From a beta proteobacterium AAP65 (GTDB lineage Bacteria; Pseudomonadota; Gammaproteobacteria; Burkholderiales; Burkholderiaceae_C): a DNA stretch of 64,000 bases. This document shows, piece after piece, positions 1-64,000 of this stretch. The position numbers and the translations under genes were made by a program. Position 1 is the first letter of the stretch, and each line of letters begins with the position of its first letter. The notes under the pieces were generated by a model. It was not told the origin of the DNA. It saw nothing but the letters and a program-made list of their open reading frames with translations, and ran no database searches. Location: NCBI GenBank assembly GCA_001295865.1, contig LJHW01000043.1:1-64000 (forward strand). Reading direction: 5' to 3'.

Positions 1-3000
1 CTCGACAGCGCCCGCCGGCAGTGCCAGCTCGGCGTCGGCGAGTACCGGACCGGGTTCGACAGCCGCCGCAGGCCCGGCTTCGCCCGGCAGATCAAAGTCG
101 AGGTCGAGATCGGCCAGGGCCGAGTCGGGCGAGGCTTCCGCTTCTGCTTCGGCTTCGGACGCCCCCGCGAGCTCGGGTACAACCGGCGCGGCGGCAGGCG
201 CCGCGGCCCCACCCGCCGTCGAAGCACCTGCGCGCAACTGCTCGAAGAGCTCGCTCATCGCATCGGCACGCGCCATCAGCGGGTCGACGTCAGCGGCCGA
301 CACATCGCCGCGCGCGACCAGGTGCTCGATGTCGGTTTCGAGCAGGTGCGCCACTTCACCCAGGCGCATCGCGCCGGCCAGGCGCGCGCCGCCCTTGAGC
401 GTGTGCAACGTGCGCATGCAGGCCATGGGCGCGTCGGCGTCGCCGGGGCGCTCCAGCCAGTCGCGCAGGCGCGATTGCAGCTGCGGCAAGAGCTCTTCGG
501 CCTCTTCCTCGAAGATGGGCAGCAGCTCTTCGTCGATGGCGTCTTCGATCTCGGCCGCGGCTTCTGGCGCAGCCTCGGCCACAGCTTCGGTTGCGACTTC
601 GGGCGACGCAGGGGCGTCGAGCGCGAGGTCGACTTCGAGGTCGGCGGGCTCTTCCGCCGGGGCCTCGGGGGGCAGCTCGTCCAGCCCCTCGTCGAGGGCC
701 GGCAAGGGCTCGTCCTCGGGCTCCAGCGGCTCGGTGGTTTCGGTGGGCAGCGGCAGGCGCTCGTGGGCGGCCAGGCGCTCCATCAGCGCCGGCGTCACCG
801 GCCGCAGGAAGCCGGCGGCGAACTGGTGCAGCAGGCGGCGGATCTCGTCGGCCGCATCGCAGAACAACGCCGGTTCGCCCTCGCGGGCGCGCCCGGCCTC
901 GTGCGAACGCATCAGCGCGTGTTCGAGCGCACGCGCCAGGGCCGACAGCTCGGCATACCCCACGGTGGCCGAACTGCCGGCCAGTGAATGGGCCAGGGCC
1001 ACGCTGCTGTCGGGCACGGCGTGGCGCTCGCTCTCCAGCGACCACTCGGCCAGCTCGGTGACGAGCCGGCGCGAGAGTTCATCGGCCTCGTTGAGGTAGA
1101 TGTTGAAGAGCGGGATGCTGATGCGCAGCGGGCCGATGACCTTGACCTGCTCGTCTTCGTCGGCCGTGGCGTCGTTGGCGGCTTCGGCGGGCGCAGGCGC
1201 GGCCGCAGCCTCGACCAGGTTCAGCGCCGGCGGCGAGCCGGCGGCGGCTGTCTCTGCATCCGCGTCCAAATCGGCGACGGGCGGCTCGGCAGGCGTCGGC
1301 TCTTCCGGGGCCGGCGCCTCGGCGAAAAGCGCGTCCATGTCGGCCAGATCGAGCTCGAGGGCCTCGCCCTCGGGCATGGCCTCGGGCGGGGCTTCGGGCT
1401 CGGTGGTCTCGCCACCGTCCAGCAGCAGTTCGGGCAGGGCCGGCGCCTCGGGCACGGCCAGGGCGGCCGGGGGCTCGGCGTCACCGAAAGCCGCCAGGTC
1501 GAGTTCAAAACTGGGCAACAGCGCGTCGGCGGCGTTGGGCAACGCAGCGGCTGCGGCCTCCGCGGTTTGCACCGCGCCGGCAGGCTCGCCAAGCTCCAGA
1601 TCGGCCGCGCTGGGCAGATCGGGCACGCGCAGGTTCAGCGGCGACGGTGCGTCCAGCGGCAACTCGGCCGGCAGGTCGGACTCCGCAGCTTCCGCAGTCG
1701 CGGCGTCTGCATCAGCGGTTTCCAAGGGCTCGAGGGCGACAAGGTCGCCGAGCGCTTGCACATCGTCGAGATCACCCAGTTCGCTCAGGTCGCCAGCAGG
1801 CGACAGGGCTTCGGCGGGCGCGTCCGGCATCGGATCGGCCGGCACCGAAGGGGCCTCGTCCACGATCTCGGGCAGCGCCAGCGTCGGCGCAGCGGCTGCA
1901 TCAACCGGCGCGGCGTCGGCGCTTTTCTCTTCCAGCGGCTCGAAGCTGAGCTCCAGCAACTCGCCCACCGAAGGCTCGGGCGGCGGCGGGCTGGGCGCGA
2001 GCGCCGCATCCAGGCCGCTGAGCTCGAAGACCCCTTCGGCCGCCGCCGGCACAGGCAGCGCGGCGGCCAGCGCCGGCGCCTGGACAGCAGAGCCCGCGGG
2101 GGCCTGCGGCAGCGGCAGTGCGATGCGTTCACCCTGCAGCCGCAAGGCCTCGGCCGCACGCGCCACGTCGGGGGCGTTGTGGCCGTGGTCTTCGTTCACG
2201 GCGATGGCTTCCACCCAGCCGGCCAGGTAGGCCAGCGCCTCGGTGGTGAAGTCGCGCAGCGCGGCGTCCATGCGCGGCGCCTGGGCCAGGCGGTCGTTGT
2301 AGAGCTGCTCGCAGGCCCAGCCGGCTTCGCCGAACTCTTTCAGCCCGACCATGCGCGAGCTGCCCTTGAGCGTGTGGAAGGCGCGGCGCACCGCCGTCAG
2401 GTCGTGCGCGCTCTCGGGCGCATCGGCCAGGCGTTCGAGGGCAGCGTGGGCGTCGCCGACGACCTCGCGCGCTTCCTCGATGAAGATGTCGCGCATCTCC
2501 TCGTCTTCTTCCAGGCCGGTGCCCCCGGCCGGTGCCGGCTTGGGCGGCGGCACGGGTGCCGACAGCGGCACGGGCGGCGCTGCCGGCGGGGCCAGGACGG
2601 CCACGGCTTCGGCCAGCTGCGCGCGCACGGCGGCCGCGGTTTCGGCGTCGCCGCCGGCCAGCAGCGTGGTGCGGGCGCCCGCGAGCAGGCGGGCCAGCTC
2701 GGGCTGTTCCGCCGCGTAGGCGAGCTGGGCCAGCGGCTCCAGACGGCTGGCGATGGCGCTGTCGGCCACGGTGGCGTCGGCGGCCAGGCTGGCCACCTCG
2801 CGCAGCTGGTCGAGCAGGGGCACCGCGGCCGGGGCTGGCGCGGGGGCGCGGGCGGGCGCCGGCGCTTCGGCGTCGTCGAAGGCGGCGAAGGCGGAGACAC
2901 GTTCGCTCTGGCCCATCACGGCGCTGAGGCTGCCGGTCTCGGGGTCGAAGCGGAACAGGCTCTTGGCCAGCGCCGGCTGCACGCTGAGCATGTCGATGAG

Positions 3001-4692
3001 GAAACTCAGCGCGCCCAGGTTGTCGGCCAGGCGGTCGAAGGTGCCGGCTTGCACCGCACGCTGCGGGTCGACCTCGGTCTGGGCCAGCGCATCGACGTCG
3101 TCGCGCATGCGCAGCGCCGCGGCCGAGGCCTGGCTGAGCCCCAGCACCGAGAGCACCCCACGCATCGCCGACAGCTGCGCCGGCACCGGGATCAGCACCT
3201 GGCGCTGCGACGGGTCGCGGAAGTACTGGTCGATCTGCTTTTCGATCTCGGACAAGGAGCTGCGCAGTTCCTGCACCACGCTGCCCATGGTCTGGCGGTC
3301 GCTGACGCGGCGGTACAGCTCCTCCATCCACACGTCCAGCGGCTGCGGCTCGGCGCCCTGGCGCACGCCTTCCACACGGGCGGCCAGGTGCTGCACGCGG
3401 GCGGGCAGCTCGGGGTCGTCGAATTCGCCGTCTTCCAGCGTCGCGTCGAGGTAGAGGATGCCGGTGGCCACTTCCATGGCCAGCGCGGGCGCGGGCGGCT
3501 CGCCCGAATTGACGGTGGTGGCCACCGCCGTCTGCAGCGATTGCGAGAGTTCTTCGCCGTGGGGCAGCAGGCGCTGCAGCGATTCACCCACCAGCGCGAA
3601 CTGCTCGGGCAGGGCCTGCATGCGGTGCATTTCGCCGCCGGCCACGGCCGACCACGAGTCTTTGGCCGCCGCCACACGCTTGCGCGCCAGCGCCACCAGG
3701 GCGGGGTCGAAGCGGCCCAGGCGCGTGGTTTCGTAGTCGGCGGCGGCTTGCGCATCCAGCTGCCACACCTGCCGCACCGCGCTCAGGCGCGGGGCCGCGT
3801 GGCCTTCCATCGGCGCCTTGGCGTGGCCGCAGAAAAACAGCAGGTCTTGCGCCAGACGGTCGGAGAGTTCGGTCTGGCCGCGCACCGAAGCGCGCAGCTG
3901 GGACAGCAGGCGCGAGGCCAGGCGCTTGACGTAGACATCGCCCACCAGCAGGCCGGCGGCCTGGGCCTGGAAAACCGCGGCTGCCAGCTGCCAGAAGGTG
4001 GCCAGCTGGGCGCCGCCCTCGCGGGCCAAGCGGGCACCGGCAGCGAGGTCGGCGCAGAGGTCGCTCAGGCGGTCGAGCGTGCCGCGGCTGTGGTCGCCCG
4101 GCGCCTGGCGCATCAGGGCCAGTGCCAGGGTCTCCATCTCGTCGCGGGCCTGGTCGTCGGCGTTGCGCGGTGTGGCGGTGGCGTCGAAGGGCAGTTCGCG
4201 CCATTGCCAATCGGCCTTCCACAGGTCGGCCGGGTGCACACGGTCGGCACCGGCGAGCTGCTGCACGGCGCGGTACTGCGGGAAGAGCATCACCGCCGAC
4301 ACCGGCTTGCCCGCGAGCTGGCGCGCCAGAAAATCGAGCACCGCGAAAGACACCTTCTCGACGGTGTCCACGGCCGCCGCGGTGACGAGCGCGGGCTTGG
4401 CCGCCATGCGCTGCACGGCGGCTTCGCTGCCGCGCAGCACGTCGGCCACGGCCGGCAGGCCCACGAGCTCGAGCGCGCCCACCCCCTGGTGCAGCTGCGA
4501 ACGTGCGCTGCGCAACACCGAGGGGTCGACCGCATCGAGGTCGCCACCGCGCGCGGCCTCGGCTTCCTTCAGGTAACGGCGCAGCGACTTGTTGGCCGCT
4601 TCCAGCGAACGGCGCAACTCGCCGTTCACCCAGGCCAGGGCACTGAGGTCATCGCCCGGCTGCATCGGGGGGCTGGCGGCGTCGCTGTCCAT
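1..4692 (-). CDS. chpA: ChpA/PilL-type hybrid chemotaxis histidine kinase (3' end beyond window)
   Basis: This is the CheA-like kinase of the Pil-Chp system, which controls type IV pilus twitching. Reading on minus from ATG at 4692 the frame stays open to the left edge (1564 codons), so only the N-terminal phosphotransfer part is visible; the catalytic, CheW and receiver domains of this family would lie beyond the window. Three clear Hpt motifs are present: FHTLKGSSR with His773, AHSLAGSS with His1235 and LHTLKGGAR with His1430. A weaker one, LHQGVGAL, has His68, and a region near residue 515 looks like an Hpt helix without a phosphorylatable His. Residues about 840-1175 are a long acidic, Ala/Pro/Glu-rich linker. 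The gene starts 18 nt after pilJ ends. The family assignment is firm from context plus multiple Hpt domains. Confidence 0.92.
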   Translation of the reverse strand, partial: MDSDAASPPMQPGDDLSALAWVNGELRRSLEAANKSLRRYLKEAEAARGGDLDAVDPSVLRSARSQLHQGVGALELVGLPAVADVLRGSEAAVQRMAAKPALVTAAAVDTVEKVSFAVLDFLARQLAGKPVSAVMLFPQYRAVQQLAGADRVHPADLWKADWQWRELPFDATATPRNADDQARDEMETLALALMRQAPGDHSRGTLDRLSDLCADLAAGARLAREGGAQLATFWQLAAAVFQAQAAGLLVGDVYVKRLASRLLSQLRASVRGQTELSDRLAQDLLFFCGHAKAPMEGHAAPRLSAVRQVWQLDAQAAADYETTRLGRFDPALVALARKRVAAAKDSWSAVAGGEMHRMQALPEQFALVGESLQRLLPHGEELSQSLQTAVATTVNSGEPPAPALAMEVATGILYLDATLEDGEFDDPELPARVQHLAARVEGVRQGAEPQPLDVWMEELYRRVSDRQTMGSVVQELRSSLSEIEKQIDQYFRDPSQRQVLIPVPAQLSAMRGVLSVLGLSQASAAALRMRDDVDALAQTEVDPQRAVQAGTFDRLADNLGALSFLIDMLSVQPALAKSLFRFDPETGSLSAVMGQSERVSAFAAFDDAEAPAPARAPAPAPAAVPLLDQLREVASLAADATVADSAIASRLEPLAQLAYAAEQPELARLLAGARTTLLAGGDAETAAAVRAQLAEAVAVLAPPAAPPVPLSAPVPPPKPAPAGGTGLEEDEEMRDIFIEEAREVVGDAHAALERLADAPESAHDLTAVRRAFHTLKGSSRMVGLKEFGEAGWACEQLYNDRLAQAPRMDAALRDFTTEALAYLAGWVEAIAVNEDHGHNAPDVARAAEALRLQGERIALPLPQAPAGSAVQAPALAAALPVPAAAEGVFELSGLDAALAPSPPPPEPSVGELLELSFEPLEEKSADAAPVDAAAAPTLALPEIVDEAPSVPADPMPDAPAEALSPAGDLSELGDLDDVQALGDLVALEPLETADADAATAEAAESDLPAELPLDAPSPLNLRVPDLPSAADLELGEPAGAVQTAEAAAAALPNAADALLPSFELDLAAFGDAEPPAALAVPEAPALPELLLDGGETTEPEAPPEAMPEGEALELDLADMDALFAEAPAPEEPTPAEPPVADLDADAETAAAGSPPALNLVEAAAAPAPAEAANDATADEDEQVKVIGPLRISIPLFNIYLNEADELSRRLVTELAEWSLESERHAVPDSSVALAHSLAGSSATVGYAELSALARALEHALMRSHEAGRAREGEPALFCDAADEIRRLLHQFAAGFLRPVTPALMERLAAHERLPLPTETTEPLEPEDEPLPALDEGLDELPPEAPAEEPADLEVDLALDAPASPEVATEAVAEAAPEAAAEIEDAIDEELLPIFEEEAEELLPQLQSRLRDWLERPGDADAPMACMRTLHTLKGGARLAGAMRLGEVAHLLETDIEHLVARGDVSAADVDPLMARADAMSELFEQLRAGASTAGGAAAPAAAPVVPELAGASEAEAEAEASPDSALADLDLDFDLPGEAGPAAAVEPGPVLADAELALPAGAVE

Positions 4693-4710
4693 CGTGGGGC
4701 CGGGCCTGGG

Positions 4711-7029
4711 TCAGGAAATCTTGAAGCGGGCGACGGAGGCTTTCAGTTCCTCGGCCGTGCGCGACAGCTCACGCACCATCTGCGCGGTGGAACGTGTGCC
4801 CTCGGAGGTCTGCTCGGTCACCGCGAAGATGTGCTGGATGTTGGCAGCCACCACGTTGGCCGACTCGGCTTCACGCAAGGCCTCTTGCGAGATGCGCTGG
4901 ATCAGCTCGGACAGTTCGCGCGTGACGCGGTCGATGTCGCCCAGCGCAGCGCCGGCCGCGTCAGACAGACGCGCCCCTTCCACCACGCCCTGCGTGCTGC
5001 GCTCCATGGCGCCCACGGCATCCTGCGTGTCGGTCTGGATGGTGCGCACGATGGCGGCGATCTGCCGCGTCGCATCGCCCGAACGTTCGGCCAGGCGCTG
5101 CACTTCTTCGGCCACCACCGAGAAGCCGCGGCCCGCGTCACCGGCACTCGCCGCCTGGATGGCGGCGTTCAGCGCCAGCACGTTGGTCTGCTCGGTAATG
5201 TCGGAGATCAGCTCGGTGATTTCGCCGATCTCCTGCGAGCTCTCACCCAGGCGCTTGATGCGTTTGGAGGTGTCTTGAATCTGGTCGCGGATGGTGTTCA
5301 TGCCGCCGATGGCGTTCTGCACCGCGCTCAGGCCGGATTCGGCAGCGCGCAGCGACTGGCGCGCCACCTGGGCCGTTTCCTGCGCCTGCGCCGACACGTC
5401 GTTGATGCGGCCGGCCATCTGCAGCACCGAATCGCCGGTGTTGCGGATCTCGCGCAGTTGCTCGGTCGAGGCCGCCAGCAGCTCGGTGGAGGTCTGCTCG
5501 ACCTGCTGCGTGGTGTCGGTCACGCGACCCACCGTGTCCTGCACCTGGGCCACCAGGCTGCGCAGCTCTTCCACGGTGTAGTTCACCGAGTCGGCGATGG
5601 CGCCGGTGATGTCTTCCGTCACCGTGGCCTGCTGTGTCAGGTCGCCCTCGGCCACCGTCTGCAGTTCGTTCATCAACCGCAGAATGGCTGCCTGGTTGGC
5701 GTCGTTCACGCGCTTGGCTTCCTGCTCCTGGCGTTCGGCTTCCAGGCGCTGGTTGTCGGCGGCCTTGGAGCGGCTGGTCTGGTCGATGACGAACAGGCGC
5801 AGCAGCCCGAAACCGCCCGCGCCCAGCAGCGCCAGCGAGGCCAGCAGCGCCAGCAGGCGGGCACCGCCGAAGCCGGCCTGTTCGGCCAGCGCGCTCTGCA
5901 GGCCGTCCAGGCCCAGGCGCAAGGGCTCGGAGTCGGCCACGATGGCGTTCTGCGCCTCACGCGCCGCCACCAGGCCCTGCAGGTTGCCCAGAATGGCGCT
6001 GGCCTCGGTGCGGGTCTTTTCGTACTGCTCGAGCAGGCGCGTCAGCTGCTCCTTGACCTGCGGGTCGCGCGTGCCGGGCAGGCGCAGGTCGGCGTTGCCT
6101 TCGATGACACCCTGGGCGATCTCGCGGAAGGAGTTCAGGTCCTTGCCGAGCAGGAACACGGCCTCGGCGCTGACGCCTTCGGTGGTGAGGAACTCGTTGG
6201 CGCTCTTGCCGATGCGCTGGGTCAGCATCACCAGCTGGCCCACGGCCGACAGTTCGGACGCCGAGGCGCCCGCCTGCAGCTTCAGCGAGGACACCGTTTC
6301 CGCCGTCTCCAGCAGATCGGCACTCTGGCGGTTGATCGCGCGCAGCGCCTGGCTCACCTGCGTCAGCGTCTTCTGCTGCCCCAGCACGATGCCGGCGTTT
6401 TTCTCGGCCTTGTCGACCAGCGGCACCAGTTGGTCCAGCGACTCCTGCAGAGCGCCGGGCGCGCCGGCGATGTCGCCTTCACCGGTCTTGAGCCCGCGCA
6501 CGTTGCGCGCCAGGATGGTGACGCTGTCCTGCACCTCGGGGAAGGCCGCGGCGTTGCCCACCAGCGCCTGCGACACCGACTTGGCCAGCCGCTGCGACTG
6601 CGTGGTGGCCTGACCGGCCGCACCCACCTGCCCGGCGCTGCGGTTGCTGGCGACCAGGGCCAGCAGGGCCGTCAGCAGCAGCAGCGCCAGGCCGCCCGCG
6701 AACAGGCTCCACATCGCCTTTTGCTGGCGCGCCAGCGGCCAGGTGCCCACCACCGGGAGGCCGCTGGTGAAACCATCGGCTTCGGTGCCCGGGTGGCGGC
6801 TCTCGGGGAAATCAGCCGCCATCTCGGAAGGCGCGGCCTCGCTGATGATGGACGAGTCTTCGTTGTCCAGCCGGCTGGGCGTGACGCCCAGCGTGCTCGG
6901 GCCCAGGCGCACGGTGGCTTCCATCGGGCTGACGGAGGGCGCATCGTCGAAGGGGGATGTGCCCGGCCCGGCGCTGTTCTGGGCGTCGGTCTTGCGGGCG
7001 TTGCCTTTGATCCTGTCAAGGAAGCTCAT
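4711..7029 (-). CDS. pilJ: PilJ-type methyl-accepting chemotaxis protein
   Basis: This is the transmembrane chemoreceptor feeding ChpA in the twitching pathway, 772 aa. It has a cytoplasmic N-terminal stretch of about 105 residues, TM1 at about 108-128, a helical periplasmic sensor region, TM2 at about 384-408, then HAMP-like helices and an MCP signalling domain. The hairpin tip near residues 610-650 contains EQTNVLALNAAIQAA and GRGFSVVAEEVQ, the conserved MCP core. I chose ATG 7029 (MSFLDRIKG) over an in-frame start 150 nt upstream because GAGGACGAG sits just before it and the extension is not MCP-like. It lies between pilI and chpA in the same operon. The soluble N-terminal extension before TM1 is long and acidic. 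Confidence 0.93.
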   Translation of the reverse strand: MSFLDRIKGNARKTDAQNSAGPGTSPFDDAPSVSPMEATVRLGPSTLGVTPSRLDNEDSSIISEAAPSEMAADFPESRHPGTEADGFTSGLPVVGTWPLARQQKAMWSLFAGGLALLLLTALLALVASNRSAGQVGAAGQATTQSQRLAKSVSQALVGNAAAFPEVQDSVTILARNVRGLKTGEGDIAGAPGALQESLDQLVPLVDKAEKNAGIVLGQQKTLTQVSQALRAINRQSADLLETAETVSSLKLQAGASASELSAVGQLVMLTQRIGKSANEFLTTEGVSAEAVFLLGKDLNSFREIAQGVIEGNADLRLPGTRDPQVKEQLTRLLEQYEKTRTEASAILGNLQGLVAAREAQNAIVADSEPLRLGLDGLQSALAEQAGFGGARLLALLASLALLGAGGFGLLRLFVIDQTSRSKAADNQRLEAERQEQEAKRVNDANQAAILRLMNELQTVAEGDLTQQATVTEDITGAIADSVNYTVEELRSLVAQVQDTVGRVTDTTQQVEQTSTELLAASTEQLREIRNTGDSVLQMAGRINDVSAQAQETAQVARQSLRAAESGLSAVQNAIGGMNTIRDQIQDTSKRIKRLGESSQEIGEITELISDITEQTNVLALNAAIQAASAGDAGRGFSVVAEEVQRLAERSGDATRQIAAIVRTIQTDTQDAVGAMERSTQGVVEGARLSDAAGAALGDIDRVTRELSELIQRISQEALREAESANVVAANIQHIFAVTEQTSEGTRSTAQMVRELSRTAEELKASVARFKIS

Positions 7030-7111
7030 CTCGTCCTCGTGTCGCTGAAAGGCACACAAACGGCCGGGGCCGATGCTGCTGGGTGAAGGGGGCGTCGGCG
7101 GTCGGCGGGCG

Positions 7112-7639
7112 TCATGCCGAGATCGCCAGGAACTGGTCGTGGCGGGCCAGCGCAGCCAGGTCGATCTCTTGCCAGACACGGCCGGTCTCGTCGCGCCAGC
7201 GGCCGCCGGCGAACACCGGGCGCGGCGTCTCGTCGGCCGGCTCGGGCTGCAGTTGCTCGGCGCTGCGCAGGCCGGCCAGGCGGTCGACGAGCAGCGCGCA
7301 GCTGGCGCCGAAACGTGCGCTCAGCGCCAACAGCTGGGCCTGCTCGCGCACCGCCTCGCGGGCGATGGGCGCGCGCAAGCCCAGGAAGGCGGCGAAATCG
7401 ACCACACCGTGCAGCCCGCCGCGCAAGTTGGCCACGCCCATGAACCAGGGCTGCGTGTGCGGCACCGGCAGCAGCGTGCCGACGGGGAAGATCTCGCCGG
7501 CCGTGGGCAGCGGGAAGAGCAGGCCCAGGCCGCCGCTTTCGACCGCCAGCCAGGACACCGAGCGCACCTCGGTGCGCGCTTGCTGCAGCCGCTCGGCCAG
7601 GCGGCTTTGCAGTTCACGCAGGGCTTCGCGCTTGGCCAT
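7112..7639 (-). CDS. pilI: PilI, CheW-like coupling protein
   Basis: A 175-aa CheW-domain adaptor expected to couple the PilJ receptor to the ChpA kinase at the cell pole. The CheW fold is recognisable from the GEIFPVG stretch, WFMGVANLRGGLHGVVDF (the strand-turn typical of CheW) and the later CALLVDRLAGLRS strand. Length matches the family. It sits 82 nt upstream of pilJ and 46 nt downstream of pilH on the same strand, matching the pilGHIJ order of other twitching chemosensory operons. No strong Shine-Dalgarno sequence is visible, which suggests coupling to upstream translation. Function is inferred from family and context. Confidence 0.9.
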   Translation of the reverse strand: MAKREALRELQSRLAERLQQARTEVRSVSWLAVESGGLGLLFPLPTAGEIFPVGTLLPVPHTQPWFMGVANLRGGLHGVVDFAAFLGLRAPIAREAVREQAQLLALSARFGASCALLVDRLAGLRSAEQLQPEPADETPRPVFAGGRWRDETGRVWQEIDLAALARHDQFLAISA

Positions 7640-7685
7640 CAGTCAGCGGCGCCTGTGGCAGTGACAGCGGTGGTGGCCGCGGGCA

Positions 7686-8051
7686 TCAATCGAAGGCCTT
7701 GATCTTGGCGAACAGCTCGTCGCCATTGACCGGCTTGACGATGTAGTCGCGCGCGCCCTGGCGCATGCCCCAGACGCGGTCGGTTTCCTGGTTCTTGCTG
7801 GTGCACATGATCACCGGCACGTCGGCGAACTTCGGGTCGCGTGTGATGGCGCGGGTGAGCTGGAAGCCGTTCTGGCCCGGCATCACCACGTCCATCAGGA
7901 TCAGGTCGGGTTTGTCTTCGGCCAGGCGGCGCAGGGCCTCTTCGCCGTTCTCGGCCGTGCGCACGGCAAAGCCGCGTTTGCTGAGCAGCTCGGAGAGGTG
8001 ATGCAGCTCGGTCTTCGAGTCGTCGACGACAAGAATTTTCTGGATCGGCAT
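7686..8051 (-). CDS. pilH: PilH single-domain response regulator
   Basis: A 121-aa stand-alone CheY-like receiver. The acidic pocket is D10/D11, the phosphoacceptor Asp54 is in LILMDVVMP, the switch Thr is T84 and the conserved Lys is K106 in YIVKP. In the Pil-Chp system PilH antagonises or tunes pilus retraction and accepts phosphate from ChpA. It lies between pilG and pilI. PilH and PilG can be confused; here the second-position receiver without an N-terminal extension fits PilH. All phosphotransfer residues are intact. Confidence 0.92.
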   Translation of the reverse strand: MPIQKILVVDDSKTELHHLSELLSKRGFAVRTAENGEEALRRLAEDKPDLILMDVVMPGQNGFQLTRAITRDPKFADVPVIMCTSKNQETDRVWGMRQGARDYIVKPVNGDELFAKIKAFD

Positions 8052-8100
8052 CGGGGTGGATTCCTTGGGGGGGTCCGGGCAAAAGCCGTCTCAGGCGGGG

Positions 8101-8508
8101 TCAGGCCGCGCCACGGCGGTAGTCGTCCACGGCGCGCAGCAGTTGCTCTTTGGTGAAGGGCTTGGTGAGGTAGTCCTCCGAGCCCACCATGCGGCCGCGG
8201 GCCTTGTCGAACAGGCCGTCCTTGCTGGACAGCATGATCACCGGCACGTGCGTGAACTTGGGGTTGCGCTTGATGATGGCGCAGGTCTGGTAGCCGTCGA
8301 GCCGCGGCATGAGGATGTCGCAGAAGATCAGCTCGGGCAGGTGATCGTTGACCTTGGCCAGCGCGTCGAAACCGTCTTCGGCCAGCACCACCTCGTGCCC
8401 GCCCTGGCGCAAGAAGATCTCGGCGCTGCGCCGGATGGTGTTGCTGTCGTCGATGACGAGCACCTTGGCCCCGCCGGCCGCACCTGTGTCAGGCCCCAGA
8501 ATCTCCAA
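8101..8508 (-). CDS. pilG: PilG single-domain response regulator (TTG start)
   Basis: A 135-aa CheY-like receiver with a short N-terminal extension. Acidic residues D20/D21, phosphoacceptor Asp64 in LIFCDILMPRLDG, S94/S95 and Lys116 in YLTKPF are present. PilG promotes pilus extension in twitching systems. The likely start is TTG at 8508, preceded by GGGGGAG about 8 nt upstream; no ATG or GTG lies before the first beta strand. It is the first of the chemosensory genes, 61 nt after the rubredoxin gene. The non-ATG start may keep expression low relative to the rest of the operon, but that is speculation. Confidence 0.91.
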   Translation of the reverse strand: MEILGPDTGAAGGAKVLVIDDSNTIRRSAEIFLRQGGHEVVLAEDGFDALAKVNDHLPELIFCDILMPRLDGYQTCAIIKRNPKFTHVPVIMLSSKDGLFDKARGRMVGSEDYLTKPFTKEQLLRAVDDYRRGAA

Positions 8509-8569
8509 GCGCTGTACTCCCCCAAAGGAACCGCAGGTCGCAGGCTGCCGTCAGCCCACGCGGCCAGAT

Positions 8570-8743
8570 TCAGATCTGGACCATCTCGAAGTCTTCTTTG
8601 CGCGCGCCGCACTCGGGGCAGGTCCAGTTGATGGACACGTCGGGCCACGCGGTGCCGGGGGCGATGCCGTGCTCCGGATCGCCGTCGGCCTCACTGTAGA
8701 TCCAGCCGCAGATCAGGCACATCCAGGTACGGGGTTCGCTCAC
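8570..8743 (-). CDS. Rubredoxin (57 aa, GTG start)
   Basis: A small one-iron electron carrier. Both metal-binding knuckles are visible: WMCLICGWIY near the N-terminus and WTCPECGARKEDF near the C-terminus, giving four Cys ligands, with the typical acidic middle (SEADGDPEHGIAPGTAW). The frame is 58 codons from GTG 8743 to TGA 8570, with GAGGTGAC about 10 nt upstream of the start. It heads the minus-strand pil-chp operon, an arrangement I recognise from related Burkholderiales. Redox partners are not apparent nearby. Because it is so short it is easily missed by length-filtered gene calling. Confidence 0.93.
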   Translation of the reverse strand: MSEPRTWMCLICGWIYSEADGDPEHGIAPGTAWPDVSINWTCPECGARKEDFEMVQI

Positions 8744-8761
8744 GGTCAGACTGTCACCTCA

Positions 8762-8783
8762 CTACAATGGACGCGGATTGTAG
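8762..8783. promoter_or_regulatory. Inverted repeat CTACAAT-N8-ATTGTAG between divergent genes
   Basis: Perfect 7-bp arms (8762-8768 and 8777-8783) separated by 8 bp, in the gap between the rubredoxin/pil operon (minus) and thiD (plus). Each arm contains TACAAT, a good -10 hexamer, on opposite strands, so this may be two overlapping divergent promoters or an operator. For the minus strand it would give a leader of about 27 nt. No convincing -35 box is visible on either side. Confidence 0.45.
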
Positions 8784-8916
8784 CCACGCATTTCCAGCGA
8801 TTTCCGAGGAATTGTGAGGACCTACAACGCCTTGCTCAGACTTTGCTGGAGGTGTGGCCCCACCGGGCCCTGCCCCCCTCCCAACCGCGACACGCTCGCG
8901 CTCAGGCCGACCGCCC

Positions 8917-9909
8917 ATGACCCCCGACACCACCCCGGACACGGCCCTCGAAGACCCCCACACCGAACCCCCGCCGCCGGCCTGCGTGATGTGCTTCAAC
9001 GCCAGCGACCCCAGCGGCGCCGGCGGCATGGCCGGTGACGTGGCGACCATCGCCGCCATGGGCGCGCACGCGCTGCCGGTGGTGACCAGCATCGTGATGC
9101 GCGACACCGCCGACACTTTCGACCAGCACGAGATCGACGCCGACGCCGTGGCCGAGCAGGCGCGCACCATTCTCGAAGACGTGACGCTGGCGGGCTGGAA
9201 GGTGGGTTTCCTGGGCAACGCCGACAACGTCAGCGCGGTGGCCGAGGTGCTGAGCGACTACACCGAGATCCCGCTGGTGAGCTACCTGCCCAACCTGAGC
9301 TGGATGGAAGAAGACGCGCTGCAGCCCTACCTCGAAGCTTTCCGCGAGCTCATCCTGCCGGCCACCGAGGTGCTGGTGGGCAGCCACAAGACCCTGCAAG
9401 ACTTTCTGCTGCCCGAGTGGGACAGCGAGCGCCCGCCTTCGGCGCGTGAACTGGCCGTGGCCGCGGGTGAACACGGCACGCGCTATGTGCTGGTCACCGG
9501 CATCATGCTGGTGCCCAAGGCCGCCGGGAAGATGGGCAAGAGCAGCAGCGCCACGCCGCCGCCCGAGCAGTACATCGACAACGTGCTGGCCAGCCCGCAA
9601 GGCGCCATCGCCGGGGAGAAGTTCGAGCGTTTCGACACCAGCTTCCTCGGCGCCGGCGATACCCTGGCCGCCGCGCTGGCCGCGCTGTTGGCGGCCGGCA
9701 GCGAACTGCAGCCCGCCGTGGCCGAAGCGCTGAGCTTCCTCGACCAGAGCCTGGACGCCGGCTTCCGCCCGGGCATGGGCCATGTCGTTCCCGACCGCTT
9801 CTTCTGGGCGCTGCCACCACCGGAAGAAGGCGAAGGCGGCGAAGGCGAGATGCCCGAGACCGAGCCCGAAGATCCGCAGACCAAAAACTCTCCCCGTCGA
9901 GTTCATTGA
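8917..9909 (+). CDS. thiD: ThiD-like hydroxymethylpyrimidine / HMP-phosphate kinase
   Basis: Ribokinase-fold kinase expected to phosphorylate HMP and HMP-P for thiamine synthesis; 330 aa from ATG 8917. The N-terminal substrate motif FNASDPSGAGGMAGD corresponds to the ThiD signature (SDxSGGAGxxAD), and the C-terminal FLGAGDTLAAALAALLA is the anion hole/catalytic GAGDT motif. A Glu-rich tail of about 25 residues follows the domain and is not part of the fold. There is no TPP riboswitch in the 130-nt leader, as far as I can see. Divergent from rubredoxin/pilG and upstream of hemL. Its stop codon is the first triplet of a repeat element. An upstream in-frame start at 8854 is possible but gives a Pro/Arg-rich extension. 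Confidence 0.85.
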   Translation: MTPDTTPDTALEDPHTEPPPPACVMCFNASDPSGAGGMAGDVATIAAMGAHALPVVTSIVMRDTADTFDQHEIDADAVAEQARTILEDVTLAGWKVGFLGNADNVSAVAEVLSDYTEIPLVSYLPNLSWMEEDALQPYLEAFRELILPATEVLVGSHKTLQDFLLPEWDSERPPSARELAVAAGEHGTRYVLVTGIMLVPKAAGKMGKSSSATPPPEQYIDNVLASPQGAIAGEKFERFDTSFLGAGDTLAAALAALLAAGSELQPAVAEALSFLDQSLDAGFRPGMGHVVPDRFFWALPPPEEGEGGEGEMPETEPEDPQTKNSPRRVH

Positions 9910-9998
9910 GCCCCCAAGCTCGCTAGCGCTCGCTGCCCCCCCGAGGGGGCCGCCCGCCGGCGGCCCGGCAGAGCCGGTTCCGCGGCGGGAAGCTTGAT
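9907..9998 (+). repeat. Interspersed double-hairpin repeat, copy 1
   Basis: About 92 bp starting at the thiD stop codon (TGAGCCCCC) and ending at CTTGATC just before hemL. It contains two short stem-loops: CCCCC/GGGGG around 9936-9949 and CCGGC-AGA-GCCGG around 9965-9977. A second, clearly related copy lies at 26507-26595. Similar GC-rich intergenic repeats are known to me from Burkholderiales genomes, but the function is not established. Confidence 0.75.
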
Positions 9999-10012
9999 CA
10001 AATTGGATAACC

Positions 10013-11311
10013 ATGGCTACGAACGAAGAACTCTTTGCCCGCGCGCAGCGCGTCATCCCCGGCGGCGTGAATTCGCCGGTGCGCGCCTTTCGCGCCGTCG
10101 GCGGCACGCCGCGTTTCATCCAGCGCGGCCAGGGCGCCTACATCTGGGACGCCGAAGGCCAGAAGTACGTTGACTACATCGGCAGCTGGGGCCCGATGAT
10201 CCTGGGCCACGGCCACCCGGCGGTGGTGGACGCGGTGCAGAAGGCGCTGCTTGACGGTTTCAGCTTCGGCGCGCCCACCGAGCGCGAGATCGAACTCGCC
10301 GAAGCCATCATCGCCCTGGTGCCCGGCTGCGAGATGGTGCGCCTGGTCAGCAGCGGCACCGAAGCCGGCATGAGCGCGCTGCGCCTGGCGCGCGGCGCCA
10401 CCGGCCGCGCGAAGTTCATCAAGTTCGAGGGCTGTTACCACGGCCATGCCGACCCGCTGCTGGTGAAGGCCGGCTCGGGCCTGGCGACCTTCGGTTTCCC
10501 CACCAGCGCCGGCGTGCCGGACGACGTGGTCAAGCACACGCTGGTGCTGCCCTACAACGACATCCCGGCGCTGGAAGCCGCCTTCGCCGAGCACGGCCGT
10601 GAGCTGGCCTGCGTGATGATCGAGCCCATCGCCGGCAACATGAACTTCGTGCGCGCCAGCCTCCCCTTCATGACGCGGCTGCGCGAGCTGTGCACGCAGC
10701 ACGGCGCGATGCTGGTGTTCGACGAGGTGATGTCGGGCTTCCGCGTCGCCCTGGGCGGCGCACACAGCCTCTTCCAGCAGTGGATCCCGGGCTTCAAGGC
10801 CGATGTTTTCGTGTTCGGCAAGGTCATCGGCGGCGGCATGCCGCTGGCGGCCTTTGGCGCGAGCAAAGAAGTGATGAGCCAGCTCGCGCCGCTGGGCCCG
10901 GTCTACCAGGCCGGCACGCTGAGCGGCAACCCGGTGGCCACGGCCTGCGGCCTGGCCACGCTGAAAGAGATCACCAAGCCCGGTTTCTACGAGGCCCTGG
11001 GCGCCCGCACCACCGCGCTGGTGCAGGGCTTGGAAGCGGTGGCGAAGGACGTGGGCGTGCCCATGGTCGGCGACAGCCTGGGCGGCATGTTCGGCTTCTT
11101 CTTCGAGCCCACGCTGCCGCAGAACTACGCCACCGTGATGGCCACCGACAAGGAGCGCTTCAACCGCTTCTTCCACGGCATGCTGCAGCGGGGTGTCTAC
11201 CTCGCGCCGGCGCTCTACGAGGCGGGTTTTGTCAGCGCCGCGCACACGCAGGCCGACATCGACCACACGCTGCAGGCCGCGCGTGAATCGCTGCTCGCGC
11301 TGAAGAACTGA
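10013..11311 (+). CDS. hemL: Glutamate-1-semialdehyde 2,1-aminomutase
   Basis: PLP enzyme making 5-aminolevulinate from glutamate-1-semialdehyde, the C5 route to heme; 432 aa, the usual length. The start [20 protein letters not shown] is characteristic. [16 protein letters not shown] carries the PLP Lys270, YHGHAD and [18 protein letters not shown] are phosphate/PLP-binding motifs, and [11 protein letters not shown] contains the PLP-N1 Asp. It begins 14 nt after the repeat element that follows thiD and is followed after 4 nt by a zinc-ribbon gene. Nothing is missing or odd in the reading frame. Confidence 0.97.
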
Positions 11312-11315
11312 GGCT

Positions 11316-12275
11316 TTGAACGCCCCGGCCGGCGCCGCGCTGGCCTGCCGCAACTGCGGGCAGGCGCTGCGCGTGCTGGCCCTGCAAGGCCACTACGGCC
11401 GCGCGCTGGAGATCGACCTCTGCGCGCCCTGCCACCTGCTGTGGTTCGACGCCATCGAAGGCGCGCAGCTCGCCGGCCCTTCGCTGCTGCAACTGGTGGG
11501 CGAGATGGCACAGGCGCAGAGCCTGCCGCACACGCCGCTCAAGCCCCAGCTCGGCTGCCTGCGCTGCGCCGGGCCGCTGAACACGGTCCACAACCCCAGC
11601 CGTTTCGGCGCTTCGCTGCAGCTCGAATGTGCGCAGCGGCACGGCGCCTGGCAGAGCTTCGGCCAGTTCCTGCAACAGAAGGGCCTGGTGCGGACCATGA
11701 GCTCGGCCGACCGCCACCGCGCGCTGCAGCGCGACGGCAGCCTGCACTGCGTGAACTGCGGCGGCAGCCTCGGGCAGGACGACAGGGTGTGTTCCTGGTG
11801 CACCTCAGTACCGGCGGTGGTGGACGTGGCCCGCCTGGCCCTGGCGCTCGACCCCGAAGGCGCCACGCGCCAGCATGCCGTGCACCGCCAGCGCGGCGAG
11901 GCCGGCGCCTTGTCTTGCGCGGCCTGCGGCGCGGCGCAGCCGGCCGATGGCGGCTGGGCCTGCACGAGCTGCGGTGCCACGCTCACGGCGCCCGGGCTGG
12001 CCGAGGCGCACCGGCAGGTCAGCGCACTCGGCCCGGCGCTGCGGGCCCACGCCGAACGCCCGGCGCCGCACGTGGTGGCCGAGCGCCTGGCGCGCCAGCA
12101 GCCCGCACTGCAGCGCCAGCGCGACCGCGCGCGCGAGATGCAGACCGAGGCCGACCAGGCCTCAGGCCGCGTGCCGCGCCAAGAGCGCGAGGGCTGGTTC
12201 GATATCGAGGTGATCGGCCTGGCGGTCGACCTGCTGCGCTGGGCGGCGCGGCTGTTCTCGCGGCTGTGGCATTAA
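11316..12275 (+). CDS. Protein with four zinc ribbons, unknown function (TTG start)
   Basis: A 319-aa protein beginning with TTG only 4 nt after the hemL stop. Cysteine pairs define four putative zinc sites: C11/C14/C36/C39, C81/C84/C105/H109, C145/C148/C159/C162 and C201/C204/C216/C219. The C-terminal third is helical and charged, ending in an amphipathic or weakly hydrophobic stretch (residues about 300-319, rich in Leu, Trp and Arg) that could contact the membrane. There is no signal peptide or catalytic motif. Tight linkage to hemL suggests co-expression. I do not recognise a characterised homologue. Confidence 0.85.
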   Translation: MNAPAGAALACRNCGQALRVLALQGHYGRALEIDLCAPCHLLWFDAIEGAQLAGPSLLQLVGEMAQAQSLPHTPLKPQLGCLRCAGPLNTVHNPSRFGASLQLECAQRHGAWQSFGQFLQQKGLVRTMSSADRHRALQRDGSLHCVNCGGSLGQDDRVCSWCTSVPAVVDVARLALALDPEGATRQHAVHRQRGEAGALSCAACGAAQPADGGWACTSCGATLTAPGLAEAHRQVSALGPALRAHAERPAPHVVAERLARQQPALQRQRDRAREMQTEADQASGRVPRQEREGWFDIEVIGLAVDLLRWAARLFSRLWH

Positions 12276-12304
12276 GCGGCGGGCAGGCCGCGCTTCAGTT
12301 CCCA

Positions 12305-12321
12305 GCCGGCTTCAAGCCGGC
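12305..12321. terminator. Stem-loop at convergent gene ends
   Basis: GCCGGCT-TCA-AGCCGGC, a 7-bp stem with a 3-nt loop overlapping the stop codon of the DUF6152 gene and lying 30 nt past the zinc-ribbon gene. There is no T-run on either side, so it is at best a weak or Rho-assisted terminator. Confidence 0.25.
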
Positions 12322-12788
12322 GAAGACCGCAGCCCGTAGGCCTTGCCGCCCACGAACACGTACTCGGCGCGCAGGATGGGCTCGCCCTTCTCCTCGGCGA
12401 AGGTGAAGCCCAGCACCGCAACGCGGTCGCCGTTCTTGATCTCGGGCACGCCCCAGGTGTTCATGCGCGACAGCGGCGCCAGCTCCACCTGCCAGCGGCG
12501 GTCTTTGCGCGTGGGCAGCTGCGCCGCCTGCAGCAGCGCCGCGCCGTCGACCCGCGCGCTCTGTGCCGGCATTGCACGCGTGGCCAGGTCGGCGGGCAGT
12601 TTCAGCTCGGCCGGCAACTCCAGTTCCAGCTCGGTGTGCGGGTTGGCCCAGCGCACCTTGGCGGCCGTGCCTTCCAGGTAGATCGGGCGCTTCTGGTCGA
12701 AGCTGCTCCAGCCGTGGTGGGCCCAGGCCGGCAGTGCGCTGAGCGTGAGACCGGCCGTGCCGGCGGTGATGAAGTGGCGGCGTTGCAT
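12312..12788 (-). CDS. DUF6152 family exported protein
   Basis: 158 aa from ATG 12788, preceded by a strong AGGAGGA ribosome site 7 nt upstream, which rules out the longer in-frame start. The N-terminus MQRRHFITAGTAGLTLSA...AWA is a signal peptide with an RR-x-F-I pattern, so Tat export is possible. The mature protein starts with HHGWSSF and contains GTAAKVRWANPHTEL, typical of the DUF6152 family, whose members occur as small periplasmic proteins beside DUF6644 membrane proteins. The function is unknown; nothing suggests catalysis. It forms a probable two-gene operon with the upstream DUF6644 gene. Confidence 0.8.
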   Translation of the reverse strand: MQRRHFITAGTAGLTLSALPAWAHHGWSSFDQKRPIYLEGTAAKVRWANPHTELELELPAELKLPADLATRAMPAQSARVDGAALLQAAQLPTRKDRRWQVELAPLSRMNTWGVPEIKNGDRVAVLGFTFAEEKGEPILRAEYVFVGGKAYGLRSSPA

Positions 12789-12820
12789 GCGGTGTCCTCC
12801 TGGATGCTTGGAGCCTGGGT

Positions 12821-13261
12821 TCAGGTGTAGGCGATGAAACGGCCGCAGATGATGGCCCCCAGCCACAACCCCAGCGACAGCGCGGTTTGCACCCGCGCAA
12901 AACCGTCGTTCAGCGCCAGGCTGCCGCGGGCATGAAAAAACGCAGCGTTCAGCCCGGCCAGCGACACCAGGCCCAGCTTCAGCAGGAAGGCGCGGTTGCC
13001 CAGCATCTCGTTGGGCTGCGCGGCAAACAGCAGCAGGCCGCTCAGCGCTACCAGGCCAAAACCCGCCACGGTCACAGGCAGCGCCAGCCGCGCCAACGCG
13101 CGAAGCGGCAGCTCCTGGCCTGCGCCCCAGACCCGCAGTTCCACCAGCACCAGGCTGCCCAGCAGCAGCGCGATGCCGACGGTGTGTACTGCCTCCAGCG
13201 CCGGGTAGGCCCAGGGGTGGGTGGCCAGGGCCGTGAAACCGTCAATGCGGGGGAAGTCCAT
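12821..13261 (-). CDS. DUF6644-like small integral membrane protein
   Basis: 146 aa with about four hydrophobic segments: residues about 23-42, 58-80, 93-108 and 125-143. His-containing helices (HPWAYPALEAVHTVG) resemble membrane cytochrome-like folds, but heme binding is only a guess. ATG 13261 is preferred; a TTG two codons upstream is possible. The gene lies 32 nt upstream of the DUF6152 gene on the same strand, and this pairing recurs in betaproteobacteria. It is divergent from mpl with under 40 bp between them, so the two promoters must overlap or abut. Confidence 0.75.
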   Translation of the reverse strand: MDFPRIDGFTALATHPWAYPALEAVHTVGIALLLGSLVLVELRVWGAGQELPLRALARLALPVTVAGFGLVALSGLLLFAAQPNEMLGNRAFLLKLGLVSLAGLNAAFFHARGSLALNDGFARVQTALSLGLWLGAIICGRFIAYT

Positions 13262-13299
13262 CAGCAAGTGGGCAGGATGCGCTACCTAGAATGACCGGC

Positions 13300-14658
13300 A
13301 TGCATCTTCACATCCTTGGCATCTGCGGCACCTTCATGGGGGGACTGGCGGCGCTGGCCCGCGAAGCCGGCCACCGCGTGACCGGCTGCGACGCCGGCGT
13401 CTACCCGCCCATGAGCGACCAGCTGCGCGCGCTCGGCATCGATCTCATCGAAGGCTTCGGCGCCGAGCAACTCGCGCTGGAGCCCGACGTGTTCGTCATC
13501 GGCAACGTGGTCTCGCGCGGCAACCCGCTGATGGAGGCGATTCTTGACGCCGGCGCGCGCTACACCAGCGGCCCGCAGTGGCTGGCCGAGAACGTGCTGC
13601 AGGGCCGGCATGTGCTGGCCGTGGCCGGCACGCACGGCAAAACGACGACCACCTCGATGCTGGCCTGGGTCCTCGAACACGCCGGCTTGCAGCCGGGTTT
13701 CCTGGTGGGCGGGGTGCCGCTGAACTTCGGGGTCTCCGCACGTCTCGGCTCGGGCAGCACCTTCGTCATCGAAGCCGACGAGTACGACACCGCGCTCTTC
13801 GACAAGCGCAGCAAGTTCGTGCACTACCGGCCGCGCACCGCCATCCTGAACAACCTGGAACACGACCACGCCGACATCTTCCCCGACCTGGCGGCCATCG
13901 AGACGCAGTTCCACCACCTCGTGCGCACCGTGCCGGCCAGCGGCCGGCTGGTGGTGAACGCGCGCGAAGAATCGCTGCAGCGTGTGCTGGCGCGCGGTTG
14001 CTGGAGCGAGGTGCAGCGGTTCGGCACCAAGCGCGAAGAGCCGGGCGGCCTGTGCGCGCGCGGCGAGCCGCAGAGCTTCGACGTGCTGCGCGGCAGCCTC
14101 AAGCTGGGCCGCGTGGAATGGGCGCTGCTGGGCGAGCACAACCAGATGAACGCGCTGGCCGCCATCGGCGCGGCCGAACACGTGGGCGTGGCGCCGGATG
14201 TCGCCTGCGCCGCGCTGGCCAGCTTCCATAACGTGCGCCGCCGGCTGGAACTGCGCGGCGAGGCCGCCGGTGTGAAGGTCTACGACGACTTCGCCCACCA
14301 CCCCACGGCCATGCGCACCACGGTCGACGGCCTGCGCCGCAAGGTGGGCCACGGCGCGCGCATCCTGGCGGTGTTCGAGCCGCGCTCCAACACCATGAAG
14401 CTGGGCGCGATGAAGGCGCAGCTGCCCTGGGCGCTGGAAGAAGCCGACCTCAGCTTCTGCCTGCAAGGCAACTACGGCTGGAGCGCGGCCGAAGCGCTGG
14501 CGCCGCTGGGCGCGAACGCTGTGGTCAAGGACCAGCTCGATGGGCTGGTGGCGGCCATCGCACAGGCCGCGATGCCCGGCGACCACGTGCTGTGCATGAG
14601 CAACGGCGGCTTCGGCGGCATTCACGACCGGCTGTTGAAGGCGCTGGCCACCCGCTGA
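13300..14658 (+). CDS. mpl: Mpl, UDP-MurNAc:L-Ala-gamma-D-Glu-mDAP ligase (murein recycling)
   Basis: Cytoplasmic Mur-family ligase that attaches recycled murein tripeptide to UDP-MurNAc. The N-terminus HLHILGICGTFMGGLAALAR is the Mpl/MurC nucleotide-binding loop, and the ATP loop is GTHGKTTTTS at about 110-119. Further motifs are EADEYDTALFDKRSKF, NLEHDHADIF (specific to Mpl) and YDDFAHHPTA. Length is 452 aa, usual for the family. ATG 13300 fits homologues; an ATG 9 nt earlier (13291) is possible. No Shine-Dalgarno sequence precedes either; a TAGAAT hexamer lies 7 nt upstream of 13300. It is convergent with the first metalloprotease gene. Confidence 0.95.
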   Translation: MHLHILGICGTFMGGLAALAREAGHRVTGCDAGVYPPMSDQLRALGIDLIEGFGAEQLALEPDVFVIGNVVSRGNPLMEAILDAGARYTSGPQWLAENVLQGRHVLAVAGTHGKTTTTSMLAWVLEHAGLQPGFLVGGVPLNFGVSARLGSGSTFVIEADEYDTALFDKRSKFVHYRPRTAILNNLEHDHADIFPDLAAIETQFHHLVRTVPASGRLVVNAREESLQRVLARGCWSEVQRFGTKREEPGGLCARGEPQSFDVLRGSLKLGRVEWALLGEHNQMNALAAIGAAEHVGVAPDVACAALASFHNVRRRLELRGEAAGVKVYDDFAHHPTAMRTTVDGLRRKVGHGARILAVFEPRSNTMKLGAMKAQLPWALEEADLSFCLQGNYGWSAAEALAPLGANAVVKDQLDGLVAAIAQAAMPGDHVLCMSNGGFGGIHDRLLKALATR

Positions 14659-14682
14659 CAGCGGGGGCCAGCGGGCGCGGCC

Positions 14683-17430
14683 TCAGCCGCGTTGCAGGGT
14701 GGCGCGCAGGGCCTCGGTGACGAGCGCCAGCGCATCTTCCAGGTGCGCGCGGTCTTCCACCGCCATGCCGGCCTTCTTGCCCAGCGCGCTGCGCAGCTGG
14801 CCCTGCAGGTCGACGGCTTGCAGACGCGCCAGGCTCACGGCGTCGGCCGGCGTGCCGGCGGCCGGGCGCGTCAGCACGGTCTGCAGGCGGCGCAGGTGTT
14901 CACGCTGCAGGCTGCGGCGCAGCGCGTCGGTGGGCTTGCCGGTCTTGAGCTCGCTCCACACGGCAGCCTGCAGCGTGCCGTACACCTCGTTGAGGCTGAG
15001 GGCGCTCTTGCGCTGCGCCGCGGGCAGGTACTGCGGCAGGTCGAGCAGGCGGCGGGCGGTGCCGGGGCTCATCAGGCGGTCCAGCGTCTGCGTGTGCAGG
15101 GCCAGCACGGCCTGCGGCACGCTCAACGGGCCGGTGCGCTGCCACTCGATGTAGTCCTGCTGCAGGCTCTGCAGGAACTCAGGCCTGAAGCTGAAGCTGT
15201 CGTTGCTGAAGAGCTCCTGCGTCAGGAAACGCAGCGCGGCGCGCTGCTGCACCGGGTCCACCGGGCGGAAGGCGGCACGGCCGCTGCCGGGCTGGTCGCG
15301 GTCGGTGTGCATGCCGCCCACGTACTTGGCGGCCATCACCGGCAGCGTGCCCACCTGGCGGAAACCGGCCAGCAGGCTGCGGCGTGCGCGTTCGGGGTCG
15401 TCGCCGGCTTGCGGCTGGCGCGCCTGGACACGCGTCCACAGTTCCTTGCTCAGTTGCAGGCGGCGCTGGGCGTAGGCCAGCGGGCTGTCGCCGAGGTCGC
15501 GCTGGTTCACCAGCGGGTCGATGCCGTCGGGGCCGACATCACCGTCGTCGCTGAAGGCCAGGCGTTTGTCGGTGCGGCTGCGCTCGGCGATGGCCTTCAG
15601 CTCCTCGGCCGACTTCACGGGCTTGTAGCCGTACTCGATGGCGTAGAGGTCGTAGGCGCCCAGCGTGACCATGTTCATCTCGGTCTTGGGCTCGCCCTGC
15701 AGCGGCAGGTTGAAGGCGTTGTAGTCCATCACCGAGCCGCTGATGCCCTCGCGCGTGACGAAGGCGGTGTCCTTCAGCTGATCCCGCGTGATGGTGGTGC
15801 TGGCCTTGAAGTTGTGGCGCAGACCCAAGGTGTGGCCGACCTCGTGGGTGATGACGTCCTTGATGTAGTTCTGCACGAAGCGCTCGGTCTCGGGCGTGTC
15901 GGGGTCGAGTTCACCGCGGGCTTCCATCAGGTCGAGCGCGAAGCCGAGTTCGTCACCCGCGTCCAGCGCGTAGGTGCAGTGCGCGTGGCCCTGGCCCAGC
16001 GCATCCAGCCCGGCTTTCCAGGCCGGCACTTCGCTGCTGCCCAGCGGGGTGGCCGTGCCGCTGGTGCCGTAGAGGTCGTCGCGCACGAGGCGGCGGCCAC
16101 CGCGGCCGAAGACATCGCTCATGCGGATGTCGGCGTCGAAGATTTCGCCGGTGCGCGGGTCGCTGTGGCTGGGGCCCTGGGCAAAACCGACATCGGCGCC
16201 GAGGAACCAACGGATGGAGGCATGGCGTGCGTCCATCAGGTCGAAGCTGGCGTCGTCGGGCTGCTGCTTGGCGACCACGGCGTTCTTGAAGCCGATGCGC
16301 TCGAAGGCCTTGTTCCACTCCAGGATGCCCTCTTCCACGGCCTTGCGATAACGCGCCGGGATGTTGCGGTCCATCCAGAAGGTGATGGGCTGCACCGGCT
16401 CGCTCATCGCGGCGTTCGGGTCTTTTTTGTCGAGGCGCCAGCGCTTGATGTTGTGCACCTTGGCGTTGACGCGCACGTCGTCGGAGAGGTCGGTGTAGCT
16501 GTCGGTGAAGTAGCCCACGCGCGGGTCGGCGGCGCGCGGCGTCATGGGCTGCGCCGGCAGTTCACGCAGGTTGTAGACGAAGGTGACGAAGAGGCTGCGC
16601 GCATCGGGCGTGAACTGCGGCGGCAGCGTGGGCGCCGGCGCGGTGGCGCCGGGCGGCAGCATGGGCGGCGCCGGGATGCGCGGCACTGCGTAGTGCACCT
16701 TGGCCGAGAGTGTGGTCAGGCCGGCCTCGGTGCGCACGTTCTGGAAAAAGGAGTTGGCGCGGTCGGGCGCGTAAGGCAGGCGGAAGGCACGCTCCAGCGC
16801 GGTGCCGTAGCCGGCCAGGTCGGCCAGCAGCAGGCTGGCGTCGATCAGCACCGACTTGCGCTCGGGGTGCTCGGCGCTGGCCACGGGCCCGCTGGCGATC
16901 AGGCTCTCGCTGAAGCCCTGCACCACGGCGCGCGCGTTGGCGCCGTCGCGCTCGGCGCGGAAGCCGGTCTGCCGCGCCACCATCTGCATCTGGTTGCCGG
17001 TGCGGCGGAACTCGACCATCCAGCGCGGGCCCATCTGGCTGGCGTAGAGGCCGCGTTCACCCACCGATTCGGCGATGTTCACGCTGAAGAGCATGGGGCG
17101 GCCGAGCTGCTCTTTGCCGATCTCCAGCCAGAGTTTTTCGTTCTTGCGCCAGACGGGCACGAAGCCCTCGCTGCGCTGGGCGTCCTTGATGACTTCGGCA
17201 AAGGGACGCGGGGCCGTGGGGTCGGGGCGGGCGGCGCCCGGCGCGGCGGCAGCGCCGGGTGCGGCGCCCGGCGCGCGGGCCGCGGCGCTGGCCGGCGGCG
17301 TGGCCGTCTGCGCCACGGGCGCAGTGGCGGTGGGCACCGGGCCGGTGGCGCAGGCGCTCAGGCTGAGCACGGTCAACGCGGCCGAGGCCAGCAGGGTCAG
17401 GCGGGGGGTGGTGCGTGCAGAAGAGCTCAT
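14683..17430 (-). CDS. Secreted metzincin-like zinc metalloprotease, probable lipoprotein (paralogue 1)
   Basis: A 915-aa exported protein. The signal peptide ends in a lipobox-like LSAC (residues about 23-26), then an Ala/Pro-rich linker leads to a large domain of the DUF5117/DUF5118-containing zinc-dependent metalloprotease family. The active site is HEVGHTLGLRH: His529, Glu530, His533 and His539, the extended HExxHxxGxxH zinc motif. GSVMDYNAFNLP downstream resembles a metzincin Met-turn. It probably acts in the periplasm or at the outer membrane; no substrate can be inferred. It is divergent from a full paralogue at 17650, sharing architecture and motifs, which implies local duplication and inversion. 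Confidence 0.88.
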   Translation of the reverse strand: MSSSARTTPRLTLLASAALTVLSLSACATGPVPTATAPVAQTATPPASAAARAPGAAPGAAAAPGAARPDPTAPRPFAEVIKDAQRSEGFVPVWRKNEKLWLEIGKEQLGRPMLFSVNIAESVGERGLYASQMGPRWMVEFRRTGNQMQMVARQTGFRAERDGANARAVVQGFSESLIASGPVASAEHPERKSVLIDASLLLADLAGYGTALERAFRLPYAPDRANSFFQNVRTEAGLTTLSAKVHYAVPRIPAPPMLPPGATAPAPTLPPQFTPDARSLFVTFVYNLRELPAQPMTPRAADPRVGYFTDSYTDLSDDVRVNAKVHNIKRWRLDKKDPNAAMSEPVQPITFWMDRNIPARYRKAVEEGILEWNKAFERIGFKNAVVAKQQPDDASFDLMDARHASIRWFLGADVGFAQGPSHSDPRTGEIFDADIRMSDVFGRGGRRLVRDDLYGTSGTATPLGSSEVPAWKAGLDALGQGHAHCTYALDAGDELGFALDLMEARGELDPDTPETERFVQNYIKDVITHEVGHTLGLRHNFKASTTITRDQLKDTAFVTREGISGSVMDYNAFNLPLQGEPKTEMNMVTLGAYDLYAIEYGYKPVKSAEELKAIAERSRTDKRLAFSDDGDVGPDGIDPLVNQRDLGDSPLAYAQRRLQLSKELWTRVQARQPQAGDDPERARRSLLAGFRQVGTLPVMAAKYVGGMHTDRDQPGSGRAAFRPVDPVQQRAALRFLTQELFSNDSFSFRPEFLQSLQQDYIEWQRTGPLSVPQAVLALHTQTLDRLMSPGTARRLLDLPQYLPAAQRKSALSLNEVYGTLQAAVWSELKTGKPTDALRRSLQREHLRRLQTVLTRPAAGTPADAVSLARLQAVDLQGQLRSALGKKAGMAVEDRAHLEDALALVTEALRATLQRG

Positions 17431-17484
17431 GGCCGGCCAGGGAGTGACTGATGAAGCGGCGCATTCTGGCCCTGCCCGCCGGGC

Positions 17485-17514
17485 GCCGGCCCCCGTATCT
17501 GCGCGGGGGCCGGC
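17485..17514. promoter_or_regulatory. Perfect 11-bp stem-loop between divergent protease genes
   Basis: GCCGGCCCCCG (17485-17495), 8-nt loop, CGGGGGCCGGC (17504-17514). It lies in the 219-bp gap between two divergent genes, so a terminator has no obvious purpose here. It could be an operator or a 5'-leader structure of the minus gene. The rest of the gap holds no recognisable promoter that I trust. Confidence 0.5.
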
Positions 17515-17649
17515 ACCCGGTGTGCCGCGAGCGCCACGGCCCCTTGCCGTTCAAGCCGCGGCAAGGCCGTTTCGTCGCACCGCGTGCATCGCCGGGCCAA
17601 CTTGCGCTAGCGTCCCGCGCTTCTTTTGGCACCACCCGGAACGCACCCC

Positions 17650-20472
17650 ATGAGCCGCACGCCGACCCCCACACCCCGCCACCTCCGGATCGCGTCGCCC
17701 GCGGTCCTGGGGGCCATCACCGCGCTGCTGACCGGCTGCGCCACCACCAACACCGCGCCGCCCCCCACCGCCGCAGCGGCCCCGGCGGCCACCGCTGCAA
17801 CAGCCGCAGCCGCAGCGGCGCCCCGCGCCCCGGGCGGCGCGCCTGCCGTTGCTGCGGCCCCAGGCACGCCGCAGGCCGGTGCCGCTGCCGGCCCGCGCCC
17901 GCCGGCGGCCGCACCGGGCTCGCCCCCGCCTTTTGCCGACGTGACCAAAGACGCCAAACGCAGCGACGGCTTCCTGCCGTTGTGGACCAAGGACGAGAAG
18001 ACCTGGCTCGAAGTGCCGGCCGAGATGCTGGGCAAGCCCTTCTTCCTGGGCAGCTCGCTGGCCTCGGGCCTGGGCGAGCGCGGTTTCTGGCCCGGCATGA
18101 TGGGCCGCCAGCACATGGTGGTGCTGCGCCGCCAGGGCAACATGCTGCAGCTGATCGCCCGCAACGACGGCGTGCGCGCCCCAGAAGGCACGCCGCTGGC
18201 CCGCGCCGTGGGCGAAAGTTATTCCGACAGCCTGCTGGCCGCCGTGCCCCTGGCGGCGGCGCCACACGCCGAGCGCAAGTCGCTGCTGGTCGATGCCTAC
18301 GCGCTGCTGGGCGGTGACATCAACGGCATCCAGACCGCCATCGAAGCCAGCTACCGCCTGCCCTACGGCCTGGACCGCGCCAATTCGAACATCGAACGCG
18401 CCCGCGCCACACCCGAGGGCACGCACCTCACGGTGCGCTCGCACTACGCCGTGCCCAAGCTGCCGGCCCCGCCGGTGATGGCCCCGGGCGCACCGACCCC
18501 GCCGCCCGGCGCCATGCCCAACCCGCCGCGCAGCGTGCCCGATGGCCGCAGCTTCTTCCTCAGCACCACCTACACGCTGGCGCCGCTGCCGGCGCAGCCG
18601 GCGCGCACCCGTGCGGCCGACCAGCGCGTGGGCTACTTCACCACCGCCTACCTCGACTTCGGCGACGACACCACCGAAGGCCGCCGCGTGCACCACATCG
18701 AGCGCTGGCGCCTGGAGAAAAAGGACCCGGCCGCCGAGATCAGCGAGCCCAAGCAGCCCATCCGTGTGGTGATGGACCGCAACATCCCCGTGAAGTGGCG
18801 GCCGGCCATCCAGGCCGGCATCCTGGCCTGGAACCAGGCCTTCGAGAAGGCCGGTTTCCGCAACGCCATCGCCGTGGAACAGCAGGCCGACGACGCCGAC
18901 TGGACCTCGCTGGAAGGCACGCGGATGCTGGCCGTGCGCTGGTTCGCCATCGACGGCCCCGGCGCCACCGCGGTGGGCCCGAGCCAGGCCGACCCGCGCA
19001 CCGGCGAGATCCTGCGCGGCGCGGCCATCATCCCCGAGAACTGGGCGCGCCTGTCGCGCGCCCAGGTTGGCGACATCCAGCCGCGACTGAACGCTGGCGC
19101 CACCCCGCCCATGGGCGACTTTGCGCAGCGTTTGATGCAGTGCAACTACGCCAGCGAAGCCTTCGAGGAGATGCAGTTCGGCTTTGAACTGCTCAACGCG
19201 CGGGGCGACTTCACGCCCGGCAGCCCGGAAGCCGACCAGTACATCGCACAAAGCCTGACCGACGTGACCATGCACGAGGTCGGCCACGCCCTGGGTCTGC
19301 GCCACAACTTCAAGGCCAGCACCGGCATCAAGCCGGCGCAGCTGCGCGACAAGGCGTTCACGGCCGCCAACGGCGTGTCGAACTCGGTGATGGACTACAA
19401 CGCGCTGAACCTGCCGCTGGAAGGCGAGCCGGTGGCCGAGTACCACATGCGCGGTCTGGGCGCTTACGACGTTTGGGCCATCGAGTACGGCTACCGCGAG
19501 TTCCCGCCCGAGCAGGAAAAGGCCGCGCTGGCGCGCCTGGCGGCCATGGCCGAGACCAACCCGGCGCTGGTGTACGCCACCGACGAAGACGTCATCGCCG
19601 CTGCGGACCCCATGGCCAACCAGCGCGACCTGGGCGACGACCCGCTGGCCTTCGCACGGCGCCAGATGAAGCTGGCGCGCGAGCTGTGGACGCGCACACA
19701 GAAGCGCGAGTTGGCGGCCGACGACGACCTCACCGTCTACCGCCGCAACCTGATGCGCGGCCTGAGCAGCTTCAACGCCTCGGTGCCCATCGCCGGCAAG
19801 TTCGTGGGTGGCCTCAACACCACGCGCACGCTGGCCGGCTCGGGCAAGGCGCTGATGACGCCAGTGCCAGCGCCGCAGCAGCGCGCCGCGCTTGATCTGA
19901 TCCTGACCGAGGTGCTGGCCAGCGACAGCTTCCGCTTCGACCCGAAGTTCATGAGCCGCCTGGGCGTGGACCAGCTCGACCGCATCGCCCCGGGCCGCAC
20001 GCAGTTCGGCACCGACTTCAGCCTGCCAAGCGCGGTGCTGGCACTGCAGCGTGGTGTGCTCGACAACCTGATGGGCGACAGCATCGCCCAGCGCCTGGCC
20101 GATGCCGAGAGCAAGGTGGCCGACACCAAGAGCCTGCTGAGCTACGCCGAGGTGCAGCAGCGCCTGAGCAACGCCGTCTGGGCCGAGTTGAAGGCGCCGG
20201 CCAAGGGTGGCGCGCGCGAGATCGACAGCCTGCGCCGCAACCTGCAGCGTGAGCACGTGCGCCGGCTGGCCGGTGGCCTGCTGCGACCCAGCGCGCCCGT
20301 GGCGGCCGACGTTCGCGCCGCCTACCGCCAGACCGCGCTGGGCCTGGAAGCACAGCTGAAGGCCGCCACGGGTGCCGGCGGCTGGACGCCAGCCGCTCGC
20401 GCGCACCTGGCCGACACGCTGGCCACCTTGAGCGAGGCCATCAAGGCCCCCATCAGCAAACAAGGCGTCTGA
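17650..20472 (+). CDS. Secreted metzincin-like zinc metalloprotease, probable lipoprotein (paralogue 2)
   Basis: 940 aa from ATG 17650 ([17 protein letters not shown]). The signal segment ends LLTGC, a good lipobox, followed by an Ala/Pro/Gly-rich linker of about 75 residues. The catalytic motif [16 protein letters not shown] gives His542, Glu543, His546 and His552, with [12 protein letters not shown] as the probable Met-turn. [26 protein letters not shown] matches the corresponding segment of the divergent paralogue. Same family (DUF5117/DUF5118 type). A 15-bp hairpin follows the stop codon by 5 nt. The roles of the two copies, redundant or specialised, cannot be told from sequence. Confidence 0.88.
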
Positions 20473-20476
20473 TCCC

Positions 20477-20510
20477 GTCTGTCGTGCCCGCTGCCGCGGG
20501 CGCGACAGAC
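20477..20510 (+). terminator. 15-bp stem-loop just after the protease stop codon
   Basis: The arms 20477-20491 and 20496-20510 pair over 15 positions (14 Watson-Crick, one G-U) around a TGCC tetraloop. It begins 4 nt after the stop of paralogue 2. No T-run follows, so it would be a U-less terminator, a 3'-end stabiliser, or both. Confidence 0.55.
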
Positions 20511-20541
20511 CCGCGCAGGCATGCGTCGATAGACTCGGCGC

Positions 20542-21183
20542 ATGCCTTTTTCTTTGCCTGTGCCGGTCGCCACGGTGCCCACGCACCTGCTCTACCTGCA
20601 CGGCTTCCGCTCTTCGCCCAAGTCTTTCAAGGCGCAGCGCCTGGCCGCCTGGCTGGCCGCGCAACGGCCCGACATCCACTGGTGGTGCCCGCAGCTGCCG
20701 CCATCGCCGCGCGAGGCGATGGCACTGGTGATGGAAGGCACGGCCGGCTGGCCCGCGAGCACCTCCGCCGTGCTGGGCAGCTCGCTCGGCGGCTTCTACG
20801 CCACGGCGGTGGCACAGGCGCGTGGCTGGCCCTGGGTGGTGATGAACCCGGCCGTCGACCCGGCGCGCGACCTGGCCGCCTACATCGGCGAGCAGCGCGC
20901 CTTCCACACGCCCGAAGAAGCCTTCTACTTCCGCGCCGGGTACATCGACGAGCTGCGCGCGCTGGACGCCGGCCCGCTGCAACAGCCCGAACGCTGCTTC
21001 GCCATCATCGCCCAGGGCGACGAACTGCTCAGCTGGGAAGAGATGGCCGCGCGCTACGCCGGCGCGCAGCAGCATGTGATCGCAGGCAGCGACCACGCGC
21101 TCAGCGACTTCGACAGCCACCTGCCGGCCTTGCTGCACTTCCTGCAACTCGACTCCAACGCCCCAGCATCTACATCCGCATGA
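20542..21183 (+). CDS. YqiA-family alpha/beta hydrolase (esterase)
   Basis: A 213-aa small esterase-like protein of the YqiA/UPF0227 family. [17 protein letters not shown] is the family's oxyanion-side motif, [10 protein letters not shown] holds the nucleophile Ser81 in GxSxG, and GSDHALSDF near the C-terminus supplies the catalytic His. Physiological substrate unknown; family members hydrolyse short acyl or CoA esters in vitro. The stop overlaps the next start (ATGA at 21180), so it is translationally coupled to an SDR gene. A TAGACT hexamer lies 6 nt before the ATG and there is no Shine-Dalgarno sequence. Confidence 0.85.
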
Positions 21184-21896
21184 GACTGAAAGACAAGATC
21201 TGCATCGTTACTGGCGCCTCGCAAGGCATAGGCGCCGCCACCTGCGAACGTTTTGCCGCCGAAGGCGCCACCGTCATCGCCTGTGACCGCCGCGCCCCGG
21301 CCACGCCCGTGCCCGGCGCGACCGCCTTTTTCGAGGTGGACGTGACCGACCGCGCCGCCATCGACACGATGGTGGCCGCCGTGCTCGCGCAGCACGGCCG
21401 CATCGACGTGCTGGTGAACAACGCCGGCATCACCAAAGACGCGCGCCTGGTGAAGATGACGCTGGAGCAGTTCGATGCCGTGATCGACGTGAACCTGCGC
21501 GGGGTCTTCCACTGCGCGCAGGCGGTGGCGGCCTCGATGGTGGAGCGTGGCCGCGGCGTCATCCTCAACGCCAGCAGCGTGGTGGGCCTGTACGGCAACT
21601 ACGGCCAGACCAACTACGCGGCGGCCAAGTTCGGCGTCATCGGCTTCACCAAGACCTGGAGCCGCGAGCTCGGCCCCAAGGGCGTGCGCGTCAACGCCGT
21701 GGCGCCGGGTTTCGTGGAGACGCCCATCCTCGCCACCGTGCCCGAGAAGGTGCTGCAGCAGATGAAGGAACAGGTGCCGCTGGGCCGGCTGGCACAGCCG
21801 GCCGAGATCGCCAGCGTCTACGCCTTCCTGGCGAGTGATGACGCCAGCTACATCAACGGGACCGTCATCGAAGTCTCGGGCGGGATGAGCGTCTGA
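21180..21896 (+). CDS. FabG-like short-chain dehydrogenase/reductase
   Basis: A 238-aa classical SDR, most like 3-oxoacyl-ACP reductases. The cofactor loop is [10 protein letters not shown] (residues 11-20), NNAG at 80-83, and the catalytic triad Ser133, Tyr146, Lys150 is in [19 protein letters not shown]. The C-terminal end [15 protein letters not shown] is typical of FabG. It is not in a fatty-acid synthesis cluster (no fabD, acpP or fabF nearby), so it is more likely a secondary FabG-like enzyme than the essential one. It overlaps yqiA by 4 nt. Confidence 0.88.
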
Positions 21897-21930
21897 AGCC
21901 TCGGCCGTCGCAGCAGCGACAATCCGGCCG

Positions 21931-23973
21931 ATGTATGCACTGTTCGATGACGCCGGCAAATTCCACGCCGGCCGCGTGATGTCCGAGGCCGAGAGCTCGC
22001 TGCAGGTAGAGCTCGACTCGGGCAAGCGCGTGAAGGTGAAAAGCGCCAGCGTGATGCTGCGCTTCGAGAAGCCGGCGCCGGCCGCGCTGCTGGCCGCGGC
22101 CACCGCACAAGCCGCCGAGATCGACCTCGACCTGGCCTGGGAATTCGCGGCCGAGGGCGACTTCCACTTCGCCGACCTGGCGCGCGATTACTTCAGCGCC
22201 AGCGCAGGCCCTGATTTGCAGGCGGCCATGCTGCTGCGCCTGTACGAGGCCCCGCACTACTTCCGCCGTGCCGGCAAGGGGCAGTTCAAGAAGGCGCCGG
22301 AAGACATCGTCAAGGCCGCGCTGCTGGCCATCGAACGCAAGAAGCTCGTGGCCGCGCAGATCGAGGCCTGGGCCGCCGAGCTGGTGGCCGGCACTTGCCC
22401 GGCGCCGGTGCGCGAGCAGCTCTACCGCATCCTCTTCAAGCCCGACAAAAACGGCCCCGAGTACAAGGCCGTGGTGCAGGCGGCCAAGACGGCGCAACGC
22501 GCCCCGCTGGACCTGCTGACGGCCGCCGGCGCCATCGAAAGCCCCTACCAGTTCCACTGGCAGCGGTTTCTCTTCGACCAGTTCCCCAAGGGCACCAAGT
22601 TCCCCGCCGGTCTGGCGGCACCGGCCGCGCCGGCCGACCTGCCCCTGGCCGCCGTGCAGGCCTTCTCCATCGACGATTCGGCCACCACCGAGATCGACGA
22701 CGCGCTCTCGGTGCAGGGCCTGGGCACGGGCACCGTGGTCTTCGGCGTGCACATCGCCGCGCCGGGCCTGGCCATCACGCCCGACTCGCCGCTGGACAAG
22801 GTGGCGCGCGAACGCCTGTCCACGGTCTACATGCCGGGCTGGAAGCTGACCATGCTGCCCGACGAGGTGGTGCAGGCCTACACGCTGGCCGAAGGCCGCG
22901 ACTGCCCGGCGCTGAGCCTGTACGTCACGCTGGACGAGGCCACGCTGGAGGTGCGCAGCCACGAGAGCAAGGTGGAGCGTGTGCCCATCGCCGCCAACCT
23001 GCGGCACGACAAGCTGGATGCGGTGGTCACCGAAGCCAGCCTCACCGGCGCCGCGCCGGCCGACTACAGCTTCGCGCCCGAACTCGCCTTCGCCTTCCGC
23101 CTGGCGCAGGCGCTGAAGGCTCGGCGCGAGGTGGTGCGCGGCAAGCCGGAAACCTTCAACCGGCCCGACTACAACTTCCGGCTGGTGGGCAACACCGCCG
23201 AACCGCAGGGCCACGAGCAGGTGCAGATCAGCACCCGCCAGCGCGGCGCGCCGCTGGACCTGATCGTCGCCGAGGCCATGATCCTGGCCAACAGCACCTG
23301 GGGCGGCTGGCTGGCCGAGCACGGCGTGCCGGGGCTCTACCGCAGCCAGGCCAGCCTGGCACCGGGCGTGAAGGTGCGCATGGGTGTGAAGCCCGCGCCG
23401 CACGCCGGCATGGGCGTGGCGCAGTACGCCTGGAGCACCAGCCCTTTGCGGCGTTACGTCGACCTGGTGAACCAGTGGCAGATCATCAGCTGCGTGCGCC
23501 ACGGCCGCACCGCGGCGCTGGCCGCGCCCTTCAAGCCCAAGGACGCGGCGCTGTTTTCCATCCTCTCGGGCTTCGACGCTGCCTACACCGCTTACAACGG
23601 GTTCCAGCAAGGCATCGAGCGCTACTGGACACTGCGCTATGTGGAACAGAACGCGCTCACCGAGATCGACGCCGCCGTGATGAAAGACGGCCTGGTGCGT
23701 GCCGACACGCTGCCGCTGGTCTTCCGCGTGCCGGGCACCGAGAGCCTGCCGCGCGGCAGCCGCGTGCGCGCCCGCGTGACGGGCATCGACCTGCTCACGC
23801 TGGAGCTGCACGCCAGCCTGGCCGCACGCCTGGACGAAGCCGCGCCGGCTGCGGCCGATGAAGAAGCGGCCGAGGACGAAGGCGAACCTGCCGGCGGCCT
23901 GCAGATCGCGCTGACGCTGGACGACGCCGACACGGCGCCCGCCGCCGCGGCCCCGGAAGGCCAAGCCGGCTGA
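21931..23973 (+). CDS. RNase II-family (RNB domain) exoribonuclease
   Basis: 680 aa. The RNB catalytic core starts around residue 245 with FSIDDSATTEIDDALSV, which carries the metal-binding Asp cluster; ISTRQRGAPLDLIVAEAMI and YAWSTSPLRRYVDLVNQWQI are conserved RNB motifs, followed by an S1-like OB segment (GSRVRARVTGIDLLTLELHA) and an acidic Ala-rich tail. The N-terminal 60 residues form a small beta domain. It should degrade RNA 3' to 5'. It is shorter than RNase R, so it is called RNase II-like. A GACAAT hexamer lies 7 nt before the ATG with no Shine-Dalgarno sequence. Confidence 0.9.
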   Translation: MYALFDDAGKFHAGRVMSEAESSLQVELDSGKRVKVKSASVMLRFEKPAPAALLAAATAQAAEIDLDLAWEFAAEGDFHFADLARDYFSASAGPDLQAAMLLRLYEAPHYFRRAGKGQFKKAPEDIVKAALLAIERKKLVAAQIEAWAAELVAGTCPAPVREQLYRILFKPDKNGPEYKAVVQAAKTAQRAPLDLLTAAGAIESPYQFHWQRFLFDQFPKGTKFPAGLAAPAAPADLPLAAVQAFSIDDSATTEIDDALSVQGLGTGTVVFGVHIAAPGLAITPDSPLDKVARERLSTVYMPGWKLTMLPDEVVQAYTLAEGRDCPALSLYVTLDEATLEVRSHESKVERVPIAANLRHDKLDAVVTEASLTGAAPADYSFAPELAFAFRLAQALKARREVVRGKPETFNRPDYNFRLVGNTAEPQGHEQVQISTRQRGAPLDLIVAEAMILANSTWGGWLAEHGVPGLYRSQASLAPGVKVRMGVKPAPHAGMGVAQYAWSTSPLRRYVDLVNQWQIISCVRHGRTAALAAPFKPKDAALFSILSGFDAAYTAYNGFQQGIERYWTLRYVEQNALTEIDAAVMKDGLVRADTLPLVFRVPGTESLPRGSRVRARVTGIDLLTLELHASLAARLDEAAPAAADEEAAEDEGEPAGGLQIALTLDDADTAPAAAAPEGQAG

Positions 23974-23985
23974 CGACGCAAGACG

Positions 23986-24843
23986 ATGCGCTGGCGCGAC
24001 CTGTCCACCCTGCAATGGGCGCTGCTCTTCTCGGGCGCGCTGCACGGCGCGGTGCTGACGGTGCGCTTCGTCGACCCCGAGGGCTTCAACCGCGTGTTCA
24101 GCGACACGCCGCTGGAAGTCATCCTCGTCAACGCACGCAGCAAGGAAGCGCCCACGCAGGCCCAGGCCATCGCGCAGGCGAATCTCGCCGGCGGCGGTGA
24201 GGCCGACAAGGGCCGCGCCACCAGCCCGCTGCCGAGTGCGGCCACCATGCAGCTGGGCGACGCGGCCGACGACGCGCGCCGCCGCATCGACCGCCTGCAG
24301 CACGAACAGCAACAGCTGCTGGCGCAGATCCGCCGCGAGGTGGCCGCGCTGCCGCCGCCCGACCCGCAGCGCGAAAACGGCACGCCGCAAGAGCGTGAGC
24401 AGGAAGACCGCCGCAAACAGTTGCTGCGCCTGCTGGCCGAGATCGAAAAGCGCGTGAACGACGAAAACGCGCGGCCGAAGAAGCGCTACATCAGCCCGGC
24501 CACGCGCGAAGAGGTCTATGCGATGTACTACGACGGCCTGCGCCGCCGCATCGAAGAACGCGGCACGCGCGACTTCCCTGAATTCAACGGCCGCAAGCTC
24601 TACGGCGAACTGACGATGAACGTGACGGTGGACGCCACAGGGCGTGTGGTGGAGGCCGAGATCGTGCGGCCCTCCAAATCGCGCCGGCTCGACCAGCAGG
24701 CCCTGGCCATCGTGATGGCGGCCGCGCCCTTCGGCCCCTTCACCGCCGGCATGCGGGCGCAGGCCGACCAGATCGTCGTCACCTCGCGCTTCCGATTCAC
24801 GCGTGACGACGGGCTCGAAACGACGCTGAGCACCGGCCAGTGA
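23986..24843 (+). CDS. TonB-like energy transducer protein
   Basis: 285 aa with one N-terminal membrane segment (residues about 9-28), a long charged periplasmic helix region rich in Gln, Arg and Glu (about 95-165), and a C-terminal TonB-type domain ([31 protein letters not shown]...). No ExbB or ExbD gene is adjacent, so it may be a TonB paralogue or a TolA-like envelope linker. It lies 12 nt after the RNB gene, and its stop overlaps the GTG start of aroE. The central region is coiled-coil-like rather than the Pro/Lys/Glu spacer of classical TonB. Confidence 0.8.
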
Positions 24844-25721
24844 GCACCTTGCAGGACCGTTACGCCGTCGTCGGCAACCCTGTGGCGCACAGCCGCAGCC
24901 CGGCCATCCACGCGGCCTTCGCGCGGCAGACCGGGCAGGCGCTGGTCTATGAACGCGTCCTGGCGCCCTTGGACGGCTTTGCCGAGACCGTGCGGGCCTT
25001 TGCAGGCGTTCCCGTCGATCCGGCCGCCCCGGGCCGCGGCTGCAACGTCACCGTGCCCTTCAAGTTCGAGGCCTACCAGCTCGCCGGCCGCCGCACGCCG
25101 CGCGCCATGCTGGCCGGTGCTGCCAACACTTTGCGCTTCGACGGCGGGGCCAGCCCCGAAGGCTGGCTGGCCGACAACACCGACGGCATCGGCCTGCTGC
25201 GCGACATCGAAGTCAACGCCAGCCGCCCGCTGGCCGGCCGCCGCGTACTCTTGGTCGGCGCTGGGGGCGCCGGGGCCGGCGTGCTGGGCCCGCTGCTGGC
25301 GGCGCGCCCAGCGTCGCTGGTGCTGGTCAACCGCACGGCCCAGAAGGCGCAAGCGCTGGTGGCCAGCCACGCCGCCTGGGCCGAGGAACACGGCGCCGCG
25401 TTGAGCGCAGCGCCGCTGGCCACTCCGGGCGAGGCCTACGACCTCGTCATCAACGCCAGCGCCAGCAGCCTGCAGGGCGCGGCCTCGCCCGTGCCGGCGG
25501 CCACGCTGGGCCCGGGCGCGCTGGCCGTCGACCTGATGTACGGCGCCGCCGCCGCGCCCTTCCTCGCCTGGGCGCAGGCCCACGGCGCCAGCGCGCGCGA
25601 CGGCCTGGGCATGCTGGTGGAACAGGCGGCCGAGGCCTTCGAGCTTTGGCGTGGTGTGCGCCCACTCACCGCGCCGGTGTTACAGGCCCTGCGCGCCGAG
25701 GTGGACGCGAAGGCTTCGTAA
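24840..25721 (+). CDS. aroE: Shikimate dehydrogenase (GTG start)
   Basis: NADP-dependent enzyme reducing 3-dehydroshikimate to shikimate; 293 aa. [16 protein letters not shown] is the substrate-binding motif, the catalytic pair is Lys75 in NVTVPFK and Asp115 in DNTDGIG, with Asn96 in GAANTL. The Rossmann loop is [12 protein letters not shown], followed by VNRTAQKA, consistent with NADP. The start is GTG overlapping the upstream stop (GTGA at 24840), giving translational coupling to the TonB-like gene. aroQ, another shikimate-pathway gene, lies 2.1 kb downstream on the same strand. Confidence 0.95.
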
Positions 25722-25756
25722 CAGGCTGCGACACAAGCAGCCACAATCGGGCCCCC

Positions 25757-26509
25757 ATGAAAGCCCGTCCTGCCTGGCAGCGCCACACGCTGCGCCTCAT
25801 CGGCCTGGTGCTGCTCTGCGCCTTGAGCCTGCAGCTGGTGTTTGTGCTGCGCATCGTGCTGATGAACGTGGTGGACCCGCAGTCCACCCCCTTCCAGCGC
25901 AGCGAGGCCTGGCGGCTGCTCACCAACAAGGGCCAGATCGGCTGGAGCCAGAGCTGGGTGCCCTACGAACGGATCTCGCCCAACCTGAAGCGCGCCGTGA
26001 TCGCCAGCGAAGACGCCGGCTTCACCGAACATGCCGGCATCGACTGGGAAGCCATCGAGAAGGCCTGGGAGAAGAACCAGAAGGCCGAGGCTCGGGTCGA
26101 GCGCCTCAAGGCACGCCAGCCCACACGCCAGGTGGTACCCAAGGTGGTGGGCGGCTCCACCATCACGCAGCAGCTGGCCAAGAACCTCTTCCTGAGCGGC
26201 GAGCGCACGGTGCTGCGCAAGGGCCAGGAGATGGTGCTGGCCCTGGCGCTGGACGCGCTGCTGCCCAAAGACCGGCTGCTGGAGATCTATTTGAACAACG
26301 TGGAGTGGGGCGAAGGCCTCTTCGGCGCCCAGGCGGCGGCGCGGCACTACTTCCGCGTGGATGCCTCGCAGCTCGGCGCGCTTCAGGCGGCACGCCTGGC
26401 GGTGATGCTGCCGGCGCCCAAACGCTTCGAGAAGAACCCCGGCTCGGGCTATGTGCTGGGGCGTTCTGCCACCATCGCGGCCCGCATGGGTGACGTCACC
26501 GTACCGTGA
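25757..26509 (+). CDS. mtgA: Monofunctional biosynthetic peptidoglycan transglycosylase
   Basis: A 250-aa GT51 glycosyltransferase that polymerises lipid II. N-terminal membrane anchor at about residues 13-36, then GT51 motifs: AVIASEDAGFTEHAGIDW (catalytic Glu), GGSTITQQLAKNLFLSGERT and RLLEIYLNNVEWGEG. There is no transpeptidase domain, hence the monofunctional type. ATG 25757 lacks a Shine-Dalgarno sequence; a CACAAT hexamer lies 9 nt upstream. Its TGA stop is the first triplet of the second repeat copy. Confidence 0.95.
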   Translation: MKARPAWQRHTLRLIGLVLLCALSLQLVFVLRIVLMNVVDPQSTPFQRSEAWRLLTNKGQIGWSQSWVPYERISPNLKRAVIASEDAGFTEHAGIDWEAIEKAWEKNQKAEARVERLKARQPTRQVVPKVVGGSTITQQLAKNLFLSGERTVLRKGQEMVLALALDALLPKDRLLEIYLNNVEWGEGLFGAQAAARHYFRVDASQLGALQAARLAVMLPAPKRFEKNPGSGYVLGRSATIAARMGDVTVP

Positions 26510-26595
26510 GCCCCCAGGCTCACTGGCGTTCGCCACCCCCCGAGGGGGCTCTTGCTGCGGCCCGGCCAAGCCGGTTCCGCGCAAGGACTTGATCG
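26507..26595 (+). repeat. Interspersed double-hairpin repeat, copy 2
   Basis: About 89 bp related to 9907-9998. It starts with TGAGCCCCC, where TGA is the mtgA stop, and ends with CTTGATC. Two stem-loops are conserved: CCCCC-CGA-GGGGG (26537-26549 region) and CCGGC-CAA-GCCGG (about 26562-26574). Loop bases differ from copy 1 while stems are kept, suggesting selection on structure. Confidence 0.75.
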
Positions 26596-26622
26596 GCCCT
26601 TTTGTTTGCCCTCGCTGCTGTC

Positions 26623-27240
26623 ATGAGCCACACCGAAGAGATCGCTGCCGCCGCCGCCCGCCTGGTGGTGGAAGAAGGCATGGAATACGTCGCCGCCAAG
26701 CGCAAGGCCGGCCGGGATTTCGGCGCCCGCGCCGAACTGCCGACGAACGAAGAGGTGGAAGACGCGGTGCGCGAGCACATCGAGATCTTCTGCGCCGACA
26801 CGCAACCGGCCGAGCTGCGCGCGCTGCGCGAGGCCGCCCTGCCCTGGATGCAGCGCCTGGCGGAGTTCCGCCCGCACCTCTCGGGCGCAGTGTGGCGGGG
26901 CACGGCCACGCGCCTGTCCACCATCCACCTGGATCTTTACTGCGACGACCCCAAGGCCGCCGAGATCATGCTCATCAACGCCGGTGTCGACTACGACAGC
27001 GGCAGCATCGATCGCCCGGGTGGGCGGGGCGGCGAGCCGCTGCACGTGCTGAGCCTGAGCGCGCCCAACCGCGCCCTGGGCGAGCCGGTGACGCTGCACC
27101 TCATCCTGCACGACACCGACGACCAGCGCGGCGCCCTCAAACCCGACGCCCGCGGCCGCAACTGGCGCGGCGACCTGGCGGCCCTGCAGAAGCTGCTGGC
27201 CCGCGAAGACGCAGCCCTCGCGGGCGGGGAGGCAGCTTGA
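26623..27240 (+). CDS. Conserved protein of unknown function
   Basis: A 205-aa cytoplasmic-looking protein with no signal peptide or membrane segment. The N-terminal half is helical and charged (EEIAAAAARLVVEEGMEY, KRKAGRDFGA), the C-terminal half alternates strands (RLSTIHLDLYCDDPKAAEIM, PVTLHLILHDTDDQRGA) around a cluster of acidic residues. I recall similar proteins encoded beside mtgA and TlpA-like genes in other Burkholderiales, but no function. A nucleotidyltransferase-like fold is possible (paired acidic residues in DLYCDD), but this is weak. It overlaps the next gene (TTGA at 27237). Confidence 0.75.
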   Translation: MSHTEEIAAAAARLVVEEGMEYVAAKRKAGRDFGARAELPTNEEVEDAVREHIEIFCADTQPAELRALREAALPWMQRLAEFRPHLSGAVWRGTATRLSTIHLDLYCDDPKAAEIMLINAGVDYDSGSIDRPGGRGGEPLHVLSLSAPNRALGEPVTLHLILHDTDDQRGALKPDARGRNWRGDLAALQKLLAREDAALAGGEAA

Positions 27241-27758
27241 AGCGCCGCCACCTCGTGCTGGGTGCCGCCGGCGCCGCGGCGGCCGGTGCCGGCGTGGGCT
27301 GGAACCTGTGGCGCCAACCGCCGCCGGTGGAACTCGACGAGAACACCCTGGCTTTCTGGCAAGCCGCCTTCACCCAGCCCGAAGGCGGCGAGTTGGCCAT
27401 GCGCTCGATGTTCGGCAGGCCGCTGGTGCTGAACTTTTGGGCCACCTGGTGCCCGCCCTGCGTGAAAGAGATGCCGGAGCTCGACCGCTTTGCGAAGGCC
27501 TTCGCCAGCCAGGGCGGGCGCGTGGTGGGCCTGGCGGTGGACAACCCGACGGCGGTGCGCCAGTTCCTGGCCAAGACGCCCGTCAGCTACGGCATCGGCC
27601 TGGCCGGCTTCGACGGCACCGAGCTCAGCCGCAAGCTCGGCAACAGCACCGGCGCCCTGCCTTTCACCGCGATGTTCGACCGCCAGGGCCGCATCGTGCA
27701 GCGCAAGCTGGGCGAAACCACGCACGACGAGCTGCTGGGCTGGGCGAAAACCCTCTGA
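27237..27758 (+). CDS. TlpA-like periplasmic thiol-disulfide oxidoreductase (TTG start)
   Basis: 173 aa. The N-terminus [18 protein letters not shown] is a membrane anchor or uncleaved signal with twin Arg. The thioredoxin domain has FWATWCPPC with Cys72 and Cys75, and a cis-Pro motif near GALPFTAMF. It probably reduces cytochrome c or other periplasmic thiols, as TlpA/ResA proteins do. The start is TTG 27237, inside the previous stop, with GGGGAGG 4-5 nt upstream; no ATG lies before the signal. Coupled to the unknown gene upstream. Confidence 0.88.
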   Translation: MKRRHLVLGAAGAAAAGAGVGWNLWRQPPPVELDENTLAFWQAAFTQPEGGELAMRSMFGRPLVLNFWATWCPPCVKEMPELDRFAKAFASQGGRVVGLAVDNPTAVRQFLAKTPVSYGIGLAGFDGTELSRKLGNSTGALPFTAMFDRQGRIVQRKLGETTHDELLGWAKTL

Positions 27759-27851
27759 GCACCGAGAACTCGCTCTTGCGGCGATTTGTGCCCATCGGGT
27801 CGCAAAAAGCGTAAAGTCCGGCCCGCGCCACCCTGGCCACCCCCCTAAGAC

Positions 27852-28295
27852 ATGAGCCTGCTCGTCCTCAACGGCCCCAACCTCAACCTGCTCGGTACGC
27901 GCGAGCCGGAGGTCTATGGCCGCACGACACTGCCCATGATCGAAGCAGAACTGCAGCAGATCGCTGCAGATGCCGGTGTGGCGCTGCAGTGTTTCCAGAG
28001 CAACCACGAGGGCGCGCTGATCGACCGCGTGCAGGCGGCGCGCCAGGACGGCACCCGCTTCATCCTCATCAACCCGGGCGGCCTCACCCACACCAGCGTC
28101 GCGCTGCGCGACGCGCTGGCCGGCGTGGCGCTGCCATTCATCGAAGTGCACATCAGCAACGTGCACGCGCGCGAGGCCTTCCGCCGCCATTCCTACCTGT
28201 CGGAGATCGCCGTGGGCGTGATCTGCGGGCTGGGCGTGGACGGCTACCGCCTGGCGCTGCGCCATGCGCTCGGCCGGCTACAGTCCGCCGCCTGA
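27852..28295 (+). CDS. aroQ: Type II 3-dehydroquinate dehydratase
   Basis: 147 aa, the dodecameric type II enzyme converting 3-dehydroquinate to 3-dehydroshikimate. The signature [18 protein letters not shown] contains Arg17 and catalytic Tyr22; His100 in [11 protein letters not shown] is the acid. SNHEGALID and [10 protein letters not shown] are also conserved. It is followed after 60 nt by accB, the usual order in betaproteobacteria. The 93-nt gap before it holds AT-richer sequence (CAAAAAGCGTAAAGT near 27800) that may contain a promoter. Confidence 0.97.
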
Positions 28296-28355
28296 ACCTT
28301 CACCCGAACCCGCCCACCGGCCGCAGAGCCGGGGCCTGACACCGAGGACCCTTCC

Positions 28356-28817
28356 ATGGATCTGAGAAAACTGAAGACGCTGATCGACCTGGTCAGCGAG
28401 TCGAACATCTCTGAGCTGGAGATCACCGAAGCCGAAGGCAAGGTGCGCATCGTCAAGGCGGGCACCGCCGTGGCCGTGGCCGCGCCGATGTACGCACCGC
28501 CCGCGCCCGTGGCCGCCCCCGCAGCCGGCTCATCGCCTGCCGCGGCCGCTCCCGCCGCACCGCCCGCCGAAGCGGCCCCGGAAGGCAAGGTGATCAAGTC
28601 GCCGATGGTCGGTACCTTCTACCGTGCGGCCAGCCCGGGTGCCAAGGCCTTCGCCGAACTCGGCGACCAGGTGAAGGTGGGCCAGCCGGTCTGCATCATC
28701 GAAGCCATGAAGATCATGAACGAGATCGAGGCCGACTGCGAAGGCAAGGTGCTGCGCATCCTTTGCGAGAACGGGCAAGCGGTCGAATTCGGCCAGCCTT
28801 TGTTCATCGTGGAATGA
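28356..28817 (+). CDS. accB: Biotin carboxyl carrier protein of acetyl-CoA carboxylase
   Basis: 153 aa. The N-terminal helix [22 protein letters not shown], a Pro/Ala-rich flexible linker at about 45-75, then the biotinyl domain with [15 protein letters not shown] and the biotinylation site EAMKIM (Lys119). It carries carboxybiotin from AccC to the carboxyltransferase. GAGGA lies 7 nt before the ATG. It forms an operon with accC, 14 nt downstream. Confidence 0.97.
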
Positions 28818-28831
28818 ACGGGAACTGACCC

Positions 28832-30181
28832 GTGTTCAAGAAGATCCTGATCGCCAACCGCGGCGAAATCGCCCTGCGCATCCAGCGCGCCTGCAAGGAA
28901 ATGGGCATCAAGGCGGTGGTCGTCTACTCCGAGGCCGACCGCGAAGCCAAGTACGTGAAGCTGGCCGACGAGGCGGTGTGCATCGGCCCGGCGGCTTCGT
29001 CGCTGAGCTACCTCAACATGCCGGCCATCATCAGCACGGCCGAGGTCACCGACGCCGAGGCCATCCACCCCGGTTACGGCTTCCTGAGCGAAAACGCCAA
29101 CTTCGCCGAACGGGTGGAGATGAGCGGCTTCACCTTCATCGGCCCCACGCCCGAGAGCATCCGGCTGATGGGCGACAAGGTCAGCGCCAAGCAGGCCATG
29201 ATCAAGAGCGGCGTGCCTTGCGTGCCGGGCAGCGAAGGCGCCCTGCCGGAAGACCCGAAGGAGATCATCAAGATCGCGCGCAGCGTCGGCTACCCCGTGA
29301 TCATCAAGGCCGCCGGCGGTGGCGGCGGGCGCGGCATGCGCGTGGTGCACACCGAGGCTGCGCTGATCCACGCCGTGCAGACCACGCGCGCCGAGGCCGG
29401 TGCTGCCTTCGGCAACCCGCAGGTCTACATGGAGAAGTTCCTGGAGCGGCCGCGTCACATCGAGATCCAGGTGATGGCCGACCAGCACAAGAACGCTGTC
29501 TGGCTGGGCGAGCGCGACTGCAGCATGCAGCGCCGTCACCAGAAGATCATCGAAGAGGCGCCGGCCCCGGGCATCCCGCGGCGTGTCATCGAGCGCATCG
29601 GCGACCGCTGCGCTGCTGCTTGCAAGAAGATCGGCTACCGCGGCGCCGGCACCTTCGAGTTCCTCTACGAAGACGGCGAGTTCTATTTCATCGAGATGAA
29701 CACGCGCGTGCAGGTGGAGCACCCGGTGACGGAGATGGTCACGGGCATCGACATCGTGCAGATGCAGATCCGCGTGGCGGCCGGCGAGAAGCTGCCCTTC
29801 GCACAGCGCAACATCGAGATGCGCGGCCATGCCATCGAGTGCCGCATCAACGCCGAAGACCCCTACAAGTTCACCCCATCGCCGGGCCGCATCAGCCTGT
29901 GGCACCCGCCAGGCGGGCCGGGTGTGCGCGTGGATTCGCACATCTACACGAACTACTTCGTGCCGCCCAACTACGACAGCATGGTCGGCAAGATCATCTG
30001 CCACGGCGACACGCGCGACCAGGCCCTGGCCCGCATGCGCACGGCGCTGAGCGAGACGGTGGTCGAGGGCATCCAGACCAACATCCCGCTGCACCGCGAG
30101 CTGATGGCGGACGCCAAGTTCATCGAAGGTGGCACCAGCATCCACTATCTCGAAGGCTGGCTCGGCCAGCACACGAGGTAA
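28832..30181 (+). CDS. accC: Biotin carboxylase subunit of acetyl-CoA carboxylase (GTG start)
   Basis: 449 aa ATP-grasp enzyme carboxylating biotin on AccB. The N-terminus [16 protein letters not shown], the ATP loop [28 protein letters not shown] and the carboxylase signature [20 protein letters not shown] are intact, and the length matches E. coli AccC. The start is GTG 28832 with GGGA about 10 nt upstream. It follows accB and precedes prmA by 7 nt, a standard accBC-prmA unit. Confidence 0.98.
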
Positions 30182-30188
30182 GCGCGCG

Positions 30189-31097
30189 ATGTTTGAACTG
30201 GTCTTGCGCGCCCCGGCGGACGTGGTGGAACCACTGTCCGACCTGCTGATGGACGAGCTGGAATCGCTGTCGGTCAGCGTCGAAGACGCCGATGCCGACA
30301 CCGAGGCCGAGCGCGCGCTCTTCGGCGAGCCGGGCATGCCCGCGCCGGCGCCGGGCTGGGAGCGCAGCACGCTGAAGGCGCTGTTCGACAGCGAAGCCGC
30401 GGCCGAGCAGGCGGCCACGCTGGCGCTGGCGCACTTCGGCGAACAAGGCGCGCACGTGCAGGCCCTGCACCGCGTGGAAGAACAAGACTGGGTGCGCCTG
30501 ACGCAGAGCCAGTTCGCGCCGGTGGAAATCACGCCCGAGTTCTGGGTGGTGCCCAGCTGGCACGAGGTGCCGCCGGGCGCCAAGCACGTGATGCGGCTCG
30601 ACCCGGGCCTGGCCTTCGGCACCGGTACCCACCCCACCACGCACATGTGCCTGCGCTGGCTTGCGCGCAAGCCCGAGACCGCGGACCTGGGCCGCGTGCT
30701 CGATTACGGCTGCGGCAGCGGCATCCTCGCGCTCGGTGCGGCCTTGGTGGGTGCGGGCTTCATCGATGCCGTCGACATCGACCCCGCCGCCGTGCAGAGC
30801 ACACGTGACAACGCCGAGCGCAACGGCGTACCCGCCACCACGCTCGCCGCCGGCCTGCCGGCGCAGGCCCAGGGCCTGTACGGCGTGGTGCTGGCCAACA
30901 TCCTAGCCACGCCGCTGAAGCTGCTGGCCCCGCTGCTGGCCGGCCACGTGGCCCCGGGCGGCTGGCTGGTGCTGGCGGGCATCCTGGAGCGCCAGGCCGA
31001 GGAGATCACCGCCGCCTACGCCCCCTGGCTCGACGTGCAGGTGGCCGACCGGCAAGAAGGCTGGGTGCTGATGTGCGCCCGGCGCCCCGCCGCCTGA
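30189..31097 (+). CDS. prmA: Ribosomal protein L11 methyltransferase
   Basis: 302 aa SAM-dependent methyltransferase that modifies L11. The N-terminal substrate domain starts MFELVLRAPADVVEPLSDLL; the SAM site is DYGCGSGILALGAALVGAG and the catalytic strand ANILATPL. FGTGTHPTT is the family signature. It follows accC by 7 nt, so it is probably co-transcribed. Slightly extended relative to the E. coli protein through an insertion around residues 35-60. Confidence 0.96.
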   Translation: MFELVLRAPADVVEPLSDLLMDELESLSVSVEDADADTEAERALFGEPGMPAPAPGWERSTLKALFDSEAAAEQAATLALAHFGEQGAHVQALHRVEEQDWVRLTQSQFAPVEITPEFWVVPSWHEVPPGAKHVMRLDPGLAFGTGTHPTTHMCLRWLARKPETADLGRVLDYGCGSGILALGAALVGAGFIDAVDIDPAAVQSTRDNAERNGVPATTLAAGLPAQAQGLYGVVLANILATPLKLLAPLLAGHVAPGGWLVLAGILERQAEEITAAYAPWLDVQVADRQEGWVLMCARRPAA

Positions 31098-31116
31098 CAC
31101 GCTGAGAGGCCGCACG

Positions 31117-32118
31117 ATGGCATCCGGCATGGCCACCCGCTGCACCGCGTGCGGCACGGTTTTCCGTGTCGTGCCCGACCAGCTGCGGGTGTCAGAAGGC
31201 TGGGTGCGCTGCGGCCGTTGCTCGGAGGTGTTCAACGCCGCCGAGGCCTTGCTCGACCTCGACACCGGGGCGCCCCGCGCACCACTGGACGACATGCCCC
31301 GTGCGATGGTGCGCAGCGGGAACACGCGCCCCCCACCGCCGGCCGGCCCGCCGCCAGCGCTGGCCGATTTCGGCCTGCCGATGCCACCACCGGCCAGCGC
31401 GCCCCGGGTGGCGCCGCCGCCCTTCGACGATGAAGCCCCCGTGGACGGTAGCGAACCCGCGCCTACCGTGGACGAGGCGGTCTCGCGGTTTGCGGCCGAT
31501 GCCGCGATGGAAGCCGACCGTCGGCCTGGTGTGGCGGCGGCGCCAGAAAACCCGGCCGTGCCCGCCGAAGACATCACCGCCGACCCGCGCCCGATGGCCG
31601 GTGCCACGCCTTCTTTCGTGCGGCAGGCCGAACGCGCGGCGCGCTGGCGCCGCCCGCAGGTGCGCGCTGCGCTGGGCTTGGGCCTGGTGCTGGGCGGCGT
31701 GCTGCTGGCAGCGCAGGTGGCGCTGGCCTACCGCAGCCTGGTGGCCGCGCGTTTTCCGGCGCTGCGCCCGGTGCTGCAGGCGGCCTGCCAACCGCTGGGC
31801 TGCCAAGTGGGGCCGGCGCACCTCATCGAGAGCCTGGTGGTGGAAAGCAGCGGGCTGGTGCGCGTGGAGAAGTCGAGCATCTACAAGCTCAGCGTCGCGC
31901 TGCGCAACCGCGCCGAGCTCGATGTGGCACTGCCGGCGCTGGAACTCTCGCTCACCGACGGCCAGGGCCAGCTGGTGGCGCGGCGCGTGCTCACCGCCGC
32001 CGAGCTTGGCGTGAACCAGGCCACGCTCGGCGCCGGGCGCGAACTGGCCGTGCAGGCCACACTGCGCGCCGCCACCGCCCCGGTGGCCGGCTACACCATC
32101 GAACTCTTCTACCCCTGA
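31117..32118 (+). CDS. Zinc-ribbon plus DUF3426 membrane protein
   Basis: 333 aa. The N-terminal MJ0042-type zinc finger has C9/C12 and C32/C35 (RCTACGTVFRV, VRCGRCSEVFNA). A Pro/Ala-rich disordered region (about 50-170) precedes one membrane helix at about 188-208 and a periplasmic DUF3426 beta domain. It is usually encoded after prmA in betaproteobacteria; function unknown, possibly envelope sensing with the finger in the cytoplasm. GAGAGG lies about 9 nt before the start. A hairpin with a downstream T-run begins at its stop codon. Confidence 0.88.
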   Translation: MASGMATRCTACGTVFRVVPDQLRVSEGWVRCGRCSEVFNAAEALLDLDTGAPRAPLDDMPRAMVRSGNTRPPPPAGPPPALADFGLPMPPPASAPRVAPPPFDDEAPVDGSEPAPTVDEAVSRFAADAAMEADRRPGVAAAPENPAVPAEDITADPRPMAGATPSFVRQAERAARWRRPQVRAALGLGLVLGGVLLAAQVALAYRSLVAARFPALRPVLQAACQPLGCQVGPAHLIESLVVESSGLVRVEKSSIYKLSVALRNRAELDVALPALELSLTDGQGQLVARRVLTAAELGVNQATLGAGRELAVQATLRAATAPVAGYTIELFYP

Positions 32119-32152
32119 CGGCGCCGCGCGCGCCGTCTGCCGCTTTTTCTTT
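32118..32152 (+). terminator. Candidate Rho-independent terminator
   Basis: ACGGCGC (32118-32124), 5-nt loop, GCGCCGT (32130-32136), then a T-rich tract at 32144-32152. The stem starts at the last base of the DUF3426 stop codon. The T-run is 7 nt from the stem, so efficiency is uncertain. Confidence 0.5.
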
Positions 32153-32171
32153 CACGCCCTCTGGAGCGCCC

Positions 32172-33092
32172 ATGCCCGCCTTGATCTGCGGTTCCCTCGC
32201 CTTCGACACCATCACCACGTTCCCGGGGCGCTTTGCCGACCAGATCATGGCCGACCAGGTGCACATCCTGAACGTCAGCTTCCTGGTGCCCACACTGCGC
32301 CGCGAGTTCGGCGGTTGCGCCGGCAACATCGCCTACAACCTGCAGGCGCTGGGCGGCCAGCCGGTGATCCTGGGTGCCTTGGGCGTGGACGGCGGCGAGT
32401 ACCTGGCGCGTGTGAAGGACTGGGGCGCCGACGTTTCGCTGATCCACCGCGACACGCACCTGCACACCGCGCAGTGCCACATCACCACCGACCGCGACAA
32501 CAACCAGATCGCCGCTTTCCACCCCGGCGCCATGAGCCGCGCCCACGAAGTGGTGGTGCCGCCCAAGAGCGCGCGCACCGACCTGGCCATCGGCATCATC
32601 GCGCCCGACGGCCGTGACGCGATGTGGCAGCACGCGCACCAGCTGGCCGCGCAGCACATCCCCTTCATCTTCGACCCGGGCCAGCAGCTGCCGCAGTTCA
32701 ACGGCGACGAGCACCGCGAGATCCTCGGCCTGGCCAGCTGGCTGGCCGTGAACGACTACGAAGCCCGCATGCTGCAAGAGCGCACGGGCGAAGACGCCGC
32801 CACCATCAGCCGCCGGCCCAACATGCAGGGCGTGGTGGTGACGCTGGGCGAAAACGGCTGCGAGCTGTGGATCAAGGGCGAGCGCACGCACGTGCCGCCG
32901 GTGGAAGCGCGCCGCGTGGTCGACCCCACGGGCTGCGGCGACGCCTTCCGCGCCGCGCTGCTCTACGGCCTGGAGCGCGGCTGGGCGCTGGAGCGTTGCG
33001 CCAAGCTGGGCAACCGCCTGGGTGCTTTGAAGATCGCCGAACGCGGCCCGCAGAACCACGCCATCGACCCGATGCTCATCGGCTCCGTCTGA
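32172..33092 (+). CDS. PfkB-family carbohydrate kinase, adenosine kinase-like
   Basis: 306 aa ribokinase-fold kinase. The N-terminal motif FGGCAGNIAYNLQALGGQP and the C-terminal VDPTGCGDAFRAALLYG (catalytic Asp257; GCGD in place of the usual GAGD) define the PfkB family. Substrate cannot be assigned; I recall this betaproteobacterial group as adenosine/nucleoside kinase-like. Preceded by CTGGAG about 7 nt upstream. It converges with fba across a bidirectional hairpin. Confidence 0.88.
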   Translation: MPALICGSLAFDTITTFPGRFADQIMADQVHILNVSFLVPTLRREFGGCAGNIAYNLQALGGQPVILGALGVDGGEYLARVKDWGADVSLIHRDTHLHTAQCHITTDRDNNQIAAFHPGAMSRAHEVVVPPKSARTDLAIGIIAPDGRDAMWQHAHQLAAQHIPFIFDPGQQLPQFNGDEHREILGLASWLAVNDYEARMLQERTGEDAATISRRPNMQGVVVTLGENGCELWIKGERTHVPPVEARRVVDPTGCGDAFRAALLYGLERGWALERCAKLGNRLGALKIAERGPQNHAIDPMLIGSV

Positions 33093-33107
33093 GCGGCTAC
33101 ACCGCAA

Positions 33108-33134
33108 GAAAAAAGGGGCGCCGCGGCGCCCCTT
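33108..33134 (-). terminator. Terminator for fba (perfect 18-nt palindrome)
   Basis: GGGGCGCCGCGGCGCCCC at 33115-33132 is self-complementary; the A-run at 33109-33114 becomes a U-run after the hairpin on the minus strand. This is a good intrinsic terminator for fba. In the plus direction only TT follows, so it is weaker for the kinase gene. Confidence 0.8.
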
Positions 33135-33156
33135 CTGCATGGCCTTTCGGCCTGGA

Positions 33157-34221
33157 TCACTGCACCATCTGCGCGAGCTCGCCGCTGGCGTAACGCCGTG
33201 CCACTTCGCTCATGGCCATGGGCTTGATCTTGCCGGCCTGGCCTTCGCAGCCGAATTCCATGTAGCGCTGCTTGCACACCTTGTAGGCGGCTTCACGCGC
33301 CGGCTTGAGCCATTCGCGCGCATCGAACTTGTCCGGGTTCTCGGCCAGGAACTTGCGCACCGCGCCCGTCATCGCCAGGCGGATGTCGGTGTCGATGTTG
33401 ATCTTGCGCACGCCGTGCTTGATGGCTTCCTGGATCTCTTCCACCGGCACGCCGAAGGTCTCTTTCATCTTGCCGCCGTACTGGTTGATGATGGCCAGCA
33501 GCTCCTGCGGCACGCTGGACGAGCCGTGCATCACCAGGTGCGTGTTCGGGATGCGCTTGTGGATCTCTTTCACGCGGCCGATGGCCAGGATGTCGCCCGT
33601 GGGCTTGCGGCTGAACTTGTAGGCGCCGTGGCTGGTGCCGATGGCAATCGCCAGCGCGTCGAGCTGCGTGGCCTTCACGAAGACGGCGGCTTCTTCGGGG
33701 TCGGTCAGCATCTGGCTGTGGTCGAGCTTGCCTTCGGCGCCGATGCCGTCTTCTTCGCCGGCTTCGCCGGTTTCCAGGTTGCCCAGGCAGCCGAGTTCAC
33801 CTTCCACCGTCACGCCCACGGCATGGGCCATGTCCACCACCTTGCGCGTGACCTCGACGTTGTAGTCGAAGCTGGCCGGCGTCTTGCCATCGGCCTGCAG
33901 GCTGCCGTCCATCATCACCGAGCCGAAGCCCAGGTCGATGGCGCCCTGGCAGATGGCGGGCGTCTGGCCGTGGTCTTGGTGCATCACGAGCGGGATGTGC
34001 GGGTAGGCCTCTACCGCGGCCTGGATCAGGTGCTTGATGAAGGCCTCGCCGGCGTACTTGCGGGCACCGGCGCTGGCCTGCAGGATGACGGGCGCGCCCA
34101 CCTCGGCAGCGGCCGTCATCACGGCCTGCACCTGTTCGAGGTTGTTCACGTTGAAGGCCGGGATGCCATAGCCGTTTTCGGCGGCATGGTCGAGCAGCTG
34201 GCGCATCGAGACGAGAGGCAT
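33157..34221 (-). CDS. fba: Class II fructose-1,6-bisphosphate aldolase
   Basis: 354 aa zinc aldolase of glycolysis/gluconeogenesis, of the longer class IIB/Calvin-type subfamily. [19 protein letters not shown] starts the protein; HQDHGQTP has Asp83 and the zinc ligand His84; NYDVEV-like and HGSSSVP motifs and [13 protein letters not shown] are conserved. ATG 34221 has TGGAG about 8 nt upstream; longer in-frame starts give Pro/Cys-rich sequence. A TAGAAT hexamer at 34328-34333 (minus) could be its -10, leaving a leader near 100 nt. Confidence 0.96.
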
Positions 34222-34391
34222 GGGAAAACTCCAGGAGTGATGAAGCGGGCACCGGCGCGGCAGCGCGCCACAGGCCACAGGCAAGCGGGGCAAAAGCACC
34301 GCTGTAACCGGCCTGAAACTGCGCCCGATTCTAGGCGGCCCCCCATCGCCGGCCCGCAGAGCGCCTGCGCGCCGCGGGCACGAACTGGCGG

Positions 34392-35528
34392 TTGAACGTG
34401 CCGCTTTTCGCGCTCAAGCCTGGCGCTCCGCACCCCGACACTGCGCACATGCCGGCCATGGGGCCAGCGCCACCGATGCAAGCCATGGCCCGCTACGACC
34501 TCGCACCCCTGACGCAATGGATCACCGCTGCCGCAGTGCAGCACGGCCAGGCCTTGCCGGCCCACCTGATGGCCCGCCTGGGCATCAGCCGGCGCCGCGC
34601 CAACCTGCTGCTGCACAAACTGGTGGCGGCGCAATGGCTGCTGAGCACGGGTACGCCGCGCAAGCCGCAGCACGCGCCCGGCGCCCTGCGGCAGGTGGTG
34701 CAGCGCTACCCGCTGGCCGGGCTGGAAGAAGACACGCCCTGGCGCCGCGATTTCGCGCCCTTCTTCGAGCTGCCGGCCCCCGTGCAGCGCATGGCGCGCC
34801 ACGCCTTCACCGAGCTGCTGAACAACGCCTCCGAGCACAGCGGCGGCACGCAGGTCACGGTGTCGATGCGGCAGACGCCACTGCAGTTGCAGTTGCTGGT
34901 CAGCGACGACGGCTGCGGCGTCTTCGAGCGCATCGGCCAGAGCTTCGCCATCGACGACCCGCTGCTGGCCATGCTGGAGCTCAGCAAGGGCAAGCTGACC
35001 AGCGCGCCCAAGGGCCACTGCGGACACGGCCTGTTCTTCACCTCGCGCCTGGCCGACGTGTTCGACCTGCATGCCAACCACGCGGCTTTTCAGTGCCGCG
35101 CCTGGGAAAACCGCCCCTGGCGCGCAGGCAGGCCGGTGGCACGGCAAGGCACCAGCATCTACCTGGCCATCGCGCTGGACACGACACGCACGCTCGACGC
35201 CGTGCTGCGCGCCCACAGCGTGGACGCCGGCTACCGCTTCGACCGCACCGTGGTGCCGCTGCACCTCCTGGGTGGTGCTGAGCAGGCCCTGGTGAGCCGC
35301 GCCGATGCGCGCCGCGTGGCCGCGCGCCTGGGCGAGTTCCGCCGCGCCGACATCAACTTCGAGGGCATCCACGACATCGGCCATGGCTTTGCGGATGAGC
35401 TCTTTCGCGTTTTTCGGCGCGACAATCCGGGCCTGCAACTGGTGCCGGTGGGCATGAACCGCGAGGTGCAGGCCATGGTGGCCAGCGTCGGCCCGGTCAT
35501 GGCGGCCGGTGCAACCCCGAACGCATGA
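34392..35528 (+). CDS. HTH + GHKL ATPase + STAS-like (DUF4325) regulatory protein
   Basis: Up to 378 aa. A winged-helix-like N-terminus ([18 protein letters not shown], about 61-78) precedes a GHKL ATPase fold: N-box [15 protein letters not shown] (Glu141, Asn145), [11 protein letters not shown] (Asp172) and CGHGLFF (210-216). The C-terminal 90 residues resemble the STAS-like DUF4325 domain. There is no H-box or membrane segment, so it looks like an anti-sigma-type kinase or ATP-dependent switch rather than a sensor kinase. The start is uncertain: TTG 34392 is the longest frame, but ATG 34476 or 34485 (MARYDLAPL) are plausible. The stop overlaps the DUF481 start (ATGA). Confidence 0.82.
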
Positions 35529-36328
35529 CCCTGACACGCCTGCCCGACCTCCGCCGAACCACACGCCTGAAAACTGCCGCGCAGCTGCTGCTGGCGCTGG
35601 CCACCGCACCCGCACTGGCCCAGGTGACGGTCAAGCCCGACGGCCAGTGGCGCTCGCTCACCACGGCCGGCCTCACCGTCAACAGCGGCAACACACGCGC
35701 CACGGCCCTCAACCTCAGCCTCGACGGTGTGCGCGCCACCGAGAGCAGCAAGTGGTCGGCCACCGGGCAGATGCTTTACACCGACAGCAACGGCCGGACC
35801 ACCGGCAAACGCGCGCTGGTGAGCTCGCAGTACAACGGCGACATCGAACCCTGGCGGCGCAGCTTCGGCTTCGTGCAGGCCGCCGGCCTCACCGACCGCC
35901 CCGCCAACACGCGCGAGCGGCTCACGCTCACCAGCGGCATGGGCCTGCACCTGCTGAAGGCCCCGAACCAGTTCTGGGACGCCTGGGCCGGCCTGGCCGT
36001 GGCGCACGAACGTTATGTGCGCCCGGTGGACACCCAAGGCGACGGCACGCTGCGCAGCGAACTCACCGACCTCGGCCTCGTGCTGGCGCAAGAGGCCAAC
36101 CTGCGTTTGAGCCCCAGCACCACCCTGCGCCAGAAACTCGTGCTGCTGCCCAGCCTGCGCGAAAGCGGCCTGGTGCGCACCGAGTTCGACGGCCAGGTCT
36201 CCGTGGCCATCAGCGAACGTGTGAGCCTGAGCACGGGCTTGAGCCTGCGCCACACCACACGCCCGGCCCCCGGGCTGCGCAACACCGACTTGACGTTGGT
36301 GACGGGACTGTCGCTGCGCTACGACTGA
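35525..36328 (+). CDS. DUF481 family outer-membrane-type protein
   Basis: 267 aa with a signal peptide ending ATAPALAQ (about residue 33) and then alternating beta strands (TTAGLTVNSGNTRATALNLSL, SKWSATGQML) characteristic of DUF481/YdiY-like outer membrane beta-barrels. The terminal residues VTGLSLRYD lack a C-terminal Phe but end in aromatic-X-Asp. Probably an outer membrane barrel of unknown function. Translationally coupled to the upstream HTH-ATPase gene, an unusual pairing that hints at joint regulation. A bidirectional terminator follows. Confidence 0.83.
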   Translation: MTLTRLPDLRRTTRLKTAAQLLLALATAPALAQVTVKPDGQWRSLTTAGLTVNSGNTRATALNLSLDGVRATESSKWSATGQMLYTDSNGRTTGKRALVSSQYNGDIEPWRRSFGFVQAAGLTDRPANTRERLTLTSGMGLHLLKAPNQFWDAWAGLAVAHERYVRPVDTQGDGTLRSELTDLGLVLAQEANLRLSPSTTLRQKLVLLPSLRESGLVRTEFDGQVSVAISERVSLSTGLSLRHTTRPAPGLRNTDLTLVTGLSLRYD

Positions 36329-36341
36329 CAGCAGGGCAAAG

Positions 36342-36367
36342 AAAAACGGGCCCGCAGGCCCGTTTTC
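36342..36367. terminator. Bidirectional intrinsic terminator
   Basis: AAAACGGGCC (36343-36352), loop CGCA, GGCCCGTTTT (36357-36366). GC-rich 6-bp core with A/T tracts on both sides, so it can stop the DUF481 gene on plus and the PEP-CTERM gene on minus. Confidence 0.85.
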
Positions 36368-36409
36368 GGTGGCCGGCCCGCAGGCCGGCGTTCAAGCTTT
36401 TCGGGCCGC

Positions 36410-37117
36410 TCAGGCCTTGCGGCGACGCGCCAGACCGGCCACGGCCAGGCCACCGGCCAGCATCATGGCCCAGGTGCCCGGCTCGGGCACCAGGCTGCCT
36501 TGCACGATGAACGGGAACTCCACGCCCAAGCCGTCACCGGCGTCCACCACGCCCGCGAAGGCGGCGTTGGCCAGGCTCTGCTGCGCGTTGCCGAAAGCAC
36601 CGTCGGCGGTGGGCGGCTGCCACGGGCCCGAGGCCAGCGAGCCGGTGATGCCCCAACGCAGCCAGTAGCTGCCGGGGGCCAGATCGAAATCAGCCACGTT
36701 CACGTCGAGGCGGAAGATGGCGCGGTCGGTGTTGGTCAGCGTCGTGGACGTGACGCGGTAGCCCACCAGCCCGCCGTTGGTGGGCGTGCCCGAACCCGAG
36801 GCCACCACGGTGCCGCTGGTGACGTCACCGGAGACGATGCTCCAGTTCAGGCCCGTGAAGGTGTAGGTGCTGGCTGCGAACGACTGGTAGCTGAAGAAAC
36901 TCAGGCTCTCCACCGTCCAGCCCGGGCCACCGACGGTGAAGTCGTCGGCCACCAGGTTGGGGATGTTGCCCTGGGCACCAGCGCCGAACAGCGTACCGCC
37001 CGCACGGATGACGGAGATGGGCGGCGTGCCGGCAACCGCGGCGCCGTTGTTGTACAGGTCGACCGCTTGCGCCGAACCGGCGGCAGCGATCAGGCCCAAG
37101 GCGATGATCTTCTTCAT
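36410..37117 (-). CDS. PEP-CTERM sorting domain protein
   Basis: 235 aa exported protein with signal peptide MKKIIALGLIAAAGSAQA and a C-terminal sorting signal: VPEPGTWAMM, a hydrophobic helix, then ARRRKA (residues about 210-235). Such tails are recognised by exosortase/archaeosortase-type transpeptidases. The middle is a predicted beta-sandwich with many Gly, Thr and Ser and no catalytic motif. AGGAG lies 6 nt before the ATG. It is an orphan: the exosortase-associated genes in this window start 20 kb away at 57312. It is a plausible substrate of that system. Confidence 0.92.
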   Translation of the reverse strand: MKKIIALGLIAAAGSAQAVDLYNNGAAVAGTPPISVIRAGGTLFGAGAQGNIPNLVADDFTVGGPGWTVESLSFFSYQSFAASTYTFTGLNWSIVSGDVTSGTVVASGSGTPTNGGLVGYRVTSTTLTNTDRAIFRLDVNVADFDLAPGSYWLRWGITGSLASGPWQPPTADGAFGNAQQSLANAAFAGVVDAGDGLGVEFPFIVQGSLVPEPGTWAMMLAGGLAVAGLARRRKA

Positions 37118-37317
37118 GGCTCACTCCTGGCTGTGTAGGGAAGGTGACTTCGACCCGGCACGGTGTCGCCGCGATGACGAGACCCGGTCTGGTGAAACCC
37201 GACGCTAGTCCTGCGCCGCCCGCCCCACAAGGCGGCCTACACCCGCGAACCCGGGGTCGCCGAGCCCGTCCCCCTAGTTTGACGCCTGCACCAGGGCCTC
37301 CAGGGAGCCCCTCTCGG

Positions 37318-38748
37318 TCACTTGACCTGGCAGACCTTCAGCATGTTGGTCCCGCCGGGGTAGCCCATGGGCTCGCCGCAGGTGATGGCGTAGGTATCGC
37401 CGGGCTTGAGCACGCCGCGCGCCACCAGCACCTGCTCGGCCTCGGCCAGGGCCTGGTCGCGGTCGTTGTGGGTGGGCATCAGGATGGGCTGCACGTTGCG
37501 GTACAGCGCCATGCGGCGCTCGGACTGCTGCTTGTGCGTGAGGCCGTAGATCGGCACCTGGATGTTGTGCCGGCTCATCCACAGCGCGGTGCTGCCGCTT
37601 TCGGTGAGCGCGATGATGGCCTTGCAGCCCAGGTGGTGCGCCGTGAACAGCGCGCCCATCGCGATGCTCTGGTCGATGCGCCCGAAGTGGCGCTGCATGA
37701 AGTCGTCCTTGAAGTTGACTTCTTCGGCGCGTTCGGCCTCCAGCGCGATGGCGGCCATCTGCTCCACCGTCTCCACCGGGAACTTGCCGGCGGCGGTTTC
37801 GGCGCTCAGCATCACGGCGTCGGTGCCATCCAGCACGGCGTTGGCGACGTCGCTGACCTCGGCACGTGTGGGCACGGGCGCGAGGATCATGCTTTCCATC
37901 ATCTGCGTGGCGGTGATGACGACCTTGTCCATCTGCCGCGCCATGCGGATCATGCGTTTTTGCAGCGCCGGCACGGCCGCGTTGCCCACCTCCACCGCCA
38001 GGTCGCCGCGCGCCACCATGATGCCGTCGCTGGCCTTGAGGATGGCCTCCAGGTGCGGGATGGCCTCGCTGCGCTCGATCTTCGCGATCATCGCCGGCTT
38101 GTGGCGCGTGGCCTCGCCGGCCACGTTGGCGAGCTGGCGCGCCATCTCCATGTCGGTGGCGTTTTTCGGGAAGCTCACCGCCAGGTACTCGCACTGGAAG
38201 GCCATGGCGGTCTTGATGTCCTCCATGTCCTTGGCCGTGAGCGCCGGCGCCGTGAGGCCGCCACCAGCCTTGTTGATGCCTTTGTTGTTGCTGAGCTCGC
38301 CGCCCAGCACCACACGCGTGTGCACCTGCTCGCCGCGCACGGCTTCCACGGTCAGTTTGATGAGGCCGTCGTTCAGCAGCAGGGTGTCGCCGGGGCGCAC
38401 GTCGCGCGGCAGTTCCTTGTAGTCCAGGCCCACGGCCGTGAGGTCACCCGGCTCGGTGCGCTGCGCATCCAGCACGAAGGCAGCGCCTGGCTCCAGCATC
38501 ACCTTGCCGTCGACGAACTTGCCGACGCGGATCTTCGGGCCCTGCAGGTCGGCCATCAGCGCGATGGGTTTGCCGACCTTGGCAGCCACTTCGCGCACGA
38601 GGTTCGCGCGGTCGATGTGGTCTTGCGCCTTGCCGTGGCTGAAGTTCAGCCGCACCACGTCGACACCGGCGCGCAGCAGGCGTTCGAGCACGCCGGGGTC
38701 GCTGGAGGCAGGGCCGAGGGTGGCGACGATCTTGGTGGCGCGCATCAT
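37318..38748 (-). CDS. pyk: Pyruvate kinase
   Basis: 476 aa glycolytic enzyme converting PEP and ADP to pyruvate and ATP. MRATKIVATLGPASSDPGVL, RLNFSHG, LMADLQGPKIRVG, the catalytic region MIAKIERSEA and the signature GIMVARGDLAVEVG are intact, and VITATQMMESM is present. Two in-frame ATGs (38748 and 38745) are equivalent. GGAGACAG lies about 10 nt upstream. A minus-strand GATAAT at 38784-38789 is a likely -10. Confidence 0.97.
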   Translation of the reverse strand: MMRATKIVATLGPASSDPGVLERLLRAGVDVVRLNFSHGKAQDHIDRANLVREVAAKVGKPIALMADLQGPKIRVGKFVDGKVMLEPGAAFVLDAQRTEPGDLTAVGLDYKELPRDVRPGDTLLLNDGLIKLTVEAVRGEQVHTRVVLGGELSNNKGINKAGGGLTAPALTAKDMEDIKTAMAFQCEYLAVSFPKNATDMEMARQLANVAGEATRHKPAMIAKIERSEAIPHLEAILKASDGIMVARGDLAVEVGNAAVPALQKRMIRMARQMDKVVITATQMMESMILAPVPTRAEVSDVANAVLDGTDAVMLSAETAAGKFPVETVEQMAAIALEAERAEEVNFKDDFMQRHFGRIDQSIAMGALFTAHHLGCKAIIALTESGSTALWMSRHNIQVPIYGLTHKQQSERRMALYRNVQPILMPTHNDRDQALAEAEQVLVARGVLKPGDTYAITCGEPMGYPGGTNMLKVCQVK

Positions 38749-38783
38749 GAGGGGGCTGTCTCCGGCTTCAGGGGTCTCGGCTC

Positions 38784-38789
38784 ATTATC
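38784..38789 (-). promoter_or_regulatory. Candidate -10 box for pyk
   Basis: GATAAT on the minus strand, 35 bp before the pyk start, in the 75-bp gap between maeB and pyk. It would give a leader near 29 nt that includes the GGAG ribosome site. No -35 hexamer is convincing. Confidence 0.4.
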
Positions 38790-38823
38790 GGCCGCGCCCT
38801 GGCCCGGCAGTTTCAGCGCGGTT

Positions 38824-41130
<2,307 letters not shown>

Positions 41131-41136
41131 GTTTGT

Positions 41137-41166
41137 CTCCGTGGCGTTCGTTGGAATGCCACGGAG
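41137..41166 (-). promoter_or_regulatory. Hairpin containing the maeB ribosome-binding site
   Basis: On the minus strand the arms CTCCGTGGCATTC and GAACGCCACGGAG pair over 13 positions (12 Watson-Crick and one mismatch/wobble-type position) around CAAC. The 3' arm ends in GGAG, 6 nt before the maeB ATG, and the 5' arm carries the complementary CTCC. No U-run follows, so this looks like a translational control element rather than a terminator. Confidence 0.6.
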
Positions 41167-41220
41167 ATTACTGCGGAAGCCCGCCGGGCTTGCCCGGCGA
41201 CCCCGCGCGTTGAAGCGGTT

Positions 41221-42417
41221 TCAGTTTTGCGCAGCGCGGCGGGAAAGGATCTCGAAGGCCGGCAGCGTCTTGCCCTCCAGCACCTCCAGGAAAGCGCCGC
41301 CGCCGGTGCTGATGTAGCCCACGTCTCTCTCGATGCCGTACTTGGCAATCGCCGCCAGCGTGTCGCCGCCACCGGCGATGCTGAAGGCGCTGCTCTCGGC
41401 AATCGCCCGCGCCACCGCTTCGGTGCCGTGGCTGAAGGCCTCGAACTCGAACACGCCCACCGGGCCGTTCCAGACGATGGTGCCAGCGGCCTTGAGCTGC
41501 GCGGCCAACACGGCGGCGGTGTCGGGGCCGATGTCGAGGATCAGGTCGTCGGGGCCGACATCGGCCACGGCCTTGACAGTGGCCGGCGCGTCGGCCGCAA
41601 AACGCAGCGCCACCACCACGTCGGTGGGGATGGGCACCGCGGCGCCGCGCGCCTGCATGGCGTCGATGACGGCCTTGGCCTCGGCCACGAGGTCGGGCTC
41701 GGCCAGGCTCTTGCCGATGGGCAGGCCCATCGCCAGCAAGAAGGTGTTGGCGATGCCGCCGCCCACGATGAGGCCGTCCACCTTTTCGGCCAGCGCCTTC
41801 AGGATGGTGAGCTTGGTGCTGACCTTGCTGCCCGCCACGATGGCCAGCAGCGGCCGCTTCGGGTGCGCCAGCGCCTTCGTGATGGCGTCGATCTCGGCCG
41901 CCAGCAGCGGGCCGGCGCAGGCCACAGGCGCGAACTGCGCGATGCCGTAGGTGCTGGCCTCGGCGCGGTGCGCGGTGCCGAAGGCGTCGTGCACGAAGAT
42001 GTCGCAAAGCGCGGCCATCTTCTTCGCGAGTTCTTCGTTGTTCTTCTTCTCGCCCTTGTTGAGGCGGCAGTTCTCCAGCATCACCACGTGGCCCGGTGCC
42101 ACGGTCACGCCGTCCACCCAGTTCGAGACCAGCGGCACCGTGAAACCCAGCAGTTCACCCAGACGCTCGGCCACGGGTGCCAGGCTGTCTTCGGGCTTGA
42201 ACTCGCCCTCGGTGGGGCGGCCGAGGTGGCTGGTGACCATCACGGCGGCGCCGGCGTCCAGCGCCATGCGGATGGCCGGCACGCTGGCACGGATGCGCGT
42301 GTCTTCGGTGATGCGGCCCGCATCGTCTTGCGGCACGTTGAGGTCGGCGCGGATGAACACGCGCTTGCCGGCCACTTGGCCCTGGGCGATGAGGTCGGCG
42401 AGTCGAAGGACGTTCAT
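41221..42417 (-). CDS. pgk: Phosphoglycerate kinase
   Basis: 398 aa glycolytic kinase. [16 protein letters not shown] is the N-terminal signature, HLGRPTEG, the hinge region and GGGDTLAAI with the ATP-binding tail are present. ATG 42417 has AGGAG about 7 nt upstream; the frame is open further upstream but that reading covers azlD in another frame. A minus-strand TAGAAT at 42443-42448 sits between azlD and pgk and could be its own -10, with a 19-nt leader. Confidence 0.97.
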
Positions 42418-42442
42418 GGAGGTCTCCTGCAAAGTTGTCGGA

Positions 42443-42448
42443 ATTCTA
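42443..42448 (-). promoter_or_regulatory. Candidate -10 box for pgk
   Basis: TAGAAT on the minus strand, 25 bp before the pgk ATG, within the 41-bp gap after azlD. The predicted transcript would start near 42436 and keep the AGGAG site. The -35 region is not recognisable. Confidence 0.4.
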
Positions 42449-42458
42449 GGAAGCACGC

Positions 42459-42788
42459 CTACCAGCCCAGACCGAGGCGCAGCGGCAGCAGCACCGCCAT
42501 GCCCACGAGGATGGTGCCGAGGATGCCGCGCCGCCACCAGAACCAGGACGCGCCCGCGGCCACGGCGAAGAGCCGCGCGTCTTGCCAGGTGCCGATGAGC
42601 TGGCCCTGGCTCATCACCACCTCGGGCACCACCACGGCGGCCATGGCGGCCAGCGGGGCGTAGCGCAGGCCCTGGCGCAACCAGTCGGGCAGCGGAATCT
42701 CGCGGCGGCTGAGGAAAAAGAAACCGCGCGTCACCACCGTGATGACGGTCAGGCCGATGACGGCGATGAGGGCCTCGAAGGTGTCCAT
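42459..42788 (-). CDS. azlD: AzlD-family small subunit of branched-chain amino acid exporter
   Basis: 109 aa with four predicted membrane helices and the family motif [18 protein letters not shown]. AzlD proteins pair with AzlC to form a two-part exporter of branched-chain amino acids or analogues. It starts 5 nt after azlC ends on the same strand. Substrate cannot be read from sequence. Confidence 0.88.
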
Positions 42789-42793
42789 GGCGC

Positions 42794-43543
42794 TCAGGTC
42801 TTGTCGTCCAGCGCGCCCTCGGGCGGCGGCGCGCGGCGCGGCGTGCCGTGGTCAATGAGCAGGCCCATGGCCACCGCTGCTGCGATGGCCACCACGATGT
42901 TCAGCTTGAAGGGCAGCGCGTAGGCCGCCACCGCCGCACAGGCCGCCACGCCGGCGGCCACACTGGTGGCGCGGTCGCTCACCAGCGACAGGCCCACACC
43001 CAGCAGCGCCAGCGTGCCGGCAAAGCCGAAACCCCAGTGCACGGGCACGGCATCGGCGAGAAAAATGCCGGTGATGGCCGGCACCTGCCAGGCGAACCAG
43101 TTGCAGGCCACACCGCCCCAGAAATAGGGCAGCTGTTCAGGCGCGGGCTGGGGTTCGGGGAAGCGCCGCATGAACATCACGTAGTTCAGGTCGGCGGTGA
43201 GGTAGGCCAGGCGCAGGCGCTGGCCCAGCGGGTAGTGGCCGAAGTAGGGCCGCCAGCCGGCGCTGAAGATGACGAAACGCAGGTTCACGCACAGCGCGGT
43301 GGCCCACACCACCCACAGCGGCGCGCCGCTGCTCATCAGGGGCAACACCGCCAGCTGCGCGCTGCCGGCAAACACCAGCAGCGACATCGCCACCATCGCC
43401 ACCGTGGGCAGGCCGCTCTTGCCCATGGCCACCCCGGTGATGAGGCCCCAGGCGGCGATGCCTATGGCGGTGCCCAGCATCTCGCGGGCGCCGCGGGCGA
43501 ACTCAGGGTGTTGCCAGTGCGGCGCGGGGGCGGAAGGGTTCAC
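42794..43543 (-). CDS. azlC: AzlC-family large subunit of branched-chain amino acid exporter (GTG start)
   Basis: 249 aa, about six to seven membrane helices. [23 protein letters not shown] and [17 protein letters not shown] are AzlC signatures, and [10 protein letters not shown] is conserved. The start is GTG 43543. A minus-strand GACAAT lies 6 nt upstream and there is no proper Shine-Dalgarno sequence, suggesting a leaderless transcript. It forms an operon with azlD. Confidence 0.9.
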
Positions 43544-43597
43544 CCCCGCATTGTCGCCAGCCGCCGTCGCGGCCGGACCACGCAGGCCCGGCGGGCT

Positions 43598-44398
43598 TTA
43601 CAGCTTGCGCACCGAGCCGCTGCCGGCCACCGAGCTCTTCACCTGCGCGTCGCCGCTGTAGCGCACGTCGCCGCTGCCCGCGATGCTGACGGTCAGCGCC
43701 TTCTGCGCGTTGACGGCCGCGTCGCCACTGCCGGCGATGGAGACGCTCACGTCGTCGGCGCGCATCTCGCTCAGGCGCACGTCGCCGCTGCCGGCGATGC
43801 TGATCTTCAAGGTGCCGGCCTTGCCGCGGCCCGAAACATCGCCGCTGCCCGAGATGCGCACGCCGAGCTCGTCGGTGGTCAGGCCGTCCAGCCGCGCGTC
43901 GCCCGAACCCGACAGCGAAACCTGCAGCGCCGGCGTCTGGAAACTCTCCACCCGCAGATCGCCCGAGCCCGCGAGACCCACGGCATTGAGCTTGGGCACC
44001 ACCACCGTCACCAGCACCTTGGTGCGGGTCTGGATGCTCTGCCCACCCCACCAGCTGCCGCCGGCATTGCGTTTCCAGCGCACCTGCAGCGTGGGGCCGT
44101 TGCGGCCGCTCTCCACCACGGTTTCCAGCAGCGGCAGCAGGTTGTCATCGGCCTGCACCTGCACCGATTGCTGCGGCCCCTGGCGCACCACCAGGTCCAT
44201 GGCGCCGTTGACGCTGATGGCCTCGAAGCTCTCCAGCGCGCGCATTTCCGTCAGCGCCGTGCCCGAGCCGCTTTGGGCCTGGGCCGAGATCGGCAGCAGC
44301 GCCGACACGACGGCCATCGCACCGACCAGCACAGTGGCCAGCGCAGCGCGGCGCGAGGGCGTGCCCAGCAGGGCGGAGGCGGGGATGAGGCGGTTCAT
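43598..44398 (-). CDS. GIN-domain (DUF2807) exported protein with GSGD repeats
   Basis: 266 aa from ATG 44398 with AGGAG 6 nt upstream. A signal peptide of about 42 residues ends ISAQAQ. The mature part begins with FEAISVNGAMDLVVRQG, the usual GIN-domain entry, then carries seven copies of a GSGD/GSGS turn (for example LAGSGDLR, SGSGDAR, AGSGDVR) spaced about 14-21 residues, predicting a right-handed beta-solenoid. GIN proteins are called putative adhesin heads, but there is no transporter domain here, so it is probably periplasmic or surface-bound. Downstream neighbour is azlCD. Confidence 0.85.
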   Translation of the reverse strand: MNRLIPASALLGTPSRRAALATVLVGAMAVVSALLPISAQAQSGSGTALTEMRALESFEAISVNGAMDLVVRQGPQQSVQVQADDNLLPLLETVVESGRNGPTLQVRWKRNAGGSWWGGQSIQTRTKVLVTVVVPKLNAVGLAGSGDLRVESFQTPALQVSLSGSGDARLDGLTTDELGVRISGSGDVSGRGKAGTLKISIAGSGDVRLSEMRADDVSVSIAGSGDAAVNAQKALTVSIAGSGDVRYSGDAQVKSSVAGSGSVRKL

Positions 44399-44553
44399 GC
44401 AGGGCTCCTGAGGGGGGTGTGAGCCTGCAATGTGCCGGCGCCCAGCACGCGCGGCGAGCGCGGCGCGACGTGATGCGGCTTGCGGCGATGAACTGACGGC
44501 GGCAGGGGGTGTGCTGTCGACGGCGGGCACCAGGACCCGCAGTGCGCGGTGCC

Positions 44554-44910
44554 CTACTTCGCCTTGGCCGTCTTGGTCGACTTCGCGGCCGGCTCGGCTT
44601 CGGCCTCGTCTTCGGAAGCCTGCACCACCGGCGGCGGCGGCGGCATGGCCTCGATGTTGTTCTCGCGCATGTAGTCGTTCATCTCGCGCCAGCCGGCGAA
44701 GACAGCGGCCTTGTCGGCACGCTTGTTCGCTTCGTAGCAGTTCTCCACCGAACGCGCGGCATGGCGGCAACCGGCCCCGATGGCCTTGCCTTCGGCTTCA
44801 CGCTTGGCGGCCTCCACGGCCGGGTTGGGGATGCCGAGCTGGTCGCAGCCGGCCAGCAGCAGCACAGCAGCCAGCGCAGCGGCAGAGAAGAGGCGGGGCG
44901 AACTTGACAT
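44554..44910 (-). CDS. Small lipoprotein of unknown function
   Basis: 118 aa. Signal peptide with lipobox LLLAGC (Cys at about residue 23). The mature part is mostly helical with two further Cys (GAGCRHAARSVENCYEAN) that could form a disulfide, then a Pro-rich segment and a Lys/Ala/Glu tail. There is no known domain. It lies between fmt and the GIN gene on the same strand. A longer in-frame reading upstream overlaps fmt and is unlikely. Confidence 0.75.
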   Translation of the reverse strand: MSSSPRLFSAAALAAVLLLAGCDQLGIPNPAVEAAKREAEGKAIGAGCRHAARSVENCYEANKRADKAAVFAGWREMNDYMRENNIEAMPPPPPVVQASEDEAEAEPAAKSTKTAKAK

Positions 44911-44972
44911 GGCCCCCGGGATATCGGCCGCGGCGCAGCGCTTCTTGAACGCCCCGCAGGCCCAGGGGGTCT

Positions 44973-45944
44973 TCAGCCAGCGCTGCGAGGTTGGCGCAGC
45001 AGGAAGTCGCGCACGCTCATGCGACGGCCGCCGGGCGGCTGCACCTCCAGCCATTCCAGCGCGCCTGCGCCGCAGGCCAGCGCCAACCGGCTTTCGCCCA
45101 GCGGCAACCAGGTGCCAGGCGGCGTACCGGCGGGTGCCGCATCGTCCAGCACGCGGGCGCGCCAGAGCTTCAGCGGCTGGCCCTGCCATTCGACAGCCCC
45201 GCCAGGGAAGGGGTCGAAGGCGCGCAGCCGGCGCTCGAGCACCGCCGCCGGCTCGCGCCAATCGAGCTGGGCTTCGGCCTTCTCGATCTTCTTCGCGTAG
45301 GTGGCGCCTTCGGCCGGCTGCGGCACCGCCTGCAGCGCGCCTGCCCGCAGCTGCTGCAGGCCCTGCACCGTCAAGCGAGCGCCCAAGTCCGCGAGGCGGT
45401 CGTGCAAGGTGGTGGTGGTGTCATCCGCAGTGATGGGCAGGGCCTGCACCAGCAGCATGGCGCCGGTGTCCAGGCCCTCGTCCATCTGCATCAGCGTGAT
45501 GCCGGTCTCGGCATCGCCCGCTTCGATGGCGCGCTGGATGGGCGCGGCACCGCGCCAGCGCGGCAGCAGCGAGCCGTGGATGTTCAGGCAGCCGTGGCGC
45601 GGCGTGGCCAGCACCCAGGCCGGCAGGATGAGGCCGTAGGCAGCCACCACCATCACGTCGAGCGCGGCCGCCTGCAGCGCCTGCTGCGCCGCAGCGGCGT
45701 CGCCGGGGTACTTGCCGTCCAGGCGCAGGCTGCGCGGCTGCGCCAAGGGCAGGCCGTGGGCCTCGGCCAGCTGCTTGACGGGCGAGGCCTGCAGCTTCAA
45801 GCCGCGGCCGGCGGGGCGGTCGGGCTGGGTCAGCACCAGCGGCACGGTGGCGCCGGCCTCCAGCAGCGCCTGCAGCGCCACGCGGGCGAACTCGGGCGTT
45901 CCGGCGTAGCCAACCCTCAGGCCTGCCAGCAGGCCTGCTGCCAT
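44973..45944 (-). CDS. fmt: Methionyl-tRNA formyltransferase
   Basis: About 323 aa; formylates initiator Met-t[22 protein letters not shown] is the N-terminus, [20 protein letters not shown] the formyl-donor binding signature, [14 protein letters not shown] the following motif, with the C-terminal OB-like tRNA domain. ATG 45944 is chosen; GTG 45983, which overlaps the def stop by 11 nt and would be coupled, is an alternative giving 336 aa. It follows def, the usual order. Confidence 0.95.
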
Positions 45945-45972
45945 CTTCTGGCCGGTCAGCGGGCCAGCGGTG

Positions 45973-46488
45973 TCAGCGGACACGCTGCTCTTCGCGCTGC
46001 TTCTTCAGCATCTTCGTGCGGATGCGGTCGCGCTTGAGGAAGCTGAGGTACTCGACGAAGACCTTGCCCATCAGGTGGTCCATCTCGTGCTGCACACACA
46101 CGGCGGACAGGCCCTCGGCATCCATCTCGAACAGCTCGCCGTCGCGGTTGAGTGCCTGCACCTTCACCCGGGCGTGGCGCTCCACGCGGTCGTAGGTCTG
46201 CGGCACCGAGAGGCAACCTTCTTCGGCCACCGACATCTCTTCGCTCTGCCAGGTGAGCGTCGGGTTGATCAGCACCACGGGCCGGTTGTGCTCTTCGCTG
46301 GTGTCCATGACGATGACACGCTCGTGCACGTCCACCTGCGTGGCCGCCAGGCCCACGCCCTCGGCGTCGTACATGGTCTCGAACATGTCGTCGACGAGCT
46401 GGCGGATGCGGTCGTCCACCACCGCCACAGGCCGGGCCACGGTGTGCAGGCGGGGGTCGGGGTAACGCAGGATGTTCAGACGGGCCAT
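45973..46488 (-). CDS. def: Peptide deformylase
   Basis: 171 aa metalloenzyme removing the N-formyl group from new proteins. The three motifs are present: GVGLAATQ (45-51 region), EGCLS with metal ligand Cys92, and HEMDHL with His134, Glu135 and His138. ATG 46488 ([14 protein letters not shown]) matches the family start. It is divergent from the LysM-dprA-smg genes across a 327-bp gap. Confidence 0.96.
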
Positions 46489-46815
46489 GTCGAAGGGGGC
46501 AGGCTGGGGGTTGGGAAACAGCTCGCAACAGCTGTGGATGAGGCACAACGCAGGCCGCAAACCGGCTTTGCGACGGCTGTCACGGCGGGGCAGTTTGTTT
46601 ACGGCATCAAGGGTTTAGGGGCAGAATCTGTGAAACCATATGAGCATTGTCGTGATACAGGAGCAGGCCCGTTGCGGTGCAACTTGCCGCGCAACTTGTC
46701 TCAACTCGCCGCCGGTTTCCGCGCCATCATCTGCCGGAGCCCCTAGACCCCGAGGCCGAGCCCGCATTTTCGCACCGGCCGCCGCCTGAGCACCTGCCCG
46801 GAGACCCCCAGCGCC
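46489..46815. other. Divergent intergenic region between def and the LysM gene
   Basis: 327 bp without a credible gene. The section 46590-46660 is AT-richer than its surroundings. A possible plus-strand promoter is TTTACG (46598-46603), 18 bp, CAGAAT (46622-46627). The octamer GCAACTTG occurs twice, 12 bp apart (46679 and 46691). No strong hairpin with a T-run is seen. Confidence 0.4.
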
Positions 46816-48045
46816 ATGAGCCACCGCATGAGCCGCCGCGAGCGCACCCGCGTGAGCCCCCTCCTCACCCGCCCCTGGCCGTTGGGCCTGCGCAATGCCG
46901 CGCTCCAGGGCCTGGCCTTGGTCACGCTGGCCGGCGCCGCCCTGCCGGCCCTGGCGCAGCCCAGCCGCCTGCCCATCACGCCCGAATGGCGCGGCACCGC
47001 GGAACGAGTGGCCCAGGCCGGTGTGCCCCTGGAAGACCTGGCCCCGAACGCCCCCGATTCGCACACCGTGCAACCCGGCGACACGCTCTGGGGCATCTCG
47101 GGCCTGTTTCTGAAGAGCGCCTGGCGTTGGCCCGAGCTGTGGGGCATGAACCTGCAGCAGATCCGCAACCCGCACCTCATCTACCCGGGCCAGGTGCTCG
47201 TGCTCGAGAGGATCGACGGCCGCGCCACGCTGCGTGTGGCCACGGGCGAGATGGGCCTGCCCACCAACACCGTGAAGCTCTCGCCCCGCGTGCGCAGCTC
47301 GGTGCTCGACAACGGCGCCATCGCAGCCATTCCGGTGCACCTGATCGGCCCTTTCCTGAACGAAGCCGTGGTCTTCGACGACAACGTGCTCGCCAGCGCG
47401 CCGCGTGTCGTTTCTGCGCAAGAAGGCCGCGTGATGATGGGCCGCGGCGACACCGCCTACGTGCGCGGTGATCTCGCCGGTGCGCGTGATTTCCGCCTCT
47501 TCCGCCAGCTCGTGCCGCTGACCGACCCCGTCACCCGCGAAGTGCTGGGCTTCGAGGGCCGCTACGTCGGCACCGCCGAGTTCGTGCGTGCGGGTGAAAC
47601 GCAGCTGGCCAGTGCCGGCGGCAGTGGCGCGCTGGTGCCCGACACCTTCCGCATCACCAGCACGCGCATGGAAGTGGTGGTCGGCGATCGCCTGAGCCCG
47701 GTGCCGATGCAGGAACTCGTGGCCTACGTGCCGCGCGCGCCCGGCGCGCCGGTGGACGGCCGCATCGTCGGCATCTACGGTGACGGCCTGCGCGCCGGCC
47801 AGAACCAGATCGTCAGCATCAACAAGGGCAAGCGCGACGGCATGGAGCGCGGCCACGTGCTGGCGCTGTGGCGCGCGGGCAAGGCCACCACCGACACCAC
47901 CGGGGCGCGCCGCGAAGCCCTGCAGCTGCCGGATGAAAAGCACGGCACGCTGTTCGTCTTCCGCACCTTCGAGCGTGTGTCCTACGCGCTCATCCTGGAC
48001 GTGCAGGAACCGGTGCGGGCGGGCGACCGTTTCACCCAGCCTTGA
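46816..48045 (+). CDS. LysM-domain exported protein
   Basis: 409 aa. N-terminal signal ends PALAQ (about residue 48). One LysM module follows (HTVQPGDTLWGISGLFL...NPHLIYPGQVLVLE, about 83-135), which binds peptidoglycan. The remaining 270 residues form repeated beta segments of a family found next to dprA in Burkholderiales; no enzymatic motif. It probably anchors at the cell wall and may take part in envelope maintenance. Two in-frame ATGs (46816 and 46828) are possible. Confidence 0.88.
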   Translation: MSHRMSRRERTRVSPLLTRPWPLGLRNAALQGLALVTLAGAALPALAQPSRLPITPEWRGTAERVAQAGVPLEDLAPNAPDSHTVQPGDTLWGISGLFLKSAWRWPELWGMNLQQIRNPHLIYPGQVLVLERIDGRATLRVATGEMGLPTNTVKLSPRVRSSVLDNGAIAAIPVHLIGPFLNEAVVFDDNVLASAPRVVSAQEGRVMMGRGDTAYVRGDLAGARDFRLFRQLVPLTDPVTREVLGFEGRYVGTAEFVRAGETQLASAGGSGALVPDTFRITSTRMEVVVGDRLSPVPMQELVAYVPRAPGAPVDGRIVGIYGDGLRAGQNQIVSINKGKRDGMERGHVLALWRAGKATTDTTGARREALQLPDEKHGTLFVFRTFERVSYALILDVQEPVRAGDRFTQP

Positions 48046-48104
48046 CCCGGCCGCGCTGAACGCGCCCCGCTGAACCGGCGCCGGCCCGCCGCACCCCAAC
48101 GGCC

Positions 48105-49250
48105 ATGGCCCCGCTGGACAGCGCCGATTTCGCAGCCTGGTTCAGGCTGCTCGAAACGCCGGGCCTGGGCCGCGAGAAGGCCCGCCGCCTGCTGGCCGCC
48201 CTGGGCGAACCCGCAGCGGTGCTGGCCAGCCCACCGGCCGTGCTGCGCGACGTGGTGGGCCCGAAGCTGGCCGAGGCCCTGCAGCAAGAGCCGCCTGACT
48301 TCGCAGCGCGCCTGCAGGCCGCACAAGCCTGGCTGGCAGGGGGCGGGCAACGGCACGTGCTCACCCTCGGCCACCCGGCCTGGCCACCACTGCTGCTGCA
48401 GGCTGCCGATGCCCCGCTGCTGCTGTACGCGGAAGGCGACCTGAGCGCCCTCAGCGCGCCGGCCGTGGCCGTGGTGGGCAGCCGCCAGCCCACGCCGCAA
48501 GGCCGCGACAACGCCGAGCACTTCGCGCACGAACTCGCCAGTGCCGGCTGGGTGGTGGTGTCGGGGCTGGCCCAGGGGGTGGATGCCGCGGCGCATGAAG
48601 GCGCGCTGGCGGCCGGCGGGCGCACCGTGGCGGTGGTCGGCACGGGCCTGGACCAGTGTTACCCGGCCCGCCACCGGGCGCTGGCAAGGCGCATCGCTGA
48701 GCAAGGGGCGCTGCTGAGCGAATACGCACCCGGCACCCCGCCGCTGGCCGAGCACTTCCCACAGCGCAACCGGCTGATCGCAGCGCTGGCACGTGGCACG
48801 CTGGTGGTGGAAGCGGCGCTGCGCAGCGGCTCGCTGATCACGGCGCGCCTGGCCAACGAAGCCGGGCGCGAGGTCTGGGCGATTCCGGGCTCCATCCACG
48901 CGCCGCAATCGCGCGGTTGCCATGCACTGATCAAACAAGGCGCGGCGCTGGTGGAAAGTGTGCAGGACATGCTCGATGAACTCGACCCCAGCGCCACGCC
49001 ACAGCCGGCCGCCACCGCTGCCCCGGCCCAGGCTGACCTGCCCTGGCAGCCCACCGAGACGGCAGCGCCGACTGCGCCCACCGACCCGCTGCTGGCCGCC
49101 CTGGGCGACGACCCGGTGGCCCTGGACACCCTGCTCGCACGCACCGGCGAGTCCACGGCCACGCTCAACGCACGCCTGCTCGAGCTGGAACTGACTGGCC
49201 ACGTGGCCCGCCTGCCGGGCGGGCTGTTCCAGCGCCGCCATCGCGGCTGA
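48105..49250 (+). CDS. dprA: DNA-processing protein DprA
   Basis: 381 aa. DprA loads RecA on incoming single-stranded DNA during transformation. AVVGSRQPTPQG, SGLAQGVDAAAHEGAL, GTGLDQCYPARH and EHFPQRNRLIAAL are the Rossmann-fold signatures; GSLITARLANEAGREVWAIPGSIH follows. The C-terminal winged-helix domain (about 320-381) comes after an Ala/Pro linker. It lies between the LysM gene and smg as in other betaproteobacteria. Together with type IV pilus control in this window, natural competence is possible but not shown. Confidence 0.95.
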   Translation: MAPLDSADFAAWFRLLETPGLGREKARRLLAALGEPAAVLASPPAVLRDVVGPKLAEALQQEPPDFAARLQAAQAWLAGGGQRHVLTLGHPAWPPLLLQAADAPLLLYAEGDLSALSAPAVAVVGSRQPTPQGRDNAEHFAHELASAGWVVVSGLAQGVDAAAHEGALAAGGRTVAVVGTGLDQCYPARHRALARRIAEQGALLSEYAPGTPPLAEHFPQRNRLIAALARGTLVVEAALRSGSLITARLANEAGREVWAIPGSIHAPQSRGCHALIKQGAALVESVQDMLDELDPSATPQPAATAAPAQADLPWQPTETAAPTAPTDPLLAALGDDPVALDTLLARTGESTATLNARLLELELTGHVARLPGGLFQRRHRG

Positions 49251-49259
49251 AACGCTGCG

Positions 49260-49284
49260 AAAAAAGGGGCGGCACCGTGCCGCC
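49260..49284 (-). terminator. Minus-strand intrinsic terminator upstream of smg
   Basis: GGCGGCA-CCG-TGCCGCC at 49268-49284 with AAAAAA at 49260-49265. On the minus strand the hairpin is followed by CCTTTTTT, a proper terminator; on plus it is followed by GAAACAG. No minus-strand gene ends here, so it would stop antisense transcription running through smg from the convergent DUF1631 gene. Confidence 0.65.
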
Positions 49285-49317
49285 GAAACAGGGGGCGGCC
49301 GCGGTCGTGACGGGGCC

Positions 49318-49345
49318 TTGGCAGCGCAGGGCCCTCGGGTATAGT
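49318..49345 (+). promoter_or_regulatory. Promoter of smg, close to the start codon
   Basis: TTGGCA (49318-49323), 16 bp, TATAGT (49340-49345). Both hexamers match sigma-70 consensus at 5 of 6 positions. The predicted +1 falls at 49352, the A of the smg ATG. Confidence 0.65.
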
Positions 49346-49351
49346 GGGTCG

Positions 49352-49804
49352 ATGTTCGAAGTACTGGTCTATCTCTACGAGAACTACTGGCGCCCTGACG
49401 CCTGCCCTGAGCCCAAGCAGCTCTCGCGCAAACTCTCGGCCGTGGGCTTCGAGCCCGAAGAAATCCAGGACGCCCTGCGTTGGCTGGATGGCCTGGCGAG
49501 CAGCGCCGAATCCGTCACCGGCCAGCCGGTGCCCGGCAGCATGCGCATCTACACCGACGCCGAGCGCGAGGTGCTGGACGAAACCGCGGTCGGCTTCATT
49601 GCTTTCCTCGAATCGGCCGGCGTGTTGGCCGCACCGCTGCGCGAGATGGTGATCGACCGCGCCGTGGCTGCCGGCGGCGGCCCCATGGCACTGGAAGACC
49701 TCAAGATCATCGTGCTGATGGTCTTCTGGAGCCTGGGCGAAGAGCCCGATGCGCTGGTGCTCGACGAACTCTTCGTCGACCCCGACGACCGCATCATTCA
49801 CTGA
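49352..49804 (+). CDS. smg: Smg family protein (DUF494)
   Basis: 150 aa, usual length. MFEVLVYLYENYW is the characteristic N-terminus and SLGEEPDALVLDELF the C-terminal motif. The gene is conserved after dprA in beta- and gammaproteobacteria; its molecular function is unknown. ATG 49352 has no Shine-Dalgarno sequence, and a well-formed promoter ends 6 nt upstream, suggesting a leaderless mRNA. It converges with the DUF1631 gene, leaving 27 bp. Confidence 0.92.
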   Translation: MFEVLVYLYENYWRPDACPEPKQLSRKLSAVGFEPEEIQDALRWLDGLASSAESVTGQPVPGSMRIYTDAEREVLDETAVGFIAFLESAGVLAAPLREMVIDRAVAAGGGPMALEDLKIIVLMVFWSLGEEPDALVLDELFVDPDDRIIH

Positions 49805-49831
49805 AGACCAGCCGCAAACGGCGGCAGGTCC

Positions 49832-52246
49832 TCAGTTCAAGAGCCGAGAGGCGTCGACGTCCAGCTTCGCCAGCGCGCTGCGCGTGGCGCGCACGGTCAG
49901 CGCTTCGTCCTGCGCAGGCAGCATCAGGCCGGCCTGCAGGTAGCTCGCCAGGCGGTGCTGCTGGAACAGCACACAGCGGCCCTGGGGCGTGACGAAGAGG
50001 CTCAGCTGCTTGCGCAGGCCGTGCCAAGCCAGCTGCACGGCTTCGCTGTGGCCGCCGCGGTCGAGCATGTACCAGCTGCCGACCTGCAGCTCACGCGCCC
50101 AGGCCACCATCGCGGGCGTGGGCATGCTGCCGCCGTCGAGCACCACTTCGAGCTCGCTGTTCTGGTGGCCCGAAAGGTCCAGCACCATCGATTCGTCGAT
50201 GTCGACATCGGCGGCCTCGGGCAGCAGCTCTTCCAGCGTCTCCAGGCGCTCCATCAGCTCGCGCAGGCGGTCGTCGGGGATGACCGCGGCCTTGGCCGTG
50301 AAGGCCGCCGCCAGGGAGTTGTTGAGCTGCTGGATGTGCTCGTCTTGTTTGCCCGCATCCATGCCGGCCGAGGCCATGCCTTCGCGCAGGCTCTTCAGCA
50401 GCAGCGGCAGACGCCGGATGACCTCGGCGCGCTCTTCGCGCGTGACCTTGGCGCTGGCGCTCCAGATGAGGTCGGCCGCAGCGCGTTTCATCTGCTTGGT
50501 CTGCACACCCTGGGCGCCATAGCGCACGCCGGTGGTGGCCAGCACATCGGCCCAGACATGGAAGAGGAACTGGCGCACACCTTCCTGCACCGGCACCTCG
50601 TTGAGCATCTTGCGCAGCTCGATGGTGTACTGGATGGCCATGGTCTCGCGCTGCTCGACCTGCTGCGCCAGCGACACGCCGCGTTTGGTGGCCTCGTTCT
50701 CGTTCCTGAAGTAGTGCTCCAGGAACTTCTCGAACTCGGTGAGCACGGTCTGGAAGACACGCCGGCCGGTGTCGGGGTAGGCCTCGACCACCTGCACGAT
50801 GCGCTTGATCTCCTTCTCCAGCGCTTCGTTGGGCTTGCCGGCCATGCTGCCGGCGGTGGCGCTGTCGAAGCCCATCACGCAGGCGCCCATGCGGTCGATC
50901 AGGCGGCGCGCGGGATGGTCGATGGTGGCGAAGAAGTCGGGCTCGGTCACGGCCACGCGCAGCACCGGCATCTGCAGGCGCGCGAACCACACGCGCACCG
51001 CGGCCGGGATGCGGTCTTCGGTGAGGATGCTCTGGAACAGCAGCGCCACGATCTCGATGGTGGCGCGCTCTTCCGGGCTGGCCGCGGCCTTCTTCAGCAC
51101 CTGCTTGCGCTGGTGCATCTCTTCCAGCATCACCGGCGCGGTGACCATCGCCTCGCCGCCCTGCAGCGTGGTGCTCAGGCGCTGGCGGATGCCCTGCTGC
51201 GCGGTCTCGATGGCGCGCGCCAGACCGGGCGACATGGCGTGGGCCGGTGCTTCGCCCCCGGCGGCCAGGCCGGCCGAACGCGTGGAGTGCGCAAATTCGG
51301 GCACATGGCGCCCGATCAGCCGGTTCAGGCGGCCCAGCACGGCTTCGGCGTGTTCGCGGTTGCGCGCCAGCGGCGCGCCGCGCGTCATCATGCGTGTTTC
51401 TTCGCCCACGCTACCGCGGCCGCTGGCCGGCCCGCCGTAGGCGCCACCGCCGCTTCCGCCACCGCCATAGCCGCCGGCGCTCGAGCCGTAACCCGTGGCG
51501 CCGCCCAGGTTGCGGCCAGGGTCGTGGCGTGAATCGGAAAAGCCCGTGCCCGCCTGCCAGCCCATGGGCGCGTTGGGGTGGGTGCGCGAGCGGCGGATGA
51601 AGGGCCGCAGGTCCACCTCGGGCAGCACGCGGTGGTCGACCAGCCAGCGGTTGGTCTCGTGGTAGGCCTCTTCGACCAGCAGCGCGAACTCGTCGTGCAG
51701 CACCGGCTGCAGCTCGCGCCAGCCTTCCAGCGTCTGGCCGGCGGCGCGCCAGGCGTCGAAGACGATGCGCGCCAGCACGTGCGCGCGCAGCATGTCTTGC
51801 GGGTCGAGCTCGCCGCGGTTTTCGAGGTGGGCGATGCGCGAGCGCAGATCGGCAAACTCCCACGAGGCCTTGTCCATGATGGCCAGGGCCAGGCGCGAGG
51901 TGACGATCTCCAGCTCGATGGTGTCGTCGCTTACCAGCGACAGCGCGGCGTCACGCCCGGTGCTGGGCAGCGGGAAGTCGATGCTGCGCGCGCCCGCGCC
52001 GCCGGGCGTCAAGGCGTGCCGCAGACCCACCACGATGCCGCGGTGCCAGGCCTGCGCACCGCTGTTCAGCGCCTGGAAAAGATCGCGCCGGCGGGCGAAG
52101 ACCGTGTGTTCGCTGGGCTTGTCGAGCAGGTTGCGGGCCGTGTCGATGGCCGTCTGCACGAGCGACACCAGGCCCTTGACGAGCTCTTCCGTGTAGAGCC
52201 TGCGCGCCTGGCCAGCAAGTGAATCGGGCGAGGCGCCTGTGGCCAT
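49832..52246 (-). CDS. DUF1631 family protein
   Basis: 804 aa, mainly helical and cytoplasmic. Typical DUF1631 segments include the N-terminal DLFQALNSGAQAWHRGIVVGL, VRVWFARLQMPVLRVAVTEPDFF, and HPARRLIDRMGACVMGF. A Gly/Ser/Tyr-rich low-complexity stretch lies near residues 245-275. The C-terminal part (LQVGSWYMLDRGGHSEAVQLAW) looks like a PilZ-type beta-barrel, so cyclic-di-GMP binding is conceivable, but I do not see the full RxxxR / D/NxSxxG signature. Function unknown. Downstream of secF on the same strand. Confidence 0.85.
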   Translation of the reverse strand: MATGASPDSLAGQARRLYTEELVKGLVSLVQTAIDTARNLLDKPSEHTVFARRRDLFQALNSGAQAWHRGIVVGLRHALTPGGAGARSIDFPLPSTGRDAALSLVSDDTIELEIVTSRLALAIMDKASWEFADLRSRIAHLENRGELDPQDMLRAHVLARIVFDAWRAAGQTLEGWRELQPVLHDEFALLVEEAYHETNRWLVDHRVLPEVDLRPFIRRSRTHPNAPMGWQAGTGFSDSRHDPGRNLGGATGYGSSAGGYGGGGSGGGAYGGPASGRGSVGEETRMMTRGAPLARNREHAEAVLGRLNRLIGRHVPEFAHSTRSAGLAAGGEAPAHAMSPGLARAIETAQQGIRQRLSTTLQGGEAMVTAPVMLEEMHQRKQVLKKAAASPEERATIEIVALLFQSILTEDRIPAAVRVWFARLQMPVLRVAVTEPDFFATIDHPARRLIDRMGACVMGFDSATAGSMAGKPNEALEKEIKRIVQVVEAYPDTGRRVFQTVLTEFEKFLEHYFRNENEATKRGVSLAQQVEQRETMAIQYTIELRKMLNEVPVQEGVRQFLFHVWADVLATTGVRYGAQGVQTKQMKRAAADLIWSASAKVTREERAEVIRRLPLLLKSLREGMASAGMDAGKQDEHIQQLNNSLAAAFTAKAAVIPDDRLRELMERLETLEELLPEAADVDIDESMVLDLSGHQNSELEVVLDGGSMPTPAMVAWARELQVGSWYMLDRGGHSEAVQLAWHGLRKQLSLFVTPQGRCVLFQQHRLASYLQAGLMLPAQDEALTVRATRSALAKLDVDASRLLN

Positions 52247-52286
52247 GTCAGCAGGGTGGAAGAAGCCGTGTGAGAAGCCTCACACT

Positions 52287-53321
52287 CTACACGACCGCCC
52301 CTGCATTCGGGTCGTTCGGATCGTGCTCCTTGCCTGTCGCTTTGATGAGGTCTTCGCGCTTGACGCCGAGCCACATCGCCAGGCCCGCCGCCACGAAGAT
52401 CGACGAGTAGATGCCGAACAGGATGCCGATGGTCAAAGCCACGGCAAAGTAGTGCAGCGTGGCACCGCCGAAGATGAGCATGCTCAGCACCATCATCTGC
52501 GTGCTGCCGTGAGTAATGACCGTGCGGCTGATCGTGCTGGTGATGGCGTTGTCGATGGCCTGCGGCGGCGTGAACTTGCGGTACTTGCGGAAGACCTCGC
52601 GGATGCGGTCGAAGATGACGACCGACTCGTTCACCGAGTAGCCCAGCACGGCCAATATCGCCGCCAGCACCGAGAGCGAAAACTCCCACTGGAAGAAGGC
52701 GAAGAAGCCCATGATGATGATCACATCGTGCAGGTTGGCGATGATGCCCGCCACCGCGAACTTCCACTCGAAGCGCACTGCCAAGTAGGCCATGATGCCC
52801 AGGATGGTGAAGCCCAGCGCCCAGGCGCCGTTCTCGTAGAGCTCTTCACCCACCGAGGCGCTCACCGCCTCGCTGCGCTTGCGCACCAGCGGCTCTTTGC
52901 CATCGGCCTGCACGCAGCTCGGGCGGCTGACCTGCTCGCCTTCGGGCGTGGTGTATTCCTGCCGGCCCACCTTGCCCTGCTCGGCCACGCACAGCGCCTC
53001 GAACACCTTGTCGGCGGTGTCGGTCTGCTTTTCGCCGTCACGCAGCGGCACGCGGATCAGCACGTCGCGCGAGGTGCCGAAGGTCTGCACCTGCACGTCG
53101 CCGTAGCCCAGTTTCTCCACCGTGGCGCGGGTGCGGTTGATGTCGGCCGTCTGGCTGTACTGCACCTCCACCAGCGTGCCGCCCACGAACTCGATGGACA
53201 GGTGCAAGCCCCGCGTGGCCAGGAAGTACACGGCCAGCGCGAAGGTGATGAAGGAGATGACGTTCAGCACCAGCACGTGGCGCATGAACGGGATGTCTTT
53301 GCGGATGCGGAAAAATTCCAT
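52287..53321 (-). CDS. secF: Protein translocase subunit SecF
   Basis: 344 aa inner-membrane component that uses proton motive force to help Sec export. Six membrane helices, the first at about 16-36; the periplasmic loop carries SIEFVGGTLVEVQY. VLGYSVNESVVIFDRIRE and FGGATLHYFAVALTIGILFGIYSSIFVA are diagnostic. It starts 16 nt after secD. A segment near residues 115-145 is longer than in E. coli SecF. Confidence 0.96.
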   Translation of the reverse strand: MEFFRIRKDIPFMRHVLVLNVISFITFALAVYFLATRGLHLSIEFVGGTLVEVQYSQTADINRTRATVEKLGYGDVQVQTFGTSRDVLIRVPLRDGEKQTDTADKVFEALCVAEQGKVGRQEYTTPEGEQVSRPSCVQADGKEPLVRKRSEAVSASVGEELYENGAWALGFTILGIMAYLAVRFEWKFAVAGIIANLHDVIIIMGFFAFFQWEFSLSVLAAILAVLGYSVNESVVIFDRIREVFRKYRKFTPPQAIDNAITSTISRTVITHGSTQMMVLSMLIFGGATLHYFAVALTIGILFGIYSSIFVAAGLAMWLGVKREDLIKATGKEHDPNDPNAGAVV

Positions 53322-53337
53322 GGCTCTTTGCTCCCGT

Positions 53338-55206
53338 TCAGGCCTCGGAGGCCTCGGCGTCGGTCTTGGTCATGGCGTTGTTGCCCTTGCCCCCATCGGG
53401 GCGCCACACCTGCCCGATGGACACCGACTTCAGACGCTTCTGGCGGCCGTACCAGAAGTTCACCAGGCCGCGCGAGAACACCACGGCCGAGAACATGCTG
53501 GTGAGGATGCCCAGGCAGTGCACCACGGCGAAACCGCGCACCGGCCCCGAGCCGAAGGCCAGCAGCGCGATGCCCGCGATCAGCGTGGTGACGTTGCTGT
53601 CGAGGATGGTGCCCCAGGCCATTTCATAGCCGCGGTGGATGGCGATCTGCGGCGGTGCACCGTTGCGCAGCTCTTCGCGCACACGCTCGTTGATGAGCAC
53701 GTTGGCGTCGATGGCCATGCCCAGGGTCAGCGCGATGGCGGCCATGCCCGGCAGCGTGAGCGTGGCCTGCAGCATGCTCAGCACCGCCACCAGGCACAGC
53801 AGGTTGAAGGCCAGCGCGATGGTGCTGAACACGCCGAAGAGCAGGTAGTAGGCGCACATGAAAACAGCGATAGCCACGAAGCCGTAGAGCACGCTGTTGA
53901 AGCCCTTCTCGATGTTCTCTTTGCCCAGGCTCGGGCCGATGGTGCCTTCTTCGATGATCTCCATCGGCGCGGCCAGCGCGCCGGCGCGCGTGAGCAGCGC
54001 GAGGTCGGCGGTTTCCTGCGGCGTGAAGTTGCCGGTGATCTGGAAATCGGCACCGAACTCGCCCTGGATGTTGGCTACCGAAAGCGCTTCGCCCTTGCCC
54101 TTTTCGTACAACACGATGGCCATGGGCTTGCCCAGGTTCTCGCGCGTGACGTTGCGCATGCTGCGGCCGGCCACGTCGTCGAGCTTCACGCTCACGGCGG
54201 GGCGCTGGTCCTGGTCGAGCGTGGCCGAGGCCTGCTTGAGCTGCTCGCCGGTGGCGATGACGTCGCGCTTCAGGCCGACGGTGCCGCCGCCGCGGGTGGG
54301 CACCACCTCGGCGGCGGTGGCCGTGTCGCTGTCCACCAGGCGGAACTGCAGCGTGGCCGTGCGGCCGAGGATGTCTTTGGCACGCGCCGGGTCTTGCACG
54401 CCGGGCAGCTGCACCACCACGCGGTCGGCGCCCTGGCGCTGGATGACGGGTTCGGCCACGCCCAGCTCGTTGACACGCTTGTGCAGCGTCTCCACGTTCT
54501 GCGCCACGGCCTGGTTCTGGATGTCGATGACGGCCTGCGGCGACAGGCGGCCCAGGATGCGCACGGTGTCGCCCTGGTCTTCACGCGTCCAGGTCATCGA
54601 AGGCATGCGTTCGAACAGCAGATCGCGCGCCTTGGCGGCTTCGGCCGCATCGGGCAGCGTCACGGTCAGGCCGTTGGTTTCACGCGCGATGCCGGTGAAA
54701 CGCACACGCTTTTCGCGCAGCGCGGTGCGGGCGTCGCTGGCGTAGGTTTCCACGGCCTGCTTGAGCGCGCCGCGCATGTCCACCTGCATGAGGAAGTGCA
54801 CGCCACCGCGCAGGTCCAGGCCCAGGTACATGGGCATGGCGCGCACGCCGGCCATCCACTCGGGCGTGCGCGACACCAAGTTCAGCGCCACGATGTAGCG
54901 GGGGTCGGCCGGGTCGGTGTTCAGCGCCTTGAGCAGCGCGTCGCGGGCCTTGATCTGGTTGTCGATGTCGGCAAAGCGGGCCCGCACCGAGCCGTTGTCG
55001 AAGCGCACGTAGTCGGGCGTGACCTGGGCCGCCTTCAGCGTCTCTTCGACGCGGGCCACCATGTCGATGTCCACCTTCACGGTGGACTTGGCGCCGCTGA
55101 TCTGCACCGCGGGCGCCTCGCCGTAGAAGTTCGGCAGCGTGTACAGCAGGCCGATCAGCAGCACGACGCCGAGGATGGCGTACTTCCACAGGGGGTAGCG
55201 GTTCAT
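53338..55206 (-). CDS. secD: Protein translocase subunit SecD
   Basis: 622 aa. The first helix (about 8-25) is followed by a large periplasmic P1 domain, with LGLDLRGGVHFLMQVDM near residue 127 and GRTATLQFRLVD near 278. The five C-terminal helices contain MAAIALTLGMAIDANVLINERVREEL, the conserved SecD helix. With SecF it forms the SecDF complex. Encoded between yajC and secF in the normal order. Confidence 0.97.
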   Translation of the reverse strand: MNRYPLWKYAILGVVLLIGLLYTLPNFYGEAPAVQISGAKSTVKVDIDMVARVEETLKAAQVTPDYVRFDNGSVRARFADIDNQIKARDALLKALNTDPADPRYIVALNLVSRTPEWMAGVRAMPMYLGLDLRGGVHFLMQVDMRGALKQAVETYASDARTALREKRVRFTGIARETNGLTVTLPDAAEAAKARDLLFERMPSMTWTREDQGDTVRILGRLSPQAVIDIQNQAVAQNVETLHKRVNELGVAEPVIQRQGADRVVVQLPGVQDPARAKDILGRTATLQFRLVDSDTATAAEVVPTRGGGTVGLKRDVIATGEQLKQASATLDQDQRPAVSVKLDDVAGRSMRNVTRENLGKPMAIVLYEKGKGEALSVANIQGEFGADFQITGNFTPQETADLALLTRAGALAAPMEIIEEGTIGPSLGKENIEKGFNSVLYGFVAIAVFMCAYYLLFGVFSTIALAFNLLCLVAVLSMLQATLTLPGMAAIALTLGMAIDANVLINERVREELRNGAPPQIAIHRGYEMAWGTILDSNVTTLIAGIALLAFGSGPVRGFAVVHCLGILTSMFSAVVFSRGLVNFWYGRQKRLKSVSIGQVWRPDGGKGNNAMTKTDAEASEA

Positions 55207-55323
55207 CGAGACATCCTTGGGCAGGCCCCCGCACTTGGTGGCACCACCGGAAAAACAAAAGGGCCGGCAGATGCGCGGCCCCGCAAGTGGGTGGCCGCGC
55301 GAACGCGCAGCCCCACCTGCCGT

Positions 55324-55650
55324 TTACTTGAAGGTGCCCTTGGGCAGCACCTGCACCACGGCACCGCGCTGCACCTGCAGTTCAACGCCGCCGGCCACTT
55401 CCACGTGGAGGTAGTTGTCACCCAGCTTGGCCACCTTGCCCAGCAGGCCGCCGGCGATGACCACTTCATCCCCCTTGGCCAGCGCCTCGATCATGGCCTT
55501 GTGCTCTTTCTGCTTCTTCATCTGCGGGCGGATCATGATGAAGTACAGCACCACGAACATCAGCACGAGCGGCAGCAGGCTCATGAGGGTGTCGGTGCCA
55601 CCCGGGGCGGCAGCGGGGGCGGTTTGGGCGAAGGCTTGGGAGATGAACAC
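55324..55650 (-). CDS. yajC: Preprotein translocase subunit YajC (GTG start)
   Basis: 108 aa with one membrane helix at about 24-44 (LMSLLPLVLMFVVLYFIMIRP) and the cytoplasmic motif QMKKQKEHKAMIEALAKGDEV. GTG 55650 gives the usual length; the frame is open further upstream but reads Pro/Arg-rich sequence. First gene of the yajC-secD-secF set. The divergent gene starts 158 bp away. Confidence 0.95.
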   Translation of the reverse strand: MFISQAFAQTAPAAAPGGTDTLMSLLPLVLMFVVLYFIMIRPQMKKQKEHKAMIEALAKGDEVVIAGGLLGKVAKLGDNYLHVEVAGGVELQVQRGAVVQVLPKGTFK

Positions 55651-55772
55651 GGTTCGTTTTCCGTTCGAGGAAGAGGCTGGCGGGCGGCTCCGGGCGGGAG
55701 CCCACCCGAGACACGGTGGTGGCCCGGGTGCGCCGGCAGGGCTTGGCAGGCCCTGAGGCCAGCGCTGCCCGG

Positions 55773-55804
55773 TTGACAATCAAACCCCGCATTGTAAGGA
55801 GGTG
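55773..55804 (+). promoter_or_regulatory. TTGACA box and strong Shine-Dalgarno before the beta-helix gene
   Basis: TTGACA at 55773-55778 is a consensus -35. The -10 is unclear (TAAGGA at 55795 is 16 bp away). AAGGAGGTGG at 55797-55806 matches the anti-Shine-Dalgarno sequence almost perfectly and sets the start at TTG 55808. On the minus strand TACAAT (55791-55796) could serve yajC. Confidence 0.5.
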
Positions 55805-55807
55805 GCT

Positions 55808-57307
55808 TTGGCCCAGGGATACCCCCAGCCCCGCAAGCGCCGCCGGCTGCACATGGCGTTGCGCCTGCTGGCCGTGGCGCTGCTGATGGCGGCGTGTGCC
55901 GGCGGCTGGCTGGCGTGGCGCGCGCAACTGGCGCCGGCCGACATCTGGGCGCTGGCGCAAGAACGTAGCGTGATGGACGCGGTGCGCTACGCCGAGCGCC
56001 GCCTCCAGGGGCACCCGAAGCTGGAAATCGTGGCCCTGCCGCTGCTGGGGCTGCTGCGGGGCCAGCACGAACGCGAAGTGCCGGCGGCGCTGGCCGATCT
56101 CGGCAAGGGCCAGCGCCTGGGCGCCCAAGTGCCCGTGCGCCACGACGGCAAGGGCCGGCCGGTGCCGGCGGCGCAGGCACTGCAAGGCCGCAACACGGTG
56201 CTGGCCACGCGGGTGCTGCGCAGCAGTGAGGAGATCGTGTCTGCGGTGGCGCGCGCCCAGGCCGGCGAGGTGCTGGAAATCGCGCCAGGCCGCTACCGCA
56301 TCGCCACCAAGATCAAGACCGGCCAGCCCGGTGAACCCGGGCGCCCCATCACATTGCGCGCGGCACAGGCTGGCAGTGTGATCCTGGAGGTGGTGGCCGT
56401 GGAAGCCATGGTCATCGGGCACCCCTACTGGGTCGTCGAGAACCTCGACTGGCAGGGCCGCTGCTCGCGCGACGACGACTGCGAACACGCCTTGCACGTC
56501 GTGGGCCCGGCACGCGGCACGGTGGTGGTGAACAACCGCATGAGCGACTTCAACGCCCACATCAAGGTCAATGCCGAAAACGGCCGTTTCCCTGACGACG
56601 GCCTGGTGCAGTTCAACACGCTCGACAACACACGTGCGCGGCAGACCGTCAACCCCGTGACGCCCTTCGATCTTGTTGCCGCCAGCGGCTGGCAGTTCAT
56701 GGACAACCGGGTGGAGCACTTCATCCGCGCCGATGTGCGTAAGCCCAGCTACGGTGTTTTCATGAAGGGCGCGAGCGAGGGCGGGCGCATCGAGCGCAAT
56801 GTGGTGGTGTGCACGCGCAGCGGCATTTCACAACCTGGGCAGCGCGTCGGCATCTCGCTGGGCGGGGGCGGTACGGGCGCGCCCTACTGCCGCGACGGCC
56901 GCTGTGACTTCGAACACCGCGGCGGCGTGGTCGCCAACAACGTGGTGGCGCACTGCAACGACGCCGGCGTCGACATCTCCAAGGCCGTGGAGAGCCTGGT
57001 GCTGCACAACACCCTCGTCAACACCCAGGGCGTGAACCTGCGCAACCCGCCGGCCGATGCCGAGGTGCTGCGCAACGTGATGGACAGCGGCATACACCCG
57101 CGCCGAGGCACACGGGCGGTGCAGGCCGACAACCTCTTCGGGCCCACGCCCGCGCTGTTCACGGGGGCCGATGCCCTGCAGCTCAGCTGGCGCCAGCTGC
57201 CCGAAGCCCTGCACCTGCGCCACGAGCGCGCACCTGACGATTTCTGCGGCCGGCCGCGCCCCAGCGCCAGCCCGCCCGGTGCCGTCGTTGGCGCCGCCCG
57301 CTGCTAA
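55808..57307 (+). CDS. Right-handed parallel beta-helix protein, membrane-anchored (TTG start)
   Basis: 499 aa if translation starts at TTG 55808, 3-5 nt after a near-perfect AAGGAGGTGG. An N-terminal basic region then a hydrophobic segment (about 17-37, containing LLMAACAGG) anchors it; lipoprotein processing at that Cys is possible. From about residue 140 the sequence resembles polysaccharide lyase/chondroitinase-B-like beta-helices: EVLEIAPGRYRIATKI, PYWVVENLDWQG, GTVVVNNRMSDFNAHIKV, GGVVANNVVAHCNDAGVDI. Several Cys could form disulfides. Immediately next to the exosortase-associated genes (4 bp, convergent), so a role with an exported polysaccharide is a fair guess. Confidence 0.82.
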   Translation: MAQGYPQPRKRRRLHMALRLLAVALLMAACAGGWLAWRAQLAPADIWALAQERSVMDAVRYAERRLQGHPKLEIVALPLLGLLRGQHEREVPAALADLGKGQRLGAQVPVRHDGKGRPVPAAQALQGRNTVLATRVLRSSEEIVSAVARAQAGEVLEIAPGRYRIATKIKTGQPGEPGRPITLRAAQAGSVILEVVAVEAMVIGHPYWVVENLDWQGRCSRDDDCEHALHVVGPARGTVVVNNRMSDFNAHIKVNAENGRFPDDGLVQFNTLDNTRARQTVNPVTPFDLVAASGWQFMDNRVEHFIRADVRKPSYGVFMKGASEGGRIERNVVVCTRSGISQPGQRVGISLGGGGTGAPYCRDGRCDFEHRGGVVANNVVAHCNDAGVDISKAVESLVLHNTLVNTQGVNLRNPPADAEVLRNVMDSGIHPRRGTRAVQADNLFGPTPALFTGADALQLSWRQLPEALHLRHERAPDDFCGRPRPSASPPGAVVGAARC

Positions 57308-57311
57308 AGCG

Positions 57312-58556
57312 CTAGACCAGCACCTCAGCCACCGCCGGATGCCCCAGAAACGCCTGCGGGCTGCTGCTGGCGCCATAAGCGCCGCTCTGGAACACCACCA
57401 CCAGTTCACCCACCTCGGCGCGCGGCAGCAGCACCTTGTCGGCCAGCAGGTCCAGCGGCGTGCACAGCGGGCCGACGACCGACACCTGTTCTTCTTCACG
57501 CCCGGCGTGCAGCGTGCCCAGCGCCACGGGGTAGTTGCGCCGCAGCACCTGGCCGAAGTTGCCGCTGGCGGCCAGGTGGTGGTGCAGGCCCCCATCGGTG
57601 ACCAGGAACACCTGCCCCTGCGAAACCTTGCGGTCGGTGATGCGCGCCACGTAGACCCCGGCTTCACCCACCAGGTAGCGGCCCAGTTCCAGCACGATGT
57701 GCGCCTGCGGCATCTCGGCCGGCAAGCGCTCGCAGAAGGCTGCGAGTTGCGCGGCGATGGGTGCCAGATCCAGCCGCTGGTCGCCAGGAAAGTAGGGGAT
57801 GCCGAAACCGCCGCCCAGGTTCAGCACCCGCACGGGCGCCGGGGCCACGGCCGCCAGCCGCAAGGCCAGTTCGAAGCTGCGCGCCTGTGCCTCGCACAGG
57901 CTCTCGGCGCGCAGGTTCTGCGAGCCGGCAAAGATCTGCAGGCCCTCGAAGGCCAGACCATGGGCGGCCAGCCGGCCCATCTCGGCCAGCACCGCCGGCG
58001 CGGCCTCGGCGTCGACGCCGAAGGGCTTGGCGCCGCCGCCCATCTTCATGCCCGAGCCTTTCAGCTCGAAGTCGGGGTTCACACGCAGCGCCACACGCGC
58101 CGGCAGGCCCAAGGCCTGCGCAGCAGCAGCCAGCACCGGCAGTTCACGCGGTGATTCCACGTTCACCAGCACCCCGGCGGCCACGGCCTGGCGCAGTTCT
58201 GCATCGCGCTTGCCGGGGCCGGCAAAGCTGATCTCGGCGGCAGGCGCGCCGCTGTCCAGCGCCACCTTCATCTCGCCGGCCGAAGCCACGTCGATGCCGT
58301 CGACCAAACCCGCCAAGCACTGCACCACGGCCGGCATGGGGTTGGCCTTCATGGCGTAGTGCAGCTTCACCGCGGCGGGCAGCGCCGCGCGCAGTTCGGC
58401 CACGCGCGCGTGCAGCGCGCTGCGGCTGTAGGCATAAAACGGGGTCTGGCCGACACGCGCCGCCAGCCGGCCGAGCGGCACCCCGCCCAGCAGCAGCTCG
58501 CCCTGCTCACGCAAGCCGGCGTGGGCCGGCAGCGCAGCAGGCGGCAGCGCGGCCAT
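57312..58556 (-). CDS. PLP-dependent decarboxylase, exosortase A system-associated
   Basis: 414 aa of the ornithine/diaminopimelate decarboxylase fold (Orn/DAP/Arg decarboxylase 2). PLP Lys70 in HYAMKANPMP, the phosphate loop LNLGGGFGIPYF and the C-terminal GPLCTPLDLLADKV are present. The family I recognise is the one named for association with exosortase A (TIGR03099-like), distinct from LysA. Substrate unknown. It precedes nothing on its strand; upstream on minus are ugd and the acyl-CoA ligase, 8 nt and about 1.4 kb away, forming an operon. Confidence 0.9.
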   Translation of the reverse strand: MAALPPAALPAHAGLREQGELLLGGVPLGRLAARVGQTPFYAYSRSALHARVAELRAALPAAVKLHYAMKANPMPAVVQCLAGLVDGIDVASAGEMKVALDSGAPAAEISFAGPGKRDAELRQAVAAGVLVNVESPRELPVLAAAAQALGLPARVALRVNPDFELKGSGMKMGGGAKPFGVDAEAAPAVLAEMGRLAAHGLAFEGLQIFAGSQNLRAESLCEAQARSFELALRLAAVAPAPVRVLNLGGGFGIPYFPGDQRLDLAPIAAQLAAFCERLPAEMPQAHIVLELGRYLVGEAGVYVARITDRKVSQGQVFLVTDGGLHHHLAASGNFGQVLRRNYPVALGTLHAGREEEQVSVVGPLCTPLDLLADKVLLPRAEVGELVVVFQSGAYGASSSPQAFLGHPAVAEVLV

Positions 58557-58564
58557 CTGCGGGC

Positions 58565-59905
58565 TCAGGCCTGCGCGCTGCGCACGCCGCGGCCAATGCC
58601 CTGGTAATCGAGGCCCAGGCTGTGCATCAGCTCGGGTTCGTACAGGTTGCGGCCGTCGAGCACCAGCGGCTGCTTCAGCGTGGCCTTGATGCGCTCGAAA
58701 TCAGGTGTGCGGAACTCGCGCCATTCAGTGACGATGAGCAATGCATCGGCGCCTTCCAGCGCGGCCTCGGCCGAGCCCACCGTGCTGAACCCGGCCACGC
58801 CCTCCAGCACACGCTGCGCTTCGGGCATGGCCACGGGGTCGTAGGCCTGCACACGCGCGCCGCGGCGGGTGAGCTCGTCCACGATCACGCGGCTGGGGGC
58901 CTCACGCATGTCGTCGGTATTGGGCTTGAAGGCCAGGCCCCACATCGCGAAGGTGCGGCCTTTGAGGTCTTCACCGAAGCGCTTGACCACCCGCTCCACC
59001 AGCACCAGCTTCTGGATGTCGTTGGCTTCTTCCACAGCATCGAGCACGCGCAGCGTGACGCCGTTGTCGCGGCCGGTGCGGATCAGCGCCTTCACGTCCT
59101 TCGGGAAACACGAGCCGCCGTAGCCCGTGCCCGGGTAGAGGAAGTGCGTGCCGATGCGCGGGTCGCTGCCGATGCCCTTGCGCACGAGTTCGATGTCGGC
59201 GCCCACCACGTCGGCCAGGCGCGCCAGTTCGTTCATGAAGCTGATGCGCGTGGCCAGCATCGCGTTGGCGGCGTACTTGGTGAACTCGGCGCTGCGCACG
59301 TCCATCACCACCAGGCGGTCGCTGTTGCGCATGAAGGGCGAGTAGACGGCGCGCATCAGCAGCGTGGCGCGGTCGTCGTCGCTGCCCACCACGATGCGGT
59401 CGGGCTTCATGAAGTCGTCGATGGCGGCGCCTTCCTTCAGGAACTCGGGGTTGCTCACCACCGCGTAGTTCATGGGCGTGCCGCGCGCGGCCAGTTGCTC
59501 GGCGATGGCGGCGCGCACCTTGTCGGCCGTGCCCACGGGCACCGTGCTCTTGTCGACGACCACCTTGTAGTCGGTCATGTGCTGGCCGATGGTGCGGGCC
59601 ACGGCCAGCACGTACTGCAGGTCGGCCGAGCCGTCTTCGTCGGGCGGCGTGCCCACGCCGATGAACTGCAGCGTGCCGTGCGCCACGGCGGCCGCAGCGT
59701 CGGTGGTGAACTGCAGGCGGCCGGCGGCGGCGTTGCGTTCGATCAGCTTGTCCAGGCCCGGCTCGTGGATGGGCACCTCGCCGCGCTTGAGCATGTCGAT
59801 CTTGCGCGGGTCGACATCGACGCACAGCACATGGTTGCCCATCTCGGCCAGGCAGGCCCCGGTGACCAGGCCCACATAGCCGGCGCCGAAAACGGTGATC
59901 TTCAT
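58565..59905 (-). CDS. ugd: UDP-glucose 6-dehydrogenase
   Basis: 446 aa NAD-dependent enzyme making UDP-glucuronate for polysaccharide synthesis. [21 protein letters not shown] is the Rossmann loop, [15 protein letters not shown] the substrate motif, and [14 protein letters not shown] holds catalytic Cys266. Full length. It sits between the acyl-CoA ligase and the PLP decarboxylase on minus, implying the locus makes a uronic-acid-containing polymer. Confidence 0.96.
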
Positions 59906-59921
59906 TCTTGTTTCCCGTGGT

Positions 59922-61514
59922 TCACGTGTTGGAGCCGCCCGGCGCCTGCACTGCAGCGGCCAAGCTTCGCCTGTCGATTTTGCCGTTGGGGTTGCGCGGC
60001 AAAGGGCCGGGCAGCACGTCTATGCGTACAGGCACCATGTAAGCCGGCACTTGTTGGCGACAAATTGCCAGCAGGGCGGCCGTGTCTACCCCTGCAGCGG
60101 CATCAGGCGCCGTGACGACCGCCTGCACCGCCTGCCCCAGCGTGGCGTGCTCCACCCCAAAAACCGCGCACTCGGCCACCAGGCCGCTGGCGTGCAGCAC
60201 CTCCTCCACCTCGGTGGGGCTGACGCGGTAGCCCGAGGTCTTGATCATCTCGTCGCGCCGGCCCACGAAGTACAGGTAGCCGTCGGCGTCCCGGCGCACC
60301 GTGTCGCCCGAGAACACGGCCAGTTCCGGCAGCACCAGCCCCGGCAAGCGCAGCCCGGGCGGCAAAGGGCGGAAGCGCTCGGCCGTCTTCTGCGCGTCGC
60401 CCCAGTAACCCTGGGCCACCAGCGGGCCGCGGTGCACCAGTTCACCGGGTTCATCGACCGCACACTCGCTGCCGTCTTCGCGCAGCACCAGGATCTCGGC
60501 GTTGGGGATGGCGCGGCCGATGGAATCGGGCCGGCGGTCTATTTCTTCAGGCGGCAGGTAGGTGGAGCGGAAGGCCTCGGTCAGCCCGTACATCAGGAAG
60601 GGCTGCGCCTGCGGCCAACGTGCGCGCAATGCCAGCAGCGTGGCCCGCGGCATGCGCCCGCCCGTGGTGGCGAAGTAGCGCAGGCTGCGGCCGGCCTCAG
60701 ACGGCCGCGCCTGCAGCAGCTGCATGTAGAGCGGCGGCACCGCGGTGAGGCCGGTGACCTGGTGCTCGTCCAGCGCGCGCAGCAAATCGCCCGGCAGCAG
60801 GTAGTTGTGCAGCACCACGCGCGCGCCAGCAGCAAAGGCCGTGGTCAGCTGGCTGAAGCCGGCGTCGAAGCTCAGCGGCAGCGCGGCCAGCAGCGTGTCT
60901 TGCGGGCCGTTGCCCAGGTAGCTGGCCACGCTCTCGGCGCCGGCCACCAGGTTGCGGTGCGAGAGCACCACGCCCTTGGGGCGGCCGGTGCTGCCAGAGG
61001 TGTAGAAGATGGCGGCAATCTCGTCATCGCGCCGTGCCGCCCAGGGCAAGGCTGGCGGCTCGGTGGCCAGCCAGCGCTGCCAGGGGCCGCCCGGCTCATC
61101 CACCGCCACCACGGCCGGCGCTGGGCCGGGCTGCTGCCCTGCCAGCAGCGCCGCGCGCTGCTGCGTGGTGAGCACCAGGCTCACGCCCGCGTCGGCCAGC
61201 ACGTGGGCCACCTGCGCGGGCTTGAGCTGCGGGTTCAGAGGCACGAACACACAGCCGGCCGCCGCCGCCGCCCAGGCGCCCAGCACCACCTCGGCCCGCT
61301 GCTCGACCCACAGCGCCACACGCGCACCGGGCGCCAGGCCGGCGCTGGCCCGCAGGGCGGCCGCCAGGTGCTGCACCTGCGTTGCCAGCTGACCGTAGCT
61401 GAAGGTGCCAGCCCCATGCACCAGCGCAGGGGCGGCCGGCTGGCGTGCGGCGGTGCGGAGCAGCAGGTCGTGCAGCAGCAAGTTCAAGCCTGTGGAAAGC
61501 TGTGGACGGGGCAC
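59922..61514 (-). CDS. Acyl-CoA ligase (AMP-forming), exosortase A system-associated
   Basis: About 530 aa ANL-superfamily adenylating enzyme. [18 protein letters not shown] is the P-loop motif A3, [20 protein letters not shown] the A5 region, [27 protein letters not shown]7-A8, and NPNGKIDRR the catalytic Lys motif. It is of the exosortase-associated ligase group (TIGR03098-like). The acyl substrate is unknown; an ACP is encoded divergently. The start is uncertain: GTG 61514, TTG 61487 and TTG 61481 are in frame and none has a good Shine-Dalgarno sequence. Confidence 0.9.
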
Positions 61515-61677
61515 CGCCGTTGGGGCGAGCGTGGAAGAGTTTGCAGATCGGCCGCGGCCGGCGTGCGGGCCGCCTGCGGCACCGTGGGCGGCCGGCGGCT
61601 GACGCCGACAATAACCTTCAAACGTCGGGGCGTGCCAACCCGTGCCTGACGAGCTTAAGCCGACACCGAGGAAGCCC

Positions 61678-61926
61678 GTGGATCTGGAGCGTGAAGTAAT
61701 TTCGATACTCGAAGAAGCCATGGGCCTGCCCGCCGGCCGCGGCGGACTGCGCCGCGACACCGCGCTGCTGGGCGGGCACCCCGATTTCACGTCGATGTCG
61801 GTGGTGGCGGTGTTCACCGGGCTGGAAGCCCGCCTGGGCCTGCTGCTCGACGAAGACCTGGGTGCCGCCGAGTTCGCCAGCGTCGGCAGCCTGGTCGACG
61901 CGGTGGCCGCGGCGCAGGCGCGCTGA
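61678..61926 (+). CDS. Acyl carrier protein of the exosortase-associated locus (GTG start)
   Basis: 82 aa from GTG 61678, which has GAGGAAG 3 nt upstream; GTG 61642 would add 12 residues. Four-helix ACP pattern: LEREVISILEEAMGL, then TALLGGHPDF, helix II from SMSVVAVFTGLEARLGL, and FASVGSLVDAVAAA. The expected DSL/DSM phosphopantetheine site reads TSM here (Ser39), so the conserved Asp is Thr. It is divergent from the ligase and upstream of two hydrolases, probably carrying the acyl group the ligase activates. Confidence 0.82.
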   Translation: MDLEREVISILEEAMGLPAGRGGLRRDTALLGGHPDFTSMSVVAVFTGLEARLGLLLDEDLGAAEFASVGSLVDAVAAAQAR

Positions 61927-61951
61927 GCGCCCGCACGGCCGGCGCTGCACC

Positions 61952-62740
61952 ATGGCGGCTGCCCAAGCGTCGATGACGCCCTTCATGCTGCGCGAAGGCG
62001 TGCAGCAGGGCCACCGCTTTTGCATCCACCACGCACCGGCGGGCGAGGCCCGCGCCGTTGTGTTGCACGCCCATGCGCTGGCGCACGAGATGCACTTCGC
62101 GCGGCCCACCAGCGCCCGCGCGGCGCGTGCGCTGGCGGCCGCGGGGTTTGCGGTGCTGCAGATCGACATGTTTGGCTGCGGCGACAGCAGCGGCGAGTTC
62201 GAAGACGCCAGCTTCGAGGCCTGGCAGCAAGACCTGCGTGCGGGCGCGGCTTGGCTGCAGGCGCAGCACCCGGGCCGGCCGCTGTGGTTGTGGGCGGAGC
62301 GGGCGGCAGTGTTGTGGGCCCTGCCCGCCTTCAACCTGGCCACCCCAGCGCCGCGGCACTTGCTGTGGCACCCCTTGGGCCGCGGTGACGACGCCCTGCG
62401 GCAGCTGCTGCGCACCGAGTTGCCGGCGGCCATGGACCGCGGCCTGAGCGCCGCCGAATTGCGCCGCCAAGCCGAGAACGCCTGGGCGCAAGGCCAGGCC
62501 TTTGCGCTGGGGGGCTTTCAGGTGCCCGCCCAGTTGGCAGCCGACCTGCGTGCCAGCAAGGTTGTGGCAGCGCTGGCAAGCACCGAGCCCGGCCACATCC
62601 ATATCGACATCGGCACCGCGCCTGCGCATGAACCGGCCACCCGCGGGCCCCTGCGGGTGCCCGGCGCGCTGCCCTGGTTGGGCCAGGGTGTGAACGAGGC
62701 CTTGCCGGCCTGCACCCTGGAAGCCCTGGCCGCTGCATGA
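61952..62740 (+). CDS. Exosortase A system-associated hydrolase 2
   Basis: 262 aa alpha/beta hydrolase-like protein. VVLHAHALAHEMHFARPTS is the oxyanion-side region, and QIDMFGCGDSSGEF the DxxGxGDS motif. The nucleophile-elbow position reads LWAERAAV, without the Ser of GxSxG, as far as I recall a feature of this family, so classical hydrolysis is doubtful. Start at ATG 61952; ATG 61973 is possible. Overlaps hydrolase 1 by 4 nt (ATGA). Confidence 0.85.
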   Translation: MAAAQASMTPFMLREGVQQGHRFCIHHAPAGEARAVVLHAHALAHEMHFARPTSARAARALAAAGFAVLQIDMFGCGDSSGEFEDASFEAWQQDLRAGAAWLQAQHPGRPLWLWAERAAVLWALPAFNLATPAPRHLLWHPLGRGDDALRQLLRTELPAAMDRGLSAAELRRQAENAWAQGQAFALGGFQVPAQLAADLRASKVVAALASTEPGHIHIDIGTAPAHEPATRGPLRVPGALPWLGQGVNEALPACTLEALAAA

Positions 62741-63615
62741 ACACACACGCCCACGCGGCCTGGCAGGAAACGGCCTTGAGCTTCGACGTGGCCGGCGACA
62801 CCTGCGTGGCCGTGCTCTGCCAACCCGAGGCCCGGCCAGCGCATGCCTGCGGCTTGCTGCTGCTGGTGGGCGGGCCGCAGTACCGGGCCGGTGCGCACCG
62901 CCATTACGTGCAGCTGGCGCGCGAGGTGGCCAGCGCCGGCCATGCCGTGCTGCGCTTTGACGTGCGCGGCATGGGCGACAGCACCGGCCAGGCGGCCGGC
63001 TTCGAGGCGCAAGACGCCGATATCGAAGCGGCGCTGCAGGCCCTGCAGCAGCACTGCCCCGCCGTGCAGCGCGTGGTGCTGTTTGGCCTGTGCGATGGCG
63101 CATCGGCCGCGGCGCTGTACGCCGCCCGCCAGAACGACGCCCGCCTGCACGCCCTGCTGCTATTGAACCCCTGGGTGCGCGACGAGCAGACGCTGGCGCA
63201 AACGCAGCTGAAGCACCGCTACCTGGCCCGGCTGGGCCAGGCCGACACCTGGCAGCGGCTGTTCACAGGGCGCCTGGGCTGGGCTGCGCTGCGGGGCTGG
63301 TGGCAGGCTTGGCGCAGCGCACGCCGGCCGGCCAACCCGCCAACGACAACAGCCGACTACCGCCGCACCATGCAGGCCGGCGTGGCCCGCGTGCCGGCCT
63401 GGGCGCTGCTGTCGGCCCAAGACAGCACCGCGCAAGAGTTCGCATGGGCGGCCGGGCAGCAAACCGAGTGGCGCAGCCTGGTGCAGCGTGGCCAATTGCA
63501 GTGCCTGCCCCTGCCCGAAGCTGACCACACCCTTGGCAGCGCACTGGCGCGGCAACAAGCGGCCGCCCATGTGCTGCAACTGCTGCAGCAGGCGGCAGGC
63601 CCCGCGCCAGTATGA
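62737..63615 (+). CDS. Exosortase A system-associated hydrolase 1
   Basis: 292 aa alpha/beta hydrolase. LLLVGGPQYRAGAHRHYVQLAR begins the fold, RFDVRGMGDSTG is conserved, and the nucleophile elbow is FGLCDGAS with Cys119 in place of Ser; PEADHTLGS near the end supplies the catalytic His. A Cys nucleophile suggests acyl transfer or thioester chemistry, fitting the adjacent ACP. Coupled on both sides by ATGA overlaps. Confidence 0.87.
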   Translation: MNTHAHAAWQETALSFDVAGDTCVAVLCQPEARPAHACGLLLLVGGPQYRAGAHRHYVQLAREVASAGHAVLRFDVRGMGDSTGQAAGFEAQDADIEAALQALQQHCPAVQRVVLFGLCDGASAAALYAARQNDARLHALLLLNPWVRDEQTLAQTQLKHRYLARLGQADTWQRLFTGRLGWAALRGWWQAWRSARRPANPPTTTADYRRTMQAGVARVPAWALLSAQDSTAQEFAWAAGQQTEWRSLVQRGQLQCLPLPEADHTLGSALARQQAAAHVLQLLQQAAGPAPV

Positions 63616-64000
63616 GCGGAGGCACGAGCGGCGGCATGAGCAGTGCCTTGCAATGGCACCCCGGCCCTGGCCCCTGGCCAGCCGCAGCCCAGGCCGTGCT
63701 GGCGCAATCCACCAGCCTGGGCCTGTATGGCCGGCCCGCCTGGCTGCAGCACCTGGCGGGCAGCGTTCACTTCGAGCCCGGTGAACAGGCCGGCTTGCTC
63801 AGCCTGGCGGGGCCCCAAGGCCAGCCCCAGCTGGTGTGGCCGGTGCTGCGCCGGCCACAAGGCGGCGCGCTGTGCTGCCTGGCCAATTACTACAGCCCCT
63901 TGGCCGGGCCCGTGGCAGCGGCCGAGCTGCCCGCCGAAGGCTGGGCTGCGTTTTTCAGTGCCCTGCGCCGGCCCGGGCCCTGGCGCGCCTGCACGCTGGA
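63612..64000 (+). CDS. Probable GNAT/FemAB-type acyltransferase (5' part, cut by window end)
   Basis: The first 129 codons of a gene that runs past the right edge, starting at ATG 63612 overlapping the previous stop. LGLYGRPAWLQHLAG resembles the entry of FemAB/GNAT-like acyltransferases found in exosortase and exopolysaccharide loci, and QPQLVWPVLRRP the following strand. The catalytic region is not visible, so the call rests on position and a short stretch. No signal peptide. Confidence 0.55.
   Translation, partial: MSGGTSGGMSSALQWHPGPGPWPAAAQAVLAQSTSLGLYGRPAWLQHLAGSVHFEPGEQAGLLSLAGPQGQPQLVWPVLRRPQGGALCCLANYYSPLAGPVAAAELPAEGWAAFFSALRRPGPWRACTL

Follow-up and report, generated by a model that had tools for sequence, protein, structure and literature searches.

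The window analysed here is a stretch of 64,000 nucleotides from an assembly of 4.84 Mb in 95 contigs, which belongs to the Rubrivivax group of Burkholderiales. It carries a gene for a single-chain protein, hereafter referred to as the regulator, in which a winged helix-turn-helix (wHTH), a GHKL ATPase and a STAS-like DUF4325 domain follow one another. Among named records, that of Rubrivivax rivuli is closest to the locus, with 97% identity over the matched protein. The genes and features of the locus are the following.

33157..34221, minus strand: fba, class II fructose-bisphosphate aldolase (Pfam F_bP_aldolase, 317.6 bits), a conserved divergent neighbour
34328..34333, minus strand: probable fba −10 element (TAGAAT), suggested by its conservation in the upstream alignment
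34404..34442, plus strand: promoter-like element CTTTTC-N3-CTCAAG-N15-CCCGACACT, from the alignment of orthologous upstream regions
34485..35528, plus strand: wHTH-GHKL-STAS(DUF4325) regulator gene, probable start ATG 34485 (orthologue starts; Pfam; model)
34485..34679, plus strand: wHTH domain, residues 1–65 from ATG 34485 (AlphaFold2 secondary structure; MarR_2 in 27 of 54 orthologues)
34683..35186, plus strand: SpoIIAB/RsbW-like GHKL (Bergerat) ATPase domain, residues 67–234 (VIA-align; alignment)
35244..35489, plus strand: STAS-like DUF4325 domain, residues 254–335 (Pfam 30.1 bits, cut-off 23; fold match of the domain alone)
35525..36328, plus strand: DUF481 outer-membrane barrel gene with an apparent signal peptide, judged by eye (Pfam 98.9 bits), a clade-specific neighbour
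36410..37117, minus strand: PEP-CTERM protein gene between the barrel gene and pyk (Pfam PEP-CTERM, 27.2 bits)
37318..38748, minus strand: pyk, pyruvate kinase (Pfam PK, 363.5 bits, and PK_C, 120.4 bits), a conserved convergent neighbour

The regulator ORF can be read from TTG 34392, the start taken in the first-pass annotation of this DNA. In orthologues, however, ATG codons align at or near position 34485, and the promoter-like conserved sequence at 34404–34442 falls inside the first 17 codons of the ORF read from the TTG; the upstream DNA of the orthologues aligns as a promoter, not as a protein. TTG 34392 is therefore probably the wrong start, and these alignments make ATG 34485, 31 codons after it, the most likely one. 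The 4-nt overlap with the DUF481 barrel gene noted in the same annotation is seen as ATGA at 35525–35528 and is also present in Rubrivivax rivuli.

On the opposite strand, the fba ORF is open to 34299 and its probable ATG is at 34221. A direct repeat, GTAACC-N5-GAAACT (34304–34320), lies between the fba −10 element and the fba start. The repeat is found in many relatives, including the regulator-less locus L238, and is degenerate in some regulator-bearing genomes (for example, at L013, L016 and L019); it was rejected as an operator of the regulator on both grounds and is a possible aldolase control site. A palindrome, AAGCGCGCTT, noticed upstream of a few family members, was also rejected, as it occurs in only 1 of 81 loci.

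Domains, fold and sequence motifs of the regulator

Pfam search with the window chain returned DUF4325 (29.8 bits, cut-off 23) and HATPase_c (26.9 bits, cut-off 26.4) above their cut-offs, and HATPase_c_2 (25.6 bits, cut-off 27.4) and an N-terminal MarR_2 match (15.6 bits, cut-off 27) below them. When 54 orthologues were scanned one by one, DUF4325 and HATPase_c_2 were found in all 54 and MarR_2 in 27 (best 8e-7). Other families, many of them HTH or winged-helix, matched 1 to 8 members each, with no coordinates given.

An AlphaFold2 model built from a 54-sequence alignment (53 of 80 loci plus the window) has a mean pLDDT of 90.7 and a pTM of 0.87. At its N-terminus, helices 13–32 and 36–48 are followed by strands 52–57 and 60–65, a winged-helix pattern with elements in residues 6–65; block pLDDT is 92–96 at residues 11–70 and 70 at residues 1–10. 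Together with the MarR_2 matches of half of the orthologues (27/54), this pattern supports a winged helix-turn-helix with a wing at the N-terminus. The first-pass annotation had proposed a DNA-binding-like N-terminus, to be doubted if this segment did not model as a helix-turn-helix; it does model as one.

Comparison of the model with known structures by VIA-align placed the ATPase domain closest to the anti-sigma kinase SpoIIAB (1l0o_A, Z 14.1, 133 of 141 residues aligned, rmsd 2.6). The next matches of the full-length model were SpoIIAB 1til_E (Z 14.0), UsfX (12.0) and RsbW (11.9), followed by LvrC (10.7) and by MutL, gyrase and DesK (about 9–10). A sequence search of solved structures yielded eight weak matches, five of them GHKL histidine kinases (best E 0.001) and three ribosomal S10. 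Identity as a DesK-type histidine kinase was rejected, since DesK ranks below SpoIIAB in the fold comparison.

The C-terminal domain was also modelled alone (pLDDT 80.6). Its matches include the STAS region of SLC26A11 (Z 7.3), TM1442 (7.2), RsbS 6jhk_A (7.1) and SpoIIAA 1thn_B (7.1), and most of 50 fold-match rows are chains with STAS domains. These similarities are modest, all with Z below 8 and Foldseek E above 0.05, so that the predicted STAS fold is supported by the fold match jointly with Pfam and not by the fold match by itself. Pfam, the model and the SpoIIAB-best fold match agree with the first-pass annotation on a Bergerat-fold ATPase and DUF4325 in one chain; the likeness it saw to an anti-sigma/anti-anti-sigma pair fused to a regulator is backed by sequence families and fold comparison alike.

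The ATPase motifs are highly conserved. N-box residues Glu110 and Asn114 are invariant in 54/54 sequences, DxGxG and GxGL motifs are likewise present in all 54, and the wider N-box pattern is found in 53. By sequence, the Bergerat ATP-binding motifs are intact. According to a study of RsbW, its Glu49 contacts phosphorylated Ser56 of RsbV (PMC7340262); read from the motif, Glu110 would correspond to this residue.

The STAS domain looks different. The serine expected to be phosphorylated in RsbS/SpoIIAA-type proteins, whose position was placed by motif and not by superposition, is replaced by Gly or Ala in 48 of 54 near sequences (two of which, reading HAFAHE, missed the site pattern and were counted as Ala by eye) and in 28 of 29 further homologues. 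The site mostly reads IGHGFADE or IGQAFADE. Thus, at the position set by motif, no conserved phospho-acceptor Ser/Thr was seen at the start of STAS helix 2 in the 54 near and 29 further sequences, which makes classical partner switching unlikely: to judge from these alignments, the domain is unlikely to be a classical phosphorylation switch in most members. Since serine is kept in 6/54 near sequences and 1/29 further ones, phosphorylation may persist in some members.

Distribution and genomic neighbourhood

The regulator gene is present in 35 of 60 congeneric genomes (E < 1e-50, the window's own counted), a conservation that excludes chance. At E ≤ 1e-20, homologues were found in 66 of 299 family genomes and in 21 of 299 order genomes from 17 families, while none were found in plasmid and phage collections. 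ORF calling recovered the regulator in 76 of 81 near loci. The set of further homologues comprised 34 loci, 5 of which had no called regulator ORF and were left out; most of the remaining 29 are distant, L224 being a near orthologue among them, and the alignment of the 29 covers all three domains in every case. Across a broad Burkholderiales family, kinase, STAS and DNA-binding domains are found together in a single chain.

The position of the gene is also conserved. Of the 78 loci in which 1 kb or more of upstream sequence is available, 69 have fba divergent from the regulator. Where 1.5 kb or more is available downstream, pyk is convergent within 3 kb in 60/75 loci and within 300 nt in 32/75. 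In 25 regulator-less congeners (of 60) searched with fba, the aldolase gene was present in 18, at 20 loci in total. Both fba and pyk were found at thirteen of them; in nine of the thirteen the two genes share a strand and the pyk match ends no more than 200 nt upstream of fba. Where the regulator is present, it thus occupies a slot between genes that commonly adjoin each other in its absence; it may have been gained there or lost elsewhere.

No conserved effector gene was seen in the pyk-fba slot. The first called gene downstream of the regulator is pyk in 29 of 76 loci, there is none in 2, and the others fall into 27 different clusters. The neighbours of the further homologues (106 of 111 ORFs scanned, one ORF of L206 and four of L224 being left out and the latter four scanned separately) share no common family, the commonest Pfam families occurring three times among the 106 proteins. 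One further homologue, L222, also lies between fba and pyk. In the window, Pfam assigned the other nine proteins scanned between 28832 and 41130 to metabolic, methyltransferase, DUF3426, DUF481 or PEP-CTERM families, and no sigma factor or separate STAS gene was found among the ten proteins scanned.

The stretch from the regulator to pyk (35529–37317 in the window, and its equivalents elsewhere) looks like a variable cargo slot with different genes by lineage. An ORF related to the PEP-CTERM gene at 36410–37117 was observed in the corresponding stretch of L093, L094, L098 and L105.

The first gene of this stretch in the window, that of the DUF481 barrel, is a plain member of PF04338 (98.9 bits, cut-off 21.1). 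The first-pass annotation had treated it as the surface protein to which the cytoplasmic switch is tied, a reading in which the role of the regulator is to govern the barrel or to report on it. The two genes do overlap by 4 nt in the window and in Rubrivivax rivuli and are a few nt apart in strain AAP51, and by tblastn there is a fourth case among the 81 loci, Rhizobacter Root1221, with a separate DUF481-like gene (33% identity) after a 156-nt gap downstream of the regulator. One more regulator-linked barrel (L087, 50% identity) was found among 30 family loci. Against this, the barrel adjoins the regulator in only 3/60 congeners (the window species, Rubrivivax rivuli and AAP51) and 4/81 loci, even though a DUF481 gene is present in 26/60 congeners; the other 23 carry it on a different contig from the regulator or have no regulator. 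The Rubrivivax rivuli and AAP51 regulators are the most similar to the window's among congeners, and in the sampled congeners nothing links the DUF481 family to the regulator outside this one clade. We regard it as very unlikely that the regulator serves to govern or report on the barrel, and the barrel was rejected as a conserved partner. On the reading favoured below it is a recent neighbour and not the output of the system, probably co-transcribed with the regulator in one clade. As to whether the pair is conserved or confined to one strain, it is not conserved, but it is found in three close species rather than one.

The three regulator-linked barrels (G000:C38:35663-36310, G031:C29:7344-7985 and G039:C22:873864-874511) score lowest with Pfam among the 26 barrels of the genus sample (89–100 versus 111–145 bits), so they may be a distinct DUF481 subtype.

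The upstream element and its resemblance to FliA promoters

The promoter-like element recurs upstream of the regulator as CTTTTC-N3-CTCAAG-N14/15-CGACACTG, and a loose pattern of its first half is found in 20/81 loci. CTnAAG-N13-16-nCCGAnA or a close form occurs in 13 of the 81 loci, compared to 0.08 on shuffling, and nACACTG in 46 upstream regions, compared to 2.4. Since the 59 aligned upstream regions were picked by the hexamer nACACT, its presence in their consensus is no evidence by itself.

In its −35 and CCGA parts the element, CTCAAG-N14/15-CCGACA, resembles a promoter of FliA (sigma 28). This raises the possibility of a flagellar link, in which FliA would help to transcribe the gene and the protein would be an anti-sigma-like modulator of motility. 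A FliA-likeness score of at least 10 was obtained for 31/81 regulator upstream regions versus 77/1006 control ORFs, although the test is partly circular because its seven-promoter motif set was read by eye, and the controls include genes with FliA-type promoters. FliA also co-occurs with the regulator: it is encoded in 64/66 regulator-bearing versus 174/233 other family genomes (n = 299, Fisher p 9e-6, with kinship and genome size uncontrolled), in 33/34 genera with the regulator versus 67/92 without (p 0.001) and in 34/35 versus 19/25 congeners (p 0.017). The two regulator-bearing family genomes without FliA are G206, which has a distant homologue, and G325, which is 93% complete. At the order level the association is weak (18/21 versus 185/278, p 0.05), and ancestry and genome size are uncontrolled. 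Moreover, CCGACA is the form found in each of the 13 strict matches before the regulator, CCGATA in none. In five of the same set of loci, another gene has FliA-type promoters that carry GCCGATAA and reach a score of 22, compared to 14.5 for the window's element. Flagellar families are absent from the commonest neighbour families of the further homologues (first 25 of 127). We regard a flagellar role as very unlikely.

Genome-wide, a strict FliA pattern had 11 matches versus 4 for a reversed control pattern, and a loose match was found in 2 of 31 MCP/flagellin loci scanned. The other gene with a FliA-type promoter (CTCAAG-N14/15-GCCGATAA) in five loci is small, about 120–160 aa, and lies 5–8 kb from the regulator, on the minus strand in each case (L097:16173-16553, L118:18341-18766, L136:18326-18712, L147:18373-18858 and L148:18645-19016); two members tested had no Pfam match. 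In the window's genome, a FliA-like site at G000:C13:16994-17020 precedes a gene for a secreted-looking 162-aa protein located directly before an MCP gene.

Possible mode of action and relation to known systems

GHKL kinase/STAS partner switching normally involves several proteins and acts on a sigma factor. Here, computation shows three folds in one chain, intact ATP-binding motifs, usual absence of the STAS serine and a pyk-fba slot without a conserved effector. We tentatively favour, at somewhat less than an even chance, a stand-alone single-chain regulator whose DNA binding is set by ATP state or a ligand and not by partner exchange. The winged helix would contact DNA. The central SpoIIAB/RsbW-type ATPase would bind ATP and change state, and the C-terminal STAS domain would dock on it in cis as a built-in, mostly non-phosphorylatable partner. 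The ATPase with its tethered STAS would in turn control the winged helix, so that ATP state or a ligand would set DNA binding. The regulator's own promoter and the shared fba promoter would be the first candidate targets.

The main competitor, which we consider unlikely though a serious candidate, comes from CapK, an HTH-STAS-GHKL kinase activated by single-stranded DNA (ssDNA) that phosphorylates the repressor CapS, the two forming a DNA-damage-activated kinase-repressor pair according to its description (EMBO J 2026, PMC13373217). By analogy, the ATPase of the regulator would phosphorylate a separate, unlinked STAS protein or repressor, with the HTH as an accessory, and a ligand (single-stranded DNA in CapK) bound between STAS and ATPase would trigger the kinase. 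The same three domain types are present in one chain in both proteins, and the N-box glutamate is invariant in the regulator, as would suit a kinase in view of the RsbW contact with phosphorylated RsbV (PMC7340262). In CapK, the model assigns the STAS domain next to the kinase to the ssDNA site rather than making it a substrate (PMC13373217), which fits a STAS domain that lacks the serine; deletion of the HTH had no observed effect on CapK signalling, so that the regulator does not necessarily act through its HTH. On the other hand, the order of domains differs, capS follows capK in 443/443 cases in the same source whereas the next gene of the regulator varies, and the window offers no defence context: the regulator protein has no PADLOC match and no plasmid or phage match, on which grounds a defence or mobile-element reading was rejected. 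Scattered PADLOC models (DrmD, HmaA/B, BrxH, PDC-S09 and others) were found among neighbours of the further homologues, each in 1–2 of the 106 proteins. The regulator may nevertheless work in a CapK-like way on an unlinked substrate.

A bolder version of the single-chain reading makes the protein an energy-charge sensor for glycolysis: the ATPase would read ATP/ADP, and the winged helix would set fba transcription from the shared divergent promoter. In full, fusion of an anti-sigma kinase and its antagonist fold with a winged helix would have produced a self-contained energy-charge switch, with DNA binding following ATP/ADP and partner exchange barred by the missing phospho-serine; its seat between pyk and fba would have given aldolase its own promoter, uncoupled from pyruvate kinase. 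The divergent arrangement with fba in 69/78 loci is consistent with this, as is the adjacency of pyk and fba in 9/13 regulator-less congener loci, since the regulator's slot separates the two genes and fba is probably transcribed there from a promoter of its own. However, fba is not the divergent neighbour in 9 of 78 near loci, and only L222 is known to lie beside it among the further homologues examined, which means that fba is no obligate target. Regulator-less L238 also has the repeat near the fba −10 element, and adjacency to fba is explicable by positional inheritance. We judge both the sensor and the uncoupling of aldolase from pyruvate kinase to be improbable, and the fully developed switch no less so. 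The more general single-chain regulator is the reading we retain.

Among the papers listed by the literature searches, none deals with the function of the HTH-GHKL-STAS architecture, the CapK paper being the nearest. The regulator shares HTH, STAS and GHKL kinase domains in one chain with CapK, and both are SpoIIAB-like, CapK itself being likened to SpoIIAB-type anti-sigma kinases in its description (PMC13373217). CapK has the order HTH-STAS-GHKL, whereas in the regulator HTH (1–65) is followed by GHKL (67–234) and STAS (254–335). CapK is always followed by capS and 348/443 CapKS pairs precede immune operons (PMC13373217), whereas the regulator lies between pyk and fba and is followed by DUF481 in the window and by a variable gene, not always identified, over 76 loci. 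Because of the different domain order and the absence of an adjacent capS in the window, we do not file the regulator as CapK, on comparison with CapK's published description. It represents a coherent, widespread regulator variant without a conserved partner, with a CapK-distinct domain order and no CapK partner gene.

With SpoIIAB/RsbW the regulator has in common the ATPase fold (Z 14.1 to SpoIIAB) and the N-box Glu and Asn, and with SpoIIAA/RsbV/RsbS the STAS fold (Z 7.1 to SpoIIAA and RsbS). The C-terminal domain matches PF14213 (DUF4325, STAS-like, unknown function) above the curated cut-off; titles and abstract openings of the literature naming DUF4325 hold nothing on its function. If DNA binding by the regulator is ATP-dependent, it would give DUF4325 a function and would illustrate how a plain transcription factor can arise from an anti-sigma switch. 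In SpoIIAB/RsbW systems the partners are separate proteins, whereas the regulator fuses both folds with a winged helix and mostly lacks the STAS phospho-serine.

Follow-up and report, generated by a model that had tools for sequence, protein, structure and literature searches.

A hairpin over the maeB ribosome-binding site of a Rubrivivax-like bacterium, possibly a lock on read-through RNA from pgk

The short gap between pgk and maeB in a Rubrivivax-like member of the Burkholderiales raises the question of why the ribosome-binding site of a malic enzyme gene should lie within a stable RNA hairpin, and which transcripts would be able to form it. The window (the whole stretch of DNA that was analysed, 64,000 nucleotides) comes from a host whose nearest named relative is R. 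rivuli, the MaeB proteins being 98% identical. On the minus strand pgk (phosphoglycerate kinase, 398 aa; 41221..42417) lies directly upstream of maeB (768 aa; 38824..41130), which we take to encode an NADP-type malic enzyme with a C-terminal phosphotransacetylase-like domain, and a 90-nt gap separates the pgk stop codon (41223-41221) from the maeB start at 41130.

Folding, shuffling and genome comparison defined an inverted repeat at 41136..41167 (minus strand) that reads TCTCCGTGGC-A-TTC-CAAC-GAA-C-GCCACGGAGA from 41167 to 41136 and forms a stem of ten pairs, one A.C mismatch and three further pairs closed by a CAAC loop. The 5′ arm (TCTCCGTGGCATTC, 41154..41167) begins with the last three bases of a predicted -10 box, and the 3′ arm (GAACGCCACGGAGA, 41136..41149) ends in the ribosome-binding site, a Shine-Dalgarno GGAGA at 41136..41140 that stands 5 nt ahead of the ATG at 41130. 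A sequence-only reading of this DNA had placed the ribosome-binding site in a hairpin stem, which both the sequence and RNAfold bear out; the CAAC loop was also as it described, and only its stem length needed correction, by one additional U-A pair (10+3). The minus-strand leader from 41110 to 41240 folds at -58.9 kcal/mol (RNAfold; z = -3.9, with 0/200 shuffles as low), and the hairpin itself is present in the minimum-energy fold. Opening the ribosome-binding site costs about 11.2–11.3 kcal/mol, the highest value among 148 gene starts sampled from the window and 20 stretches of this genome (mean 2.9 kcal/mol, sd 2.0), and when the spacer was shuffled 200 times around a fixed -10 box and ribosome-binding site the lock gave p = 0.005, the lowest value that this number of shuffles allows. 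The genome contains no second exact copy of the inverted repeat; a search for its arms elsewhere returned only one single-mismatch 13-mer. We regard the locking of the maeB ribosome-binding site in a hairpin as confirmed in silico. A second GC hairpin (GCCGGGCAAGCCCGGC), also without a U-run, lies between pgk and maeB at 41175-41208 (minus strand) and was not seen where R. rivuli and a further relative, G031, were aligned to it.

The maeB hairpin does not look like a thermometer, nor like an ordinary switch. Its stem is followed by no U-run and a terminator scan between pgk and maeB was empty, in agreement with the earlier statement that it is not an ordinary terminator of pgk. The sequence-only reading had gone on to propose an RNA thermometer or a coupling to ribosome traffic from upstream, and neither proposal was supported. 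The computed probability that the ribosome-binding site is open is 0.004 at 20 °C, 0.010 at 37 °C and 0.039 at 70 °C, and a thermometer is unlikely because this value is only about 0.01 at 37 °C and, with the stem still shut, no higher than 0.04 at 70 °C. Known RNA thermometers of the ROSE and fourU types likewise bury a ribosome-binding site in a hairpin, but the maeB hairpin lacks a mismatched stem that would melt, remains shut in silico up to 70 °C and matches neither family; no Rfam family, these two included, reached its gathering score, and only weak chance matches were returned. Opening by ribosomes translating pgk was rejected since the pgk stop codon (41223-41221) lies about 53 nt upstream of the stem. 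No conserved ligand-binding domain of riboswitch type was found, there being no Rfam match and the letters of the loop and inner stem being variable, and a literature search for a maeB leader RNA or a maeB thermometer found none. More generally, a conventional switch acting on all maeB transcripts (a thermometer, a riboswitch, or an element opened by a protein or an sRNA) would require a true start upstream of 41167. The burial of the ribosome-binding site at -21 kcal/mol and the covariation of the arms described below would suit such a switch, but a stem too stable to melt (probability open at most 0.04 at 70 °C), the lack of any aptamer-like domain or Rfam match, the unconserved loop and the -10-like box within the arm all argue against it, and we consider it unlikely.

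The position of the predicted maeB promoter offers a different answer. A de novo motif search found SSGTANNCT, which is conserved in Burkholderiales, upstream of maeB in about 73% of 102 orthologs, with a log-likelihood of 139 compared with 13–19 in shuffled sets, and in this genome it marks a predicted -10 box, TAATCT, at 41165..41170 (minus strand) that shares its last three bases with the beginning of the hairpin. The motif mostly begins 35–55 nt ahead of the maeB start codon and is present both with and without pgk upstream; its T, A and final T are 93–99% conserved among the maeB orthologs, a pattern characteristic of bacterial -10 boxes. A TTGACA-like signal peaks weakly at 17-nt spacing (z = 1.9), and no obvious -35 element was found in the upstream sequence of this maeB itself. 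With a median of 40 nt between the box and the start codon, maeB leaders should be about 27 nt long, and both the predicted leader length and the -10 box agree with mapped promoters of Burkholderia cenocepacia, in which the -10 box is TAnAAT and leader lengths peak at 21–30 nt (PMC4603805). Placed by the -10 box, the predicted transcription start falls at 41157..41159 (minus strand), inside the 5′ arm. As the box overlaps this arm, a transcript from the predicted promoter would probably begin downstream of 41166, the outcome that the sequence-only reading had itself named as refuting its proposal, and leave part of the 5′ arm untranscribed. An RNA that begins at 41158 retains just 1.0 kcal/mol of lock, as against 11.2 kcal/mol for the full hairpin, and its computed probability of an open ribosome-binding site rises to 0.80 from 0.01. 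From motif conservation and spacing we infer that the motif is an active maeB promoter with its start near 41158. In 41171-41178 and in relatives (L002-L195) the box carries conserved letters beyond a plain -10 element, wwnnGSNGTANNCT, namely A/T at -8/-7, then G/S at -4/-3 followed by a G; these possibly mark a regulator or a sigma factor preference.

The best explanation of the hairpin, which we hold with about even confidence, is a read-through lock. RNA reading through from pgk would hold both arms, fold and hide the maeB ribosome-binding site, whereas RNA from the maeB promoter would begin inside the 5′ arm, form no stem and be translated; with the 5′ arm expected to be missing from the gene's own transcript, only pgk read-through RNA could form the stem. 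Malic enzyme output would then follow its own promoter and not that of the strongly transcribed glycolytic pgk, and a terminator between the two genes would be unnecessary. The computed support consists of the hairpin, covariation of its arms in four species, its recurrence across the genus and the -10-like motif over the 5′ arm; that pgk transcripts run through into maeB, and that the lock then lowers translation, are predictions of this reading.

Comparison of close relatives suggests that the stem is kept as a structure. R. rivuli (L002/L147) and G031 (L083/L148) share the hairpin, with minor changes that are for the most part uncompensated, and within this closest trio, the present genome included, the 5′ arm drifts without compensation. 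A fourth genome, G069 (L149), which groups with the trio at an SH-aLRT of 100, has a perfect hairpin of 15 pairs in this position, built from different letters, TCTCCAGGGCACGGC ACC GCCGTGCCCTGGAGA. Aligned to the trio, it has both sides changed in 4/13 pairs while 92% of cells pair; this was matched by 4/500 shuffles and slid versions pair at 33–50%, in a test of four sequences in which each of the four compensations distinguishes G069 from the other three. The stem therefore appears, from these alignments, to be maintained in the four-species clade. The same comparison bears on a DNA operator, in which a dimeric regulator would repress maeB by binding a palindrome that takes in the -10 box as well as the start site. 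The palindrome does cover the predicted -10 to about +22, and GGCA/YGCC is retained in the four-species clade, but the arm letters differ between lineages while complementarity stays, and the half-sites have just one single-mismatch match elsewhere in the genome; we find an operator quite improbable. A more serious rival is that the hairpin is a neutral by-product, because arm homogenisation would mimic covariation. Here the -10 box (..TCT) and GGAGA would make a short near-palindrome, now and then lengthened or homogenised by template-switch mutation, and tolerated because the gene's own promoter yields transcripts without the 5′ arm. In favour of this, each side of the outer pairs belongs to a signal that is conserved in its own right, the arms are patchy and specific to lineages, and paired changes are also expected from homogenisation; we nevertheless rate this explanation as somewhat unlikely, on the evidence of the controls that follow.

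Searching 81 genomes of the genus gave about 50 with a usable maeB leader, from which 42 distinct leaders were tested with the -10 box and ribosome-binding site kept in place while the spacer was shuffled. Complementary arms recur among these relatives, with a lock at p<0.05 in 9/42 leaders and low total energy in 13–15/42. The excess of locks gives Fisher p-values of 7e-7 with single-base and 3.5e-5 with dinucleotide shuffles (1e-5 and 3e-4, respectively, without L147 and L148), all of which ignore relatedness among species. This genus-only test was chosen after L149 had been found and after a mixed-genus test of 49 orthologs, with the clade of the present genome left out, had proved not significant (5/49, KS 0.26), and the controls were run afterwards. 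Against a neutral origin, the lock test was flat in 147 other genes of this genome (4%), in maeB paralogs (0/18) and in maeB orthologs outside the genus (1/31) that have the same -10-like motif. Seventeen genus leaders have locks of at least 6.5 kcal/mol, where about five are expected, and in 11/17 of them the ribosome-binding site pairs into the -10 box, compared with 34% among shuffled locks of the same strength (p = 0.009); the -10-like box overlaps the 5′ arm in the present sequence and in most strong-lock cases. The register of the outer pairs tracks the local ribosome-binding site, as TCTCC/GGAGA, CCTTC/GAAGG (G077, G021 and G086) or CCTCG/CGAGG (G026 and G078). This lineage-by-lineage tracking argues against a role in protecting or marking the 3′ end of the pgk mRNA, which would account for a hairpin that comes after pgk with no terminator between but which we consider hardly plausible. 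Locks are patchy within the genus, most members having no strong one, among them G100, which has pgk upstream. Outside the genus, two Xenophilus species (L050 and L056) have maeB locks of about 9.3 kcal/mol (p 0.055 and 0.03, respectively) formed from a TAGCCTCTCC arm, and in Caldimonas manganoxidans (L013) a hairpin of roughly 14 pairs ends just before the maeB ribosome-binding site and leaves it largely free.

Across the genus, pgk lies directly upstream of maeB in 41/50 orthologs, and lock strength with and without an adjacent pgk did not differ significantly (5.6 versus 4.3 kcal/mol, p = 0.32). No terminator was found between the two genes in species with a strong lock, whereas the genus members that do have one there (G023, G062, G063, G064, G086 and G104) lack a strong lock, a contrast in sequence features that is suggestive and small in number. 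The wider proposal, that the hairpin is a Rubrivivax-wide, fast-evolving translational insulator in which a promoter nested in an arm lets the origin of the RNA decide malic enzyme synthesis, so replacing a terminator, is a tentative one to which we give slightly less than even confidence.

Phage T4 and insertion sequences provide textbook examples of read-through locks. In IS10/Tn10 and IS200, as Davis et al. (1985) and Beuzon et al. (1999) are said to have described, RNA entering from external transcription pairs into a stem that covers the transposase ribosome-binding site. The predicted behaviour of maeB read-through RNA is alike in this respect, but those elements are mobile and their arms are fixed by terminal repeats, whereas the maeB arms diverge between species and belong to central metabolism. 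The T4 locks include gene e (lysozyme), soc, 49 and I-TevI (PMC3014915 section 29; PMC2988022). Long early transcripts of gene e fold shut, while those from the late promoter are translated, without the 5′ strand because the promoter lies in the DNA of that strand (PMC3014915 section 29), and the measured effect of the lysozyme lock is 100-fold (PMC3014915; PMC2988022). The arrangement predicted for maeB is of this type, with the ribosome-binding site hidden in the long RNA and a putative promoter in the DNA of the 5′ strand; T4, however, uses phage late promoters for timing, whereas maeB belongs to chromosomal metabolism and its predicted -10 box looks ordinary. A covarying lock on a chromosomal housekeeping pair would suggest that bacteria separate neighbouring genes by hairpins with a promoter in one arm, a separation that simple operon annotation and expression prediction would miss; -10 boxes inside anti-ribosome-site arms would provide a handle in searches for further cases.

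Two other genes were noted in the course of the analysis. A second malic enzyme gene (G000:C1:99495-101780, upstream region L196) shares 64% identity with maeB and has no lock over its ribosome-binding site; its upstream box differs, reading CTACAATCC, and is kept in several relatives. Two genes downstream of maeB, a 235-aa open reading frame at 36410-37117 (minus strand) ends in VPEPGTWAMMLAGGLAVAGLARRRKA, a C-terminal sorting tail of the PEP-CTERM type.
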